44,117 bases of DNA, taken from the NCBI RefSeq assembly GCF_000367525.1, contig NZ_HF570956.1, positions 409,651 to 453,767 of the forward strand, in the 5' to 3' direction. The stretch is from Phycicoccus elongatus Lp2. GTDB taxonomy: Bacteria; Actinomycetota; Actinomycetes; Actinomycetales; Dermatophilaceae. The position numbers and the translations under genes are program-made. Position 1 is the first letter of the stretch, and every line of letters begins with the position of its first letter. A model generated the notes under the pieces. That model saw only the letters and a list, made by a program, of their open reading frames with translations, did not search any database and was not told the DNA's origin. Below are positions 1 through 44,117 of the stretch, one piece after another.

Positions 1-2
1 GA

Positions 3-2911
<2,909 letters not shown>

Positions 2912-2937
<26 letters not shown>

Positions 2938-3907
2938 ACGGCGCGTCGCTGCGGGTTAGCTCGGCCTGCCAGTGCGGCTCGTGCGCCGGATGTGCCATCG
3001 CCGCGCGCAGTCCCTTGACCGCGAGGTGTCCCGCCGTTGCTCCGGCTTTCAGTCGCGCCCCCGAAGCGTTGCGGCCCAGCATCTCTCGCGTCCACGCTGG
3101 GACGGTGGCGACAGCGGCCGCCGACAACGCGGCATACGTCCAGCGCTCGGGACCCCTCAGCGGTGGGTCGTCGAGGAGGAAGCTCGCGGTCTCCCGGGCG
3201 TCGCTCGTCCCCTCCAGCTCCGGACCGTATGCCGCGAGCGCACCCTCCAGCGCGGCCACCGTCCGCGGCGGGTCGGGCACCCCCAAGCGTGCACCGATCT
3301 CGGCCATGCTCGACACATAGGCGTCGGCGTCGCTGGGGGACAACGGTTTCGGACCGAAGCGCTGGTAGCAGGCGAGGAAGGCCCAGGTCTCGGCAACGTG
3401 GACCCAGGTGAGCAGGTGGGGGTCGCTCGCGGCATACGAACGGCCGTCGGGAGCGGTGCCGACGACGCGTTTGTGGACGGCGTTGACGATGCGCACCTGC
3501 CGTTCGGCGTCGGGGACCGGCGCATAGGTGGTGATGGCGACGTGGTCAGCGGTGATGTGGAGGCGCCGCCACGGGTCGTCGCGGAAGGAGCTGTGCCCCA
3601 TGACGCCGGCCATCGCCAGTGGGTGGAGGGATTGCACGAGGAGGGCAGCGATACCACCGACGAAGATCGAGGCGTCAGAGTGGGCCCACCAGATCGGGTC
3701 GTCCGGAGTGAACCAGCGCTCGCCCGGCGCCCGCCAGATCCGGTCCTCGCGCTCCTGCTGGCTCGCCGCGTCACCGCCGGACACGCGGTCCTTGAGGGTG
3801 CGCCGGATGTGCGCTGCGAGTGGGTCGAGCAGACGGTCGCGTGTCAGCAGATGGTGGGTGTTTGCCCGTGGGACCCACCCTCTGTTGACACTCGACTGTC
3901 TGTTCAC
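2912..3907 (-). CDS. Oxygenase MpaB family protein (DUF2236, rubber-oxygenase-like)
   Basis: The 331-residue product matches the MpaB/latex-clearing-protein catalytic domain (DUF2236), whose studied members are heme b proteins. Recognisable parts are the WWAHSDASIFVGGIAALL segment about 60 residues in, then LHPLAMAGVMGHS, RRLHITADHVAITTY, and VHKRVVGTAPDGRSYAASDPH followed by WVHVAETWAFL. The substrate cannot be told from the sequence. GTG at 3907 was chosen because it forms a 4-bp GTGA overlap with the stop of the upstream SRPBCC gene, the arrangement used by most gene pairs in this window; no other start codon lies between it and the conserved region. No signal peptide is visible. The 3' end overlaps the 3' end of the convergent SNF2 gene. 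Pairing with an SRPBCC protein suggests a shared hydrophobic substrate, which is inference. Confidence 0.85.
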
Positions 3908-4395
3908 CGGACGGCGAGTGGCCGCGGGTAGCCGCGCAGGACGGCCCGCTCGAGGATGCCCAGGGTCGCCTTGAGGGCTTTGGCGTCGATGACCGGGAAG
4001 ATCGGCTTCCACTTCTCGTCGATCATCGACCAGTCGCAGTAGCTCTCGACCTCGGTGCCGCCCTCGACCGCCCGCAGCCGGTAGCCGTAGCGGTGGCCGA
4101 TGTCGAATCGCGGGCTCTCGATCCGCCATTCGATCTGCGTGTCCGGCCGGTATGCCGTGATGCGCACCGTGACGTCGTAGCGGCCCAGGTCGTAGTCGCC
4201 GAGCGCCTCGCGGTCCATATGGACGAGGAAGCCGTCGCCCTCCTGCTCGACCCGCTCGCCCTCGGCGGACTGGAGCATGCCGCTGGAGTCGATGGCGACG
4301 TGCCCGTCGGGGTCGCGCAGGACGGCCAGGACCCGGTCTGCGGGCGCCGGGATGACGCGGCTGGCGGAGATGCGTTCGTCGGACATGCCGTCCAT
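3904..4395 (-). CDS. SRPBCC (START/polyketide-cyclase-like) lipid-binding family protein
   Basis: The product of about 163 residues has the SRPBCC helix-grip pattern: an N-terminal strand with VIPAPADRVLAVLRDPDGH, a middle of beta strands (DVTVRITAYRPDTQIEWRIE, then YGYRLRAVEGGTEV), and a C-terminal helix (LKATLGILERAVLRGYPR). Such domains bind hydrophobic ligands and can act as cyclases, lipid carriers or stress proteins; no specific function is visible. Two ATGs are possible, 4395 and 4386 (MSDERISAS); the second gives a more typical SRPBCC N-terminus, and neither has a strong Shine-Dalgarno. It is first of a two-gene unit with the MpaB-like gene (GTGA overlap). It faces the GNAT gene across a 200-bp GTCGG-rich region. 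Confidence 0.82.
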   Translation of the reverse strand: MDGMSDERISASRVIPAPADRVLAVLRDPDGHVAIDSSGMLQSAEGERVEQEGDGFLVHMDREALGDYDLGRYDVTVRITAYRPDTQIEWRIESPRFDIGHRYGYRLRAVEGGTEVESYCDWSMIDEKWKPIFPVIDAKALKATLGILERAVLRGYPRPLAVR

Positions 4396-4595
4396 TCAAC
4401 TCGACCGGGGCGGCCGAGGTGCTGGTCGGGTGGTCGGGTCGGTCGGATTGTCGGGTCGTCGGATCGTCGTCCGATCGGGAGCGTCGTGCGGTGAGTGCCG
4501 CCGGACGCTTGCCGTTTGCTCGGTCAGGGCGAGCAAACCGCGAGCACGTGGCACCGCCGGGTCTGGGCCGGAGACCTTTGGGGAAGGATCAGGCC
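4396..4595. promoter_or_regulatory. Divergent intergenic region with GTCGG-rich tract and inverted repeat
   Basis: This 200-bp gap separates the SRPBCC and GNAT starts. From about 4424 to 4480 it is a low-complexity run of GTCGG/GTCG units. At 4514-4522 and 4530-4538 there is a perfect 9-bp inverted repeat, GTTTGCTCG / CGAGCAAAC, with a 7-nt spacer and no following T run. It looks like an operator or a leader hairpin about 60 bp before the GNAT start rather than a terminator. Confidence 0.4.
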
Positions 4596-5093
4596 ATGGA
4601 GACCCGTATCCGCCCGGCCGAGCCAACCGACATCCCCGCACTGCTGGCCTTCGTCCGTGAGCTCGCCGAGTACGAACGGGCCGTGGAGGAGGCGACCGCG
4701 ACGCCGGAGCAGTTCGCGGCGGTGCTCTTTCCCACCGATGGTGCGCCCACGGCATACGGGCATGTCGCGGAGGTGCGGGTCGCGGGAGGGGAGTGGGAGG
4801 CGGCTGGGATGGCCCTGTGGTTCCTGTCCTTCTCGACCTGGACCGGTACCAACGGGATCTGGCTCGAGGACCTCTATGTCCGGGAGCAGTGGCGCGGCCT
4901 CGGGCTCGGTCAGGCGCTGCTCCAGGCGCTCGCGGAGATCTGTGTCGACCGCGGCTACCACCGACTCGAGTGGTGGGTGCTGGACTGGAACGAGCCGTCG
5001 ATCGGTTTCTATCGCTCGATCGGTGCCGAGGCGATGGACGAGTGGACCCGCTTCCGACTCGACGGTCGGGCGCTGGAGTCCCTCGGACAGTAG
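4596..5093 (+). CDS. GNAT N-acetyltransferase, diamine/thialysine acetyltransferase-like
   Basis: The 165-residue single-domain protein has the GNAT acetyl-CoA-binding loop (QWRGLGLGQALL, about residues 95-107) after the strand IWLEDLYV, and the typical tail RLEWWVLDWNEPSIGFYRSIGA. The run ALWFLSFSTWTGTNGIWLEDLYV and the final EWTRFRL resemble the spermidine/spermine N1-acetyltransferase and thialysine acetyltransferase branch. Acetylation of a small diamine or amino acid is therefore the likeliest reaction, but the acceptor is not proven. ATG at 4596 has a good upstream GGGGAAGGA (near 4580-4587). It is transcribed alone and converges on the NAD synthetase gene with only 5 bp between the two stops. 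Confidence 0.85.
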   Translation: METRIRPAEPTDIPALLAFVRELAEYERAVEEATATPEQFAAVLFPTDGAPTAYGHVAEVRVAGGEWEAAGMALWFLSFSTWTGTNGIWLEDLYVREQWRGLGLGQALLQALAEICVDRGYHRLEWWVLDWNEPSIGFYRSIGAEAMDEWTRFRLDGRALESLGQ

Positions 5094-5098
5094 GTGAT

Positions 5099-7234
<2,136 letters not shown>

Positions 7235-7257
7235 GACGCCCACCCTAGTTTCCGACA

Positions 7258-7319
7258 GTCGAGTGAGGAGAACATGCGGTATGCCGTGGCGCTGACACCG
7301 CGTGTTCTCCTCACTCGAC
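7258..7319. terminator. Long perfect inverted repeat (17-bp arms plus inner 5-bp arms)
   Basis: Left arm 7258-7274 (GTCGAGTGAGGAGAACA) and right arm 7303-7319 are exact reverse complements. Inside them GCGGT (7276-7280) pairs with ACCGC (7297-7301), leaving a 16-nt loop. The right arm contains the last codons and stop of the quinone oxidoreductase gene, so on the minus strand it is placed as that gene's terminator; no T run follows. The loop carries one copy of the GTATGCCG octamer. Confidence 0.6.
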
Positions 7320-8294
7320 GGTCTGGGTCCGGGGGAGGACGAGGACCTTGCCGGTGGCCCGACGCTCCTCGAGGAGGGCGATCGCCTCGGCAGTCTGCTC
7401 CAGGGTGAAGGTCTGTCCGATGACCGGCGTGAGGGCGCCGGCATTGAGCAGGGGGAGCAGGTCCTCCCATTGGCGGGCGAGGAATTCCGGGCGGCTCATC
7501 CAGTAGGCGCCCCACCCGACACCCACCACGCTGACGTTGTTGAGCAGGAGCCGGTTGACCTTGACCTCGGGGATCGACCCGGCCGTGAAGCCGATGACGA
7601 GCAGCCTCCCCAAGGTCGCCAGGGACCGCAGCGAGTCGGTGAAGCGGTCACCGCCGACCGGGTCGACGACGACATCGACACCCCGGCCGCCAGTGAGCTC
7701 CTTGACCCGGGAGAGGAAGCCGTCGGCGAGGATGGCCTCGTCGGCGCCCGCCTCCAGCGCGACGGCGGCCTTCGCGTCGTCGGACACCACGGCATACACG
7801 GTCGCGCCGAGAGCCTTGGCGAGTTGGACGGCGGCCGTCCCGATCCCGCCGGCCGCCCCATGGACGAGGACGCTCTCACCGGCTCGGAGCCCTCCGCGGG
7901 TGACGAGCGCGAAGTGCACGGTGAAGTAGTTCATCGGCAGCGCCGCGCCGGCCTCGAAGCCCACCGAGTCCGGCAGGGCGAAGGTCAACACATCGGCGCA
8001 GGCGACCTGCTCGGCGAACCCACCGAGGAAGGGGAAGGCCGCGACCCGGTCGCCCACGGCATACCGACTGCGGGGGCCGACGGCACTGACGACCCCGGCG
8101 ACCTCGCACCCCGGAGTGAAGGGTGGGTCGGGCTTCATCTGGTACTCCCCGCGCGAGAGCAGCACATCAGGGAAGCACACTCCTGCGGCGCGGACGTCGA
8201 TGACGACACCGTCCTCGGGAGGGGCAGGTGCGTCGAGGTCCTCGGCGGTGATCGAGGACGGTCCGGTGAGTTCGGTGATCCGGGCAGCGCGCAT
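7311..8294 (-). CDS. Zinc-free NAD(P)H:quinone oxidoreductase (MDR superfamily)
   Basis: The 327-residue medium-chain dehydrogenase/reductase has the GroES-like domain with AAGVCFPDVLLSRGEYQMKPDPPFTPGCEVAGVV and no structural-zinc cysteine cluster. The Rossmann domain has VHGAAGGIGTAAVQLAKALGA (about 140-160), the NADP-binding motif of quinone reductases/crotonyl-CoA reductase relatives. Family enzymes reduce quinones or enones with NADPH; the physiological substrate is unknown. ATG at 8294 follows an AGG. The coding frame stays open far upstream but that part is antisense to the MFS gene and is not protein-like. It is divergent from the MFS gene, with a small palindrome between them. Confidence 0.9.
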   Translation of the reverse strand: MRAARITELTGPSSITAEDLDAPAPPEDGVVIDVRAAGVCFPDVLLSRGEYQMKPDPPFTPGCEVAGVVSAVGPRSRYAVGDRVAAFPFLGGFAEQVACADVLTFALPDSVGFEAGAALPMNYFTVHFALVTRGGLRAGESVLVHGAAGGIGTAAVQLAKALGATVYAVVSDDAKAAVALEAGADEAILADGFLSRVKELTGGRGVDVVVDPVGGDRFTDSLRSLATLGRLLVIGFTAGSIPEVKVNRLLLNNVSVVGVGWGAYWMSRPEFLARQWEDLLPLLNAGALTPVIGQTFTLEQTAEAIALLEERRATGKVLVLPRTQTVE

Positions 8295-8336
8295 GAGACC
8301 TGAGCCTAGATCGGTGTGCGCCCAGCAGGTGTTCCG

Positions 8337-8349
8337 GCGGAATATCCGC
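8337..8349. promoter_or_regulatory. Small palindrome in divergent promoter region
   Basis: GCGGA-ATA-TCCGC, a 5+3+5 bp inverted repeat, lies between the divergent quinone reductase (start 8294) and MFS transporter (start 8373). Position and symmetry fit a repressor site, but no regulator gene is adjacent. Confidence 0.3.
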
Positions 8350-8372
8350 GAGGGTCGCCCGTTGGACCCTTG

Positions 8373-9560
8373 GTGACCACGCCCAAGCACTCCAGCCTCG
8401 CCACGATTGCTCTCATCCTGGGTGGCGTGGCGATCGGCATCACCGAGTTCGTCACGATGGGCTTGCTCCCGCAGATCGCCGGCGGCGTGCGAGTGGACAT
8501 CCCGACCGCCGGTCACGCCATCAGTGCGTATGCCGTGGGCGTCGTCATCGGTGCACCCGTCCTCGCCGCATGGGGTGCATCCAAACCACGCAAGGGCCTG
8601 CTGCTGGGGTTGGTCGTCGCGATCATCGTCGGCAACGTCCTGTCCGCCCTTGCCCCCGGCTATGGCTCGCTCGTCGGAGCCCGTGTGCTCGCGGGCCTGC
8701 CGCACGGTGCCTACTTCGGGGTGGCGACGCTGGTAGCCATCGACTTGGCACCTGCCGGGCAGGCCGGTCGTGCCGTGGGCCGAGTGATGCTCGGCATCCC
8801 GATCGCAAACGTCGCCGGCGTGCCTCTGGTGACCTGGATGGGGCAGGCGATCGGGTGGCGCAGCGCCTATTGGTTCGTCGCCGTGGTGGCGCTGGGGGCG
8901 CTGGCGATGATCGCCGTCTTCGTGCCGCGGATCGTGCAGGCCGACGCGAACTCGGTGATGCAGGAGTTGCGCGCCTTCGGGTCGATGCAGGTGGCACTGA
9001 CGTTCATCGCGGGGTCGATCGGCTTCGGCGGCATGTTCGCGATGTATTCGTACGTCGCGCCGCTCATCACCGAGGTTGCCGGGCAGCCCGAGCGGTTCGT
9101 GCCGGTGGCGCTCTTCGCCTTCGGCCTCGGCGGGATCGTCGGCAACACGATCGGTGGGCGGATGTCCGACTGGTCGGTGCTGCGAACCATCGTCATCGCG
9201 TCGGTGGGCATGTCGGTCGTGCTGGTGGTCCTGGCGCTGGTGGCGAAGTGGTTCGTCGCGGCGGTGCTCTTTGTCTTCATCGCCTCGCTGTTCGCCGCGA
9301 TCCTCGCGGTCGGCGTCATGATGCGCCTCATCACGGTGGCGAACTCGGCCAAGACCTTGGGTGCGGCGAGCGCCCACGCCTCGCTCAACATCGCCAATGC
9401 GGTCGGTGCCTGGCTCGGCGGCATCGTCATCGCCCGCGGCCATGGGTATGCCGCGCCCAGCCTGGTCGGTGCCGTGTTGGCGTTGGGTGGGCTGGTCGTC
9501 TTCGGCCTGTCGATCCTGTTCCACAAGCGCGAACAGGTGGCGATGGACGTCACGTCCTGA
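8373..9560 (+). CDS. MFS transporter, DHA1 family (AraJ/YdhP/NepI-like efflux)
   Basis: The 395-residue integral membrane protein has about 12 hydrophobic segments. Its first helix reads GGVAIGITEFVTMGLLPQIA, the signature of DHA1 exporters such as AraJ, YdhP and NepI, and the fifth helix carries GIPIANVAGVPLVTW, the usual antiporter motif. Likely substrates are sugars, purine nucleosides or drugs, exported in exchange for protons; the sequence does not decide. GTG at 8373 (VTTPKHSSLATIAL) is chosen because homologues begin with this sequence; the in-frame ATG at 8316 would add a hydrophilic stretch that overlaps the promoter region. TTG at 8370 is adjacent and cannot be excluded. The gene is single, with a repeat-rich 178-bp region after it. 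Confidence 0.9.
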   Translation: MTTPKHSSLATIALILGGVAIGITEFVTMGLLPQIAGGVRVDIPTAGHAISAYAVGVVIGAPVLAAWGASKPRKGLLLGLVVAIIVGNVLSALAPGYGSLVGARVLAGLPHGAYFGVATLVAIDLAPAGQAGRAVGRVMLGIPIANVAGVPLVTWMGQAIGWRSAYWFVAVVALGALAMIAVFVPRIVQADANSVMQELRAFGSMQVALTFIAGSIGFGGMFAMYSYVAPLITEVAGQPERFVPVALFAFGLGGIVGNTIGGRMSDWSVLRTIVIASVGMSVVLVVLALVAKWFVAAVLFVFIASLFAAILAVGVMMRLITVANSAKTLGAASAHASLNIANAVGAWLGGIVIARGHGYAAPSLVGAVLALGGLVVFGLSILFHKREQVAMDVTS

Positions 9561-9738
9561 CCGGCTGGGCCCGCGGCTGCTGGTTCCTCGCTGCTCGTCC
9601 CGGCGCTGCTCGTCTGTCGCGGCTCGTCCCAACAAGCCTCGTCTGTCGCGGCTCGTCGCAGTAGATGTCGCGATCGCCGCACTTACTGCGACGTAGCAGG
9701 CGAGGTCACGGTGGATACTGGCGGGTAACCTGTCGGGC
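9561..9738. repeat. Intergenic region with 20-bp direct repeat and 10-bp inverted repeat
   Basis: CTCGTCTGTCGCGGCTCGTC occurs twice, at 9609-9628 and 9638-9657, 29 bp apart. Directly after, CGTCGCAGTA (9654-9663) and its reverse complement (9684-9693) form a 10-bp stem with a 20-nt loop. The loop contains the palindrome GCGATCGC. It lies between the MFS transporter and the crotonase and may end transcription of the former. Confidence 0.5.
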
Positions 9739-10548
9739 ATGACCGAACTCGTCACCTGCACGATCCTCGAGCGCGGGGGCGCCCGCCTGGCCGATGTCCG
9801 CCTCAACCGTCCGGACAAGCTCAACTCGCTCACCCTCGACCTGCTCGAGCAGTTGCAGGCCGTGGCGGAGTCGCTGGCCGGTGACCTGACCCTGCGCGGG
9901 GTGTTGCTCTCCGGCGAGGGTCGCGCCTTCTGCGCGGGGCTGGATTTCGCGACAGTCATGGCCGAGCCGGAGCGCGTGAACGCGGTCTTTGCGCCCGATG
10001 CGGATCGCGGCACGAATCTGTTCCAGGAGGCACCGTGGGCCTGGCGGCGGCTTGCCGTGCCGGTCGTCGCTGCCGTGCACGGTCACTGCCTCGGGGGTGG
10101 CCTGCAGATCGCCCTCGCCGCCGACTACCGCTTCACGACCCCGGACGCCACGTGGTCGGTGTTGGAGGCCAAGTGGGGCCTCGTGCCCGACATGAGTGGA
10201 GTGCAGGCACTCTCGGAACTGGTCCGCATCGATGTCGCCAAGCGGCTGGCCATGACCGGCGAGATCTTCGACGGGACCCGGGCCGTCGCCCTCGGCGTCG
10301 CCAGTGAGCTCGCCGACGACCCGTATGCCGCGGGGCTGGCCCTGCTCGACGAGCTCGCCACCCGCTCCCCGGACGCGGTGGCCGCGAGCAAGCGGCTCTT
10401 CGACGAGACCTGGACGGCGGACGCCGCGCGCACCTTCGCGCGGGAGCGTGCCGAGCAGTCCGTGCTGCTGTCGGCAGCGAACACGGCCGTGACGCAGCAT
10501 CGTTCGCTCGGTGGCGACGCGCGACCCTATGGACCTCGACTGCACTGA
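9739..10548 (+). CDS. Crotonase/enoyl-CoA hydratase family protein
   Basis: The 269-residue crotonase-fold protein has the CoA-binding and oxyanion-hole segments GRAFCAGLDF (about 58-67) and HGHCLGGGLQIALAADYRF (about 115-133). In true enoyl-CoA hydratase the first catalytic Glu sits in GGGCELA; here it is Gln (GGGLQIA). The second is kept in VLEAKWGLVPDMSG. The LEAKWGLVPDM pattern marks a known crotonase subgroup of uncertain reaction, so simple hydration of a 2-enoyl-CoA should not be assumed. Start ATG 9739 sits 178 bp after the MFS gene. Neighbours give no pathway link. Confidence 0.88.
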   Translation: MTELVTCTILERGGARLADVRLNRPDKLNSLTLDLLEQLQAVAESLAGDLTLRGVLLSGEGRAFCAGLDFATVMAEPERVNAVFAPDADRGTNLFQEAPWAWRRLAVPVVAAVHGHCLGGGLQIALAADYRFTTPDATWSVLEAKWGLVPDMSGVQALSELVRIDVAKRLAMTGEIFDGTRAVALGVASELADDPYAAGLALLDELATRSPDAVAASKRLFDETWTADAARTFARERAEQSVLLSAANTAVTQHRSLGGDARPYGPRLH

Positions 10549-10570
10549 TCGGACGCTCACGAACGCCACG

Positions 10571-10586
10571 TTGACTCAAGGGTCAA
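10571..10586. promoter_or_regulatory. TTGAC/GTCAA inverted repeat before the MNT-HEPN unit
   Basis: TTGACTCAAGGGTCAA is a near-palindrome (7 pairs if one T-G pair is allowed) in the 150-bp gap between the crotonase stop and the MNT gene. It could be the end of the crotonase transcript or a regulatory site. Confidence 0.25.
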
Positions 10587-10672
10587 TCGACGACGTGTAA
10601 CTCGATCCGATGGATGAGGGTGTTTGGGCTCAGTCCCTCTGGACCGACCTGATCCTCCTCGCCCGCACAGGA

Positions 10673-10693
10673 GATATCAACGAGCGATATCAT
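10673..10693 (+). promoter_or_regulatory. Repeated GATATCA boxes and -10-like element at the MNT gene start
   Basis: GATATCA occurs at 10673-10679 and 10686-10692, 13 bp apart, and TATCAT at 10688-10693 fits a -10 box 7 nt before the GTG at 10700. No ribosome site has suitable spacing to that GTG, so a leaderless message is likely. The boxes are candidates for autoregulation by the HTH domain of the encoded protein. Confidence 0.35.
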
Positions 10694-10699
10694 CAAGGC

Positions 10700-11152
10700 G
10701 TGGAGACCGTCCGGGCCCTGCGGGAGCGCGCTGGCATGAGTCAGCGTGACCTCGCCCGAGCGACCGGAATCGCGCAGCCCAATCTCGCGGCCTACGAAGC
10801 AGGTCGACGCCCGACGACCGACAAGATCCTGGAGCGGGTCAGGATCGCAACCAGCCGTCGGCCCTCGACCGTCCTCGCGGCTCGCCGAGACGACCTCCTC
10901 GCGCTGCTCGAACGGGAGGGGATCGTCGATGTCCGCGTCTTCGGCTCCGTCGCGAGAGGGACCGACCACGCCGAGTCGGATCTGGATCTGCTCGTGGAGT
11001 TCCCCCGGGGGACCTCCCTGCTGGACGTCGTCCGGCTGGAGCGGGAGGTCAGTGACCTCCTCGGCATCCCGGTCGACCTGGTCTCCATCGGCGCCCTGGA
11101 GGGCCGCTTCGGCGAGCGGGTCCGGCGCGAAATGGTGCCGGTGGCCTCGTGA
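10700..11152 (+). CDS. XRE HTH domain fused to MNT nucleotidyltransferase (MntA-type antitoxin)
   Basis: From GTG 10700 the product is 150 residues. Residues 1-55 are a Cro/C1-type helix-turn-helix (RALRERAGMSQRDLARATGIAQPNLAAYE). Residues 75-150 are a minimal nucleotidyltransferase with GS at 82-83, ten residues, then D94 and D96 in ESDLDLLVEF. In MntA/HepT pairs this enzyme adds AMP to the HEPN toxin and neutralises it; the added HTH suggests the antitoxin also represses its own promoter. ATG 10610 is an alternative start, but the extra 30 residues are not family-like and there is no ribosome site before it. The stop overlaps the HEPN start (GTGA). Confidence 0.82.
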   Translation: METVRALRERAGMSQRDLARATGIAQPNLAAYEAGRRPTTDKILERVRIATSRRPSTVLAARRDDLLALLEREGIVDVRVFGSVARGTDHAESDLDLLVEFPRGTSLLDVVRLEREVSDLLGIPVDLVSIGALEGRFGERVRREMVPVAS

Positions 11153-11523
11153 CAAGCCAAGTGCTGGTCGCCGAGCGATTGGCGGACCTGCTCGATTACT
11201 GCGACGAGGCGGCGATCCTGGTCGGCGCGGGTCGGGAAGCCTTCTTCGCCAGCGTGATCCACCGCCGTGCTGCGGAAGCGGTCCTCAACCGGATCGGGAC
11301 GACAGTTTCCGCAGGCCTGCCTGAGGAGCTGCTCGTCCGACACCCCGAGGTGGACTGGGCTGCGTTGCGCGGCATGCGCAATCGGGTTGGCCATGAGCCT
11401 CGAGCCATGGACTGGGAGATCGTGTGGACGACGATCGAGCGTGACCTCCCTGCGTTGCGAAACCATGTGGCCGGGCACACGATCGACCCGGCGGCGTCAC
11501 CTGAGCACGGTCGGAAGGACTGA
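11149..11523 (+). CDS. HEPN-domain protein (HepT-like, DUF86 type), putative toxin
   Basis: The 124-residue all-helical protein is read from GTG 11149, overlapping the MNT gene stop. The HEPN ribonuclease motif RN-x3-H is present as R77-N78-R-V-G-H82 in MRNRVGH, followed by DWEIVWTTIERDLPAL as in HepT proteins. Studied HepT toxins have H-x-Y here, and that tyrosine is the residue AMPylated by MntA; in this protein the position is P84 (HEPR). RNA cleavage is therefore plausible, but the known neutralising modification site is missing. The stop is only 4 bp before the molybdopterin oxidoreductase start. Confidence 0.82.
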   Translation: MTSQVLVAERLADLLDYCDEAAILVGAGREAFFASVIHRRAAEAVLNRIGTTVSAGLPEELLVRHPEVDWAALRGMRNRVGHEPRAMDWEIVWTTIERDLPALRNHVAGHTIDPAASPEHGRKD

Positions 11524-11527
11524 ACCC

Positions 11528-13669
11528 ATGAACGACAGCGCGACCGATCCCGTCGAGCGGACGGCATACATCACCTGCGTGCTCTGCGAGGCGAGCTGTG
11601 GCCTCGAGGTCAAACTGCGCGACGAGCAGATCGAGTCGATCCGCGGCCACGAGGGTGACCCGCTGAGCCGCGGCCACATCTGCCCGAAAGCCATTGCGCT
11701 GCAGGACATCCATGCTGACCCTGATCGGCTGCGCAAGCCGGTGCGGCGCGCCGGCGACGACTGGGTCGAGATGGAGTGGGACGAGGCGATCAGCCTGGTC
11801 GCCACCAGGCTCGCGCAGGTCCAGGCCGAACACGGTCGCAATGGTGTCGGTGTCTACCTCGGGAATCCCAACGTCCACTCGCTCGGGGCATTGACCCACG
11901 GCATCAACCTCGTCCGCACCCTGGGCACGAAGAACACCTTCAGCGCCACGTCGGTCGACCAGTTGCCGCACCAACTCATGGCGTGGGCCCTCTACGGCCA
12001 CCAGTTCCTCCTGCCGGTGCCCGACATCGACCGCACCGACCTGCTCGTGCTCTTCGGCCACAACCCGATGGCCAGCAACGGCTCGATCTGGACGGTTCCG
12101 GACTTCCCCGCCCGGCGTCGCGAACTCGCCTCTCGCGGAGGACGATTCGTCGTCGTGGATCCGCGTCGCACGGAGACGGCCAAGGTTGCCGACGAGCATC
12201 ACTTCGTCCGACCCGGCACCGACGTCTGGGTGCTCTTGGCGATGTTGCGCGAGGTGCTGGCGCTGGGCGCCAGCCCCGCGGCATATGTCGACGGGGTGGA
12301 GGCGGTGCGGCGAGCGGTCGAGCCCTTCACCCCCGAGGTGGCCGAGTCCTTCTCCGGTATGCCGGCCGCCACGATCCGGGGGTTGGCGGCGGACCTGCAC
12401 GGGGCGCGGGCGGCTGCGCTCCACGGCCGGATGGGGGTGTCGACCCAGGCCTATGGCGTGGTGTGCCAGTGGGCGATTCAATGCATCAACATCCTCACCG
12501 GCAACCTCGACCGACCCGGCGGGACCATGCTCACGTCACCGGCGATTGATCTCGTCGGGCACAAGATCGTCGCGGCCGGGCACTTCGGGGCGTGGCAGTC
12601 GCGGGCAAAGGGGTTGCCGGAGTTCGGATCCGAGCTTCCTGTGTCGACACTGGCCGACGAGATCCTGACCCCGGGGGAGGGGCAGATCCGAGGCTTGGTG
12701 TCGATCGCCGGCAACCCAGTGTCGTCGACGCCCGGTGGGCACCGGTTGGACGAGGCGCTGGGCGGGCTCGACTTCATGGTCGCCATCGACATCTATGTCA
12801 ACGAGACGACCCGGCACGCGGACGTGATCCTGCCGCCGACCGGGCCGCTGGAGCGGGAGCACTACGACCTGATCTTCCACACTCTTGCCGTGCGCAACAC
12901 GGCGCGCTGGTCGCCCGCGCTCTTCGAGAAGCCGGATGACGCCCGCCACGACTGGGAGGTCGCGCGCGATCTGGCGCTGGCCCTCATCCGGGCCCGCGGC
13001 GAGAAGCCGTCGGTCGTGGACCAAGGGCGATTCCGCGTGCCGCCGCGGATGATTGTCGACGGGCTCCTGCGGGTCGGACCGGTGCGCGGTGGGGTCAAGA
13101 AGGTCGCGAAGCGACCCGGCGGGATCGATCTCGGGCCGCTGGAGTCGGTGCTGCCTGACCGGCTGCAGACGCCGACGAAGCGGATCGACCTGGCGCACGA
13201 CGTGCCGATGTCGGCCGTCGCCGAGCTGGCCGATCACCTGGACGTGGGTCCGATCCGGCTGGCGCCCGACGAGCTGCTGCTCATCGGTCGGCGCCACCAG
13301 CGCGACAACAACTCGTGGCTGCACAACGCGCCGCGCCTGACGAAGGGCCGAGCGCGCCACCAGTTGCTCGTCCACCCCGACGATCTCGCGAAGCGTGGGA
13401 TCGTGGACGGTGACGAGGTGTCGGTGCGATCCGCGAGTGGGCAGATCGTCGTCGAATGCGCGGCCAGCGAGGACATGATGCGCGGCGTGGTGTCGCTGCC
13501 CCACGGCTATGGGCACGGTCGCAAAGCTGGTGTGCGGATGCGGCACGCGGTGACGCTGCCGGGTGCGTCCATCAACGACCTCACCGACCCCTCACGCACC
13601 GAGCAGGTCAGCGCCAACGGCGTCCTCAACGGTGTGCCCGTGACTTTGGCGCCCGGACCGCCCGCCTGA
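11528..13669 (+). CDS. Molybdopterin oxidoreductase (formate dehydrogenase alpha/BisC-like)
   Basis: The 713-residue member of the DMSO-reductase superfamily has an N-terminal [4Fe-4S] site C17-x2-C20-x3-C24-x27-C52, then the molybdopterin-binding core and a C-terminal molydopterin dinucleotide-binding domain (LLIGRRHQRDNNSWLHNAP, GDEVSVRSASGQIVVE). Around the expected metal-ligand position the sequence is SATSVDQLPHQ with no Cys or Sec, so the ligand may be Ser or Asp. There is no Tat signal, so it is cytoplasmic. No partner subunit gene is adjacent, so the electron partner is unknown. The substrate cannot be assigned; formate dehydrogenase is only the generic label. ATG 11528 is 4 bp after the HEPN stop, so the genes are probably co-transcribed. 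A MobA-like gene lies at 30.1-30.7 kb. Confidence 0.88.
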   Translation: MNDSATDPVERTAYITCVLCEASCGLEVKLRDEQIESIRGHEGDPLSRGHICPKAIALQDIHADPDRLRKPVRRAGDDWVEMEWDEAISLVATRLAQVQAEHGRNGVGVYLGNPNVHSLGALTHGINLVRTLGTKNTFSATSVDQLPHQLMAWALYGHQFLLPVPDIDRTDLLVLFGHNPMASNGSIWTVPDFPARRRELASRGGRFVVVDPRRTETAKVADEHHFVRPGTDVWVLLAMLREVLALGASPAAYVDGVEAVRRAVEPFTPEVAESFSGMPAATIRGLAADLHGARAAALHGRMGVSTQAYGVVCQWAIQCINILTGNLDRPGGTMLTSPAIDLVGHKIVAAGHFGAWQSRAKGLPEFGSELPVSTLADEILTPGEGQIRGLVSIAGNPVSSTPGGHRLDEALGGLDFMVAIDIYVNETTRHADVILPPTGPLEREHYDLIFHTLAVRNTARWSPALFEKPDDARHDWEVARDLALALIRARGEKPSVVDQGRFRVPPRMIVDGLLRVGPVRGGVKKVAKRPGGIDLGPLESVLPDRLQTPTKRIDLAHDVPMSAVAELADHLDVGPIRLAPDELLLIGRRHQRDNNSWLHNAPRLTKGRARHQLLVHPDDLAKRGIVDGDEVSVRSASGQIVVECAASEDMMRGVVSLPHGYGHGRKAGVRMRHAVTLPGASINDLTDPSRTEQVSANGVLNGVPVTLAPGPPA

Positions 13670-13693
13670 TCCGACGGACCCACCGAACTCCTT

Positions 13694-13737
13694 GCGTCCG
13701 CGTCTTCCGTCGTTATGGCAACGGAACACGCGGACGC
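13694..13737. repeat. Dispersed hairpin repeat, copy A
   Basis: GCGTCCGCGT (13694-13703) pairs with ACGCGGACGC (13728-13737), and inside it TTCCGT pairs with ACGGAA, giving 16 pairs around a 10-nt loop. It is preceded by CCTT and contains ATGGCAAC, features shared with copies at 20327 and 33871. It lies between convergent genes and covers the TetR stop codon, so this copy may also terminate both transcripts. Confidence 0.65.
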
Positions 13738-14309
13738 TGGGTGGGGGTTTCCTGCAGCGCTTCCAGGGCTCGAGTGCAGTGGGCCACCAGGGCCGTGACC
13801 TCCACATTCGAGGCGTCCGCTGAGGACTCGATGGCCCGGTCCTCGACGTAGGCGACCCAGGCGTGGACCACGGGTCGCGCCGCCGCGGCATACCCACAAC
13901 GCTCGATGACGAGGTCGGCGAGGCGGGCGCGCAGGGTGGTCGCGAATTCCTCCTCGCCCTCCGGCGTCGGGATCGACACCGGCCCTTGACCGAAGACGAG
14001 GGCGACATAGAAGGCTCGCCGTCGCCGGATCTGCTCGATGAAGCGGCGCGTGACCTGCTCCAGCGCGACCTCGCCGGTTGCGCCATCGTCGGGTCGGGCG
14101 TTGCGCAGGAAGCGTCGTCCGGCCGCCGCGACGACGGCCTGGTGGTAGGCCGTCTTGGTCGGGAAGTAGTGGAAGAGCAGTCCGCGCGAGATGCCGGCCT
14201 CGGCGGCCACCGCGTCGATCGACACCTCCTGCACCGGCTTGTCGACGAACATCCGCAGCCCGATGCCGAGCAGTTGCCGACGACGTTCGTCGGGGGTGAG
14301 GCGCACCAT
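13713..14309 (-). CDS. TetR-family regulator of the acyl-CoA dehydrogenase operon
   Basis: The 198-residue protein has the TetR N-terminal helix-turn-helix (SIDAVAAEAGISRGLLFHYFPTKTAYHQAVV, about residues 30-60) and a helical ligand-binding domain. ATG 14309 (MVRLTPDERRRQLL) is preferred over 14324, because the latter would put the 5' end inside the palindromic operator at 14317-14331. The gene is divergent from the acyl-CoA dehydrogenase with only 43 bp between starts, so it most likely represses both itself and that operon, with an acyl-CoA or related metabolite as inducer (inference). Its last codons lie in hairpin repeat copy A. Confidence 0.9.
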   Translation of the reverse strand: MVRLTPDERRRQLLGIGLRMFVDKPVQEVSIDAVAAEAGISRGLLFHYFPTKTAYHQAVVAAAGRRFLRNARPDDGATGEVALEQVTRRFIEQIRRRRAFYVALVFGQGPVSIPTPEGEEEFATTLRARLADLVIERCGYAAAARPVVHAWVAYVEDRAIESSADASNVEVTALVAHCTRALEALQETPTQRPRVPLP

Positions 14310-14316
14310 AGTGCTA

Positions 14317-14345
14317 TTGAGCATTGCTCAACAAGACGCTACCGT
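14317..14345 (+). promoter_or_regulatory. TetR operator palindrome over a leaderless promoter
   Basis: TTGAGCA-T-TGCTCAA at 14317-14331 is a perfect 7+1+7 palindrome. On the plus strand TTGAGC (14317-14322) and TACCGT (14340-14345) are spaced by 17 bp as -35 and -10 boxes, with the acyl-CoA dehydrogenase ATG 7 nt after the -10. The operator thus covers the -35 box, fitting repression by the adjacent TetR protein. Confidence 0.65.
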
Positions 14346-14352
14346 CAATCCC

Positions 14353-15633
14353 ATGGACTTCGCCCACAGCTCCCGCGCCGCCGACCTTGCCGAGCGTGTC
14401 CGCACCTTCGTCGACACCGAGGTGCTGCCCGCCGAAGAGGTCATCACCGCCGACATCCTGGCCCGGCGCGCCCGCGGCGCGGACCCCTGGACGGTGCATC
14501 CGCTCATCGAGGAGTTGAAGACGAAGGCCCGGTCGGGTGGCCTGTGGAATCTCTTCCTCCCCGCCGGCCACGAGGGTGCGTATGCCGCGAAGTACGGCAC
14601 CGATGGCGCGGCGGGTCTGACCAACCTCGACTACGCGCCAGTCGCCGAGGCGACCGGTCGCAGCTATCTCGCGCCGTTGGTGTTCAACTGCAACGCGCCG
14701 GACACAGGCAACATGGAAGTGCTGCTCAAGTACGGCTCGCAGGGGCAGAAGGATCAGTGGCTCGACCCCTTGCTGGACGGTCGCATCCGCAGTGTCTTCC
14801 TGATGACCGAGCCGGGCGTCGCTTCCTCGGACGCCACCAATATGGAGGCCACCGCGCGCCTGGACGGCGACGAGGTCGTCATCAACGGACGCAAGTGGTG
14901 GTCCACCGGCGCCGGCCACCCCGACGCCAAGGTCGGGATCTTCATGGGCCTGACCGACGAGTCGGCGCCCCGCCATCAACAGCACTCGATGGTCGCCGTC
15001 CCGCTCGACGCGCCCGGCGTGAAGGTCGAGCGGCTGCTGACCGCCATGGGCGTCTACGACGAACCGATCGGCCACGGCGAGGTGACGCTCACCGACGTGC
15101 GCCTCCCGGCCGAGGCGATCATCGCTGGGCCGGGGCGGGCCTTCGAGATCGCCCAGGGCCGACTCGGGCCGGGGCGAGTGCATCACTGCATGCGCCTCAT
15201 CGGCCTGGCGGAGTACGCCCTGGAACTGGCCTGTGAGCGCTCGGTCCGTCGCGTCGCGTTCGGTAAGCCGATCGCCAACCTCGGCGGCAACCGGGAGCGT
15301 CTGGCGAAGGCACGGATCGCGATCAACCAGGCCCGATTGCACGTCCTGCACGCCGCGTGGAAGCTCGACACCTATGGCACGGCGGGCTCGCTCTCGGAGG
15401 TGTCCGAGATCAAGGCAGCAGTGCCCCAAATGGCTTGTGACGTCATCGATCTCGCCATCCAACTCCACGGTGGCGCCGGGATGGGTCCGGATTTCCCGCT
15501 CGCAACGGCCTATGCGGGCGCGCGCTCGCTCCGCCTCGCCGATGGGCCGGATGAGGTTCACCTCGGCGTCGTGGCAAGGCATCTGCTCAAGCCGTATGCC
15601 GCGGCCGCAGCGGCGGAGGCGGGTGCGCGATGA
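14353..15633 (+). CDS. Acyl-CoA dehydrogenase, ACAD10/11-like
   Basis: The 426-residue FAD enzyme has the standard ACAD order: N-terminal helical domain, central beta domain with FLMTEPGVASSDATNMEATA, and C-terminal helices with ERSVRRVAFGKPIANLG, then AIQLHGGAGMGPDFPLATAYAGARSLRLADGPDEVH. The last segment is typical of the ACAD10/ACAD11 and LvaC branch. In that branch the enzyme works with an APH-type kinase to convert 4-hydroxyacyl-CoA through a 4-phosphoacyl-CoA. ATG 14353 has no ribosome site, but a -10-like TACCGT ends 7 nt before it, so a leaderless message is likely. It is first in an operon with SDR, kinase and phosphatase genes, each joined by an ATGA overlap. Confidence 0.9.
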   Translation: MDFAHSSRAADLAERVRTFVDTEVLPAEEVITADILARRARGADPWTVHPLIEELKTKARSGGLWNLFLPAGHEGAYAAKYGTDGAAGLTNLDYAPVAEATGRSYLAPLVFNCNAPDTGNMEVLLKYGSQGQKDQWLDPLLDGRIRSVFLMTEPGVASSDATNMEATARLDGDEVVINGRKWWSTGAGHPDAKVGIFMGLTDESAPRHQQHSMVAVPLDAPGVKVERLLTAMGVYDEPIGHGEVTLTDVRLPAEAIIAGPGRAFEIAQGRLGPGRVHHCMRLIGLAEYALELACERSVRRVAFGKPIANLGGNRERLAKARIAINQARLHVLHAAWKLDTYGTAGSLSEVSEIKAAVPQMACDVIDLAIQLHGGAGMGPDFPLATAYAGARSLRLADGPDEVHLGVVARHLLKPYAAAAAAEAGAR

Positions 15634-16415
15634 GGGCGCTGGTCACCGGCGGCGCCTCCGGTCTCGGCTTGGCGCTGACGAAAGCCCTTCTCGCACAGGG
15701 AGATCTCGTCGTCGTCGGTGACCTCGCGGAGAGCCGCCCCGAGAGCGTGCCGGGCGACGCGGCATACCTCACCTTGGACGTGCGCTCCGAGCGTGACTGG
15801 GAAGCCGCCCGGGACTGGGTGGACCGCGAGTGGGGCCGCCTCGACCTGCTGGTCAACAACGCCGGCATCGCGACCGGCGGCCGGATCGACGTCGAGACGA
15901 CCGAGGACTGGCAGCGCGTCCTCGACATCAACCTGATGGGTGTCGTGCGCGGCTGTCGGACGTTCACGCCAATCTTCAAGCGGCAGAGGGACGGTCACAT
16001 CGTCAACGTTGCCTCATTGGCCGGCTTCATCCACGGGCCGGGAATGTCGAGCTACAACGCGACGAAGGCCGCGGTCGTTGCCGTCTCGGAGACGCTCGGA
16101 TTCGAGCTCGACCCTTGGGGGATCAAGGTCTCGGTCGTGTGCCCGTCGTTCTTCCGGACCAACCTGCACGAGAGCATGCGCGGCACCGACACGGCGATGG
16201 AATCGACCGCGATCGGCCTCATCACGCAGGCGCCGTTCACTGCGGCCGAGATCGCGACCGCGGTCCTCCATGGCATCGAGGCGGGTGACGCGGTCATCGT
16301 GCCCGACGACATCGCGGTCTCGATGGTCGCGATGAAGCGCACCGACCCCGAGGCGTATGCCGTGTGGGGCCGCGACGGCGCCGCGCGCCTGGCGCGTCGG
16401 GAGCTCGGCGGATGA
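15630..16415 (+). CDS. Short-chain dehydrogenase/reductase
   Basis: The 261-residue classical SDR has the cofactor motif TGGASGLGLA at residues 6-15, NNAG near 75, and the catalytic Ser ahead of YNATK (Tyr and Lys near 138-142). Asp in VVVGDLAES after the second strand favours NAD over NADP. It oxidises or reduces a secondary alcohol/ketone; in the context of the operon the likely substrate is a 3- or 4-hydroxyacyl-CoA or its keto form, analogous to LvaD, which is inference. Its start overlaps the acyl-CoA dehydrogenase stop (ATGA) and its stop overlaps the kinase start. Confidence 0.92.
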   Translation: MRALVTGGASGLGLALTKALLAQGDLVVVGDLAESRPESVPGDAAYLTLDVRSERDWEAARDWVDREWGRLDLLVNNAGIATGGRIDVETTEDWQRVLDINLMGVVRGCRTFTPIFKRQRDGHIVNVASLAGFIHGPGMSSYNATKAAVVAVSETLGFELDPWGIKVSVVCPSFFRTNLHESMRGTDTAMESTAIGLITQAPFTAAEIATAVLHGIEAGDAVIVPDDIAVSMVAMKRTDPEAYAVWGRDGAARLARRELGG

Positions 16416-17482
16416 GCGCCGACGCCGCTGCCGCAGTCCGCGAGGAAGATGCCTTTGAGGTCGCGGCCGTGACGGAATGGCTTCGGGAGAACGCAATTGA
16501 TGCCTCTGGCATCGCAGACGAGCCGATCGTCAAGCAGTTCACCGGCGGCGCGTCCAACCTGACCTATCAACTCTCCTACCCCAGCGGTCGGAACCTGATC
16601 CTGCGCCGTCCGCCCTCGGGAACCAAGGCCAAGGGTGCTCACGACATGGGCCGCGAGTTCCGGATCCAACAAGCGCTGGCACCGGTCTTTCCTCTCGTGC
16701 CACGCATGGTCGGGCACTGCCTCGACGACGCGGTGATCGGCAGCGAGTTCTACGTCATGGAACGGATCGACGGCGTGATCCTGCGCAAGGACATCCCCGT
16801 GGGCATTGGCCTCGACGAGTCCGCGACGGTGGATCGTCTGTGCGACAACGCGATTCAGGCACTCGTCGACCTCCACGGGGTGGATCCCCATGCCTCAGGT
16901 TTGGCCGAGCTTGACCGGGGTCCGGGTTACGTCGAGCGTCAGGTCGGCGGTTGGATCGAGCGGTATCGCCGGGCCCGTACCGAGGACGTGGGGGACTTCG
17001 CCGAGGTCATGGCCTGGCTCGAGGCGCACCAGCCCGCTGAGCAGCCGCACGCGATGATCCACAACGACTACCGCTTCGACAACCTCGTTCTCGACCGTGA
17101 GGACCCCACTCGCATCGTCGGCGTCCTTGACTGGGAGCTCGCGACGGTCGGGGATCCCCTGATGGACGTTGGGTCGCTCATGGCCTACTGGTGTCAGGCC
17201 GACGATCCGCAGGACGTCCGCAACATCAGGCTCCAGCCCACCGATGCCCCGGGTATGTGGACGCGCGTCCAGGTGTGGGACGCCTATGCCGAACGGCGCG
17301 GGATCACCGTGCCCGAGCAGGACCGACGGTTCTACGAGCTCTTCGGGACGTTCCGGTTGGCCGGGATCGCCCAGCAGATCTACTACCGCGCCTTCCACGG
17401 CCAGACGACCAATCCCACGGCGCGCTTCATGGGTATCGTCGTGCACGTGCTCGATGCCCGCTGTCGGGAGTTGCTCGGATGA
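16412..17482 (+). CDS. APH-family phosphotransferase (ACAD10/11 kinase-domain-like, LvaA-like)
   Basis: The 356-residue kinase has the aminoglycoside-phosphotransferase fold: FTGGASNLTYQL as nucleotide loop, LILRRPP with the ATP-binding Lys position, the Brenner motif HNDYRFDNL near residue 211, and the metal-binding LDWELATVGDP. Sequence style matches the N-terminal half of human ACAD11 and Pseudomonas LvaA, which phosphorylate the hydroxyl of 4-hydroxyacyl-CoA, rather than antibiotic-resistance enzymes. Adjacent acyl-CoA dehydrogenase and SDR genes strongly support that reading. Starts and stops overlap the neighbours by 4 bp. An ordinary aminoglycoside or choline kinase is a less likely alternative. 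Confidence 0.9.
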   Translation: MSADAAAAVREEDAFEVAAVTEWLRENAIDASGIADEPIVKQFTGGASNLTYQLSYPSGRNLILRRPPSGTKAKGAHDMGREFRIQQALAPVFPLVPRMVGHCLDDAVIGSEFYVMERIDGVILRKDIPVGIGLDESATVDRLCDNAIQALVDLHGVDPHASGLAELDRGPGYVERQVGGWIERYRRARTEDVGDFAEVMAWLEAHQPAEQPHAMIHNDYRFDNLVLDREDPTRIVGVLDWELATVGDPLMDVGSLMAYWCQADDPQDVRNIRLQPTDAPGMWTRVQVWDAYAERRGITVPEQDRRFYELFGTFRLAGIAQQIYYRAFHGQTTNPTARFMGIVVHVLDARCRELLG

Positions 17483-18162
17483 GCCGGATCTATGTGGTGC
17501 GCCACGGCGAGGCATCTTGGCACGCAGAGGACTACGACCAGCTCACTGACAAGGGCCACGCCCAGGCAAGGGCGGTGGGGGCCGAACTGGCGGCCCGCGG
17601 CATACGCCCCGATGTCGTGGTCTCGGGGACCCTGCGTCGGCACCGGGAGACCGCGGCAGGGCTGCTCGAGGGCGCCGGGTGGGACCACGCCGTGGCCGAG
17701 GACGACCGGTGGAACGAGCTCGACGCCGACGACATCGTGCGGGCGCATGCTCCGGAACACGCGACGATGACCGCTGCGCTGGCGCACTTCGCCGGGCGGG
17801 GAGCCGCCGGGGACTTCGACGCACTCTTCGGCGAGGCGATGGTGCGCTGGTTCGAGACAGGGTCGGGCTATCTGGAGTCCTATCGCGAGTTCACCCAGCG
17901 GGTGGAGGACGTGCTGGGAGCGCTCGTTTCAGGACTCGCGCCCCTGGGTCAGGCCGTCGTCGTCACCTCCGGCGGCGTCGGCAACAGCATCGCCTCCCAG
18001 GTCCTCGGCGGGGGCGCCGAGACGTGGATGCGAATCTTCGGCACCTTCCCCAACACAGGCATCATGCGGCTCTCCCACTCGGGTGAGCGGGGGCTGCGGT
18101 TGCTCTCGCTGGGCGAGATCTCGCACCTCGAACAACGGCCCGAGTTGCTCTCCGAGCGCTGA
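17479..18162 (+). CDS. Histidine phosphatase (phosphoglycerate-mutase superfamily)
   Basis: The 227-residue protein begins MSRIYVVRHGEASWH, the phosphohistidine RHG motif, followed by SGTLRRHRETA with the phosphate-binding Arg. The usual second catalytic His (THGG) is replaced here: the segment reads VVVTSGGVGNS. Proteins with TSGG exist elsewhere in the superfamily, so phosphatase activity is possible but weaker evidence than a full site. As last gene of the acyl-CoA dehydrogenase/SDR/kinase operon (ATGA overlap with the kinase) it may remove a misplaced phosphate from a phosphoacyl-CoA or a by-product; this is inference. A strong hairpin follows its stop. Confidence 0.87.
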   Translation: MSRIYVVRHGEASWHAEDYDQLTDKGHAQARAVGAELAARGIRPDVVVSGTLRRHRETAAGLLEGAGWDHAVAEDDRWNELDADDIVRAHAPEHATMTAALAHFAGRGAAGDFDALFGEAMVRWFETGSGYLESYREFTQRVEDVLGALVSGLAPLGQAVVVTSGGVGNSIASQVLGGGAETWMRIFGTFPNTGIMRLSHSGERGLRLLSLGEISHLEQRPELLSER

Positions 18163-18175
18163 CGTCCACCGAAGG

Positions 18176-18200
18176 CAGCTTCTGCGTGACGCAGAAGCTG
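18176..18200. terminator. Perfect hairpin between convergent genes
   Basis: CAGCTTCTGCGT (18176-18187) and ACGCAGAAGCTG (18189-18200) are exact reverse complements around one G; in RNA about 10 pairs with a 5-nt loop. It lies between the convergent histidine phosphatase and PNPOx-like genes and fits a bidirectional terminator, though no T run is present. Confidence 0.7.
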
Positions 18201-18213
18201 GGGTCGGGACCGG

Positions 18214-18654
18214 TCAGACGTGGTCGTGCGGCGGGCGCAAGTGCGTCCACGGCCGCGTGAGCTCGAAGCGGCGACCGTTGATCTCGTCGACGTCGATGGC
18301 GATGACGTTGAATTTTGCGGTGTCGACCCACGGTCGCAGCGGCAACTGGTCCAGCGCGTCGAGTTCGTGTCTCTCGAGTTGCCGGGCGCGACCGCGCACG
18401 ACGACGCTGTGCGCCTCCTCATCGCCGAACTCATCGATCTCGAAGGCCACGTCGTCGTTGATCGTCAGTCCGAGAAGCTTGCTGCCCTCGGCGGTCCGGA
18501 AGACGAGGCGGCGATCGGCGTCCACCGCATAGTTCAGCGGCACGATGTGCACCTCGTCGAGCAGGTGGAAGGCCAGCCGCCCGAACTCCTGCGCGTGCAG
18601 CAACTCCCAGCACTGCTCCGTCGTGAGGTTGCTGACCGGACTGTGCTCGCTCAT
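18214..18654 (-). CDS. Pyridoxamine 5'-phosphate oxidase family (split-barrel flavin-binding) protein
   Basis: The 146-residue protein has the split-barrel pattern of the actinobacterial PNPOx-like family: an N-terminal helix (LTTEQCWELLHAQEFGRLAFHLLDE), VHIVPLNYAVDADRRLVFRTAEGSKLLGLTIN, and VAFEIDEFG. Relatives bind FMN, F420 or heme; the N-terminal pattern CWELL-x3-FGRLA is common in mycobacterial members. The cofactor cannot be decided here. Start ATG 18654 gives the usual N-terminus for the family. It is transcribed alone, convergent with the histidine phosphatase, and faces the decayed monooxygenase gene. Confidence 0.87.
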   Translation of the reverse strand: MSEHSPVSNLTTEQCWELLHAQEFGRLAFHLLDEVHIVPLNYAVDADRRLVFRTAEGSKLLGLTINDDVAFEIDEFGDEEAHSVVVRGRARQLERHELDALDQLPLRPWVDTAKFNVIAIDVDEINGRRFELTRPWTHLRPPHDHV

Positions 18655-18754
18655 GGCGACCCTCCTGCTGCGTTGTCCACCAGCCTAGTCCGGGCCCTCC
18701 CCCGATGCAGCCGGTCCCGTGCGTGATGCGCACTACCCTTCGCCTCATGGCAAA

Positions 18755-19020
18755 TGAACCGTCGTCGGTCCGGGCAACACCGGCGCCGAGATCGCCGTGG
18801 ACCTCGTCGAGGCAGGAGCTCGACGGGTGCGCCTGGCGATCCGCACGATGCCGCACATCGTCCAGCGGACGACCCTGGGCTGGCCTGCGCAGGCGACCGG
18901 CATGCTCGTGCGCCATCTGCCGGCATCCAGCCGGACGTGGTCGTGGTCGCCAGTGGCTATGTGCGTGCGCTTGAATCCCTGCTCGGCGAGCACGGCGTCC
19001 TCGGAGTCGCCGCGCGCTGA
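18755..19020 (+). pseudogene. Remnant of a flavin-dependent monooxygenase with internal deletion
   Basis: From 18764 one frame reads VGPGNTGAEIAVDLVEAGA and continues through MPHIVQRTTLGWPAQATG to RHLP near 18920. This is the NADP-binding half of a CzcO/FMO-type flavin monooxygenase, including the GxGxxG loop. The reading then passes in another frame into PDVVVVASGYVRALESLLGEHGVLGV and a stop at 19020, which is the conserved C-terminal ATGY region of the same family. The FAD domain at the start, the roughly 100 residues normally between these segments, and the C-terminus are missing. No intact protein can be made. It is a vertical-decay relic between the PNPOx-like and saccharopine-dehydrogenase-like genes. 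Confidence 0.75.
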
Positions 19021-19032
19021 GGCGCCGGTCGG

Positions 19033-20304
19033 TCAGACGCGCACGCAGTCGAAGGTGAAGCCGTGGGCGCGCAACCGGTCGACGAGCGGCTGGCCGATCC
19101 CGGTGGCGGGCGTCAGGACGCCGGCAGCGTCCGGCAGCATGTCGCCGTCGAACGCGAGCGCGAGCGCGGACTGGCCGAGCATGATCGCCGTGCCCGAGTA
19201 GCCGGGGTCCTCGTCGGCCGCGACGGTCGTGCGATAGCGCGCGCCGGTCGTCGTGGTCGTCTCGATCTGCAGGACGAACCTGCCACCGGCCATCCGCTCT
19301 TCACTCGGGCCTTCGCCGGGCTTGGGCAGCACCCGGTCGAGCACCTGACGGGAGGGCCCGAAGGACATGCCGGTGAAGACGCCGCCGAGCACCGCCGTCG
19401 TCAGGCCGGCCTTCACGGCGCCGCCCGGGCCCCGCCCGGTGTCCATGACCTCGTCGTAGCGGAAGTCACGGCCATAGGACCAGTTGGTCAGGGCGTTGCT
19501 GCGGCGCACGATGCGGGTGTTGTAGGACGCCATGAAGAAGGGTGCGTTCCACCGGCCGGTCACCGGGTCGAGGTTGACCGGCACCTGGCGCGAGACCTTC
19601 TCGAGGACGTTGCGTGGAGCGGGGCGCCGATTGCGGTGCGAGGGCTCCTCGTCTCGCGACGGCGACAGGCCATAGGGGTCACCGGCCCGACGGCGGGCGG
19701 ACGGGTCGGCCGAGGAGACGATGGCCTGTTGCCGCATCGAGTCGATCGTGCCGCCGCTGATGCCTCCGCGCAGGGTGCGCACGTGGAGCAGGGTCTCGCC
19801 GAGCGTCCCCTCGCCGTCTGCGGCGACCTGCTGCGCCGTCACCCAGACACCGAGGTCGGAGGGGATCGAGTCGAAGCCGCACGAGTTGACGATGCGTGCG
19901 CCGCTCTCGGCCGCTTCGTCCTGGTAGGCGTCGATCGCGTCCCGGACGAAGAGCACCTCACCGGTGAGGTCGCAGTAGTGGGTGCCGGCGGCGGCGCAGG
20001 CCGCGACGAGCGGCATACCGTATTTGGCGTAGGGGCCGACCGTCGTCGCGACGACCCGGGTCGCCGCGGCCAATTCGGCGACCTGGGCCTCGTCCGAGGC
20101 GTCGACGACCAGCAGCGGCCAGTCGGCAGCCTTGGAGTCCAGCCCCGAGCGCACCTTCTCGAGGCGCTCCAGGGACCGTCCGGCGAGAGCGATCCGGGCG
20201 CCATCAGGGGCGTTGCGGGCCAGGTGTCCGGCCGTCAATCGACCGACGAAGCCGGTCGCGCCGAAGAGGACGATGTCGTGCGTGCGTTCACCGGTGGACG
20301 TCAT
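19033..20304 (-). CDS. Saccharopine dehydrogenase NADP-binding family protein (trans-acting enoyl reductase-like)
   Basis: The 423-residue protein starts with a Rossmann fold (DIVLFGATGFVGRLTAGHLARN, residues 9-30), then AGRSLERL and VVATTVGPYAKYGMPLVAACAAAGTHYCDLTGE, the pattern of saccharopine dehydrogenase-like oxidoreductases. NSCGFDSIPSDLG and the long C-terminal domain match the mycobacterial Rv2449c/Rv2953 group, of which Rv2953 acts as a trans enoyl reductase in phenolic glycolipid synthesis. There is no polyketide synthase nearby, so that role is not supported here; lysine metabolism is also unlikely. It is divergent from the acyl-CoA ligase gene, with hairpin repeat copy B between the starts. 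Confidence 0.88.
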   Translation of the reverse strand: MTSTGERTHDIVLFGATGFVGRLTAGHLARNAPDGARIALAGRSLERLEKVRSGLDSKAADWPLLVVDASDEAQVAELAAATRVVATTVGPYAKYGMPLVAACAAAGTHYCDLTGEVLFVRDAIDAYQDEAAESGARIVNSCGFDSIPSDLGVWVTAQQVAADGEGTLGETLLHVRTLRGGISGGTIDSMRQQAIVSSADPSARRRAGDPYGLSPSRDEEPSHRNRRPAPRNVLEKVSRQVPVNLDPVTGRWNAPFFMASYNTRIVRRSNALTNWSYGRDFRYDEVMDTGRGPGGAVKAGLTTAVLGGVFTGMSFGPSRQVLDRVLPKPGEGPSEERMAGGRFVLQIETTTTTGARYRTTVAADEDPGYSGTAIMLGQSALALAFDGDMLPDAAGVLTPATGIGQPLVDRLRAHGFTFDCVRV

Positions 20305-20326
20305 GGAGCCACTCTAAGGACTCCTT

Positions 20327-20370
20327 GCGTCCGCGCGCGCCGTGCCCATGGCGACCGAACGCGCGGACGC
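20327..20370. repeat. Dispersed hairpin repeat, copy B
   Basis: GCGTCCGCGC (20327-20336) pairs perfectly with GCGCGGACGC (20361-20370). It is preceded by CTCCTT and holds ATGGCGACCGAAC in the loop region, as in copy A at 13694, with the same 44-bp length. It lies between two divergent gene starts, where a terminator would serve neither gene. Confidence 0.65.
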
Positions 20371-20422
20371 CAGGGCGGGGTCGGCGGTTGCGCGGCCGAC
20401 GCGGAAGGACTACGCACAAGGT

Positions 20423-22126
20423 ATGACCGCCACTGACGCCTTCCGCGCCGCCCGAGACCAACTCATCGACCTGCGCGAGGACCACGAGCGCGCGGTGGCC
20501 GAGTTCGCCTTCCCCGACGTGGGGGAGCGGTTCAACTGGGCGATCGACTGGTTCGACGCCATCGCGCGCGGCAACGACGAGCCCGCCCTGGTCATCGTCG
20601 AGGAGGACGGCTCGAGCACCGAGCTCTCCTTCGACGCGATCGCGGCACGCTCGGACCGGGTCGCGGCCTGGCTGAAGGAACGCGGCGTCGGCAAGGGCGA
20701 CCCCGTCATCCTCATGCTCGGCAACCAGGCCGAGCTGTGGGACCTGATGCTGGCCGTCATGAAGCTCGGCGCCGTCATCATGCCCACCACGACCGCCGCC
20801 GGCACGAGCGACCTCGAGGACCGCATCACTCGTGGCCGCGCCACGGCGGTCGTCACCACGCCCGACCAGACGTGGAAGTTCGACGGCATCGCGCCCGACC
20901 TGACCCGGATCAGCGTGGGCGAGGCCGACGGCTGGGAGGACATGCACGCGGCATACGCCATCGACGTGCCCCCGACCCCGCACCCGGGCACCGCGCCCGG
21001 CGATCCGCTCCTTCTCTACTTCACGTCCGGCACCACCAGCCGCCCAAAACTGGTGGAGCACACCCAGATCAGCTATCCCGTGGGACACCTGTCGACGATG
21101 TACTGGCTGGGCCTGCGCCCCGGCGACGTCCACCTCAACATCTCCAGCCCGGGCTGGGCCAAGCATGCGTGGTCCTGCTTCTTCGCGCCGTGGATCGCCG
21201 AGGCCACGATCTTCCTCTACAACTACACTCGCTTCGACGCGGCGAGCCTGCTCACCGAGTTGCGCGATCGCGAGGTCACGAGTTTCTGCGCGCCGCCCAC
21301 GGTCTGGCGAATGCTCATCAACGCCGACCTCTCCGGCGGAAAGGGCAGCCTGCGCGAGGTCATCGGTGCCGGCGAGCCACTCAACCCCGAGGTCATCGCG
21401 CAGGTCGACGCGGCGTGGGGGCTCATCCTGCGCGATGGGTACGGCCAGACCGAGATGACGGCTGCGGTCGGCAACACGCCGGGGTCGGTGGTCAAGGCAG
21501 GTTCGATGGGTCGCCCCTTGCCGGGGATGCCGGTCGCTCTCGTCGATCCCGCGACCGGCGAGGTGGTGGTGGGTCCCGGCGAGGGGGAGATCTGCCTGGA
21601 CCTCGCGCAGCACCCGCTGTCGTTGATGACCGGCTACCAAGGTGACGACAAGCGCAATGCCGAGGCCATGGAGGGCGGTTTTTACCACACGGGTGATGTC
21701 GCGAGTCGGGACGACGACGGCTACATCACGTACGTCGGCCGGACCGATGACGTCTTCAAGGCGAGTGACTACAAGATCAGCCCGTTCGAACTGGAATCGG
21801 TGCTGATCGAGCATCCGGCGGTCGCCGAGGCGGCGGTGGTGCCCGCTCCCGACGAGGTGCGGCTGGCGGTCCCGAAGGCCTACATCGCGCTCGCGCCCGG
21901 ACACGAGCCGGACGCGGACACGGCCCGCTCGATCCTCGCCCATGCGCGCGAGCACCTGCAGCCGTGGCAGCGCGTGCGCCGGATCGAGTTCTTCGAGTTG
22001 CCGAAGACGATCTCGGGCAAGATTCGCCGGGTCGAGTTGCGGGCCCGCGAGGAGCAACTCGCCGATGTCGAGGGCCGGCACGGTCAGGAGTGGCGCGACG
22101 ACATGTTCGAGGGTCTCAAGGGCTGA
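20423..22126 (+). CDS. Acyl-CoA synthetase, AMP-binding (medium-chain/aryl ACSM-like)
   Basis: The 567-residue adenylate-forming enzyme activates a carboxylic acid with ATP and CoA. Motifs: P-loop YFTSGTTSRPK (A3, with Ser where Gly is usual), A5 RDGYGQTEM, A7 YHTGD, A8 YVGRTDDVFKASDYKISPFELE, and the catalytic Lys in LPKTISGKIRR. The AAGTSDLEDRITRG and SSPGWAKHAWSCFFAPW segments resemble ACSM medium-chain or benzoate-CoA ligases rather than long-chain FadD. ATG 20423 is next to AAGG, with a further GGAAGGA upstream. It is not in the 14-18 kb operon, but could supply its acyl-CoA substrate (inference). The sucrase/ferredoxin-like gene follows in the same direction. Confidence 0.9.
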   Translation: MTATDAFRAARDQLIDLREDHERAVAEFAFPDVGERFNWAIDWFDAIARGNDEPALVIVEEDGSSTELSFDAIAARSDRVAAWLKERGVGKGDPVILMLGNQAELWDLMLAVMKLGAVIMPTTTAAGTSDLEDRITRGRATAVVTTPDQTWKFDGIAPDLTRISVGEADGWEDMHAAYAIDVPPTPHPGTAPGDPLLLYFTSGTTSRPKLVEHTQISYPVGHLSTMYWLGLRPGDVHLNISSPGWAKHAWSCFFAPWIAEATIFLYNYTRFDAASLLTELRDREVTSFCAPPTVWRMLINADLSGGKGSLREVIGAGEPLNPEVIAQVDAAWGLILRDGYGQTEMTAAVGNTPGSVVKAGSMGRPLPGMPVALVDPATGEVVVGPGEGEICLDLAQHPLSLMTGYQGDDKRNAEAMEGGFYHTGDVASRDDDGYITYVGRTDDVFKASDYKISPFELESVLIEHPAVAEAAVVPAPDEVRLAVPKAYIALAPGHEPDADTARSILAHAREHLQPWQRVRRIEFFELPKTISGKIRRVELRAREEQLADVEGRHGQEWRDDMFEGLKG

Positions 22127-22134
22127 CCGGCGGA

Positions 22135-22150
22135 TTCGGTCGAGACCGAA
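22135..22150. promoter_or_regulatory. Short inverted repeat upstream of sucrase/ferredoxin-like gene
   Basis: TTCGGTC-GA-GACCGAA, 7-bp arms with a 2-nt centre, lies just after the acyl-CoA synthetase stop and 23 bp before the next start. It may be an operator or part of the intergenic leader. Confidence 0.3.
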
Positions 22151-22172
22151 GGACCGGCATAGCATCGAGATC

Positions 22173-23099
22173 ATGCCTGACGTCGGCCGTTGCTCCGTGG
22201 CCTCTGCCCTTCGCGAGGAAACGCTCGCCGGGACTGCCCCCGAGGCACGCCGGTGGGTCCTCATCGAGCACCCCGGGCCGTGGGCCAAGGCGCCCCTGGA
22301 CACGCCTCCGCTTGCTGGTTCCCTCGGCCAGCGGCTCGACCAGGCCCTCACCGACTTCGGCGCCAAGGTCCTCCTCGTGCGCCGCACCGGCCGTCAGGAG
22401 GACTCGCAGGCGCGCCTGTGGCGGGTCGTCGACACCGCGACCGGACTCTCGCTGAGTGGGCTCTGGCGGACCGAGCGTGACCTCGAGGTGCTCCTTCCGG
22501 CTCTCGCCGGGTGCGCGGGCCCGCTCTCCGAGCCCTGCCCCGAGATGGTCCTGGTCTGCACCCACGGTGTGCGCGATGCCTGCTGCGCCATCAAGGGCCG
22601 ACCGATCGCCGGAGCTGTCGCGAAGGCGCTTGCGTCCTCCGACGTCGAGGTGCTGGAGTGCAGCCACCTCAACGGGCACCGCTTCGCCGGCACGGCGCTC
22701 ACCCTCCCCGATGGCCTCTGCTACGGCCGCCTCGACCAGAGCGACGCCCCCAAGGTCATGAAGGCCCATGCCGAAGGGCGAGTGTGGCCGGACAGGCTCC
22801 GCGGCCAGACCGGGCTCGTCGGCGCGGCGCAGGCTGCGCACGTCTGGGGCCTTCGAGAACTTGCCACCCGCACCGGGAGCACCGACGTCGCCCTGAGCGA
22901 CGTGCAGGTCGGGTCCGTGGCCGAGGAGTCAGGTGGCGTCACCCGTGTCGAACTCGTGGGGCTGGCCAGGCCCGGCGAGGGCACGTGGGTGGACGTGCGT
23001 CGCGAGGACCTCGCGCCCGCTCCGCTGTCGTGCGGCAAGTCGCCGGAGTCCGCTCGCGGTTACACCGTCCTGCCCCAGACCGCCCGCGCCGCGATCTGA
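22173..23099 (+). CDS. Sucrase/ferredoxin-like family protein (thioredoxin-like ferredoxin)
   Basis: The 308-residue protein carries the family signature CTHGVRDACC near residue 129 followed by ECSHLNGHRFAGT near 165, which in relatives such as Aim32/Apd1 bind a [2Fe-2S] cluster through two Cys and two His in a thioredoxin-like ferredoxin domain. Here C129/C136-C137 and the two histidines of HLNGH are candidates. An upstream helical part starts RCSVASALREETLAGTAPEARRWVLIEHPGPW, also typical of the actinobacterial family. The physiological role is unknown. ATG 22173 is the first start after the upstream gene. The stop is 7 bp from that of the convergent metallophosphoesterase. Confidence 0.87.
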   Translation: MPDVGRCSVASALREETLAGTAPEARRWVLIEHPGPWAKAPLDTPPLAGSLGQRLDQALTDFGAKVLLVRRTGRQEDSQARLWRVVDTATGLSLSGLWRTERDLEVLLPALAGCAGPLSEPCPEMVLVCTHGVRDACCAIKGRPIAGAVAKALASSDVEVLECSHLNGHRFAGTALTLPDGLCYGRLDQSDAPKVMKAHAEGRVWPDRLRGQTGLVGAAQAAHVWGLRELATRTGSTDVALSDVQVGSVAEESGGVTRVELVGLARPGEGTWVDVRREDLAPAPLSCGKSPESARGYTVLPQTARAAI

Positions 23100-23105
23100 G
23101 CACGA

Positions 23106-25205
23106 TCAGGGGACGGTCACCCCGGTCCTCGAGAGAGTGCCGGTGGCCGGGCACGTGCGACCGGGCGTCGCCGCGCTGGTGTCGAGCCGGTTCCCGTTGA
23201 TGATCGACACCTGGTCGTAGGCCGGTCGGCCCTCGATGAGGTTGCGGAAGGTGAAGCGGGTCAGCTCGGCGACATGACAATCGGTGCCGAAGGTCAGCAG
23301 GTCGAAGGCCGAGGGCTGCCCGGCCAACTCGCCACCGTCCTCGGTCTGCACGTAGTGGGTGAACGGCCCCCCGCCGGTGAACGTCCCGACCTGGATGCGA
23401 TTGCCCTCCAGCGACGGCGTGTGCATGTGCCCGTTGACGGTGACCTTGGCCGTGACCTCCCGCGCGCCGAGCGGATGGTGGGTGACGAAGAGGTCGGGCT
23501 CATCGCGGCCCACGAAGGCGGATTGGTAGGCCTCGATCGCCGGTCGCTGCCGGTCCGCGGTGCGCTTGCCGTCGTCGCCGAACCAACGCGTGTCGTTGAT
23601 TCCCGTGATGCGTATGCCGTGGAGCGTCGCCTCGGTGAAGTGGTCGTCGTCTGTATGCAGGAGAACGACATTGGGGATCTTCGCCAAGCGATCGAGCACA
23701 GCGCGATCGGTGCTCGACGTGGCGTCGTGGTTGCCCTTGACGAAGAAGTAGGGGACCCCGAGGGAGGCGATGCCGTCGAAGATTCCGGCTGCTTCACCCT
23801 CCTCGACCGTGCCGAAGGTGAGCAGGTCGCCCGCGTCGACGACGGCGTCGACCTGCTCCGCGGTGATGAGTTCCTTGGCCAACGGGTACTGGTTGCCGCC
23901 GTGCACGTCCGAGATGAGGAGCAGCCGCAGCGCGACGGTGGTGTCTCCGGGGTAGGGGCGGTAGCGCTGCTGGAGGGCGTTGGTGAGGGCCACGAGGTTG
24001 GTCAGGTAGGGCGCGACCTCCTTGGAGCGGGCCTCGACATCGGCGAGGAGACCCGAGTTGGCCTGCACGGTGCTGAGAATGCCGGTGCTCGTGAAGCCCG
24101 ACGCCTGGTCGGGACGATAGGTGAGCGCGGCCGAGGCGCCGGTGACCGCCATCGCCAGCACCGCTGCGCCGAGGGCTCTTGCCGTGGCTGCCCAACCCGC
24201 GAAGCGCCGCCGTCGCAAGGACCCGGCCAGCACGACGAGCCCGACGATGAGCAGGGAGCCCACCGCAAAGCGGACCGCCAGACCCGTTGCGGCAGAACGG
24301 ATCGCGTTGTCGAGTTCAAGCGGGCCCGGCGCCAGGGAGGAGGCCGAGATGTTGGGCCGTGACAGCAGTTCGGTGATGGAAGCCTTGACCTGCGGGGTCG
24401 CCCGAATGCCCGGGGCCAATCCCCGGAAGGCGACGTCGATGTCGCCGAAGACCGTCGGCGCGACGAGCGAAGCCGACGCCAAGGGATCGGGGTCCAGGTT
24501 CACCGAGGCCGCATAGTGACGGGTCTCCGCACGCACCGGGGCGATCGCCGTCGCACTCACGCCGGTCAGGGCGCAGGCGACCGCGGTGAGGGCGAACGCG
24601 AGGATCTGCCGCACCGGCCGCGAACCGACCCGATGCCCTGCGTTCCACCAGGCCAGTCCGGCGCTCGTGGCGAGACCGGAGAGCAGCAGCATGGTCACCA
24701 GGCGCTCGGTGGTCCCCTCCGGCCAGTCCATCCGGTCGGTGAGGGTCGCGGCCAGGAGAACGACAGCGAACGCCGAGCCTGCGGCATACCCCCAGTGGAG
24801 CGTGCGGTGAGCGGTGACCGCCCACGGCCACGCGCAGAGACCGACGAGCGCTGCGCAGCCCGCGACCACGTGGAGAGCCGAAGGGGATCGTGCGAGGTCG
24901 AGCGGGCTGAGGGCGAAGATGCCGACCGAGACCGCTGAAAGCGCGAGGACCGCGCGACCCCACCCCCTGATCCCGGGCAGAGTGAAGGAGACGACGGCCA
25001 GCGCTGCGGCGCTCACGAGCAGGCTGGTGGTGAACAGCCACGCGTGGGGCTGTCCGGTGGCCGCCAGAACACTCAGGCCGGTCGTCGTCGCGTCAAAGGG
25101 GTCCGCCTGCAGTCGATCGGTCAACACCCAGCCACTGACGTGGGCGAGCAGCGCCACGAGCGCGCTCGCCAACGCCAGGCGTGGTCGGGGTGTCACGCGT
25201 GGCAT
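23106..25205 (-). CDS. Multi-spanning membrane protein (DUF998-like) with C-terminal metallophosphoesterase domain
   Basis: The 699-residue protein has about seven membrane helices in the first 230 residues with a DUF998-like look (DPFDATTTGLSVLAATGQPHAWLF). Next come a soluble segment (about 230-300), two more helices (about 305-360), and a metallophosphoesterase from about 425. The enzyme domain has all metal-binding motifs: ISDVHG, DAGDLLTF, VKGNHDA, THHPLGA and NGHMHTP. The RRRRF between the last two helices puts that loop inside and the enzyme outside, so an extracytoplasmic phosphodiesterase or phosphatase is predicted. ATG 25205 follows AGGGTGG at good spacing; GTG 25214 is less likely. 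It is divergent from the HAD gene. Confidence 0.85.
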   Translation of the reverse strand: MPRVTPRPRLALASALVALLAHVSGWVLTDRLQADPFDATTTGLSVLAATGQPHAWLFTTSLLVSAAALAVVSFTLPGIRGWGRAVLALSAVSVGIFALSPLDLARSPSALHVVAGCAALVGLCAWPWAVTAHRTLHWGYAAGSAFAVVLLAATLTDRMDWPEGTTERLVTMLLLSGLATSAGLAWWNAGHRVGSRPVRQILAFALTAVACALTGVSATAIAPVRAETRHYAASVNLDPDPLASASLVAPTVFGDIDVAFRGLAPGIRATPQVKASITELLSRPNISASSLAPGPLELDNAIRSAATGLAVRFAVGSLLIVGLVVLAGSLRRRRFAGWAATARALGAAVLAMAVTGASAALTYRPDQASGFTSTGILSTVQANSGLLADVEARSKEVAPYLTNLVALTNALQQRYRPYPGDTTVALRLLLISDVHGGNQYPLAKELITAEQVDAVVDAGDLLTFGTVEEGEAAGIFDGIASLGVPYFFVKGNHDATSSTDRAVLDRLAKIPNVVLLHTDDDHFTEATLHGIRITGINDTRWFGDDGKRTADRQRPAIEAYQSAFVGRDEPDLFVTHHPLGAREVTAKVTVNGHMHTPSLEGNRIQVGTFTGGGPFTHYVQTEDGGELAGQPSAFDLLTFGTDCHVAELTRFTFRNLIEGRPAYDQVSIINGNRLDTSAATPGRTCPATGTLSRTGVTVP

Positions 25206-25228
25206 GGGAACCACCCTAAATTGGAGGT

Positions 25229-25918
25229 ATGCCGCCAGCTCCCCCGCCGCTCGACCAACGCACCTTCGGGGCCGTTCTCTTCGACATGGACGGGACGCTC
25301 ATCGACAGCATCCCCGCGGTCGAACGCTCCTGGCTGACCTGGGCGGCTGAGAACTCTGTCGCACCGGAGCGGCTCCTCGGCTTCCACGGGGTGCCGGCCC
25401 TCGGTGTCATCGGGGCGCTCCTGCCGGACCTCGACACGGCCGGGCGACAGGCGTCCTTCCAGCGGATCGAGGACCTCGAGGTGGCCGACGTCGACGGCGT
25501 CGCCCTCCTGCCCGGTGCGCAGGAGGCCTTGACGACGCTCATCGACGCCGGCGCCAAGGTCGCGATCGTCACCTCGTGCACCGACCCGCTCTACGAGGCG
25601 CGGGTCACGGCGACGGGGCTGCGCCGACCGCCGGTGGTGGTCACCGCCTCGATGGTGAAACGGGGCAAGCCGGCGCCAGACCCCTTCCTCCTGGCCGCAG
25701 AACGACTCGGCGTGGACCCCGGGGACTGCCTCGTCGTCGAGGACGCGACGTCCGGGCTGCGCGCGGCGCACGCCGCCGGAGTGACCTCCACGCTGGCCGT
25801 GCTGCACACGACTCCTCACGCCCAACTGGCGGAGTTGGCCGACCTGGTCGTGGGAGGCATGGACGGCGTGACCTTCGGTGTCGACGAGGAGAGTCGGATC
25901 ACGCTCGCCACACGGTAG
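25229..25918 (+). CDS. HAD-superfamily sugar/glycerol phosphatase
   Basis: The 229-residue class-I HAD hydrolase has motif I FDMDGTLIDS (residues 18-27), motif II TSC near 117, motif III KRGKPAPDPF near 147 and motif IV VVEDATSG near 170. The helical cap between motifs I and II and the general pattern resemble 2-deoxyglucose-6-phosphate, glycerol-3-phosphate or beta-phosphoglucomutase-type enzymes; the exact sugar phosphate is unknown. The start is well supported by GGAGG directly before ATG 25229, a region that also holds a GTATGCCG octamer overlapping the start codon. The flavoprotein gene begins 11 bp after its stop, so the two are probably co-transcribed. Confidence 0.92.
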   Translation: MPPAPPPLDQRTFGAVLFDMDGTLIDSIPAVERSWLTWAAENSVAPERLLGFHGVPALGVIGALLPDLDTAGRQASFQRIEDLEVADVDGVALLPGAQEALTTLIDAGAKVAIVTSCTDPLYEARVTATGLRRPPVVVTASMVKRGKPAPDPFLLAAERLGVDPGDCLVVEDATSGLRAAHAAGVTSTLAVLHTTPHAQLAELADLVVGGMDGVTFGVDEESRITLATR

Positions 25919-25929
25919 GTTCGGGCGGC

Positions 25930-27618
25930 ATGGACGCTGATGTCATCGTCGTCGGAGCTGGCCTGGCCGGTCTGGTCGCGGCCCACGAGATCGCCTCGGC
26001 CGGGCGCTCGGTGGTCCTCGTCGACCAGGAGAACGAAGCCAACCTCGGTGGCCAGGCCTTCTGGTCCTTCGGCGGGCTCTTCCTCGTCGACAGCCCCGAA
26101 CAGCGCCGGCTGGGCATCAAGGACTCCGCCGACCTGGCCTGGACGGACTGGGAGGGCAGCGCAGGCTGGGATCGACTGACCGAGGCCGATGGCTCTCCCG
26201 GGCCGGACCACTGGGGCCGCGAGTGGGCCAGGGCCTATGTCCACTGGGCTGCCGGTGAGAAGCGCGAGTGGCTGACCGGCCACGGTGTCGCCTTCTTCCC
26301 GATCGTCGGGTGGGCCGAGCGCGGTGACGGCACCGCCACCGGCCACGGCAACTCCGTCCCTCGCTTCCACATCCCGTGGGGGACGGGCACGGGTGTCGTC
26401 AAACCCTTCGCCACCCTGGCGCGGCAGCACATCGCCGGCGGCCGCATCGCCTACCTGACCCGCCATCGGGTGGACGACCTCGTCGTCAACCATGGCGCGG
26501 TGACCGGTGTGCGCGGCTCGGTGTTGGCTCCCGACGACGCGGCCCGCGGAGTCGCCTCCAGCCGCGACGTCGTCGGCGAGTTCGAACTCGGTGCGCAGGC
26601 CGTCGTCGTTGCCTCCGGTGGCATCGGCGGGAACCACGACCTCGTGCGCGCCAACTGGCCAGAGCGACTCGGAGCCGCCCCGGCAACCCTCATCACCGGC
26701 GTGCCCGCACATGTCGACGGACGGATGATCGGCATCACCGAGGCCGCTGGTGGGGCGGTCGTCAACCGCGACCGGATGTGGCATTACGTCGAAGGGGTGA
26801 CGAACTGGGACCCGATCTGGCCGGGCCATGCGATCCGCATCCTGCCCGGCCCGAGCTCGATGTGGTTCGATGGAGCCGGTCGCCGCCTGCCGCCGCCCCT
26901 GCTGCCCGGCTACGACACGCTGGGCACGCTGGAACACCTGCGGCACACCGGCTTTGACCACTCCTGGTTCATCACCAACACCTCCATCGCTGGCAAGGAA
27001 TTCGCCCTCTCGGGCAGCGAGCAGAACCTCGACCTCACCGACAACGGACCGCGCCAACTGGCCAAGGTCATGGCCTCGCGGGCGCTGTCCAAGGTGCACC
27101 CGGCGGTCCAGAAGTTCCTCGACCACGGCGTCGACTTCGTCCGGGCCGACACCGTCGCCGAACTCGTCGGCAAGATGAACGCCCTCACCCCGCAGGCCCC
27201 GCTCGACGCAGCCGACATCGAGCGCCAGGTCCTCGCCCGCGACGCCCAACTCGACAACGACTACGGCAAGGACGCGCAGATCGCGGCCATCCGCACCGCG
27301 CGCAACTACGTTGCCGACAAGGTCTCCAAGCGAGCCCACCCGCTCGTCAAGATCACCGATCCCAAGCACGGCCCCCTCGTCGCCGTCCGCCTCAACGTCC
27401 TCTCCCGCAAGACACTCGGTGGCCTCCACACCGATCTCTCCGGCCGCGTCCTGGGCGCCGACCGCGCACCCATCCCCGGCCTGTATGCCGCGGGCGAGGT
27501 CAGCGGGTTCGGCGGCGGCGGCGTGCATGGGTACCGCGCCCTGGAGGGCACTTTCGTCGGCGGTTGCCTCTTCACTGGGCGGGTCGCGGGTCGAGCGGCG
27601 GCCGAGGCGACCGCCTGA
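25930..27618 (+). CDS. FAD-binding dehydrogenase (KstD/fumarate-reductase flavoprotein-like)
   Basis: The 562-residue flavoprotein begins with the dinucleotide-binding loop VIVVGAGLAGLVAAHEIA and the ribose-binding acidic residue in VVLVDQE. It continues with NLGGQAFWSFGGLF and the C-terminal FAD segment GLYAAGEVSGFGGGGVHGYRALEGTFVGGCLFTG. This set belongs to the FAD-binding dehydrogenase group related to 3-ketosteroid delta1-dehydrogenase and flavocytochrome c fumarate reductase. No steroid genes are nearby, so the substrate is open. ATG 25930 lies 11 bp after the HAD gene. The 3' end is 32 bp from that of the convergent Bpa gene, with an ACCGGCCGGT palindrome between them. Confidence 0.88.
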   Translation: MDADVIVVGAGLAGLVAAHEIASAGRSVVLVDQENEANLGGQAFWSFGGLFLVDSPEQRRLGIKDSADLAWTDWEGSAGWDRLTEADGSPGPDHWGREWARAYVHWAAGEKREWLTGHGVAFFPIVGWAERGDGTATGHGNSVPRFHIPWGTGTGVVKPFATLARQHIAGGRIAYLTRHRVDDLVVNHGAVTGVRGSVLAPDDAARGVASSRDVVGEFELGAQAVVVASGGIGGNHDLVRANWPERLGAAPATLITGVPAHVDGRMIGITEAAGGAVVNRDRMWHYVEGVTNWDPIWPGHAIRILPGPSSMWFDGAGRRLPPPLLPGYDTLGTLEHLRHTGFDHSWFITNTSIAGKEFALSGSEQNLDLTDNGPRQLAKVMASRALSKVHPAVQKFLDHGVDFVRADTVAELVGKMNALTPQAPLDAADIERQVLARDAQLDNDYGKDAQIAAIRTARNYVADKVSKRAHPLVKITDPKHGPLVAVRLNVLSRKTLGGLHTDLSGRVLGADRAPIPGLYAAGEVSGFGGGGVHGYRALEGTFVGGCLFTGRVAGRAAAEATA

Positions 27619-27650
27619 GTCTGCCCCGCGGCATACCGGCCGGTCTGCGT

Positions 27651-28307
27651 CTAGAGGTACTGGCCGGTGCCGCCGTTGGGTGACTTCGGCGAGCTGTCCG
27701 AGGGCGCAGCCGGCTCACTCGGCCCGGTCGGGGGAAGGCCGGGGGCGTGGCCCGGGGGCAGCGCACGCATCTGCTGCAGTTGGGCCTGGGCCGCCATCTG
27801 CTGCGCCACGAGGGCGGTCTGGATGCCGTGGAAGAGGCCTTCGAGCCAGCCGACGAGCTGGGCCTGGGCGATGCGCAACTCCGCGTCGCTGGGAGCGTCC
27901 TCGCTGAAGGGCAGGGCGATCCGGTCGAGTTCGGCAACGAGCTCGGGGGCCAACCCGTCCTTGAGCTCATCGATCGAGCGGTGGTGGATCTCGGCGAGCC
28001 GGGCCCGGCCCTTCTCGTCCAGTGGAGCCCCGCGGACCTCTTCGAGGAGCTGCTTGATCATCGCGCCGATCCGCATGACCTTGGCCGGCTCTTCGACCAG
28101 ATCTGCGGGATTGGTCGGGCGCTTCGCGGCGTGGTGACTGCCAGCGTCACCCGCCTCAGCCTCGGACTCGCGGTTCGCGATGCCCATGCCGTCCGGAGTG
28201 ACGATGACCACCTTGTCGTCGGCGACGGTGCCCACGACGGGGACCGGCTGCTGGGTCGACTCGTCGTCGGGAGCGGAGGTCGGCTGATCGCTCGAAGTGT
28301 CGGACAT
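27651..28307 (-). CDS. bpa: Bacterial proteasome activator Bpa/PafE
   Basis: This 218-residue protein matches the ATP-independent proteasome activator of Actinobacteria (Rv3780 family, DUF2587). The core of four helices is evident in VMRIGAMIKQLLEEVRGAPLDEKGRARL, APELVAELDRIALPF and DAELRIAQAQLVGWLEGLFHGIQ. The extreme C-terminus is GTGQYL, the GQYL peptide that docks into the alpha-ring of the 20S core. Family knowledge: the dodecameric ring feeds unfolded proteins such as HspR to the proteasome. The N-terminal ~75 residues are disordered and acidic. ATG 28307 has AGGA at 8-nt spacing; ATG 28316 is an alternative adding three residues. It is downstream of a quinone oxidoreductase gene on the same strand. 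Confidence 0.94.
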   Translation of the reverse strand: MSDTSSDQPTSAPDDESTQQPVPVVGTVADDKVVIVTPDGMGIANRESEAEAGDAGSHHAAKRPTNPADLVEEPAKVMRIGAMIKQLLEEVRGAPLDEKGRARLAEIHHRSIDELKDGLAPELVAELDRIALPFSEDAPSDAELRIAQAQLVGWLEGLFHGIQTALVAQQMAAQAQLQQMRALPPGHAPGLPPTGPSEPAAPSDSSPKSPNGGTGQYL

Positions 28308-28326
28308 GCCAGCCATCCTGCCCCAC

Positions 28327-29304
28327 TCAGGGCTGGAGCAGGATCTTGCCGACGTGTCCGCTCGCCTCGAGCTCGCGATGCGCCGCAGCGGCGTCGGCGA
28401 GTTGATGGGTCGAGTTGACGATCGGGCGCACGCGACCGCTGGCGATCATCGGCCACACGTGCTCGCGCACCGACGCGACGATGCTTGCCTTCTCCTCGGC
28501 CGGGCGGGCGCGCAGGGACGTGGCATGGACGGCGGCCCGTTTACGGAGCAGGGTGGCGATGTCGAGCTCGCCCTTGGCTCCGCCCTGCATCCCGATGATG
28601 ACCAATCGACCGCCCGTGGCGAGGGCCTCGACATTGCGCGGCAGGTACTTGGCCCCCATGTTGTCGAGGATGACGTCGACGCCGCGTCCCAGGGTGGCGT
28701 CCCTGACCACGTCGACGAAGTCCTGCTCGCGATAGTTGACCAGGATGTCCGCGCCGAGCGCGCGGCAGGCCTCGAGCTTGTCCGGGCTTCCGGCGGTGAC
28801 CGCCACGCGGACCCCCAGCGCGCGCGCGACCTGGATCGCCATCGTGCCGATGCCCGACGAACCGCCGTGCACGAGCAGCGTCTCGCCAGCCGTGAGGCCG
28901 CCCACGAGCACGAGGTTGGACCACACGGTGGCCGCCACCTCGGGGAGCGCCGCGGCATCGACCACGCTGACGCCGCTCGGCACCGGCAGGACCTGGCCCG
29001 CGGGGACCACCACCTGCGCGGCATACCCTCCACCGGCGAGCAGGGCACAGACCTCGTCCCCGACGAGCCACTGGGTGACGCCCTCGCCCACGGCGTCGAT
29101 GGTGCCGCTCACCTCGAGGCCGGGGATGGGTGACTCGCCGTGGGGTGGGGCGTAGTGCCCCTGCCGTTGCAGCACGTCCGCGCGGTTGACACCGGCGGCA
29201 GCGACGGCGATGCGCACCTGACCGGGAGCGGGATCCGGGGTCGGCAACTCGTCGAGCACCAGGGCGTCGGCGTCGCCGGGAACGGGAATGGTGATGGCCT
29301 GCAT
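28327..29304 (-). CDS. NAD(P)H-quinone oxidoreductase, PIG3/QorA type
   Basis: The 325-residue MDR enzyme reads like human PIG3 (TP53I3) and bacterial QorA: AAGVNRADVLQRQGHYAPPHGESPIPGLEVSG at the N-terminus, then LPEVAATVWSNL, and the NADPH-binding LVHGGSSGIGTMAIQVARALGV. There is no structural zinc site. Family members reduce quinones and other electrophiles. ATG 29304 follows GGGAG. It is divergent from a TetR gene across a 207-bp region containing two copies of a CTTGACA palindrome, so electrophile- or quinone-induced control is likely (inference). The Bpa gene starts about 20 bp after its stop on the same strand. Confidence 0.92.
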   Translation of the reverse strand: MQAITIPVPGDADALVLDELPTPDPAPGQVRIAVAAAGVNRADVLQRQGHYAPPHGESPIPGLEVSGTIDAVGEGVTQWLVGDEVCALLAGGGYAAQVVVPAGQVLPVPSGVSVVDAAALPEVAATVWSNLVLVGGLTAGETLLVHGGSSGIGTMAIQVARALGVRVAVTAGSPDKLEACRALGADILVNYREQDFVDVVRDATLGRGVDVILDNMGAKYLPRNVEALATGGRLVIIGMQGGAKGELDIATLLRKRAAVHATSLRARPAEEKASIVASVREHVWPMIASGRVRPIVNSTHQLADAAAAHRELEASGHVGKILLQP

Positions 29305-29447
29305 GTCTCCCACCGTAGCCAGCCGGCCAGGGCCGGGAGACAACAGAGTCCGGACAACGCGGGCCAGACAACGGAAGCCGGGCGCACCCCCTGCCGCGCC
29401 CGGCCCCGTCGTCAAACGGTCAACGCCGCCGGCCCCCACCGGCAGAT

Positions 29448-29488
29448 CTTGACAGTGAAAAGATACGGGCAATCTTGACAATGTCAAG
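29448..29488. promoter_or_regulatory. Tandem TetR operators in divergent promoter
   Basis: CTTGACA-A-TGTCAAG (29474-29488) is a perfect 7+1+7 palindrome; a second copy with the same left half (29448-29454) and a weaker right half lies 26 bp upstream. The palindrome contains TTGACA on both strands. On the plus strand a -10-like GAGACT follows 17 bp after 29480, 8 nt before the TetR GTG; on the minus strand TATCTT lies 16 bp away. Repressor binding would block both promoters. Confidence 0.6.
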
Positions 29489-29511
29489 TTCATTTCCGAG
29501 ACTCGGGCCTC

Positions 29512-30117
29512 GTGACCGAACGCGACCGTTACCACCACGGCGATCTGCGGGGCGCGCTGGTCGACGCTGCGTTGGAGTTGCTCGAGGCCGAGGGATCGGA
29601 AGCGGTCACCTTGCGAGCGGTCGCCCGGGCCGTCGGTGTCTCGCATGCGGCGCCCTATCACCACTTCGAGGACAAGGCCTCTCTCGAGGTGGCAATGACC
29701 AAGCAGATCCGCCTCGATCTGGCCCAGACCCTCAGCACGGTGGCGACGGCATCGGGCAGCGACTCCCCGGACCTCGCGGTCGCCTACGTCGTCTGGGCAA
29801 TCGAGCACCCGCAACGGTTCCGAATGCTCAACCGGGCGCACAGCTTCGTCGACAACGTCACGACGACCCCCGCGCAGCCGGCCCGGGGCTTTGCCTTCGA
29901 CCTCCTCATGGACAGCATGCGGGTTGGCCAGGAGTCGGGCTACTTCGCCGACAATGATCCCCAGGACCTCGCCCTCGCCGCCTGGGCGGCCGTGCACGGC
30001 CTGGCCACGCTGCTCCTCGACGGCCGACTGACCGACGGACCACCCACCGTCTCGGAGGCTCGCCGCCTCGCCCTCTCGGTGACGCGAGTGCTCGGATACG
30101 GCCTGCTGCGGCGCTGA
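29512..30117 (+). CDS. TetR-family regulator divergent from quinone oxidoreductase
   Basis: The 201-residue protein starts RYHHGDLRGALVDAALELL and has the helix-turn-helix TLRAVARAVGVSHAAPYHHFEDKASL (about residues 35-60), a pattern of the TetR subgroup with a C-terminal domain of the WHG type (AWAAVHGLATLLLDGRL). The GTG start at 29512 has no ribosome site and may be leaderless. The adjacent paired CTTGACA palindromes and the divergent quinone reductase point to local repression of both genes, released by a small hydrophobic or electrophilic ligand (inference). Confidence 0.9.
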   Translation: MTERDRYHHGDLRGALVDAALELLEAEGSEAVTLRAVARAVGVSHAAPYHHFEDKASLEVAMTKQIRLDLAQTLSTVATASGSDSPDLAVAYVVWAIEHPQRFRMLNRAHSFVDNVTTTPAQPARGFAFDLLMDSMRVGQESGYFADNDPQDLALAAWAAVHGLATLLLDGRLTDGPPTVSEARRLALSVTRVLGYGLLRR

Positions 30118-30120
30118 GGA

Positions 30121-30702
30121 TCACTCCTCGCAGGGCAGGTCTTCCGGTCGGTCGACATCGCGTCCCGCGTTGCCCGCCACGTCCAACGCCAGATGTGGCA
30201 GGTCGAGCAGAAGCTTGGCGCGGCGTCCGTGGGCCGGCCGGGGCAGGTGGGCCTCCAGGTCCTCGCGCCGGTATGCCGCGAGCAGTGGGTTCGTGTGGCC
30301 GGTCTCGTCGCGAGCGACGACCGCGGCCACGTCCGGCCCGGCCGTGCGGAGACGATCCACCAGGTCGCTGCCGGCGCGACCGACCCAGGGCATGTCACCC
30401 GCGATGACGACGACGATCTCGGAACCGAGCGTGTCCACGCCCGCCGCGACGCCGGCCAGCGGGCCACCGTCGGGAGGATCCTCGAGCACCCACCGGACCG
30501 TCCGTGCAGTGGATCGTGGCCGTCCGACGACGACCACCTCCCAGTCCGCCGGCACGGCGGCCAACACGTGGTCGATGAGCGGCCGGCCGGCGAGTCGAGC
30601 GACGATCTTGTCTCGGCCAAAGCGTTCAGACCGTCCACCGGCGAGGATGACAGCCCCGATGGTGGGTGACGAATTCCCCGGTGCCACAGTGGACTCGGTC
30701 AT
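30121..30702 (-). CDS. MobA-like nucleotidyltransferase (molybdenum cofactor guanylyltransferase)
   Basis: The 193-residue NTP transferase has the MobA N-terminal signature ILAGGRSERFGRDKI (residues 19-33), VVVVGRP, EDPPDGGPLAGVAAG and VVIAGDMPWVG with the metal-binding Asp. MobA adds GMP to molybdopterin to give the dinucleotide form used by DMSO-reductase-type enzymes such as the oxidoreductase at 11.5-13.7 kb. MobA-like relatives acting on cytosine dinucleotide or other substrates cannot be excluded. ATG 30702 overlaps the IclR stop (ATGA). It is last in a three-gene overlapping chain whose other members, an IclR regulator and a lipoprotein amidase, have no evident cofactor role. Confidence 0.88.
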   Translation of the reverse strand: MTESTVAPGNSSPTIGAVILAGGRSERFGRDKIVARLAGRPLIDHVLAAVPADWEVVVVGRPRSTARTVRWVLEDPPDGGPLAGVAAGVDTLGSEIVVVIAGDMPWVGRAGSDLVDRLRTAGPDVAAVVARDETGHTNPLLAAYRREDLEAHLPRPAHGRRAKLLLDLPHLALDVAGNAGRDVDRPEDLPCEE

Positions 30703-31463
30703 CGTCGGCCACGCACCCGTCGCGTGAGTTCGGTAGCGGCGCGCTGCACGGCGTCGACCACGGCGTCGTCGACGACCGGGTCCTCGGCGCGGTCCGCCCA
30801 GGTGACGGCGACGGCGGCCAGCGGATGGTCGGTGTGGTCGCGGATGGGGACCGCGATGGACGACAGGCCGTCGGTCACGAGACCGTGCTCCACGGCATAC
30901 CCCCTCGCGCGGACCTGTTGGAGCTGAGAGCGGAGCGCGACGCCCGAGGCGACCCCGCGCCCGTCGCGCTGGACGAAGGCGCCGGCGCCGGGGAAGAGCG
31001 CGCGGACCTGCTCGGCGGGGAGGGCGGCGAGCAGCGCGAGGCCGGTGGCCGTCAGCGTGGCGGGCAGACGGACACCGACATCGGAGACCAGGTGGGGGCC
31101 GCCGGGGGCGCGTTGCTCGAGGACGTAGAGGACGTCGCGGCCGTGCAGGATCGCTAGATGCGCGTTGTGGCCGGTCGCGCTGACGAGGCGGTCCAGGGGG
31201 AGCCTGGCGAGTCGAGCCAGGCCTTCCTGTCGTTGGAAGGCGGAGCCCAATTCGTAGGCGGCGATGCCCAGGCCGTATCGGCGCTCATCGGGCAGGTGGG
31301 TGACATAGCCGCGCGCAGTCAGCACCGAGAGCAGGTGATAGACGCTTGAGCGCGGCAGGCCCAGGCTGCGCGCGATGCTCGTCGCCGGGACGGGCTCCCC
31401 GCGGCTGGCGAGCAACTCGAGAATGTCGAGGGCGGCGGAGGCCGCCGGTGCCGGGGCGCTCAC
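30699..31463 (-). CDS. IclR-family transcriptional regulator
   Basis: The 254-residue protein has an N-terminal winged helix-turn-helix (ALDILELLASRGEPVPATSIARSLGLPRSSVYHLLSVLTARGYV, residues 11-54) and a C-terminal IclR effector domain with TATGLALLAALPAEQV and GLSSIAVPIRDH. IclR proteins often control aromatic or amino-acid catabolism, and hutH starts 0.8 kb upstream on the other strand, so hut control is possible but unproven. GTG 31463 makes a GTGA overlap with the amidase stop, and its own stop overlaps the MobA start, so all three are co-transcribed and translationally coupled. Confidence 0.9.
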   Translation of the reverse strand: MSAPAPAASAALDILELLASRGEPVPATSIARSLGLPRSSVYHLLSVLTARGYVTHLPDERRYGLGIAAYELGSAFQRQEGLARLARLPLDRLVSATGHNAHLAILHGRDVLYVLEQRAPGGPHLVSDVGVRLPATLTATGLALLAALPAEQVRALFPGAGAFVQRDGRGVASGVALRSQLQQVRARGYAVEHGLVTDGLSSIAVPIRDHTDHPLAAVAVTWADRAEDPVVDDAVVDAVQRAATELTRRVRGRR

Positions 31464-32209
31464 GGCGTTGCCTCGAGGCGGCGACGGATCTCCGCGACCG
31501 CGTCGGGCCCGATGTCGGTGTGGTCGTTGCGCATGCCGGTGAGGTCCTTGAACTCGGGGTCCGTGTCGGCGGTGCCGTGGCCCTGGACGCGGTCGGTGGG
31601 GATCGAGAACTGCTGCTGCAGTTGACCAATGAGCGCGATGAGCGCATCCATCTGCGGCTGGCGCGCCAGGATCTGGTCGTCAGCCCAGTGGGAGCTGTGG
31701 CCCTCGGTCGACTGCACGACCTCGATGCCCAGGGCGACGTGGTTGAGGCCGACAGCGTGTCGGCAGCGGGTGTCGGTGGCAACGAGGTCATAGATCGTGC
31801 CGACCTTGTCGATGAGGAAGTGGGTGCAGACGCCGGGCAGGGTGCCGGCGTTCGGTTGGTTGCCGGCGAAGAAGTTGATCGTCACCCAGGGGTCGTCGGG
31901 GCTCTCGGTGAAGTGGACGACGATGGCGTGGGGCATGAGGTCAGCGGAGCGTTCGCCGTAGCGCCGCAGTGAGTAGTCCGCCATCTGCTCACGCCGCTCG
32001 GGTCCGTAGGGGATGCGCGCCGCCACCATGGCCAGGGGCGAAGGAGTGGGTGTGGTGCTGGGCGTCGGGCTCGGGCTCGCGGGTGGAGCGGGCGTGGAAC
32101 TGGCGGTGCGGGGGGTCCATGTGGGGGTGACCGCTGCACAACCGGCGGTGAGCGCGGCGAGCAGGACGGCGGCGACCGTCGTCGCCCTCGCTCCTCGCCC
32201 TGGGTGCAT
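31460..32209 (-). CDS. Lipoprotein N-acetylmuramoyl-L-alanine amidase (amidase_2/PGRP type)
   Basis: The 249-residue secreted protein begins with a lipoprotein signal: basic residues, the hydrophobic run VAAVLLAALTAGC, and lipobox LTAGC with the modified Cys at 24. A Pro/Ser/Thr linker (about 30-58) follows. The enzyme domain has AIVVHFTES with a zinc His, THFLIDKVGTIYDLVATD, RHAVGLNHVALGIEVV, and QGHGTADTDP, the order of type-2 amidases that cleave the lactyl-peptide bond of peptidoglycan. It is first gene of the amidase-IclR-MobA chain and divergent from hutH with 79 bp between starts. A role in wall turnover is inferred. Confidence 0.9.
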   Translation of the reverse strand: MHPGRGARATTVAAVLLAALTAGCAAVTPTWTPRTASSTPAPPASPSPTPSTTPTPSPLAMVAARIPYGPERREQMADYSLRRYGERSADLMPHAIVVHFTESPDDPWVTINFFAGNQPNAGTLPGVCTHFLIDKVGTIYDLVATDTRCRHAVGLNHVALGIEVVQSTEGHSSHWADDQILARQPQMDALIALIGQLQQQFSIPTDRVQGHGTADTDPEFKDLTGMRNDHTDIGPDAVAEIRRRLEATP

Positions 32210-32288
32210 GGACCCACCCTAGGCGCGTCTGGCATCCGAGACGGTATGCCGCGCGCTCACCTTCCGAGGAGGCCGTGGGGGCGCTTCC
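32210..32288. promoter_or_regulatory. Divergent hutH/amidase promoter region
   Basis: The 79-bp gap holds GGCAT and ATGCC as an inverted pair (32231-32250) that includes a GTATGCCG octamer, and GAGGAGG at 32266-32272, which is somewhat far (16 nt) from the hutH ATG. The inverted pair is a possible IclR-type site; no clear -35/-10 boxes were recognised. Confidence 0.3.
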
Positions 32289-33857
32289 ATGGAAGGCATG
32301 TCCACTCGTGCCCTCCCCCACCCCGTCACCGTCGGTGTCGGGCCGCTGACGATCGACGAGGTCGTCGCTGTTGCCCGCCATGACGCAGCTGTGGTCCTCG
32401 ACCCCGCTGCCCTCGTCGAGGTGGCGCGCAGCCGGGAGATCATCGAGTCCCTGGCCGACGACATCGAACCGCACTACGGCGTGTCGACCGGCTTCGGGGC
32501 GCTGGCGACGCGCCACATCCCGACCGAGTTGCGTCGCCAGTTGCAGCGATCACTGGTGCGCTCGCACGCCGCCGGCTCCGGGCCGGAGGTGGAGCGTGAG
32601 GTGGTGCGGGCCCTGATGCTGCTGCGCATCTCGACGCTCGCCACCGGCCGGACGGGAGTGCGGGAGGCGACGCTCGCGGCATACGTGGGAATGCTCAATG
32701 CCGGGATCGCGCCGGTCGTGCACGAGTTCGGTTCGCTCGGCTGCTCGGGCGACCTGGCGCCGCTGTCCCACTGTGCCCTCGCCCTCATGGGGGAGGGGTT
32801 CGTGCGCGACGCGACCGGCGAGCGCGTCCAGGCGGCGGAGGCTCTGGCGGCGGCCGGGTTGACGCCCATCGAGCTGCAGGAGAAGGAGGGCCTGGCCCTC
32901 ATCAACGGCACCGACGGCATGCTCGGCATGCTCTGTCTGGCCATCCACGACCTGCGCGAACTCCTCGTCGTCGCCGACATTGCGGCGGCGATGTCGGTCG
33001 AGGGCCTGTTGGGCACCGATGACGTCTTCGCTGCCGACCTGCACGCCCTGCGGCCCCAGCCGGGCCAGGCCGTCTCGGCGGCGAACATCCGAAAGATCAT
33101 GACGGACAGTGCAATTCGTGCCTCTCATGATGTCGAGGAGTGCCCGCGTGTCCAGGACGCCTATTCGCTGCGCTGCTCGCCCCAGGTCGCCGGAGGGGTG
33201 CGGGACACGGTCGACCACGCCGCTCGCGTCGCCGGCTGGGAGTTGGCCTCGGCCGTCGACAACCCGGTCGTCACGCTCGACGGTCGCGTGGAGAGCAATG
33301 GGAACTTCCACGGCGCCCCGGTCGCCTATGCCCTGGACTTCCTCGCCATCGTCACGGCGGACCTGGCCTCGATCTCCGAACGCCGCACAGACCGCTTCCT
33401 CGACAAGGCTCGCAACCACGGGCTGCCACCCTTCCTCGCCGACGACCCGGGGGTCGACAGTGGGCACATGATCGCGCAATACACCCAGGCGGCGATCGTC
33501 TCGGAGCTGAAGCGGCTCGCCAGCCCCGCGAGCGTCGACTCGATTCCGAGCAGCGCGATGCAGGAGGATCACGTCTCGATGGGTTGGTCCGCCGCCCGCA
33601 AGTTGCGCCGCTCGGTCGACGGTCTGGCCAGGGTGCTGGCCGTCGAGGTGCTCACGGCCTCGCGCGGTCTTCAGCTCCGCGCGCCCCTGACTCCCGCCCC
33701 GGCCACAGGTGCCGTCGTCGAGGCGCTCCTCGCGGCGGACGCCAGCCGGCCCGGGACGGACCGGTGGTTGGCACCCGAGATCGACACGGCATACCGACTC
33801 GTCGTCGACGGCACGGTCCGCGCCGCTGCCGAGGCCCACACCGGCCCCCTGAACTGA
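32289..33857 (+). CDS. hutH: Histidine ammonia-lyase
   Basis: The first step of histidine degradation: histidine to urocanate plus ammonia. The 522-residue cytoplasmic enzyme has YGVSTGFG at residues 63-70 (catalytic Tyr) and the MIO-forming triad in GSLGCSGDLAPLSH. The triad here is C152-S153-G154 instead of the commoner Ala-Ser-Gly, a variant known in actinobacterial HutH. SPQVAGGVRDTV, NPVV and QEDHVSMG are further active-site and tetramer motifs. ATG 32289 or 32298 (MSTRALPHP) may be used. hutU follows after 78 bp that contain hairpin repeat copy C. Confidence 0.95.
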   Translation: MEGMSTRALPHPVTVGVGPLTIDEVVAVARHDAAVVLDPAALVEVARSREIIESLADDIEPHYGVSTGFGALATRHIPTELRRQLQRSLVRSHAAGSGPEVEREVVRALMLLRISTLATGRTGVREATLAAYVGMLNAGIAPVVHEFGSLGCSGDLAPLSHCALALMGEGFVRDATGERVQAAEALAAAGLTPIELQEKEGLALINGTDGMLGMLCLAIHDLRELLVVADIAAAMSVEGLLGTDDVFAADLHALRPQPGQAVSAANIRKIMTDSAIRASHDVEECPRVQDAYSLRCSPQVAGGVRDTVDHAARVAGWELASAVDNPVVTLDGRVESNGNFHGAPVAYALDFLAIVTADLASISERRTDRFLDKARNHGLPPFLADDPGVDSGHMIAQYTQAAIVSELKRLASPASVDSIPSSAMQEDHVSMGWSAARKLRRSVDGLARVLAVEVLTASRGLQLRAPLTPAPATGAVVEALLAADASRPGTDRWLAPEIDTAYRLVVDGTVRAAAEAHTGPLN

Positions 33858-33870
33858 AGAACAACGCCTT

Positions 33871-33913
33871 GCGTCCGGCGCGATGACGCCATGGCAACCA
33901 CGATGCCGGACGG
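33871..33913. repeat. Dispersed hairpin repeat, copy C
   Basis: CGTCCGGC (33872-33879) pairs with GCCGGACG (33905-33912). It shares CCTTGCGTCCG at its left end, ATGGCAAC in the middle and CGGACGGAAC at its right end with copies at 13694 and 20327. It lies between hutH and hutU, so it could temper read-through or stabilise the hutH end of a shared message. Confidence 0.6.
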
Positions 33914-33935
33914 AACGAGAGCAAAGGAGAAGGAA

Positions 33936-35591
33936 ATGGAAGGTGCACGACCGGTCCGCGCCCCCCGCGGAACCACGCTGACGGCGCGGCAGTGGTCCAC
34001 CGAGGCCCCGCTGCGGATGCTCATGAACAACCTCGACCCCGAGGTCGCCGAGCGCCCCGACGACCTCGTCGTCTACGGCGGCACCGGACGCGCCGCGCGC
34101 GACTGGAAGTCCTTCGATGCCATGGTGCGCACCCTCACCGACCTGCGGGCCGACGAGACGATGCTCGTCCAGTCGGGCCGGCCCGTCGGGGTGATGCGGA
34201 CCCACGAGTGGGCACCGCGAGTCCTCATCGCAAACTCGAATCTCGTTCCGGACTGGGCGAATTGGCCCGAGTTCCGACGGTTGGAGCACCTCGGGCTGAC
34301 GATGTACGGACAGATGACGGCCGGATCGTGGATCTACATCGGCACCCAGGGCATCGTCCAAGGCACCTACGAGACCTTCGCGGCGATCGCCGAGCAGAGG
34401 TATGCCGGGTCGCTGGCGGGGACGTTGACCCTCACCGGGGGTTGCGGCGGGATGGGCGGCGCCCAACCCTTGGCCGTGACACTCAACGGCGGCGTCTGCC
34501 TCATCGTCGACGTCGACCCGGAGCGGCTGCACCGCCGGGTCGAGCACCGCTACCTCGACGAGGTGGCACCCGACCTCGACGAGGCGATCATGCGCGCCGT
34601 GACGGCCAAGAACGAGAAGCGCGCCTGGTCGATCGGTGTCGTGGGCAATGCCGCGGAGGTCTTCCCCGAGCTGCTGCGCCGCGGGGTGCCGATCGACATC
34701 GTCACCGACCAGACCTCGGCCCACGATCCGCTGTCCTACCTGCCGATCGGCATCGAGCTCGACGACTGGGCCGAGTATGCCGAGAAGAAGCCGGAGGAGT
34801 TCACCGACCGGGCCCGTGAGTCGATGGCTGCCCACGTGCAGGCGATGGTGGAGTTCAAGGACCGTGGGGCGGAGGTCTTCGACTACGGCAACTCGATCCG
34901 TGACGAGGCGCGCCTGGGGGGCTACGACCGGGCGTTCGAGTTCCCGGGCTTCGTCCCGGCATACATCCGGCCGCTCTTCTGCGAGGGCAAGGGGCCGTTC
35001 CGGTGGGCGGCGCTCTCGGGCGACCCCAGGGATATCGAGGTCACTGACCAGGCGGTCATGAAGCTCTTCCCGGACAACGACCGTCTCCAGAAATGGATGC
35101 GCGGGGCCCGCGAGAAGATCGCCTTCCAAGGGCTGCCGGCGCGGATCTGCTGGCTCGGGTACGGCGAGCGCGACAAGGCCGGTGCACTCTTCAACGACCT
35201 CGTGGCGCGCGGCGACATTTCCGCGCCGATTGTCATCGGCCGCGACCACCTCGACTGCGGCTCGGTCGCCTCGCCCTATCGCGAGACCGAGTCGATGCTC
35301 GACGGCTCCGACGCGATCGCCGACTGGCCGCTGCTCAACGCCCTGGTCAACACCGCCTCAGGTGCCTCCTGGGTGTCGCTGCACCACGGTGGGGGCGTCG
35401 GCATCGGCCGCTCCATGCACGCCGGGCAGGTCTGCCTCGCCGATGGCACCCCGTTGGCTGCCGAGAAGCTCGAGCGGGTGCTGACCAACGACCCGGGCAT
35501 GGGCGTGATCCGTCACGTCGACGCGGGGTATCACCACGCCGACAAGGTGGCCGCCGAGCAGGGCGTGCGCATCCCGATGCGCGAGTCCTGA
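33936..35591 (+). CDS. hutU: Urocanate hydratase
   Basis: The second step of histidine degradation: urocanate to imidazolonepropionate, with tightly bound NAD as electrophile. The 551-residue protein shows the family sequence throughout: [34 protein letters not shown]-type block (here [15 protein letters not shown]), [15 protein letters not shown] with the NAD-binding glycines, and [12 protein letters not shown] with the essential Cys region, then [12 protein letters not shown] 33936 is chosen because AAGGAG lies 6 nt before it and because the in-frame ATG at 33891 falls inside hairpin repeat C. The stop is part of a hairpin shared with the convergent channel gene. Confidence 0.95.
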
Positions 35592-35616
35592 CCCACCCAC
35601 ACCGACACGGGTCAGG
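35587..35616. terminator. Hairpin at convergent hutU/channel gene ends
   Basis: CCTGACCC (35587-35594) and GGGTCAGG (35609-35616) form an 8-bp stem with a 14-nt loop that includes both stop codons of the convergent hutU and RCK channel genes. Its placement suggests bidirectional termination. Confidence 0.5.
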
Positions 35617-36751
35617 CGGGGCGCGCGACCGGGGAGCGAGCGCCGCTCAGGGCGTGCTCGGCCTGGAGCGGCGCGAGCGCGGTCAGGCTCTCGGCGACGA
35701 CGATCGCGCAATCACCCTCGCGCAACATGAAGTCGGCGGGCGGGCTCGCGTGGCTGATGCCGTCCCGCGTGACCGCGATGAGAGAGGAGTTGTGGTTCGA
35801 CCGCAGCAAGGTGGCCAGGGCGCCGGGTGTCTCACCGAAGAGGTGGTCGGGCACCCGCACCCGATACAGCTCGGAACCCTGACCGCCGGACACCAGGTCG
35901 GTGACGAGGGAGGCCAGCCCCGGATAGAGCGCCGATCGGGCGAGCAGGCGCGAGGCCAGTCGCGGCGTCACGAGGATCTCGTCCGCATGGGCACGCTCGA
36001 AGTGCTCGACGTGCTTGGGGTTGTTGACCTCGACGACGGTCCGCACTTCCGGGGCGATCGTCTCGATGGCCAGCACCGAGAGGATCGAGCGCATGTCGGC
36101 GTCGTTCGAACTGTCCGACGGGCAGATGACCGCCGCCGCGGCGTCCTCGATCCCCGCGCGTCGCAGGTCGTCCCCTGACGTCGGGTCGCCCCGCACGAAG
36201 TAGGTGCCGCTGCCGGCCGGGTTGTGCTCCACGTCGTGGATGATGACGACTCGCGCCTTGAACTCATCGCCCTTGAGTTCCTCGATGAGCTCGCGAGCGG
36301 TCGGGTTCCAACCGCAGATGACGATGTGGTCGATGTATCCCGATGCGCCCATTCCCTGGCCCTCCTTGAGGATGAAGTCGATGACGAAACCCGCCACGGC
36401 GGCGGTGAGGGCGGCCACGATGGCAACGCCGAAGAAGGCCAGGGCCCACCCGACGAGATAGCCGACCGGGCCGTCGACGTAACTGGAGTCGCCCGAGCCC
36501 AGGACCATGGTCATGGCCCAGTAGGCCGACCGGACGAGCCCCGAGATGCTGCGCTTGCTGGGTTCGGCAACGGTCACCAGCAGTGCCGACAGGGTCACGA
36601 TGATCGCCAGTGAGGTCACGAGACTGCGGAAGAAGTGGATGTCGAGGTCGTCGCGCATGCGGCGGACGTGGAAGATCACGCGACGGATCAGGGGCACGGA
36701 GAGCGCACCAGTCAGGCGTCGGCGGAGCGACGCACCCACCCAGCGAGCCAT
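35612..36751 (-). CDS. Two-helix ion channel with RCK/TrkA-N domains (CASTOR/POLLUX-like)
   Basis: The 379-residue protein has a membrane helix at about 42-62, a pore loop at 72-90, a second helix at about 97-127, then a nucleotide-binding RCK domain starting DHIVICGWNPTARELIEEL and a C-terminal TrkA-C-like part. The filter position reads MTMVLGSGDSSY, with GSGD instead of the potassium-channel TVGYG. This type is found in CASTOR/POLLUX relatives, so potassium selectivity should not be assumed. ATG 36751 follows GAGAGGAAG with 6-nt spacing; the longer frame upstream covers a leader with three mutually pairing arms. The gene interrupts the hut region and is convergent with hutU. Confidence 0.87.
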   Translation of the reverse strand: MARWVGASLRRRLTGALSVPLIRRVIFHVRRMRDDLDIHFFRSLVTSLAIIVTLSALLVTVAEPSKRSISGLVRSAYWAMTMVLGSGDSSYVDGPVGYLVGWALAFFGVAIVAALTAAVAGFVIDFILKEGQGMGASGYIDHIVICGWNPTARELIEELKGDEFKARVVIIHDVEHNPAGSGTYFVRGDPTSGDDLRRAGIEDAAAAVICPSDSSNDADMRSILSVLAIETIAPEVRTVVEVNNPKHVEHFERAHADEILVTPRLASRLLARSALYPGLASLVTDLVSGGQGSELYRVRVPDHLFGETPGALATLLRSNHNSSLIAVTRDGISHASPPADFMLREGDCAIVVAESLTALAPLQAEHALSGARSPVARPA

Positions 36752-36759
36752 GGGTCTTC

Positions 36760-36789
36760 CTCTCTTGCTGAAGAGAGTGTGCTCTCTTC
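36760..36789 (-). promoter_or_regulatory. Mutually exclusive leader hairpins over the ribosome site
   Basis: On the minus strand GAAGAGAG (36789-36782), CTCTCTTC (36777-36770) and AAGAGAG (36766-36760) follow each other before the channel start. The middle arm can pair with the first (8 bp, 4-nt loop CACA) or with the third (7 bp, 4-nt loop CAGC). The third arm is the start of the ribosome site AAGAGAGGAAG, so the second structure would hide it. Confidence 0.5.
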
Positions 36790-36898
36790 CCCGCGATGAG
36801 GAGGACCGAAATCGCGCAATGATACGTGCCCGGCTCGCGGCTGAAGGATGCGACGGGACCGGAACAACCGCGGCAGCTCGAAACAACGCCGGCCGGGA

Positions 36899-37366
36899 TC
36901 AGTCGCTGATGTCGGCGACCGTCGCGTCGAGCACGCGGATGACGTCGTCGCCCCCAAGGGTGACGGCCACCCCGTGGGCGCCGGCGCCCAGCGAGATCCG
37001 TCGCCCCGCGACCGATTCGTCCGCGATGACGGGCAGGGCGCGCAGCGAGCCGAAGGGGGTGATCGTGCCTCGTTCGTAGCCGGTCACGGCCAGGGCTTCG
37101 TCCGCCCCGGGCATGCTCATCCGGTTGACGCCGAGGAGGGCCCGCAGCTTGGGCCAGGAGAACTCTCGGTCGCCGGGCACGAGCACGAAGAGGTGGTCGC
37201 CCTCGCCGCGTCGCACGACGAGGGTCTTGACGATGTCGCCGGGCTTCACGCCCCGCAGGGCGGCGGCCTCGGCCAACGAACCGACGGGCCCGTGGCGGGT
37301 CACCACGAACTCCACCCCGTATGCCGTGAGCGCACCCACCGCGCGCGCCTCACCCTCGGAGGTCAT
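36899..37366 (-). CDS. YbaK/EbsC family aminoacyl-tRNA deacylase
   Basis: The 155-residue single-domain protein matches the YbaK/ProX superfamily: VKTLVVRRGEGDHLFVLVPGDREFSWPKLRALLG with the conserved Lys (near residue 47) of the editing site, TGYERGTITPFGSLRALPVIAD, and GAGAHGVAVTLGGDDVIRV. These enzymes hydrolyse mischarged tRNA such as Cys-tRNA(Pro) or Ala-tRNA(Pro) in trans; which one cannot be told. ATG 37366 overlaps the stop of the upstream TetR gene (ATGA). Co-transcription with a TetR that faces a drug exporter is unusual and suggests accidental operon membership. Confidence 0.88.
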   Translation of the reverse strand: MTSEGEARAVGALTAYGVEFVVTRHGPVGSLAEAAALRGVKPGDIVKTLVVRRGEGDHLFVLVPGDREFSWPKLRALLGVNRMSMPGADEALAVTGYERGTITPFGSLRALPVIADESVAGRRISLGAGAHGVAVTLGGDDVIRVLDATVADISD

Positions 37367-37971
37367 GGCCGCGGCCAGAGCCCGACGGCGGCTAGGGCGG
37401 CGTCGATCCGCTCCTCGATCGAGCCCGCGAAGCCGGCCGAGACGTGTTGCTGCAGCGCGGCCCGGATGGCACCCAGCGCGGCATACGCAGTCGCCATGGG
37501 GGTGACATCGGTGAGGGGGTCGGCGCCGAGGCGCTCGCAGGCCGCCTGCGCGATTGCCTTCTCCGCCAACGCATTCGCGCCGACGAGCCCTGCGGCAAAC
37601 TCGGGATGGCGCTGGGAGACGGCGCGGCGCATCTGCCACAGCTCGGCGTCCACGACCAACTCGCGCAGTCGTTCCAGGGTGGCGCCACGCACCGCGGTGA
37701 CGGTGTCCTCGGTGGCGGGGCGGGCGAGCATGAACTCGCGGGCACGCGCGACCATGTCGGGATCGGTGCCGCTGAGCGCGGCCTCCTTGGCCGGGAAGTA
37801 GTTGAAGAAGGTGCGCGGCGACACCCCGGCCCGCGCGGCGATCGCTTCGATCGTGACGTCGCAGAAGTCGCCCTCGTGGAGCAACTCGATGGCGGCGCGG
37901 TGCAGCGCATGGCGGGTCTCGCGCTTCTTGCGGGCGCGCAGCCCTTCGTCGAGGGTGATGACGGTCGTCAT
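37363..37971 (-). CDS. TetR-family regulator of the DHA2 exporter
   Basis: The 202-residue protein has the TetR motif TIEAIAARAGVSPRTFFNYFPAKEAAL (about residues 38-64) with the MftR-like FFNYFPAKE pattern. ATG 37971 (MTTVITLDEGLRARKKRETRHAL) is preferred; the upstream frame to 38013 would run through the operator. It is divergent from the MFS gene with 63 bp between starts, which hold overlapping palindromes, so it most likely represses the exporter and itself. The downstream YbaK gene overlaps its stop. Confidence 0.9.
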   Translation of the reverse strand: MTTVITLDEGLRARKKRETRHALHRAAIELLHEGDFCDVTIEAIAARAGVSPRTFFNYFPAKEAALSGTDPDMVARAREFMLARPATEDTVTAVRGATLERLRELVVDAELWQMRRAVSQRHPEFAAGLVGANALAEKAIAQAACERLGADPLTDVTPMATAYAALGAIRAALQQHVSAGFAGSIEERIDAALAAVGLWPRP

Positions 37972-37990
37972 GACTGCAATCTTACCTGAA

Positions 37991-38028
37991 ATGCAAAGTT
38001 GCATGCACTGCAAGTTTGGGCCTACGCT
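37991..38028 (+). promoter_or_regulatory. Overlapping palindromes and leaderless promoter of the exporter
   Basis: ATGCAA-AG-TTGCAT (37991-38004) and TTGCA-n5-TGCAA (37999-38013) are overlapping palindromes. TTGCAT (37999-38004) and TACGCT (38023-38028), spaced 18 bp, fit -35 and -10 boxes, with the exporter GTG 6 nt after the -10. Binding by the adjacent TetR protein would occlude the -35. Confidence 0.6.
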
Positions 38029-38034
38029 GCATGC

Positions 38035-39687
38035 GTGACTGTTTCCGCGAAGCCTGAGCCCTTCTCGCTCTCACCCGACGCCAAGCGCGTCTTCGCCGGC
38101 CTCATGCTCGGCATGTTCGTCGCCTCCATCAGCCAGATGATCGTCAGCCCGGCCATGCCGCGGATCGTGGCCGAACTGGGGGGCATGGACCACTACTCCT
38201 GGGTCGCGATCGCGGCCATGCTCGTGGCTGCCGTGACGACGCCGATCGTCGGCAAGCTCTCCGACCTCTACGGTCGGCGCGGCTTCTACATCGGCGGCCT
38301 CGCCGTCTTCATGGTCGGCTCGATCGTGGCCGGCTTCGCGCAGTCCTTCGCGATGCTCATCGTTGGCCGCGCCATCCAGGGCTTCGGCATGGGCACGCTG
38401 ATGCCGTTGTCGCAGACCATCATCGGCGACCTCATCCCGGCCCGGCAGCGCGGCAAGTATCAAGGCATCATGGGTTCGGTCTTCGGCCTCTCCTCGGTGC
38501 TCGGCCCGATCGCCGGTGGCTTCATCACCGACCACTGGGGTTGGCGGGCCCTCTTCTTCGTGGCCCTCCCCGTCGGCCTCGCCGCCCTCTTCTTCATCGT
38601 CCGCAACCTCCACCTGCCGCACCAGCGCCGCGACGCCAAGGTCGACGTCGCCGGGATCGTCCTGCTGACCATCGGCCTGACGACCTCACTGCTCGCGACC
38701 TCGTGGGGTGGCACGACTCATCCGTGGACCTCGGCCACGATTCTGGGCCTGTTCGCGATCGGCTTCGTCGCCCTCGTCGCCTTCGTCTGGGTCGAGACCC
38801 GCGCCGAGGAGCCGGTGCTCCCGCTGCGCCTCTTCACGAGCTCGGTCTTCTCCTGGAGCGCCGTCGCCACCTTCGCGATCGCCATGGCGATGTTCGGCGC
38901 GATGATCTACATCCCGGTCTTCGCCCAGGGTGTCGTGGGCGTCGACGCGACCAACTCCGGCCTCGTGCTCATGCCGATGATGCTCGGCATGATCGTGCTG
39001 GGCATCATCGCCGGCGCCGTCGTCACCCGCACCGGCCGTTACAAGGCGATCATGCTCTCCGGAGTGGCCATCATGGCTGCCGGCGCCTGGCTGCTCACTC
39101 GGATGGACCACACGGCCACCCAGACCCAGCTGACCGTCGCCATGGTCGTCTTCGGCATCGGCCTCGGCATGGCGATGCAGCTCTACACGCTCGTCGTGCA
39201 GAACGCTGCCTCGGCCCGCGACATGGGGGTGGCCACCGCCTCGACGCAGTTCTTCCGCAGCGTCGGGTCGACGGTCGGCATCGCCGTCCTGGGGACCGTG
39301 ATGACCAGTGGCCTGGCCGACGCCATCAAGGGCCACCTGCCGGCGGCGGTGCTCCAGCAGATGGCGGCCTCCGGCAACGGTGGCGGCATCTCGGCCGGAT
39401 CGGTCCTGGACCCCGAGAAGCTCAAGGCACTGCCGCCGGTCGTCGCGGACGCCGTGCGCCAAGGGCTGGCCGAGCAACTCCACGAGGTCTTCCTCCTCGG
39501 CCTGCCCATCCTCGCGGTCGCCTTCATCGCCACGCTCTTCATCAAGCACGTGCCGCTGCGCGAGACCGTGCACGCCCACGAGGACCAGAAGCGCCATGAC
39601 GTCGAGGACTTCGGGCACGACCTGCTCGACACGATGGGTGCCACCCCGGACGAGCGCGAGGAGCGCGAGCCGGTTCCTGCGCGCTGA
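38035..39687 (+). CDS. MFS drug exporter, DHA2 family (EmrB/QacA type, 14 helices)
   Basis: The 550-residue membrane protein has about 14 hydrophobic segments. Family motifs: LGMFVASISQMIVSPAMPRI in helix 1, GKLSDLYGRRG (motif A) after helix 2, and GSVFGLSSVLGPIAGGFITDHWGWRALF (motif C and following loop) in helix 5. QacA-type proteins export cationic drugs or metabolites with proton antiport. A large loop (about 430-460) precedes the last helix, and the C-terminal tail is charged and cytoplasmic. GTG 38035 is chosen because a -10-like box ends 6 nt before it and the ATG at 37999 lies in the operator. A very strong hairpin ends the gene. Confidence 0.91.
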   Translation: MTVSAKPEPFSLSPDAKRVFAGLMLGMFVASISQMIVSPAMPRIVAELGGMDHYSWVAIAAMLVAAVTTPIVGKLSDLYGRRGFYIGGLAVFMVGSIVAGFAQSFAMLIVGRAIQGFGMGTLMPLSQTIIGDLIPARQRGKYQGIMGSVFGLSSVLGPIAGGFITDHWGWRALFFVALPVGLAALFFIVRNLHLPHQRRDAKVDVAGIVLLTIGLTTSLLATSWGGTTHPWTSATILGLFAIGFVALVAFVWVETRAEEPVLPLRLFTSSVFSWSAVATFAIAMAMFGAMIYIPVFAQGVVGVDATNSGLVLMPMMLGMIVLGIIAGAVVTRTGRYKAIMLSGVAIMAAGAWLLTRMDHTATQTQLTVAMVVFGIGLGMAMQLYTLVVQNAASARDMGVATASTQFFRSVGSTVGIAVLGTVMTSGLADAIKGHLPAAVLQQMAASGNGGGISAGSVLDPEKLKALPPVVADAVRQGLAEQLHEVFLLGLPILAVAFIATLFIKHVPLRETVHAHEDQKRHDVEDFGHDLLDTMGATPDEREEREPVPAR

Positions 39688-39700
39688 TCCTTCACCCCGC

Positions 39701-39736
39701 CACGGGGACCGTCTCGCTTCCGAGACGGTCCCCGTG
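39701..39736 (+). terminator. Strong intrinsic-type hairpin after the DHA2 exporter
   Basis: CACGGGGACCGTCTCG (39701-39716) and its exact reverse complement (39721-39736) form a 16-bp stem with the stable tetraloop CTTC. It lies 14 bp after the exporter stop and 44 bp before the M20 amidohydrolase start. No long T run follows, as is usual in high-GC actinobacteria. Confidence 0.85.
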
Positions 39737-39779
39737 TCGTCTGCCCCCATGCCCCGCGCGGGTGCGGTGAAATGGGGCC

Positions 39780-41000
39780 ATGGCAGTCGACGACGTCCGC
39801 TCCGGGTTCCGCAGGTCGTGGTCAGATCTCGCGTCGGTCGGCCGCAACACCGCCGGCGGCTACGACCGCTTCGCCTGGACCCGCACAGACCATGACCTGC
39901 GGGAGTGGTTCGCCGGTGAGGCGAGCGACCTCGGACTCGACCTGACGACCGACCGCGTCGGGAACCAGTGGGCCTGGTGGGGCGATCCGTATGCCGCGGG
40001 CGCGGCTCCCGCGGTGGTCACCGGCTCACACCTGGACTCGGTGCCCTCCGGAGGCGCCTTCGACGGTCCGCTCGGTGTCGTCTCCTCGCTGCTCGCCGTG
40101 CGGTCCCTCCGGGCCGCGGGCCACCGACCCGACCATCCGATGGCCGTCGTCAACTTCGTCGACGAGGAGGGTGCCCGCTTCGGGGTGGCCTGCGCTGGCT
40201 CACGTATCCTCACCGGCGCCCTCTCACCCGAACGGGCCCTCGCCCTGACCGACGCCGATGGAACGACAATGGCCGACGCGTTGGCCGCTGCCGGGCGCGA
40301 CCCACTGGCCCTCGGCTCGGATCCGGACCTCGTGGCGCGGATCGGGGCGTTCGTCGAGCTGCACGTCGAGCAGGGTCGTGCCCTGGACGATGTGCATGCC
40401 AACGTGGGTGTGGGAAGCCACATCTGGCCGCACGGCCGCTGGCGGATCGACGTGCCCGGGGAAGCCAACCACGCAGGCACGACCGCGCTCGATGACCGCC
40501 GCGACGCCATGCTGGGTTTTGCCGCCGCCGTCATCGCTGCGCGGCGAGCAGCCCAGAGCCGGGGCTGTGTCGCCACGGTGGGCAAGGTGCGCGCCACCCC
40601 GAACGGCGTCAATGCCATCCCCTCCGAGGTCACCGGCTGGCTCGACGCACGTGGCGAGTCCGAGGCTGCCGTCCACCAGGTCGTCGCCGACGTCACCGAG
40701 GTGATGGCTGACTTCGAGGCGACCGTGCGGGAGGAGTCGTGGACGCCGACGACCGCGTTCGACGACGCACTGGTGCGGCGCCTCGCGAGCCGGCTCGGCG
40801 GCATACCGGTGCTGGGGACGGGAGCCGGCCACGATGCGGGAATCCTTGCCGGCGCGGGAGTTCGCGCGGCGATGCTCTTCGTGCGCAACCCGACCGGGAT
40901 CTCGCACTCGCCCGAGGAGTTCGCAGAGGAGGCCGACTGCCTGGCCGGGGTCGACGCACTGACCCGGGTGCTCGCCGACCTCACGGGGGCGACGCCATGA
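39780..41000 (+). CDS. M20 amidohydrolase in hut cluster (allantoate/N-carbamoyl amidohydrolase family)
   Basis: The 406-residue metallopeptidase-fold enzyme has the two-metal site of the AllC/HyuC family: H84 (TGSHLDSV), D95 (GGAFDGPLG), E129-E130 (VDEEGARF), a His in ELHVEQG and the final His in GISHSPEEF. Annotated relatives hydrolyse allantoate or N-carbamoyl amino acids. Here it forms one translationally coupled unit with hutF and hutI (its stop overlaps the hutF ATG). HutF produces N-formylglutamate and no HutG is present, so this enzyme probably removes the formyl group to give glutamate (inference). No purine-degradation gene is nearby. Confidence 0.9.
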   Translation: MAVDDVRSGFRRSWSDLASVGRNTAGGYDRFAWTRTDHDLREWFAGEASDLGLDLTTDRVGNQWAWWGDPYAAGAAPAVVTGSHLDSVPSGGAFDGPLGVVSSLLAVRSLRAAGHRPDHPMAVVNFVDEEGARFGVACAGSRILTGALSPERALALTDADGTTMADALAAAGRDPLALGSDPDLVARIGAFVELHVEQGRALDDVHANVGVGSHIWPHGRWRIDVPGEANHAGTTALDDRRDAMLGFAAAVIAARRAAQSRGCVATVGKVRATPNGVNAIPSEVTGWLDARGESEAAVHQVVADVTEVMADFEATVREESWTPTTAFDDALVRRLASRLGGIPVLGTGAGHDAGILAGAGVRAAMLFVRNPTGISHSPEEFAEEADCLAGVDALTRVLADLTGATP

Positions 41001-42334
41001 CGACCTTCTGGTGCGAGCACGCACACCTACCCTCGAAGGTGCAGTGGGGGGTGCGGCTGACGGTCGACGACGGGCGCATCAGCGCCGTCCGGGAGCGAGT
41101 GAAACCCGCCGATGACGACGTGCGATTGCACGGCGTCGTGGTCCCCGGCATCGCGAATGCCCACTCGCACACCTTCCACCGCGCCTTGCGTGGTCGCACC
41201 CACGCCGGCGGCGGCAACTTCTGGTCGTGGCGCGACGAGATGTATGCCGTGGCCCGGCGGCTCCAGCCCGAGAGTTACCTCGCGCTGGCGCGGGCAGTCT
41301 TCCTCGATATGCTCGCGGCGGGCTACACGGCTGTTGGCGAATTCCACTACCTGCACCACCAACCCGGCGGGCGGGGCTACGACGAGCCCAACGCCATGGG
41401 TGAGGCGCTCGTGCAGGCGGCACGCGACGTGGGGATCCGGCTGACCCTCCTCGACACGATCTACCTGCACGGCGGGCTGACTCCGCAGGGACACCTGCCC
41501 CTCGACGAGGTGCAGATCCGGTTCGGTGACGGCACCGTCGACCAGTGGGCCGAGCGGGTGACGCCGTTCCGCGACGCCCTCGGCGGCGATCCGCTGGTCC
41601 GCGTGGGGGCGGCCGCACACTCGGTGCGAGCCCTCACGCCGACCGAGTTGGACGCCTTCGGTGAGGTCACCGATGGCTGGACCCTGCACGCTCACGTCTC
41701 CGAGCAGCCAGCGGAAAACCTTGCGGCACAGGCTTTCTATGGGCGCACCCCGACCGAGATCCTGGGCTCGTCCGGCCTCCTCGACGAATCTTTCACGGCA
41801 GTCCACGCCACCCATCTCTCCGAGCGTGACCTCTTGCTGCTGTCGCGCTCCGATGCCCGGGCCTGCATCTGCCCGACGACCGAGCGCGACCTCGCCGACG
41901 GCATCGGGCCGACCACCGACCTGCGTCGGCGCGGCGTGCCGCTGTGCGTCGGCTCTGATCAACACGCCGTCATCGATCCCTGGGAGGAGTTGCGCGCCCT
42001 CGAGATGCATGAGCGCTTGATGAGCCATGAGCGGGGCCGGATCGACCCCGCCGAGTTGGTCCGGATCGGCGCGACGGAAGGCTATCGGGCCATCGGGTGG
42101 GCCGAGGGTGGCCAGCTGGCTGTCGGAGCCCTCGCCGACTTCGTCGTGCTGCGCGAGGACAGTCGGCGGACCGCTGGCAGCGACCCCGGTCAGATCGTCT
42201 TCTCGGCCGGAGCTCCGGATGTCACCGATGTCGTCGTCGCCGGCCAGCACCTCATCCGGGCCGGTGCGCATCGGCTCGGTGAGGTCGACCCCTTCGTCTC
42301 GGAGGCGTTGGTCCTGCTGCGGGAGGCGCGATGA
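40997..42334 (+). CDS. hutF: Formimidoylglutamate deiminase
   Basis: The enzyme converts N-formimidoyl-glutamate to N-formylglutamate plus ammonia, the HutF branch of histidine degradation. The 445-residue amidohydrolase has the metal-binding H-x-H at residues 56 and 58 ([16 protein letters not shown]), the HutF-specific [19 protein letters not shown], later [12 protein letters not shown] and [15 protein letters not shown] with the catalytic Asp. The [22 protein letters not shown] stretch is distinctive of HutF against other deaminases. ATG 40997 and the stop at 42334 overlap both neighbours by 4 bp, so M20 enzyme, HutF and HutI are made from one message. Confidence 0.94.
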
Positions 42335-43503
42335 GCCTGCTGGTCACGGGGATCGGCGAACTCGTCACCAATGGGCCTGACGGTGACGGCCCGTTGGGCA
42401 TCCAGCACGATGCTGCCCTGGTCGTCGAGGACGGTGTCCTCACCTGGGTCGGGGCGCGGCGCAATGCGCCCGCTTGTGACGCCCGGATCGACGTCGAAGG
42501 GCGAGCGGTGCTCCCCGGCTTCGTCGACTCGCATTCCCACCTCGTCTTCGCCGGCGACCGGGCCGGTGAGTTCTCGGCACGGATGACCGGCGTGCCCTAT
42601 GACGGTGGCGGGATCGCCACCTCGATGGCCGCGACCCGCGGCGCCCCCGACGACGAGCTGCGATCGCTCGTTGCAGCACGTGTCGAGGAGATGCGACGTC
42701 AGGGCACCACCACCGTCGAGATCAAGAGCGGCTACGGGCTCACCGTTGCTGACGAGGCGCGGGCGCTTCGCATCGCGTGCGAATTCACCACCGAGACAAC
42801 CTATCTCGGTGCGCATGTCGTGCCACCGGAGTGGCGAGGTGACCGTGCGGCATACGTCGACCTCGTGGCGGGAGACATGCTGGCCGCCTGTGCGCCACAC
42901 GCCCGCTGGATCGACGTCTTCTGCGAGCCGAACTCACCCCACGCCTTCGACGAGGCCGAGTCGCGTCGGGTGCTGGCGGCCGGTGTCGAAGCCGGGCTGA
43001 TGCCCCGCGTGCACGGCAATCAACTCGGCCCGGGACCGGGGGTCCGACTCGCGGTCGAGTTCGGTGCGGCGAGTGTCGACCACTGCACCTTCCTCGGTGC
43101 AGACGATGTCGCGGCCCTCGTCGACGCGGCCGACACGACGGTTGCGACCCTGCTGCCCGGGGTCGAGTTCTCGACGCGCTCGCCCTATCCCGACGCGCGC
43201 AAGCTCATCGACGCGGGTGTGAGTGTCGCGATTGCCACCGACTGCAATCCGGGCACCTGTTACTCGTCATCGATGCCGTTCATGATCGCCCTCGCCGTGC
43301 GCGAGATGCGCATGTCGCCGGCCGAGGCGGTGCAGGCCGCGACCCGGGGCGGAGCAAAAGCGCTGCGCCGTAGCGATATCGGGCGCATCGAGGTCGGAGC
43401 CAAGGCCGATCTCTGTGTTCTCGAAGCGCCCAGTCACGAGCACCTCGCCTATCGACCCGGCGTCCCGATCTCGCGCGTCCTTGGGGAGGAGCGCTGGGTC
43501 TGA
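42331..43503 (+). CDS. hutI: Imidazolonepropionase
   Basis: The third step of histidine degradation: imidazolonepropionate to N-formimidoyl-glutamate. The 390-residue amidohydrolase has H68-x-H70 ([19 protein letters not shown]), [35 protein letters not shown] with a metal His, and [17 protein letters not shown] near residue 300 with the catalytic Asp. This order and the GAHVVP segment are specific to HutI. ATG 42331 overlaps the hutF stop (ATGA). It is the last gene of the second hut unit and is convergent with the deacetylase gene. Confidence 0.95.
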
Positions 43504-43534
43504 GCGAGTCGCTGGCACCAGCAGGGCGAGGGAC

Positions 43535-44117
43535 TCAGCAGCCGGGGATGGCCTCGTAGCGCCACCCGGCAGCATCGAGTCGGGTCAGGGCGGCATCGAG
43601 CGCAGCCACGGTCTGCGAGCGGTCGTTGCCGCCGTCATGGAGCAGCACGACGGCCCCGGGGCGCGCACCGTCCACGATCCGTTGGGTGATGACATCAGCG
43701 CCTGGCCGCGACCAGTCGCGGGTGTCGATGTCCCACAGTTGCACGCGATAGCCCAGACCCGTGGTGACCTGACGAACGGTGGCGTTGACCGCTCCATAGG
43801 GCGGTCGAGCGCACGGGGTGCCCCCGATGACGTTCGCGGTCCGCTGCCACTGCGACGTGATGTCGGCCACGGAGAGTTTGGTGAGATCAGGGTGAGTGGT
43901 CGTGTGATTGCCGACCGAATGACCCGCGGCGCGCTCGTCGGCGACCAGGCCCGGGTGCGCGCCGGCCGCCCGGCCGAGGACGAAGAACGTGGCGTGGGCG
44001 TTGTGCTTGGCCAGGACGGAGAGCACCTGGGGCGTCCACGTCGGGTCCGGGCCGTCGTCGAAAGTCAGGTGCAGCACCGATCCGGGGGGTGCCGGGGGGG
44101 CGGGGGCAGGTGGGGCG
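43535..44117 (-). CDS. Polysaccharide deacetylase (NodB homology, CE4), N-terminus outside window
   Basis: The visible 193 residues contain the NodB domain: motif 1 LTFDDGPDP with two Asp, motif 2 HSVGNHTTTHPDL with the zinc His pair, motif 3 RPPYGAVN, motif 4 DIDTRDWSRPG and motif 5 VVLLHDGG. Such enzymes remove acetyl groups from peptidoglycan or other N-acetylated polysaccharides outside the cell. The frame stays open to the window edge through an Ala/Pro-rich stretch, which looks like a linker after an export signal, so the GTG at 44077 is not the true start. It is convergent with hutI. Confidence 0.9.
   Translation of the reverse strand, partial: APPAPAPPAPPGSVLHLTFDDGPDPTWTPQVLSVLAKHNAHATFFVLGRAAGAHPGLVADERAAGHSVGNHTTTHPDLTKLSVADITSQWQRTANVIGGTPCARPPYGAVNATVRQVTTGLGYRVQLWDIDTRDWSRPGADVITQRIVDGARPGAVVLLHDGGNDRSQTVAALDAALTRLDAAGWRYEAIPGC

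Follow-up and report, generated by a model that had tools for sequence, protein, structure and literature searches.

The window, a 44,117-nucleotide stretch of the Phycicoccus elongatus Lp2 genome, carries genes for an acyl-CoA dehydrogenase (ACAD), a short-chain dehydrogenase/reductase (SDR), an APH-type kinase and a histidine-phosphatase-family protein, in that order and faced by a TetR gene. The four genes run from the ATG at 14353 to the stop of the phosphatase-like gene at 18162 and are joined by three ATGA overlaps (15630-15633, 16412-16415 and 17479-17482). The open reading frames, together with Pfam matches above cut-off in all five proteins (acyl-CoA dehydrogenase N/M/C, adh_short, APH, His_Phos_1 and TetR_N), bear out the gene content, coordinates, order, overlaps and opposing TetR gene described in an earlier sequence-only reading of this DNA. 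The features are:

13713..14309 (alternative upstream ATG 14324), minus strand: TetR-family regulator, divergent; Pfam TetR_N 39.7 bits
14317..14331, no strand: perfect palindrome TTGAGCATTGCTCAA, predicted TetR operator, 21 nt ahead of the ACAD start codon
14353..15633, plus strand: ACAD10/11-type (LvaC-like) acyl-CoA dehydrogenase, 426 aa; ACAD11 match E 3e-125
15630..16415, plus strand: SDR in the LvaD position, 261 aa; Pfam adh_short 165 bits; family-level assignment only
16412..17482, plus strand: APH-fold kinase of the ACAD11/LvaA kind, predicted 4-hydroxyacyl-CoA kinase, 356 aa; ACAD11 kinase domain E 1.1e-40
17479..18162, plus strand: histidine-phosphatase-fold protein with Ser164 for the second catalytic His, 227 aa; Pfam His_Phos_1 79 bits

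The best NCBIfam match of the SDR, NF004196, scores 267.7 bits and so falls below its cut-off of 297. The operon's five proteins gave no HAD match at E 0.001, and a scan of positions 13600-18800 returned no structured RNA above gathering score, no sigma-70-type promoter and no terminator. The nearest AMP-binding ligase downstream is a separate gene (20342-22126), beyond two opposite genes. Chance assembly of unrelated genes can be dismissed, since the same order recurs in other genera.

Kinase and dehydrogenase compared with known systems

Sequence searches show that the kinase is homologous to one half of ACAD11 and the dehydrogenase to the other, and the likeness to ACAD11 and the Lva proteins that the sequence-only reading had proposed holds at the level of individual residues. 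Kinase D219, N224 and R176 align with ACAD11 D220, N225 and R176, and Arg81, Glu82, Arg176, Asp219, Asn224 and Asp240 are identical in all 58 aligned sequences, window included. The paper also names a fourth kinase residue, R86 of ACAD11. Its number does not fit the alignment, the same offset placing the helix-C-adjacent Arg at 84; an Arg beside the helix-C Glu, fitting the description of R86, is present as R81 in 58/58 kinases. On the dehydrogenase side, R270, R275, H278, R281 and D397 match ACAD11 R626, R631, H634, R637 and D753 and are identical in 50/50 aligned dehydrogenases (window included), as is H241, the counterpart of ACAD11 H597. Those parts of the ACAD11 study that we draw on ascribe residues of this set to catalysis and 4-phosphate binding, with kinase D220 and N225 and dehydrogenase D753 as catalytic, kinase R176 and R86 on the CoA side, and R626, H634 and R637 as the 4-phosphate binders (PMC12440821).

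The operon's kinase is the only one of its kind in the Lp2 genome at E 1e-5. Among relatives such a kinase lies within ~6 kb of the ACAD gene in 31 of 37 places, and in 13 of 24 in the G058 class, counts in which some flanks end at contig ends. The nearest solved relative of the kinase is PDB 9o56, for which a literature search returned no identity; a proven different substrate for that protein is conceivable.

Mammalian ACAD11 (PDB 8v3u, 8v3v) has the homologous kinase and dehydrogenase, with the mapped catalytic residues in common, but carries them fused in one chain and has neither SDR nor phosphatase, whereas in Lp2 they are encoded by separate genes. The lva operon of Pseudomonas putida KT2440 resembles that of Lp2 in its separate kinase LvaA, dehydrogenase LvaC and SDR LvaD; it also has LvaB, LvaE, LvaF, LvaG and LvaR, and the sections of the two papers that treat it here mention no histidine phosphatase (PMC6692424, PMC12440821). 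In Lp2 a TetR protein takes the place of the sigma54 regulator LvaR, and the cluster contains no CoA ligase LvaE. According to extracts of a 2019 paper, the levulinate cluster of Pseudomonas citronellolis LA18T (PCLA_07f0390-0396) encodes the same four kinds of protein as Lp2 (phosphotransferase, histidine phosphatase, acyl-CoA dehydrogenase and SDR), but in the order kinase, phosphatase, ACAD, SDR; facing them are genes for an LvaR-like regulator, a CoA ligase and transporters, where Lp2 has its TetR regulator; lvaB was not found, and the authors called for functional analysis of the histidine phosphatase (PMC6692424). The phosphatase, which the sequence-only reading did not know from the Lva set, is in these extracts already in print for an Lva-type cluster (PMC6692424), and a pathway of this type has already been described in Pseudomonas and for human ACAD10/ACAD11. 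What this analysis adds is the conserved pair of kinase and phosphatase-like genes, the fixed Ser164 and the palindrome shared across genera.

A palindrome ahead of the dehydrogenase gene

The palindrome TTGAGCA-N-TGCTCAA stands 20-21 nt ahead of the dehydrogenase gene across genera. The Lp2 copy at 14317-14331 is the only perfect site in the 3.17 Mb genome, and its first base is also the first base of the segment delimited in the sequence-only reading, which makes no mention of the palindrome. Of the 142 loci examined, window included, 23 have a TetR homologue diverging from the ACAD gene, a count for which the TetR cluster alone was used, after checking by tblastn, clustering of neighbourhoods by six-frame ORFs being muddied by overlapping antisense frames. 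The palindrome is likely to be the TetR operator, and it offers a sequence handle on the regulon.

G011, one of the relatives, has the palindrome at two other places as well: at one it precedes by 74 nt the probable ATG of a gene for an acyl-CoA ligase, with two SDR genes and a MaoC gene behind it, and at the other it stands 63 nt ahead of a pair of acyl-CoA dehydrogenases that resembles, below cut-off, the subunits of pimeloyl-CoA dehydrogenase. These sites tie the regulon in this one relative to acyl-CoA beta-oxidation.

The phosphatase-like protein and its pairing with the kinase

An AlphaFold2 model of the phosphatase-like protein (pLDDT 95.1) has phosphoserine phosphatase 4ij5 as its best PDB match. 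With the branch-1 histidine phosphatases (4ij5, CobC 6e4b and PGAM5 3mxo) the protein has in common the fold, the RHG nucleophile motif, a second Arg and an acidic residue, Glu; it differs from them in having Ser164 where they have a second catalytic His. That residue is His in five of five among the PDB matches listed (38 sequences matched). In the family of the Lp2 protein R8, H9, G10, R54, E80 and S164 are present in 58/58 aligned sequences, although RHG was one of two search patterns for relatives and its conservation there is partly selected; one sequence of the 14 found through the ACAD gene, L175, reads RHA. Position 164 is Ser in all 80 relatives and likewise in all 14 sequences traced by way of ACAD, the window's among them, whereas Lp2's own paralogs keep the second His in nine of nine that could be aligned (of 10; L232 was unalignable), which rules out a quirk or decay confined to Lp2. 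The sequence-only reading supposed that the pathway has its own phosphatase: a gene of that family is indeed present, but the assumption of activity is weakened by the invariant Ser. Searches of the literature found nothing on this family with regard to a lost second His, and no functional test of the protein.

A survey of phosphatase co-occurrence, as the sequence-only reading had advised, reveals a conserved pairing. Among 80 relatives, chosen on the phosphatase, 59 have such a kinase within ~6 kb, and in 53 it lies directly upstream; the pair occurs in at least four phyla. The observed 74% compares with roughly 0.2% expected from kinase density, though the density count used a stricter threshold. 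On a tree of the phosphatase-like proteins, linked and unlinked labels require 15 changes against 23.6 in shuffles (0/500 as low), where six labels rest on places from whole-genome searches, and L057 and L062 count as unlinked for want of a kinase even though an ACAD gene adjoins. For the remaining 21 relatives the flanks examined contain no kinase of this kind, and unlinked copies turn up at scattered points of the tree. The gene is nevertheless dispensable, since it is missing from a congener and from every sampled cluster with a kinase of another type. The congener, G001, retains palindrome, ACAD, SDR and kinase, and the phosphatase-like gene is absent both beside them and genome-wide at E 1e-10 (assembly 82% complete). 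In the relatives' sample, 24 of 24 other-type kinase clusters are without it (the profile used to sort the kinases derives from those adjoining the phosphatase-like gene, which biases its class of at least 450 bits towards linked ones).

Proposed pathway and role of the phosphatase-like protein

It is probable, in our judgement, that this TetR-controlled operon channels 4-hydroxyacyl-CoA, or 4-oxoacyl-CoA reduced by the SDR, into beta-oxidation, most likely as a fatty-acid variant of the Lva/ACAD11 pathway. This reading draws on the homology to both halves of ACAD11, with catalytic and 4-phosphate residues present and invariant; on the kinase near most ACAD places and its conserved pairing with the phosphatase-like gene; and on the conserved palindrome, with the G011 sites beside an acyl-CoA ligase and a dehydrogenase pair. 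Counted against it are that the operon shows none of LvaB, LvaE and the sigma54 regulator that P. putida has, that the phosphatase-like gene is dispensable, that the regulon link comes from G011 alone and that Lp2 has no second perfect site. Levulinate, a substrate raised in the sequence-only reading, is unsupported here; the genes that carry the operator in one relative suggest beta-oxidation of fatty acids, and a longer fatty acyl chain is the more likely substrate.

By analogy with the named homologues, the kinase and dehydrogenase would convert 4-hydroxyacyl-CoA to 2-enoyl-CoA. The SDR would reduce 4-oxoacyl-CoA to 4-hydroxyacyl-CoA, the kinase would phosphorylate the 4-hydroxyl of the CoA thioester, and the dehydrogenase, through transient FAD oxidation, would expel the phosphate and release 2-enoyl-CoA. 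The TetR protein would act as a repressor by binding the palindrome immediately ahead of the ACAD start codon, from which an acyl-CoA would probably release it, and the phosphatase-like protein would most likely act on phosphorylated intermediates or on the kinase, keeping 4-phosphoacyl species from piling up. That kinase and dehydrogenase act on some other hydroxyacyl-CoA, for instance a 5-hydroxy or ring-bearing acyl chain, would suit the palindrome before the pimeloyl-CoA dehydrogenase-like pair of G011 (under cut-off), but we think it very unlikely given that the counterparts of the 4-phosphate-binding R626, H634 and R637 of ACAD11 are conserved.

The phosphatase-like protein poses a puzzle, in that the dehydrogenase already removes the phosphate and yet a phosphatase-fold protein stays beside the kinase across phyla. 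It could be a metabolite-repair phosphatase with an altered active site, which hydrolyses wrong-stereoisomer 4-phosphoacyl-CoA or liberated 4-phosphohydroxy acid and thereby keeps CoA and carbon from being locked up; we give this a little under an even chance. The nucleophile His9 with R8, G10, R54 and E80 is kept throughout the alignment, the gene lies directly behind the kinase in most loci, and mammalian cells that phosphorylate 4-hydroxyacyl-CoA contain 4-phosphohydroxy acids, according to portions of one study (PMC11342911); the invariant loss of the second His speaks against catalysis, and the RHG conservation is, as noted, partly selected and broken in L175. The same loss fits a partner, non-catalytic or barely catalytic, by which the kinase is held back or assisted, much as ACAD10's degenerate HAD domain restrains its kinase and LvaB partners LvaA; this idea we hold tentatively and with some doubt. 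In ACAD10, too, the kinase is accompanied by a phosphatase-fold module whose active site is incomplete, although this one has the unrelated HAD fold and is made within the same precursor rather than from a separate gene. The same portions state that this domain lacks one of two catalytic Asp and has negligible phosphatase activity, and that the kinase becomes more active when the remaining Asp is mutated (PMC11342911); the P. citronellolis region, as extracted, pairs a histidine phosphatase gene with the lack of lvaB (PMC6692424). A pure scaffold, however, would not need invariant His9, R8, R54 and E80. As for the distribution of LvaB, DUF6285, the family to which we take it to belong, is absent from 58 genomes (Lp2 included) and from eight genomes carrying the phosphatase-like gene, but with DUF6285 present in just 2 of 114 genomes its absence says little, the family being too rare to judge whether LvaB and the phosphatase-like gene exclude each other.

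An action on an unrelated phospho-compound, linked to the operon by co-regulation only, would account for the relatives without a neighbouring kinase, the scattered unlinked copies and the absence of the gene from G001; pairing in several phyla, far above expectation, and the clustering of linked and unlinked labels on the tree make it improbable. More broadly, and rather speculatively, the widespread His-to-Ser family may serve 4-hydroxyacyl-CoA kinases as a dedicated partner that gates their activity or removes their stray products, with the ACAD10 HAD domain and perhaps LvaB as independent counterparts; there would then be three independent solutions to the danger of phosphoacyl-CoA accumulation. 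The conserved Ser164 and the ACAD10 parallel make the partner's role directly testable with three proteins and one substrate.

Constraint on the window's own phosphatase-like protein may be looser than usual, since it deviates at nearly fixed positions (N212 to G, Q11 to E and L6 to V) and shares a long stem with that of G002 in the tree.

Operon layout and ACAD11-type core

The sequence-only reading had described acyl-CoA dehydrogenase (ACAD), short-chain dehydrogenase/reductase (SDR), kinase and phosphatase genes joined by ATGA overlaps and facing a TetR gene, and all of these features are present. Pfam confirms the families of the TetR gene, which is oriented opposite to the operon, and of the four operon genes:

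14353-15633, + strand, ACAD
15630-16415, + strand, SDR
16412-17482, + strand, APH-fold kinase
17479-18162, + strand, histidine-phosphatase-family gene

Among the NCBIfam matches listed for the operon proteins (for the SDR, the best 25 of 213), none exceeded its curated cut-off. The genome, a single contig of 3.17 Mb (window G+C approximately 70%), carries one ACAD11-type kinase at E 1e-5 and one ACAD11-type ACAD at E 1e-100.

The ACAD is homologous to mammalian ACAD11 (E 3e-125), as is the kinase to its kinase domain (E 1.1e-40). The passages on ACAD11 in PMC12440821 assign phosphate binding to R626, H634 and R637, substrate positioning to R631 and the role of catalytic base to D753, name D220, N225, R86 and R176 in the kinase, and ascribe a smaller effect to H597. 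With residue number taken as chain index + 1, alignment places R270, H278, R281, R275, D397 and H241 of the window ACAD at R626, H634, R637, R631, D753 and H597, respectively, and D219, N224 and R176 of the window kinase at D220, N225 and R176. R86 cannot be placed with this numbering, which gives 84 for the Arg next to the Glu of helix C; the window kinase has that Arg as R81. These positions, R81 included, are invariant in 50/50 dehydrogenases and 58/58 kinases, in alignments consisting of phosphatase-selected loci plus the window.

According to the same passages, ACAD10 and ACAD11 are inactive on those ordinary acyl-CoAs that were tried, and ACAD11 function requires FAD redox activity (PMC12440821). 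A second paper (PMC11342911) describes the halves of ACAD10 as replaceable by bacterial LvaA and LvaC relatives. By homology, the operon proteins probably carry out 4-hydroxyacyl-CoA chemistry. The top PDB match of the kinase is 9o56 (E 8.8e-71), titled only 'aminoglycoside phosphotransferase', and a literature search for this entry found no paper. We conclude that the operon is real and a variation on the known Lva/ACAD11 kind.

Pairing of kinase and phosphatase-like genes

The sequence-only reading did not know the phosphatase from the Lva set, but such a gene is already in print, though unexplained: the account of Pseudomonas citronellolis LA18T (PMC6692424) places a histidine phosphatase gene between lvaA and lvaC homologues, in a region where it reports no lvaB homologue, and suggests possible phosphate removal from 4-phosphovaleryl-CoA while calling for functional analysis. 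Besides this paper, no further report of a phosphatase gene in such a cluster appeared among the literature matches listed. The order differs, in that the window's phosphatase-like gene lies last in its operon.

Co-occurrence was surveyed on GTDB species contigs, scanned with a phosphatase alignment and patterns comprising RHG and WNE motifs; the best 80 of at least 573 confirmed loci were kept, with flanks of up to 6 kb (some shorter). Within these flanks, 59 of the 80 loci contain an ACAD11-type kinase and 49 an ACAD11-type dehydrogenase, the chance expectation for kinase linkage being roughly 0.2% (extrapolated from 38 kinase places, counted at a stricter threshold across 58 genomes whose size was taken very roughly as 3.5 Mb). 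The kinase gene is immediately upstream on the same strand at 53 loci and farther away at 6. Linked loci span Actinomycetota, Pseudomonadota and Myxococcota, among others, and in a Deinococcus record the two genes overlap. The window's gene order recurs exactly on an Ideonella plasmid, where a LysR gene replaces TetR; a Streptomyces plasmid shares the order but adds one SDR. An alternative layout occurs on a Sulfitobacter mediterraneus plasmid (L129), where a nitronate monooxygenase gene is followed by the phosphatase-like gene and then the kinase gene, accompanied by an IclR regulator and by two genes each for SDRs and acyl-CoA dehydrogenases.

A second survey, independent of the phosphatase, started from ACAD places with their flanks: 37 among 58 relatives, counting the window, and 24 among 185 genomes that share a class, which we take to be Gammaproteobacteria in GTDB, with Burkholderia ubonensis. 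A phosphatase-like gene adjoins 10 of 11 window-like kinases (6/7 in relatives, 4/4 in the second set) and 4 of 33 other kinases (0/24 and 4/9), although the border between these types is biased in favour of linked kinases, since these supplied the profile. It adjoins none of the 17 ACADs lacking a detected kinase. The single exception among window-like kinases is in a congener, G001, whose operon is otherwise retained; this locus (L187, G001:C20:28594-38815) has palindrome, ACAD, SDR and kinase with no phosphatase-like gene behind the kinase, and offers a natural comparison. A profile of the own genome's canonical histidine phosphatases added one match only, inside a long ORF upstream of the ACAD gene (L213).

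A serine at the second catalytic histidine position

R8, H9, G10, R54, E80, N192 and Ser164 of the phosphatase-like protein are identical in 58/58 aligned sequences (57 of the 80 scanned loci plus the window). Ser occupies position 164 in all 80 scanned relatives (the best 80 of at least 573), found with patterns that used RHG but did not cover Ser164, and in all 14 loci reached via ACAD, window included. A His faces Ser164 in 5/5 PDB alignments among the matches listed (38 sequences matched), and of the own genome's 10 other His_Phos_1 matches all 9 alignable ones have His. The AlphaFold2 model is confident (pLDDT 95.1, pTM 0.91), and its closest PDB structure is the phosphoserine phosphatase 4ij5, with 21% identity and a TM of 0.70 when scaled by query length. 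In a tree of 92 sequences, linked and unlinked copies are intermixed yet clustered (15 changes against 23.6 in shuffles, 0/500 as low). Since fold and most of the site are intact while all members seen carry a substitution at one defining residue, we conclude that the protein is an altered enzyme or binding module rather than the product of a decayed gene.

In the pathway we propose, acyl-CoA build-up would release TetR from its predicted site; the SDR would interconvert 4-oxo- and 4-hydroxyacyl-CoA, or act at a 3-hydroxy step; and, as in the homologues, the kinase would phosphorylate O4 and the dehydrogenase expel phosphate to yield 2-enoyl-CoA. The phosphatase-like protein may hold phospho-intermediates low, either as a slow hydrolase of stray species or through an effect on the kinase. 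For the latter, the ACAD10 HAD domain, described as having lost one catalytic Asp, with negligible phosphatase activity, and as restraining the kinase (PMC11342911), offers the precedent. The role of this partner protein is now sharply testable.

The palindrome and its neighbourhood

The predicted operator, TTGAGCATTGCTCAA at 14317-14331, is the only match in the window at up to 3 mismatches (0.66 expected at such laxity). It is the sole perfect site in the whole 3.17 Mb genome; three further places have 2 mismatches and the total equals that of a reversed control (4 and 4), so the perfect site alone stands out. Of 142 loci examined, 23 have a divergent TetR-ACAD pair; the core TGAGCA-N-TGCTCA occurs in at least 18 of these, with a variant in one more, and is absent from 4 among the two best palindromes listed per locus. 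The site lies 20-21 nt before the ACAD start in 16 of 17 ACAD loci listed, the exception being a Micromonosporaceae bin (L080:244-290) with two copies 32 bases apart, farther upstream of the ACAD gene.

Among the 58 genomes, perfect sites occur at 7 places in 5 genomes, all with the operon, against 0 in the reversed control and approximately 0.1 expected (assuming 70% G+C, 205 Mb); two genomes, G009 and G019, carry the operon but lack a perfect site. At five of the seven places, the ACAD start codon follows 20-21 nt downstream. The other two are both in G011. One precedes the likely ATG of a gene for an acyl-CoA ligase by 74 nt; the top NCBIfam match of this gene is long-chain-fatty-acid--CoA ligase, under cut-off, and behind it come two SDR genes and a MaoC-type domain. 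The second lies 63 nt upstream of two paired genes for acyl-CoA dehydrogenases. These sites place the operon in a predicted acyl-CoA beta-oxidation regulon in G011, which would speak against levulinate as the only substrate.

Downstream by 2.2 kb, beyond two opposite-strand genes, an AMP-binding acyl-CoA ligase (20342-22126, +; top NCBIfam MbcS, 354.8 bits, under the cut-off of 850) is a possible unlinked LvaE counterpart. Just upstream of the TetR gene lies a molybdopterin oxidoreductase (11330-13669, +) resembling formate dehydrogenase/thiosulfate reductase subunits (under cut-offs). At 10610-11523 (+), the gene for a protein that combines a nucleotidyltransferase domain and an N-terminal helix-turn-helix shares 4 bases with the 124-aa ORF behind it, which contains RNRVGH, an RNxxxH-like motif; the two resemble an MNT-HEPN toxin-antitoxin pair in which MNT and the regulator are fused and the ORF is a putative HEPN part.
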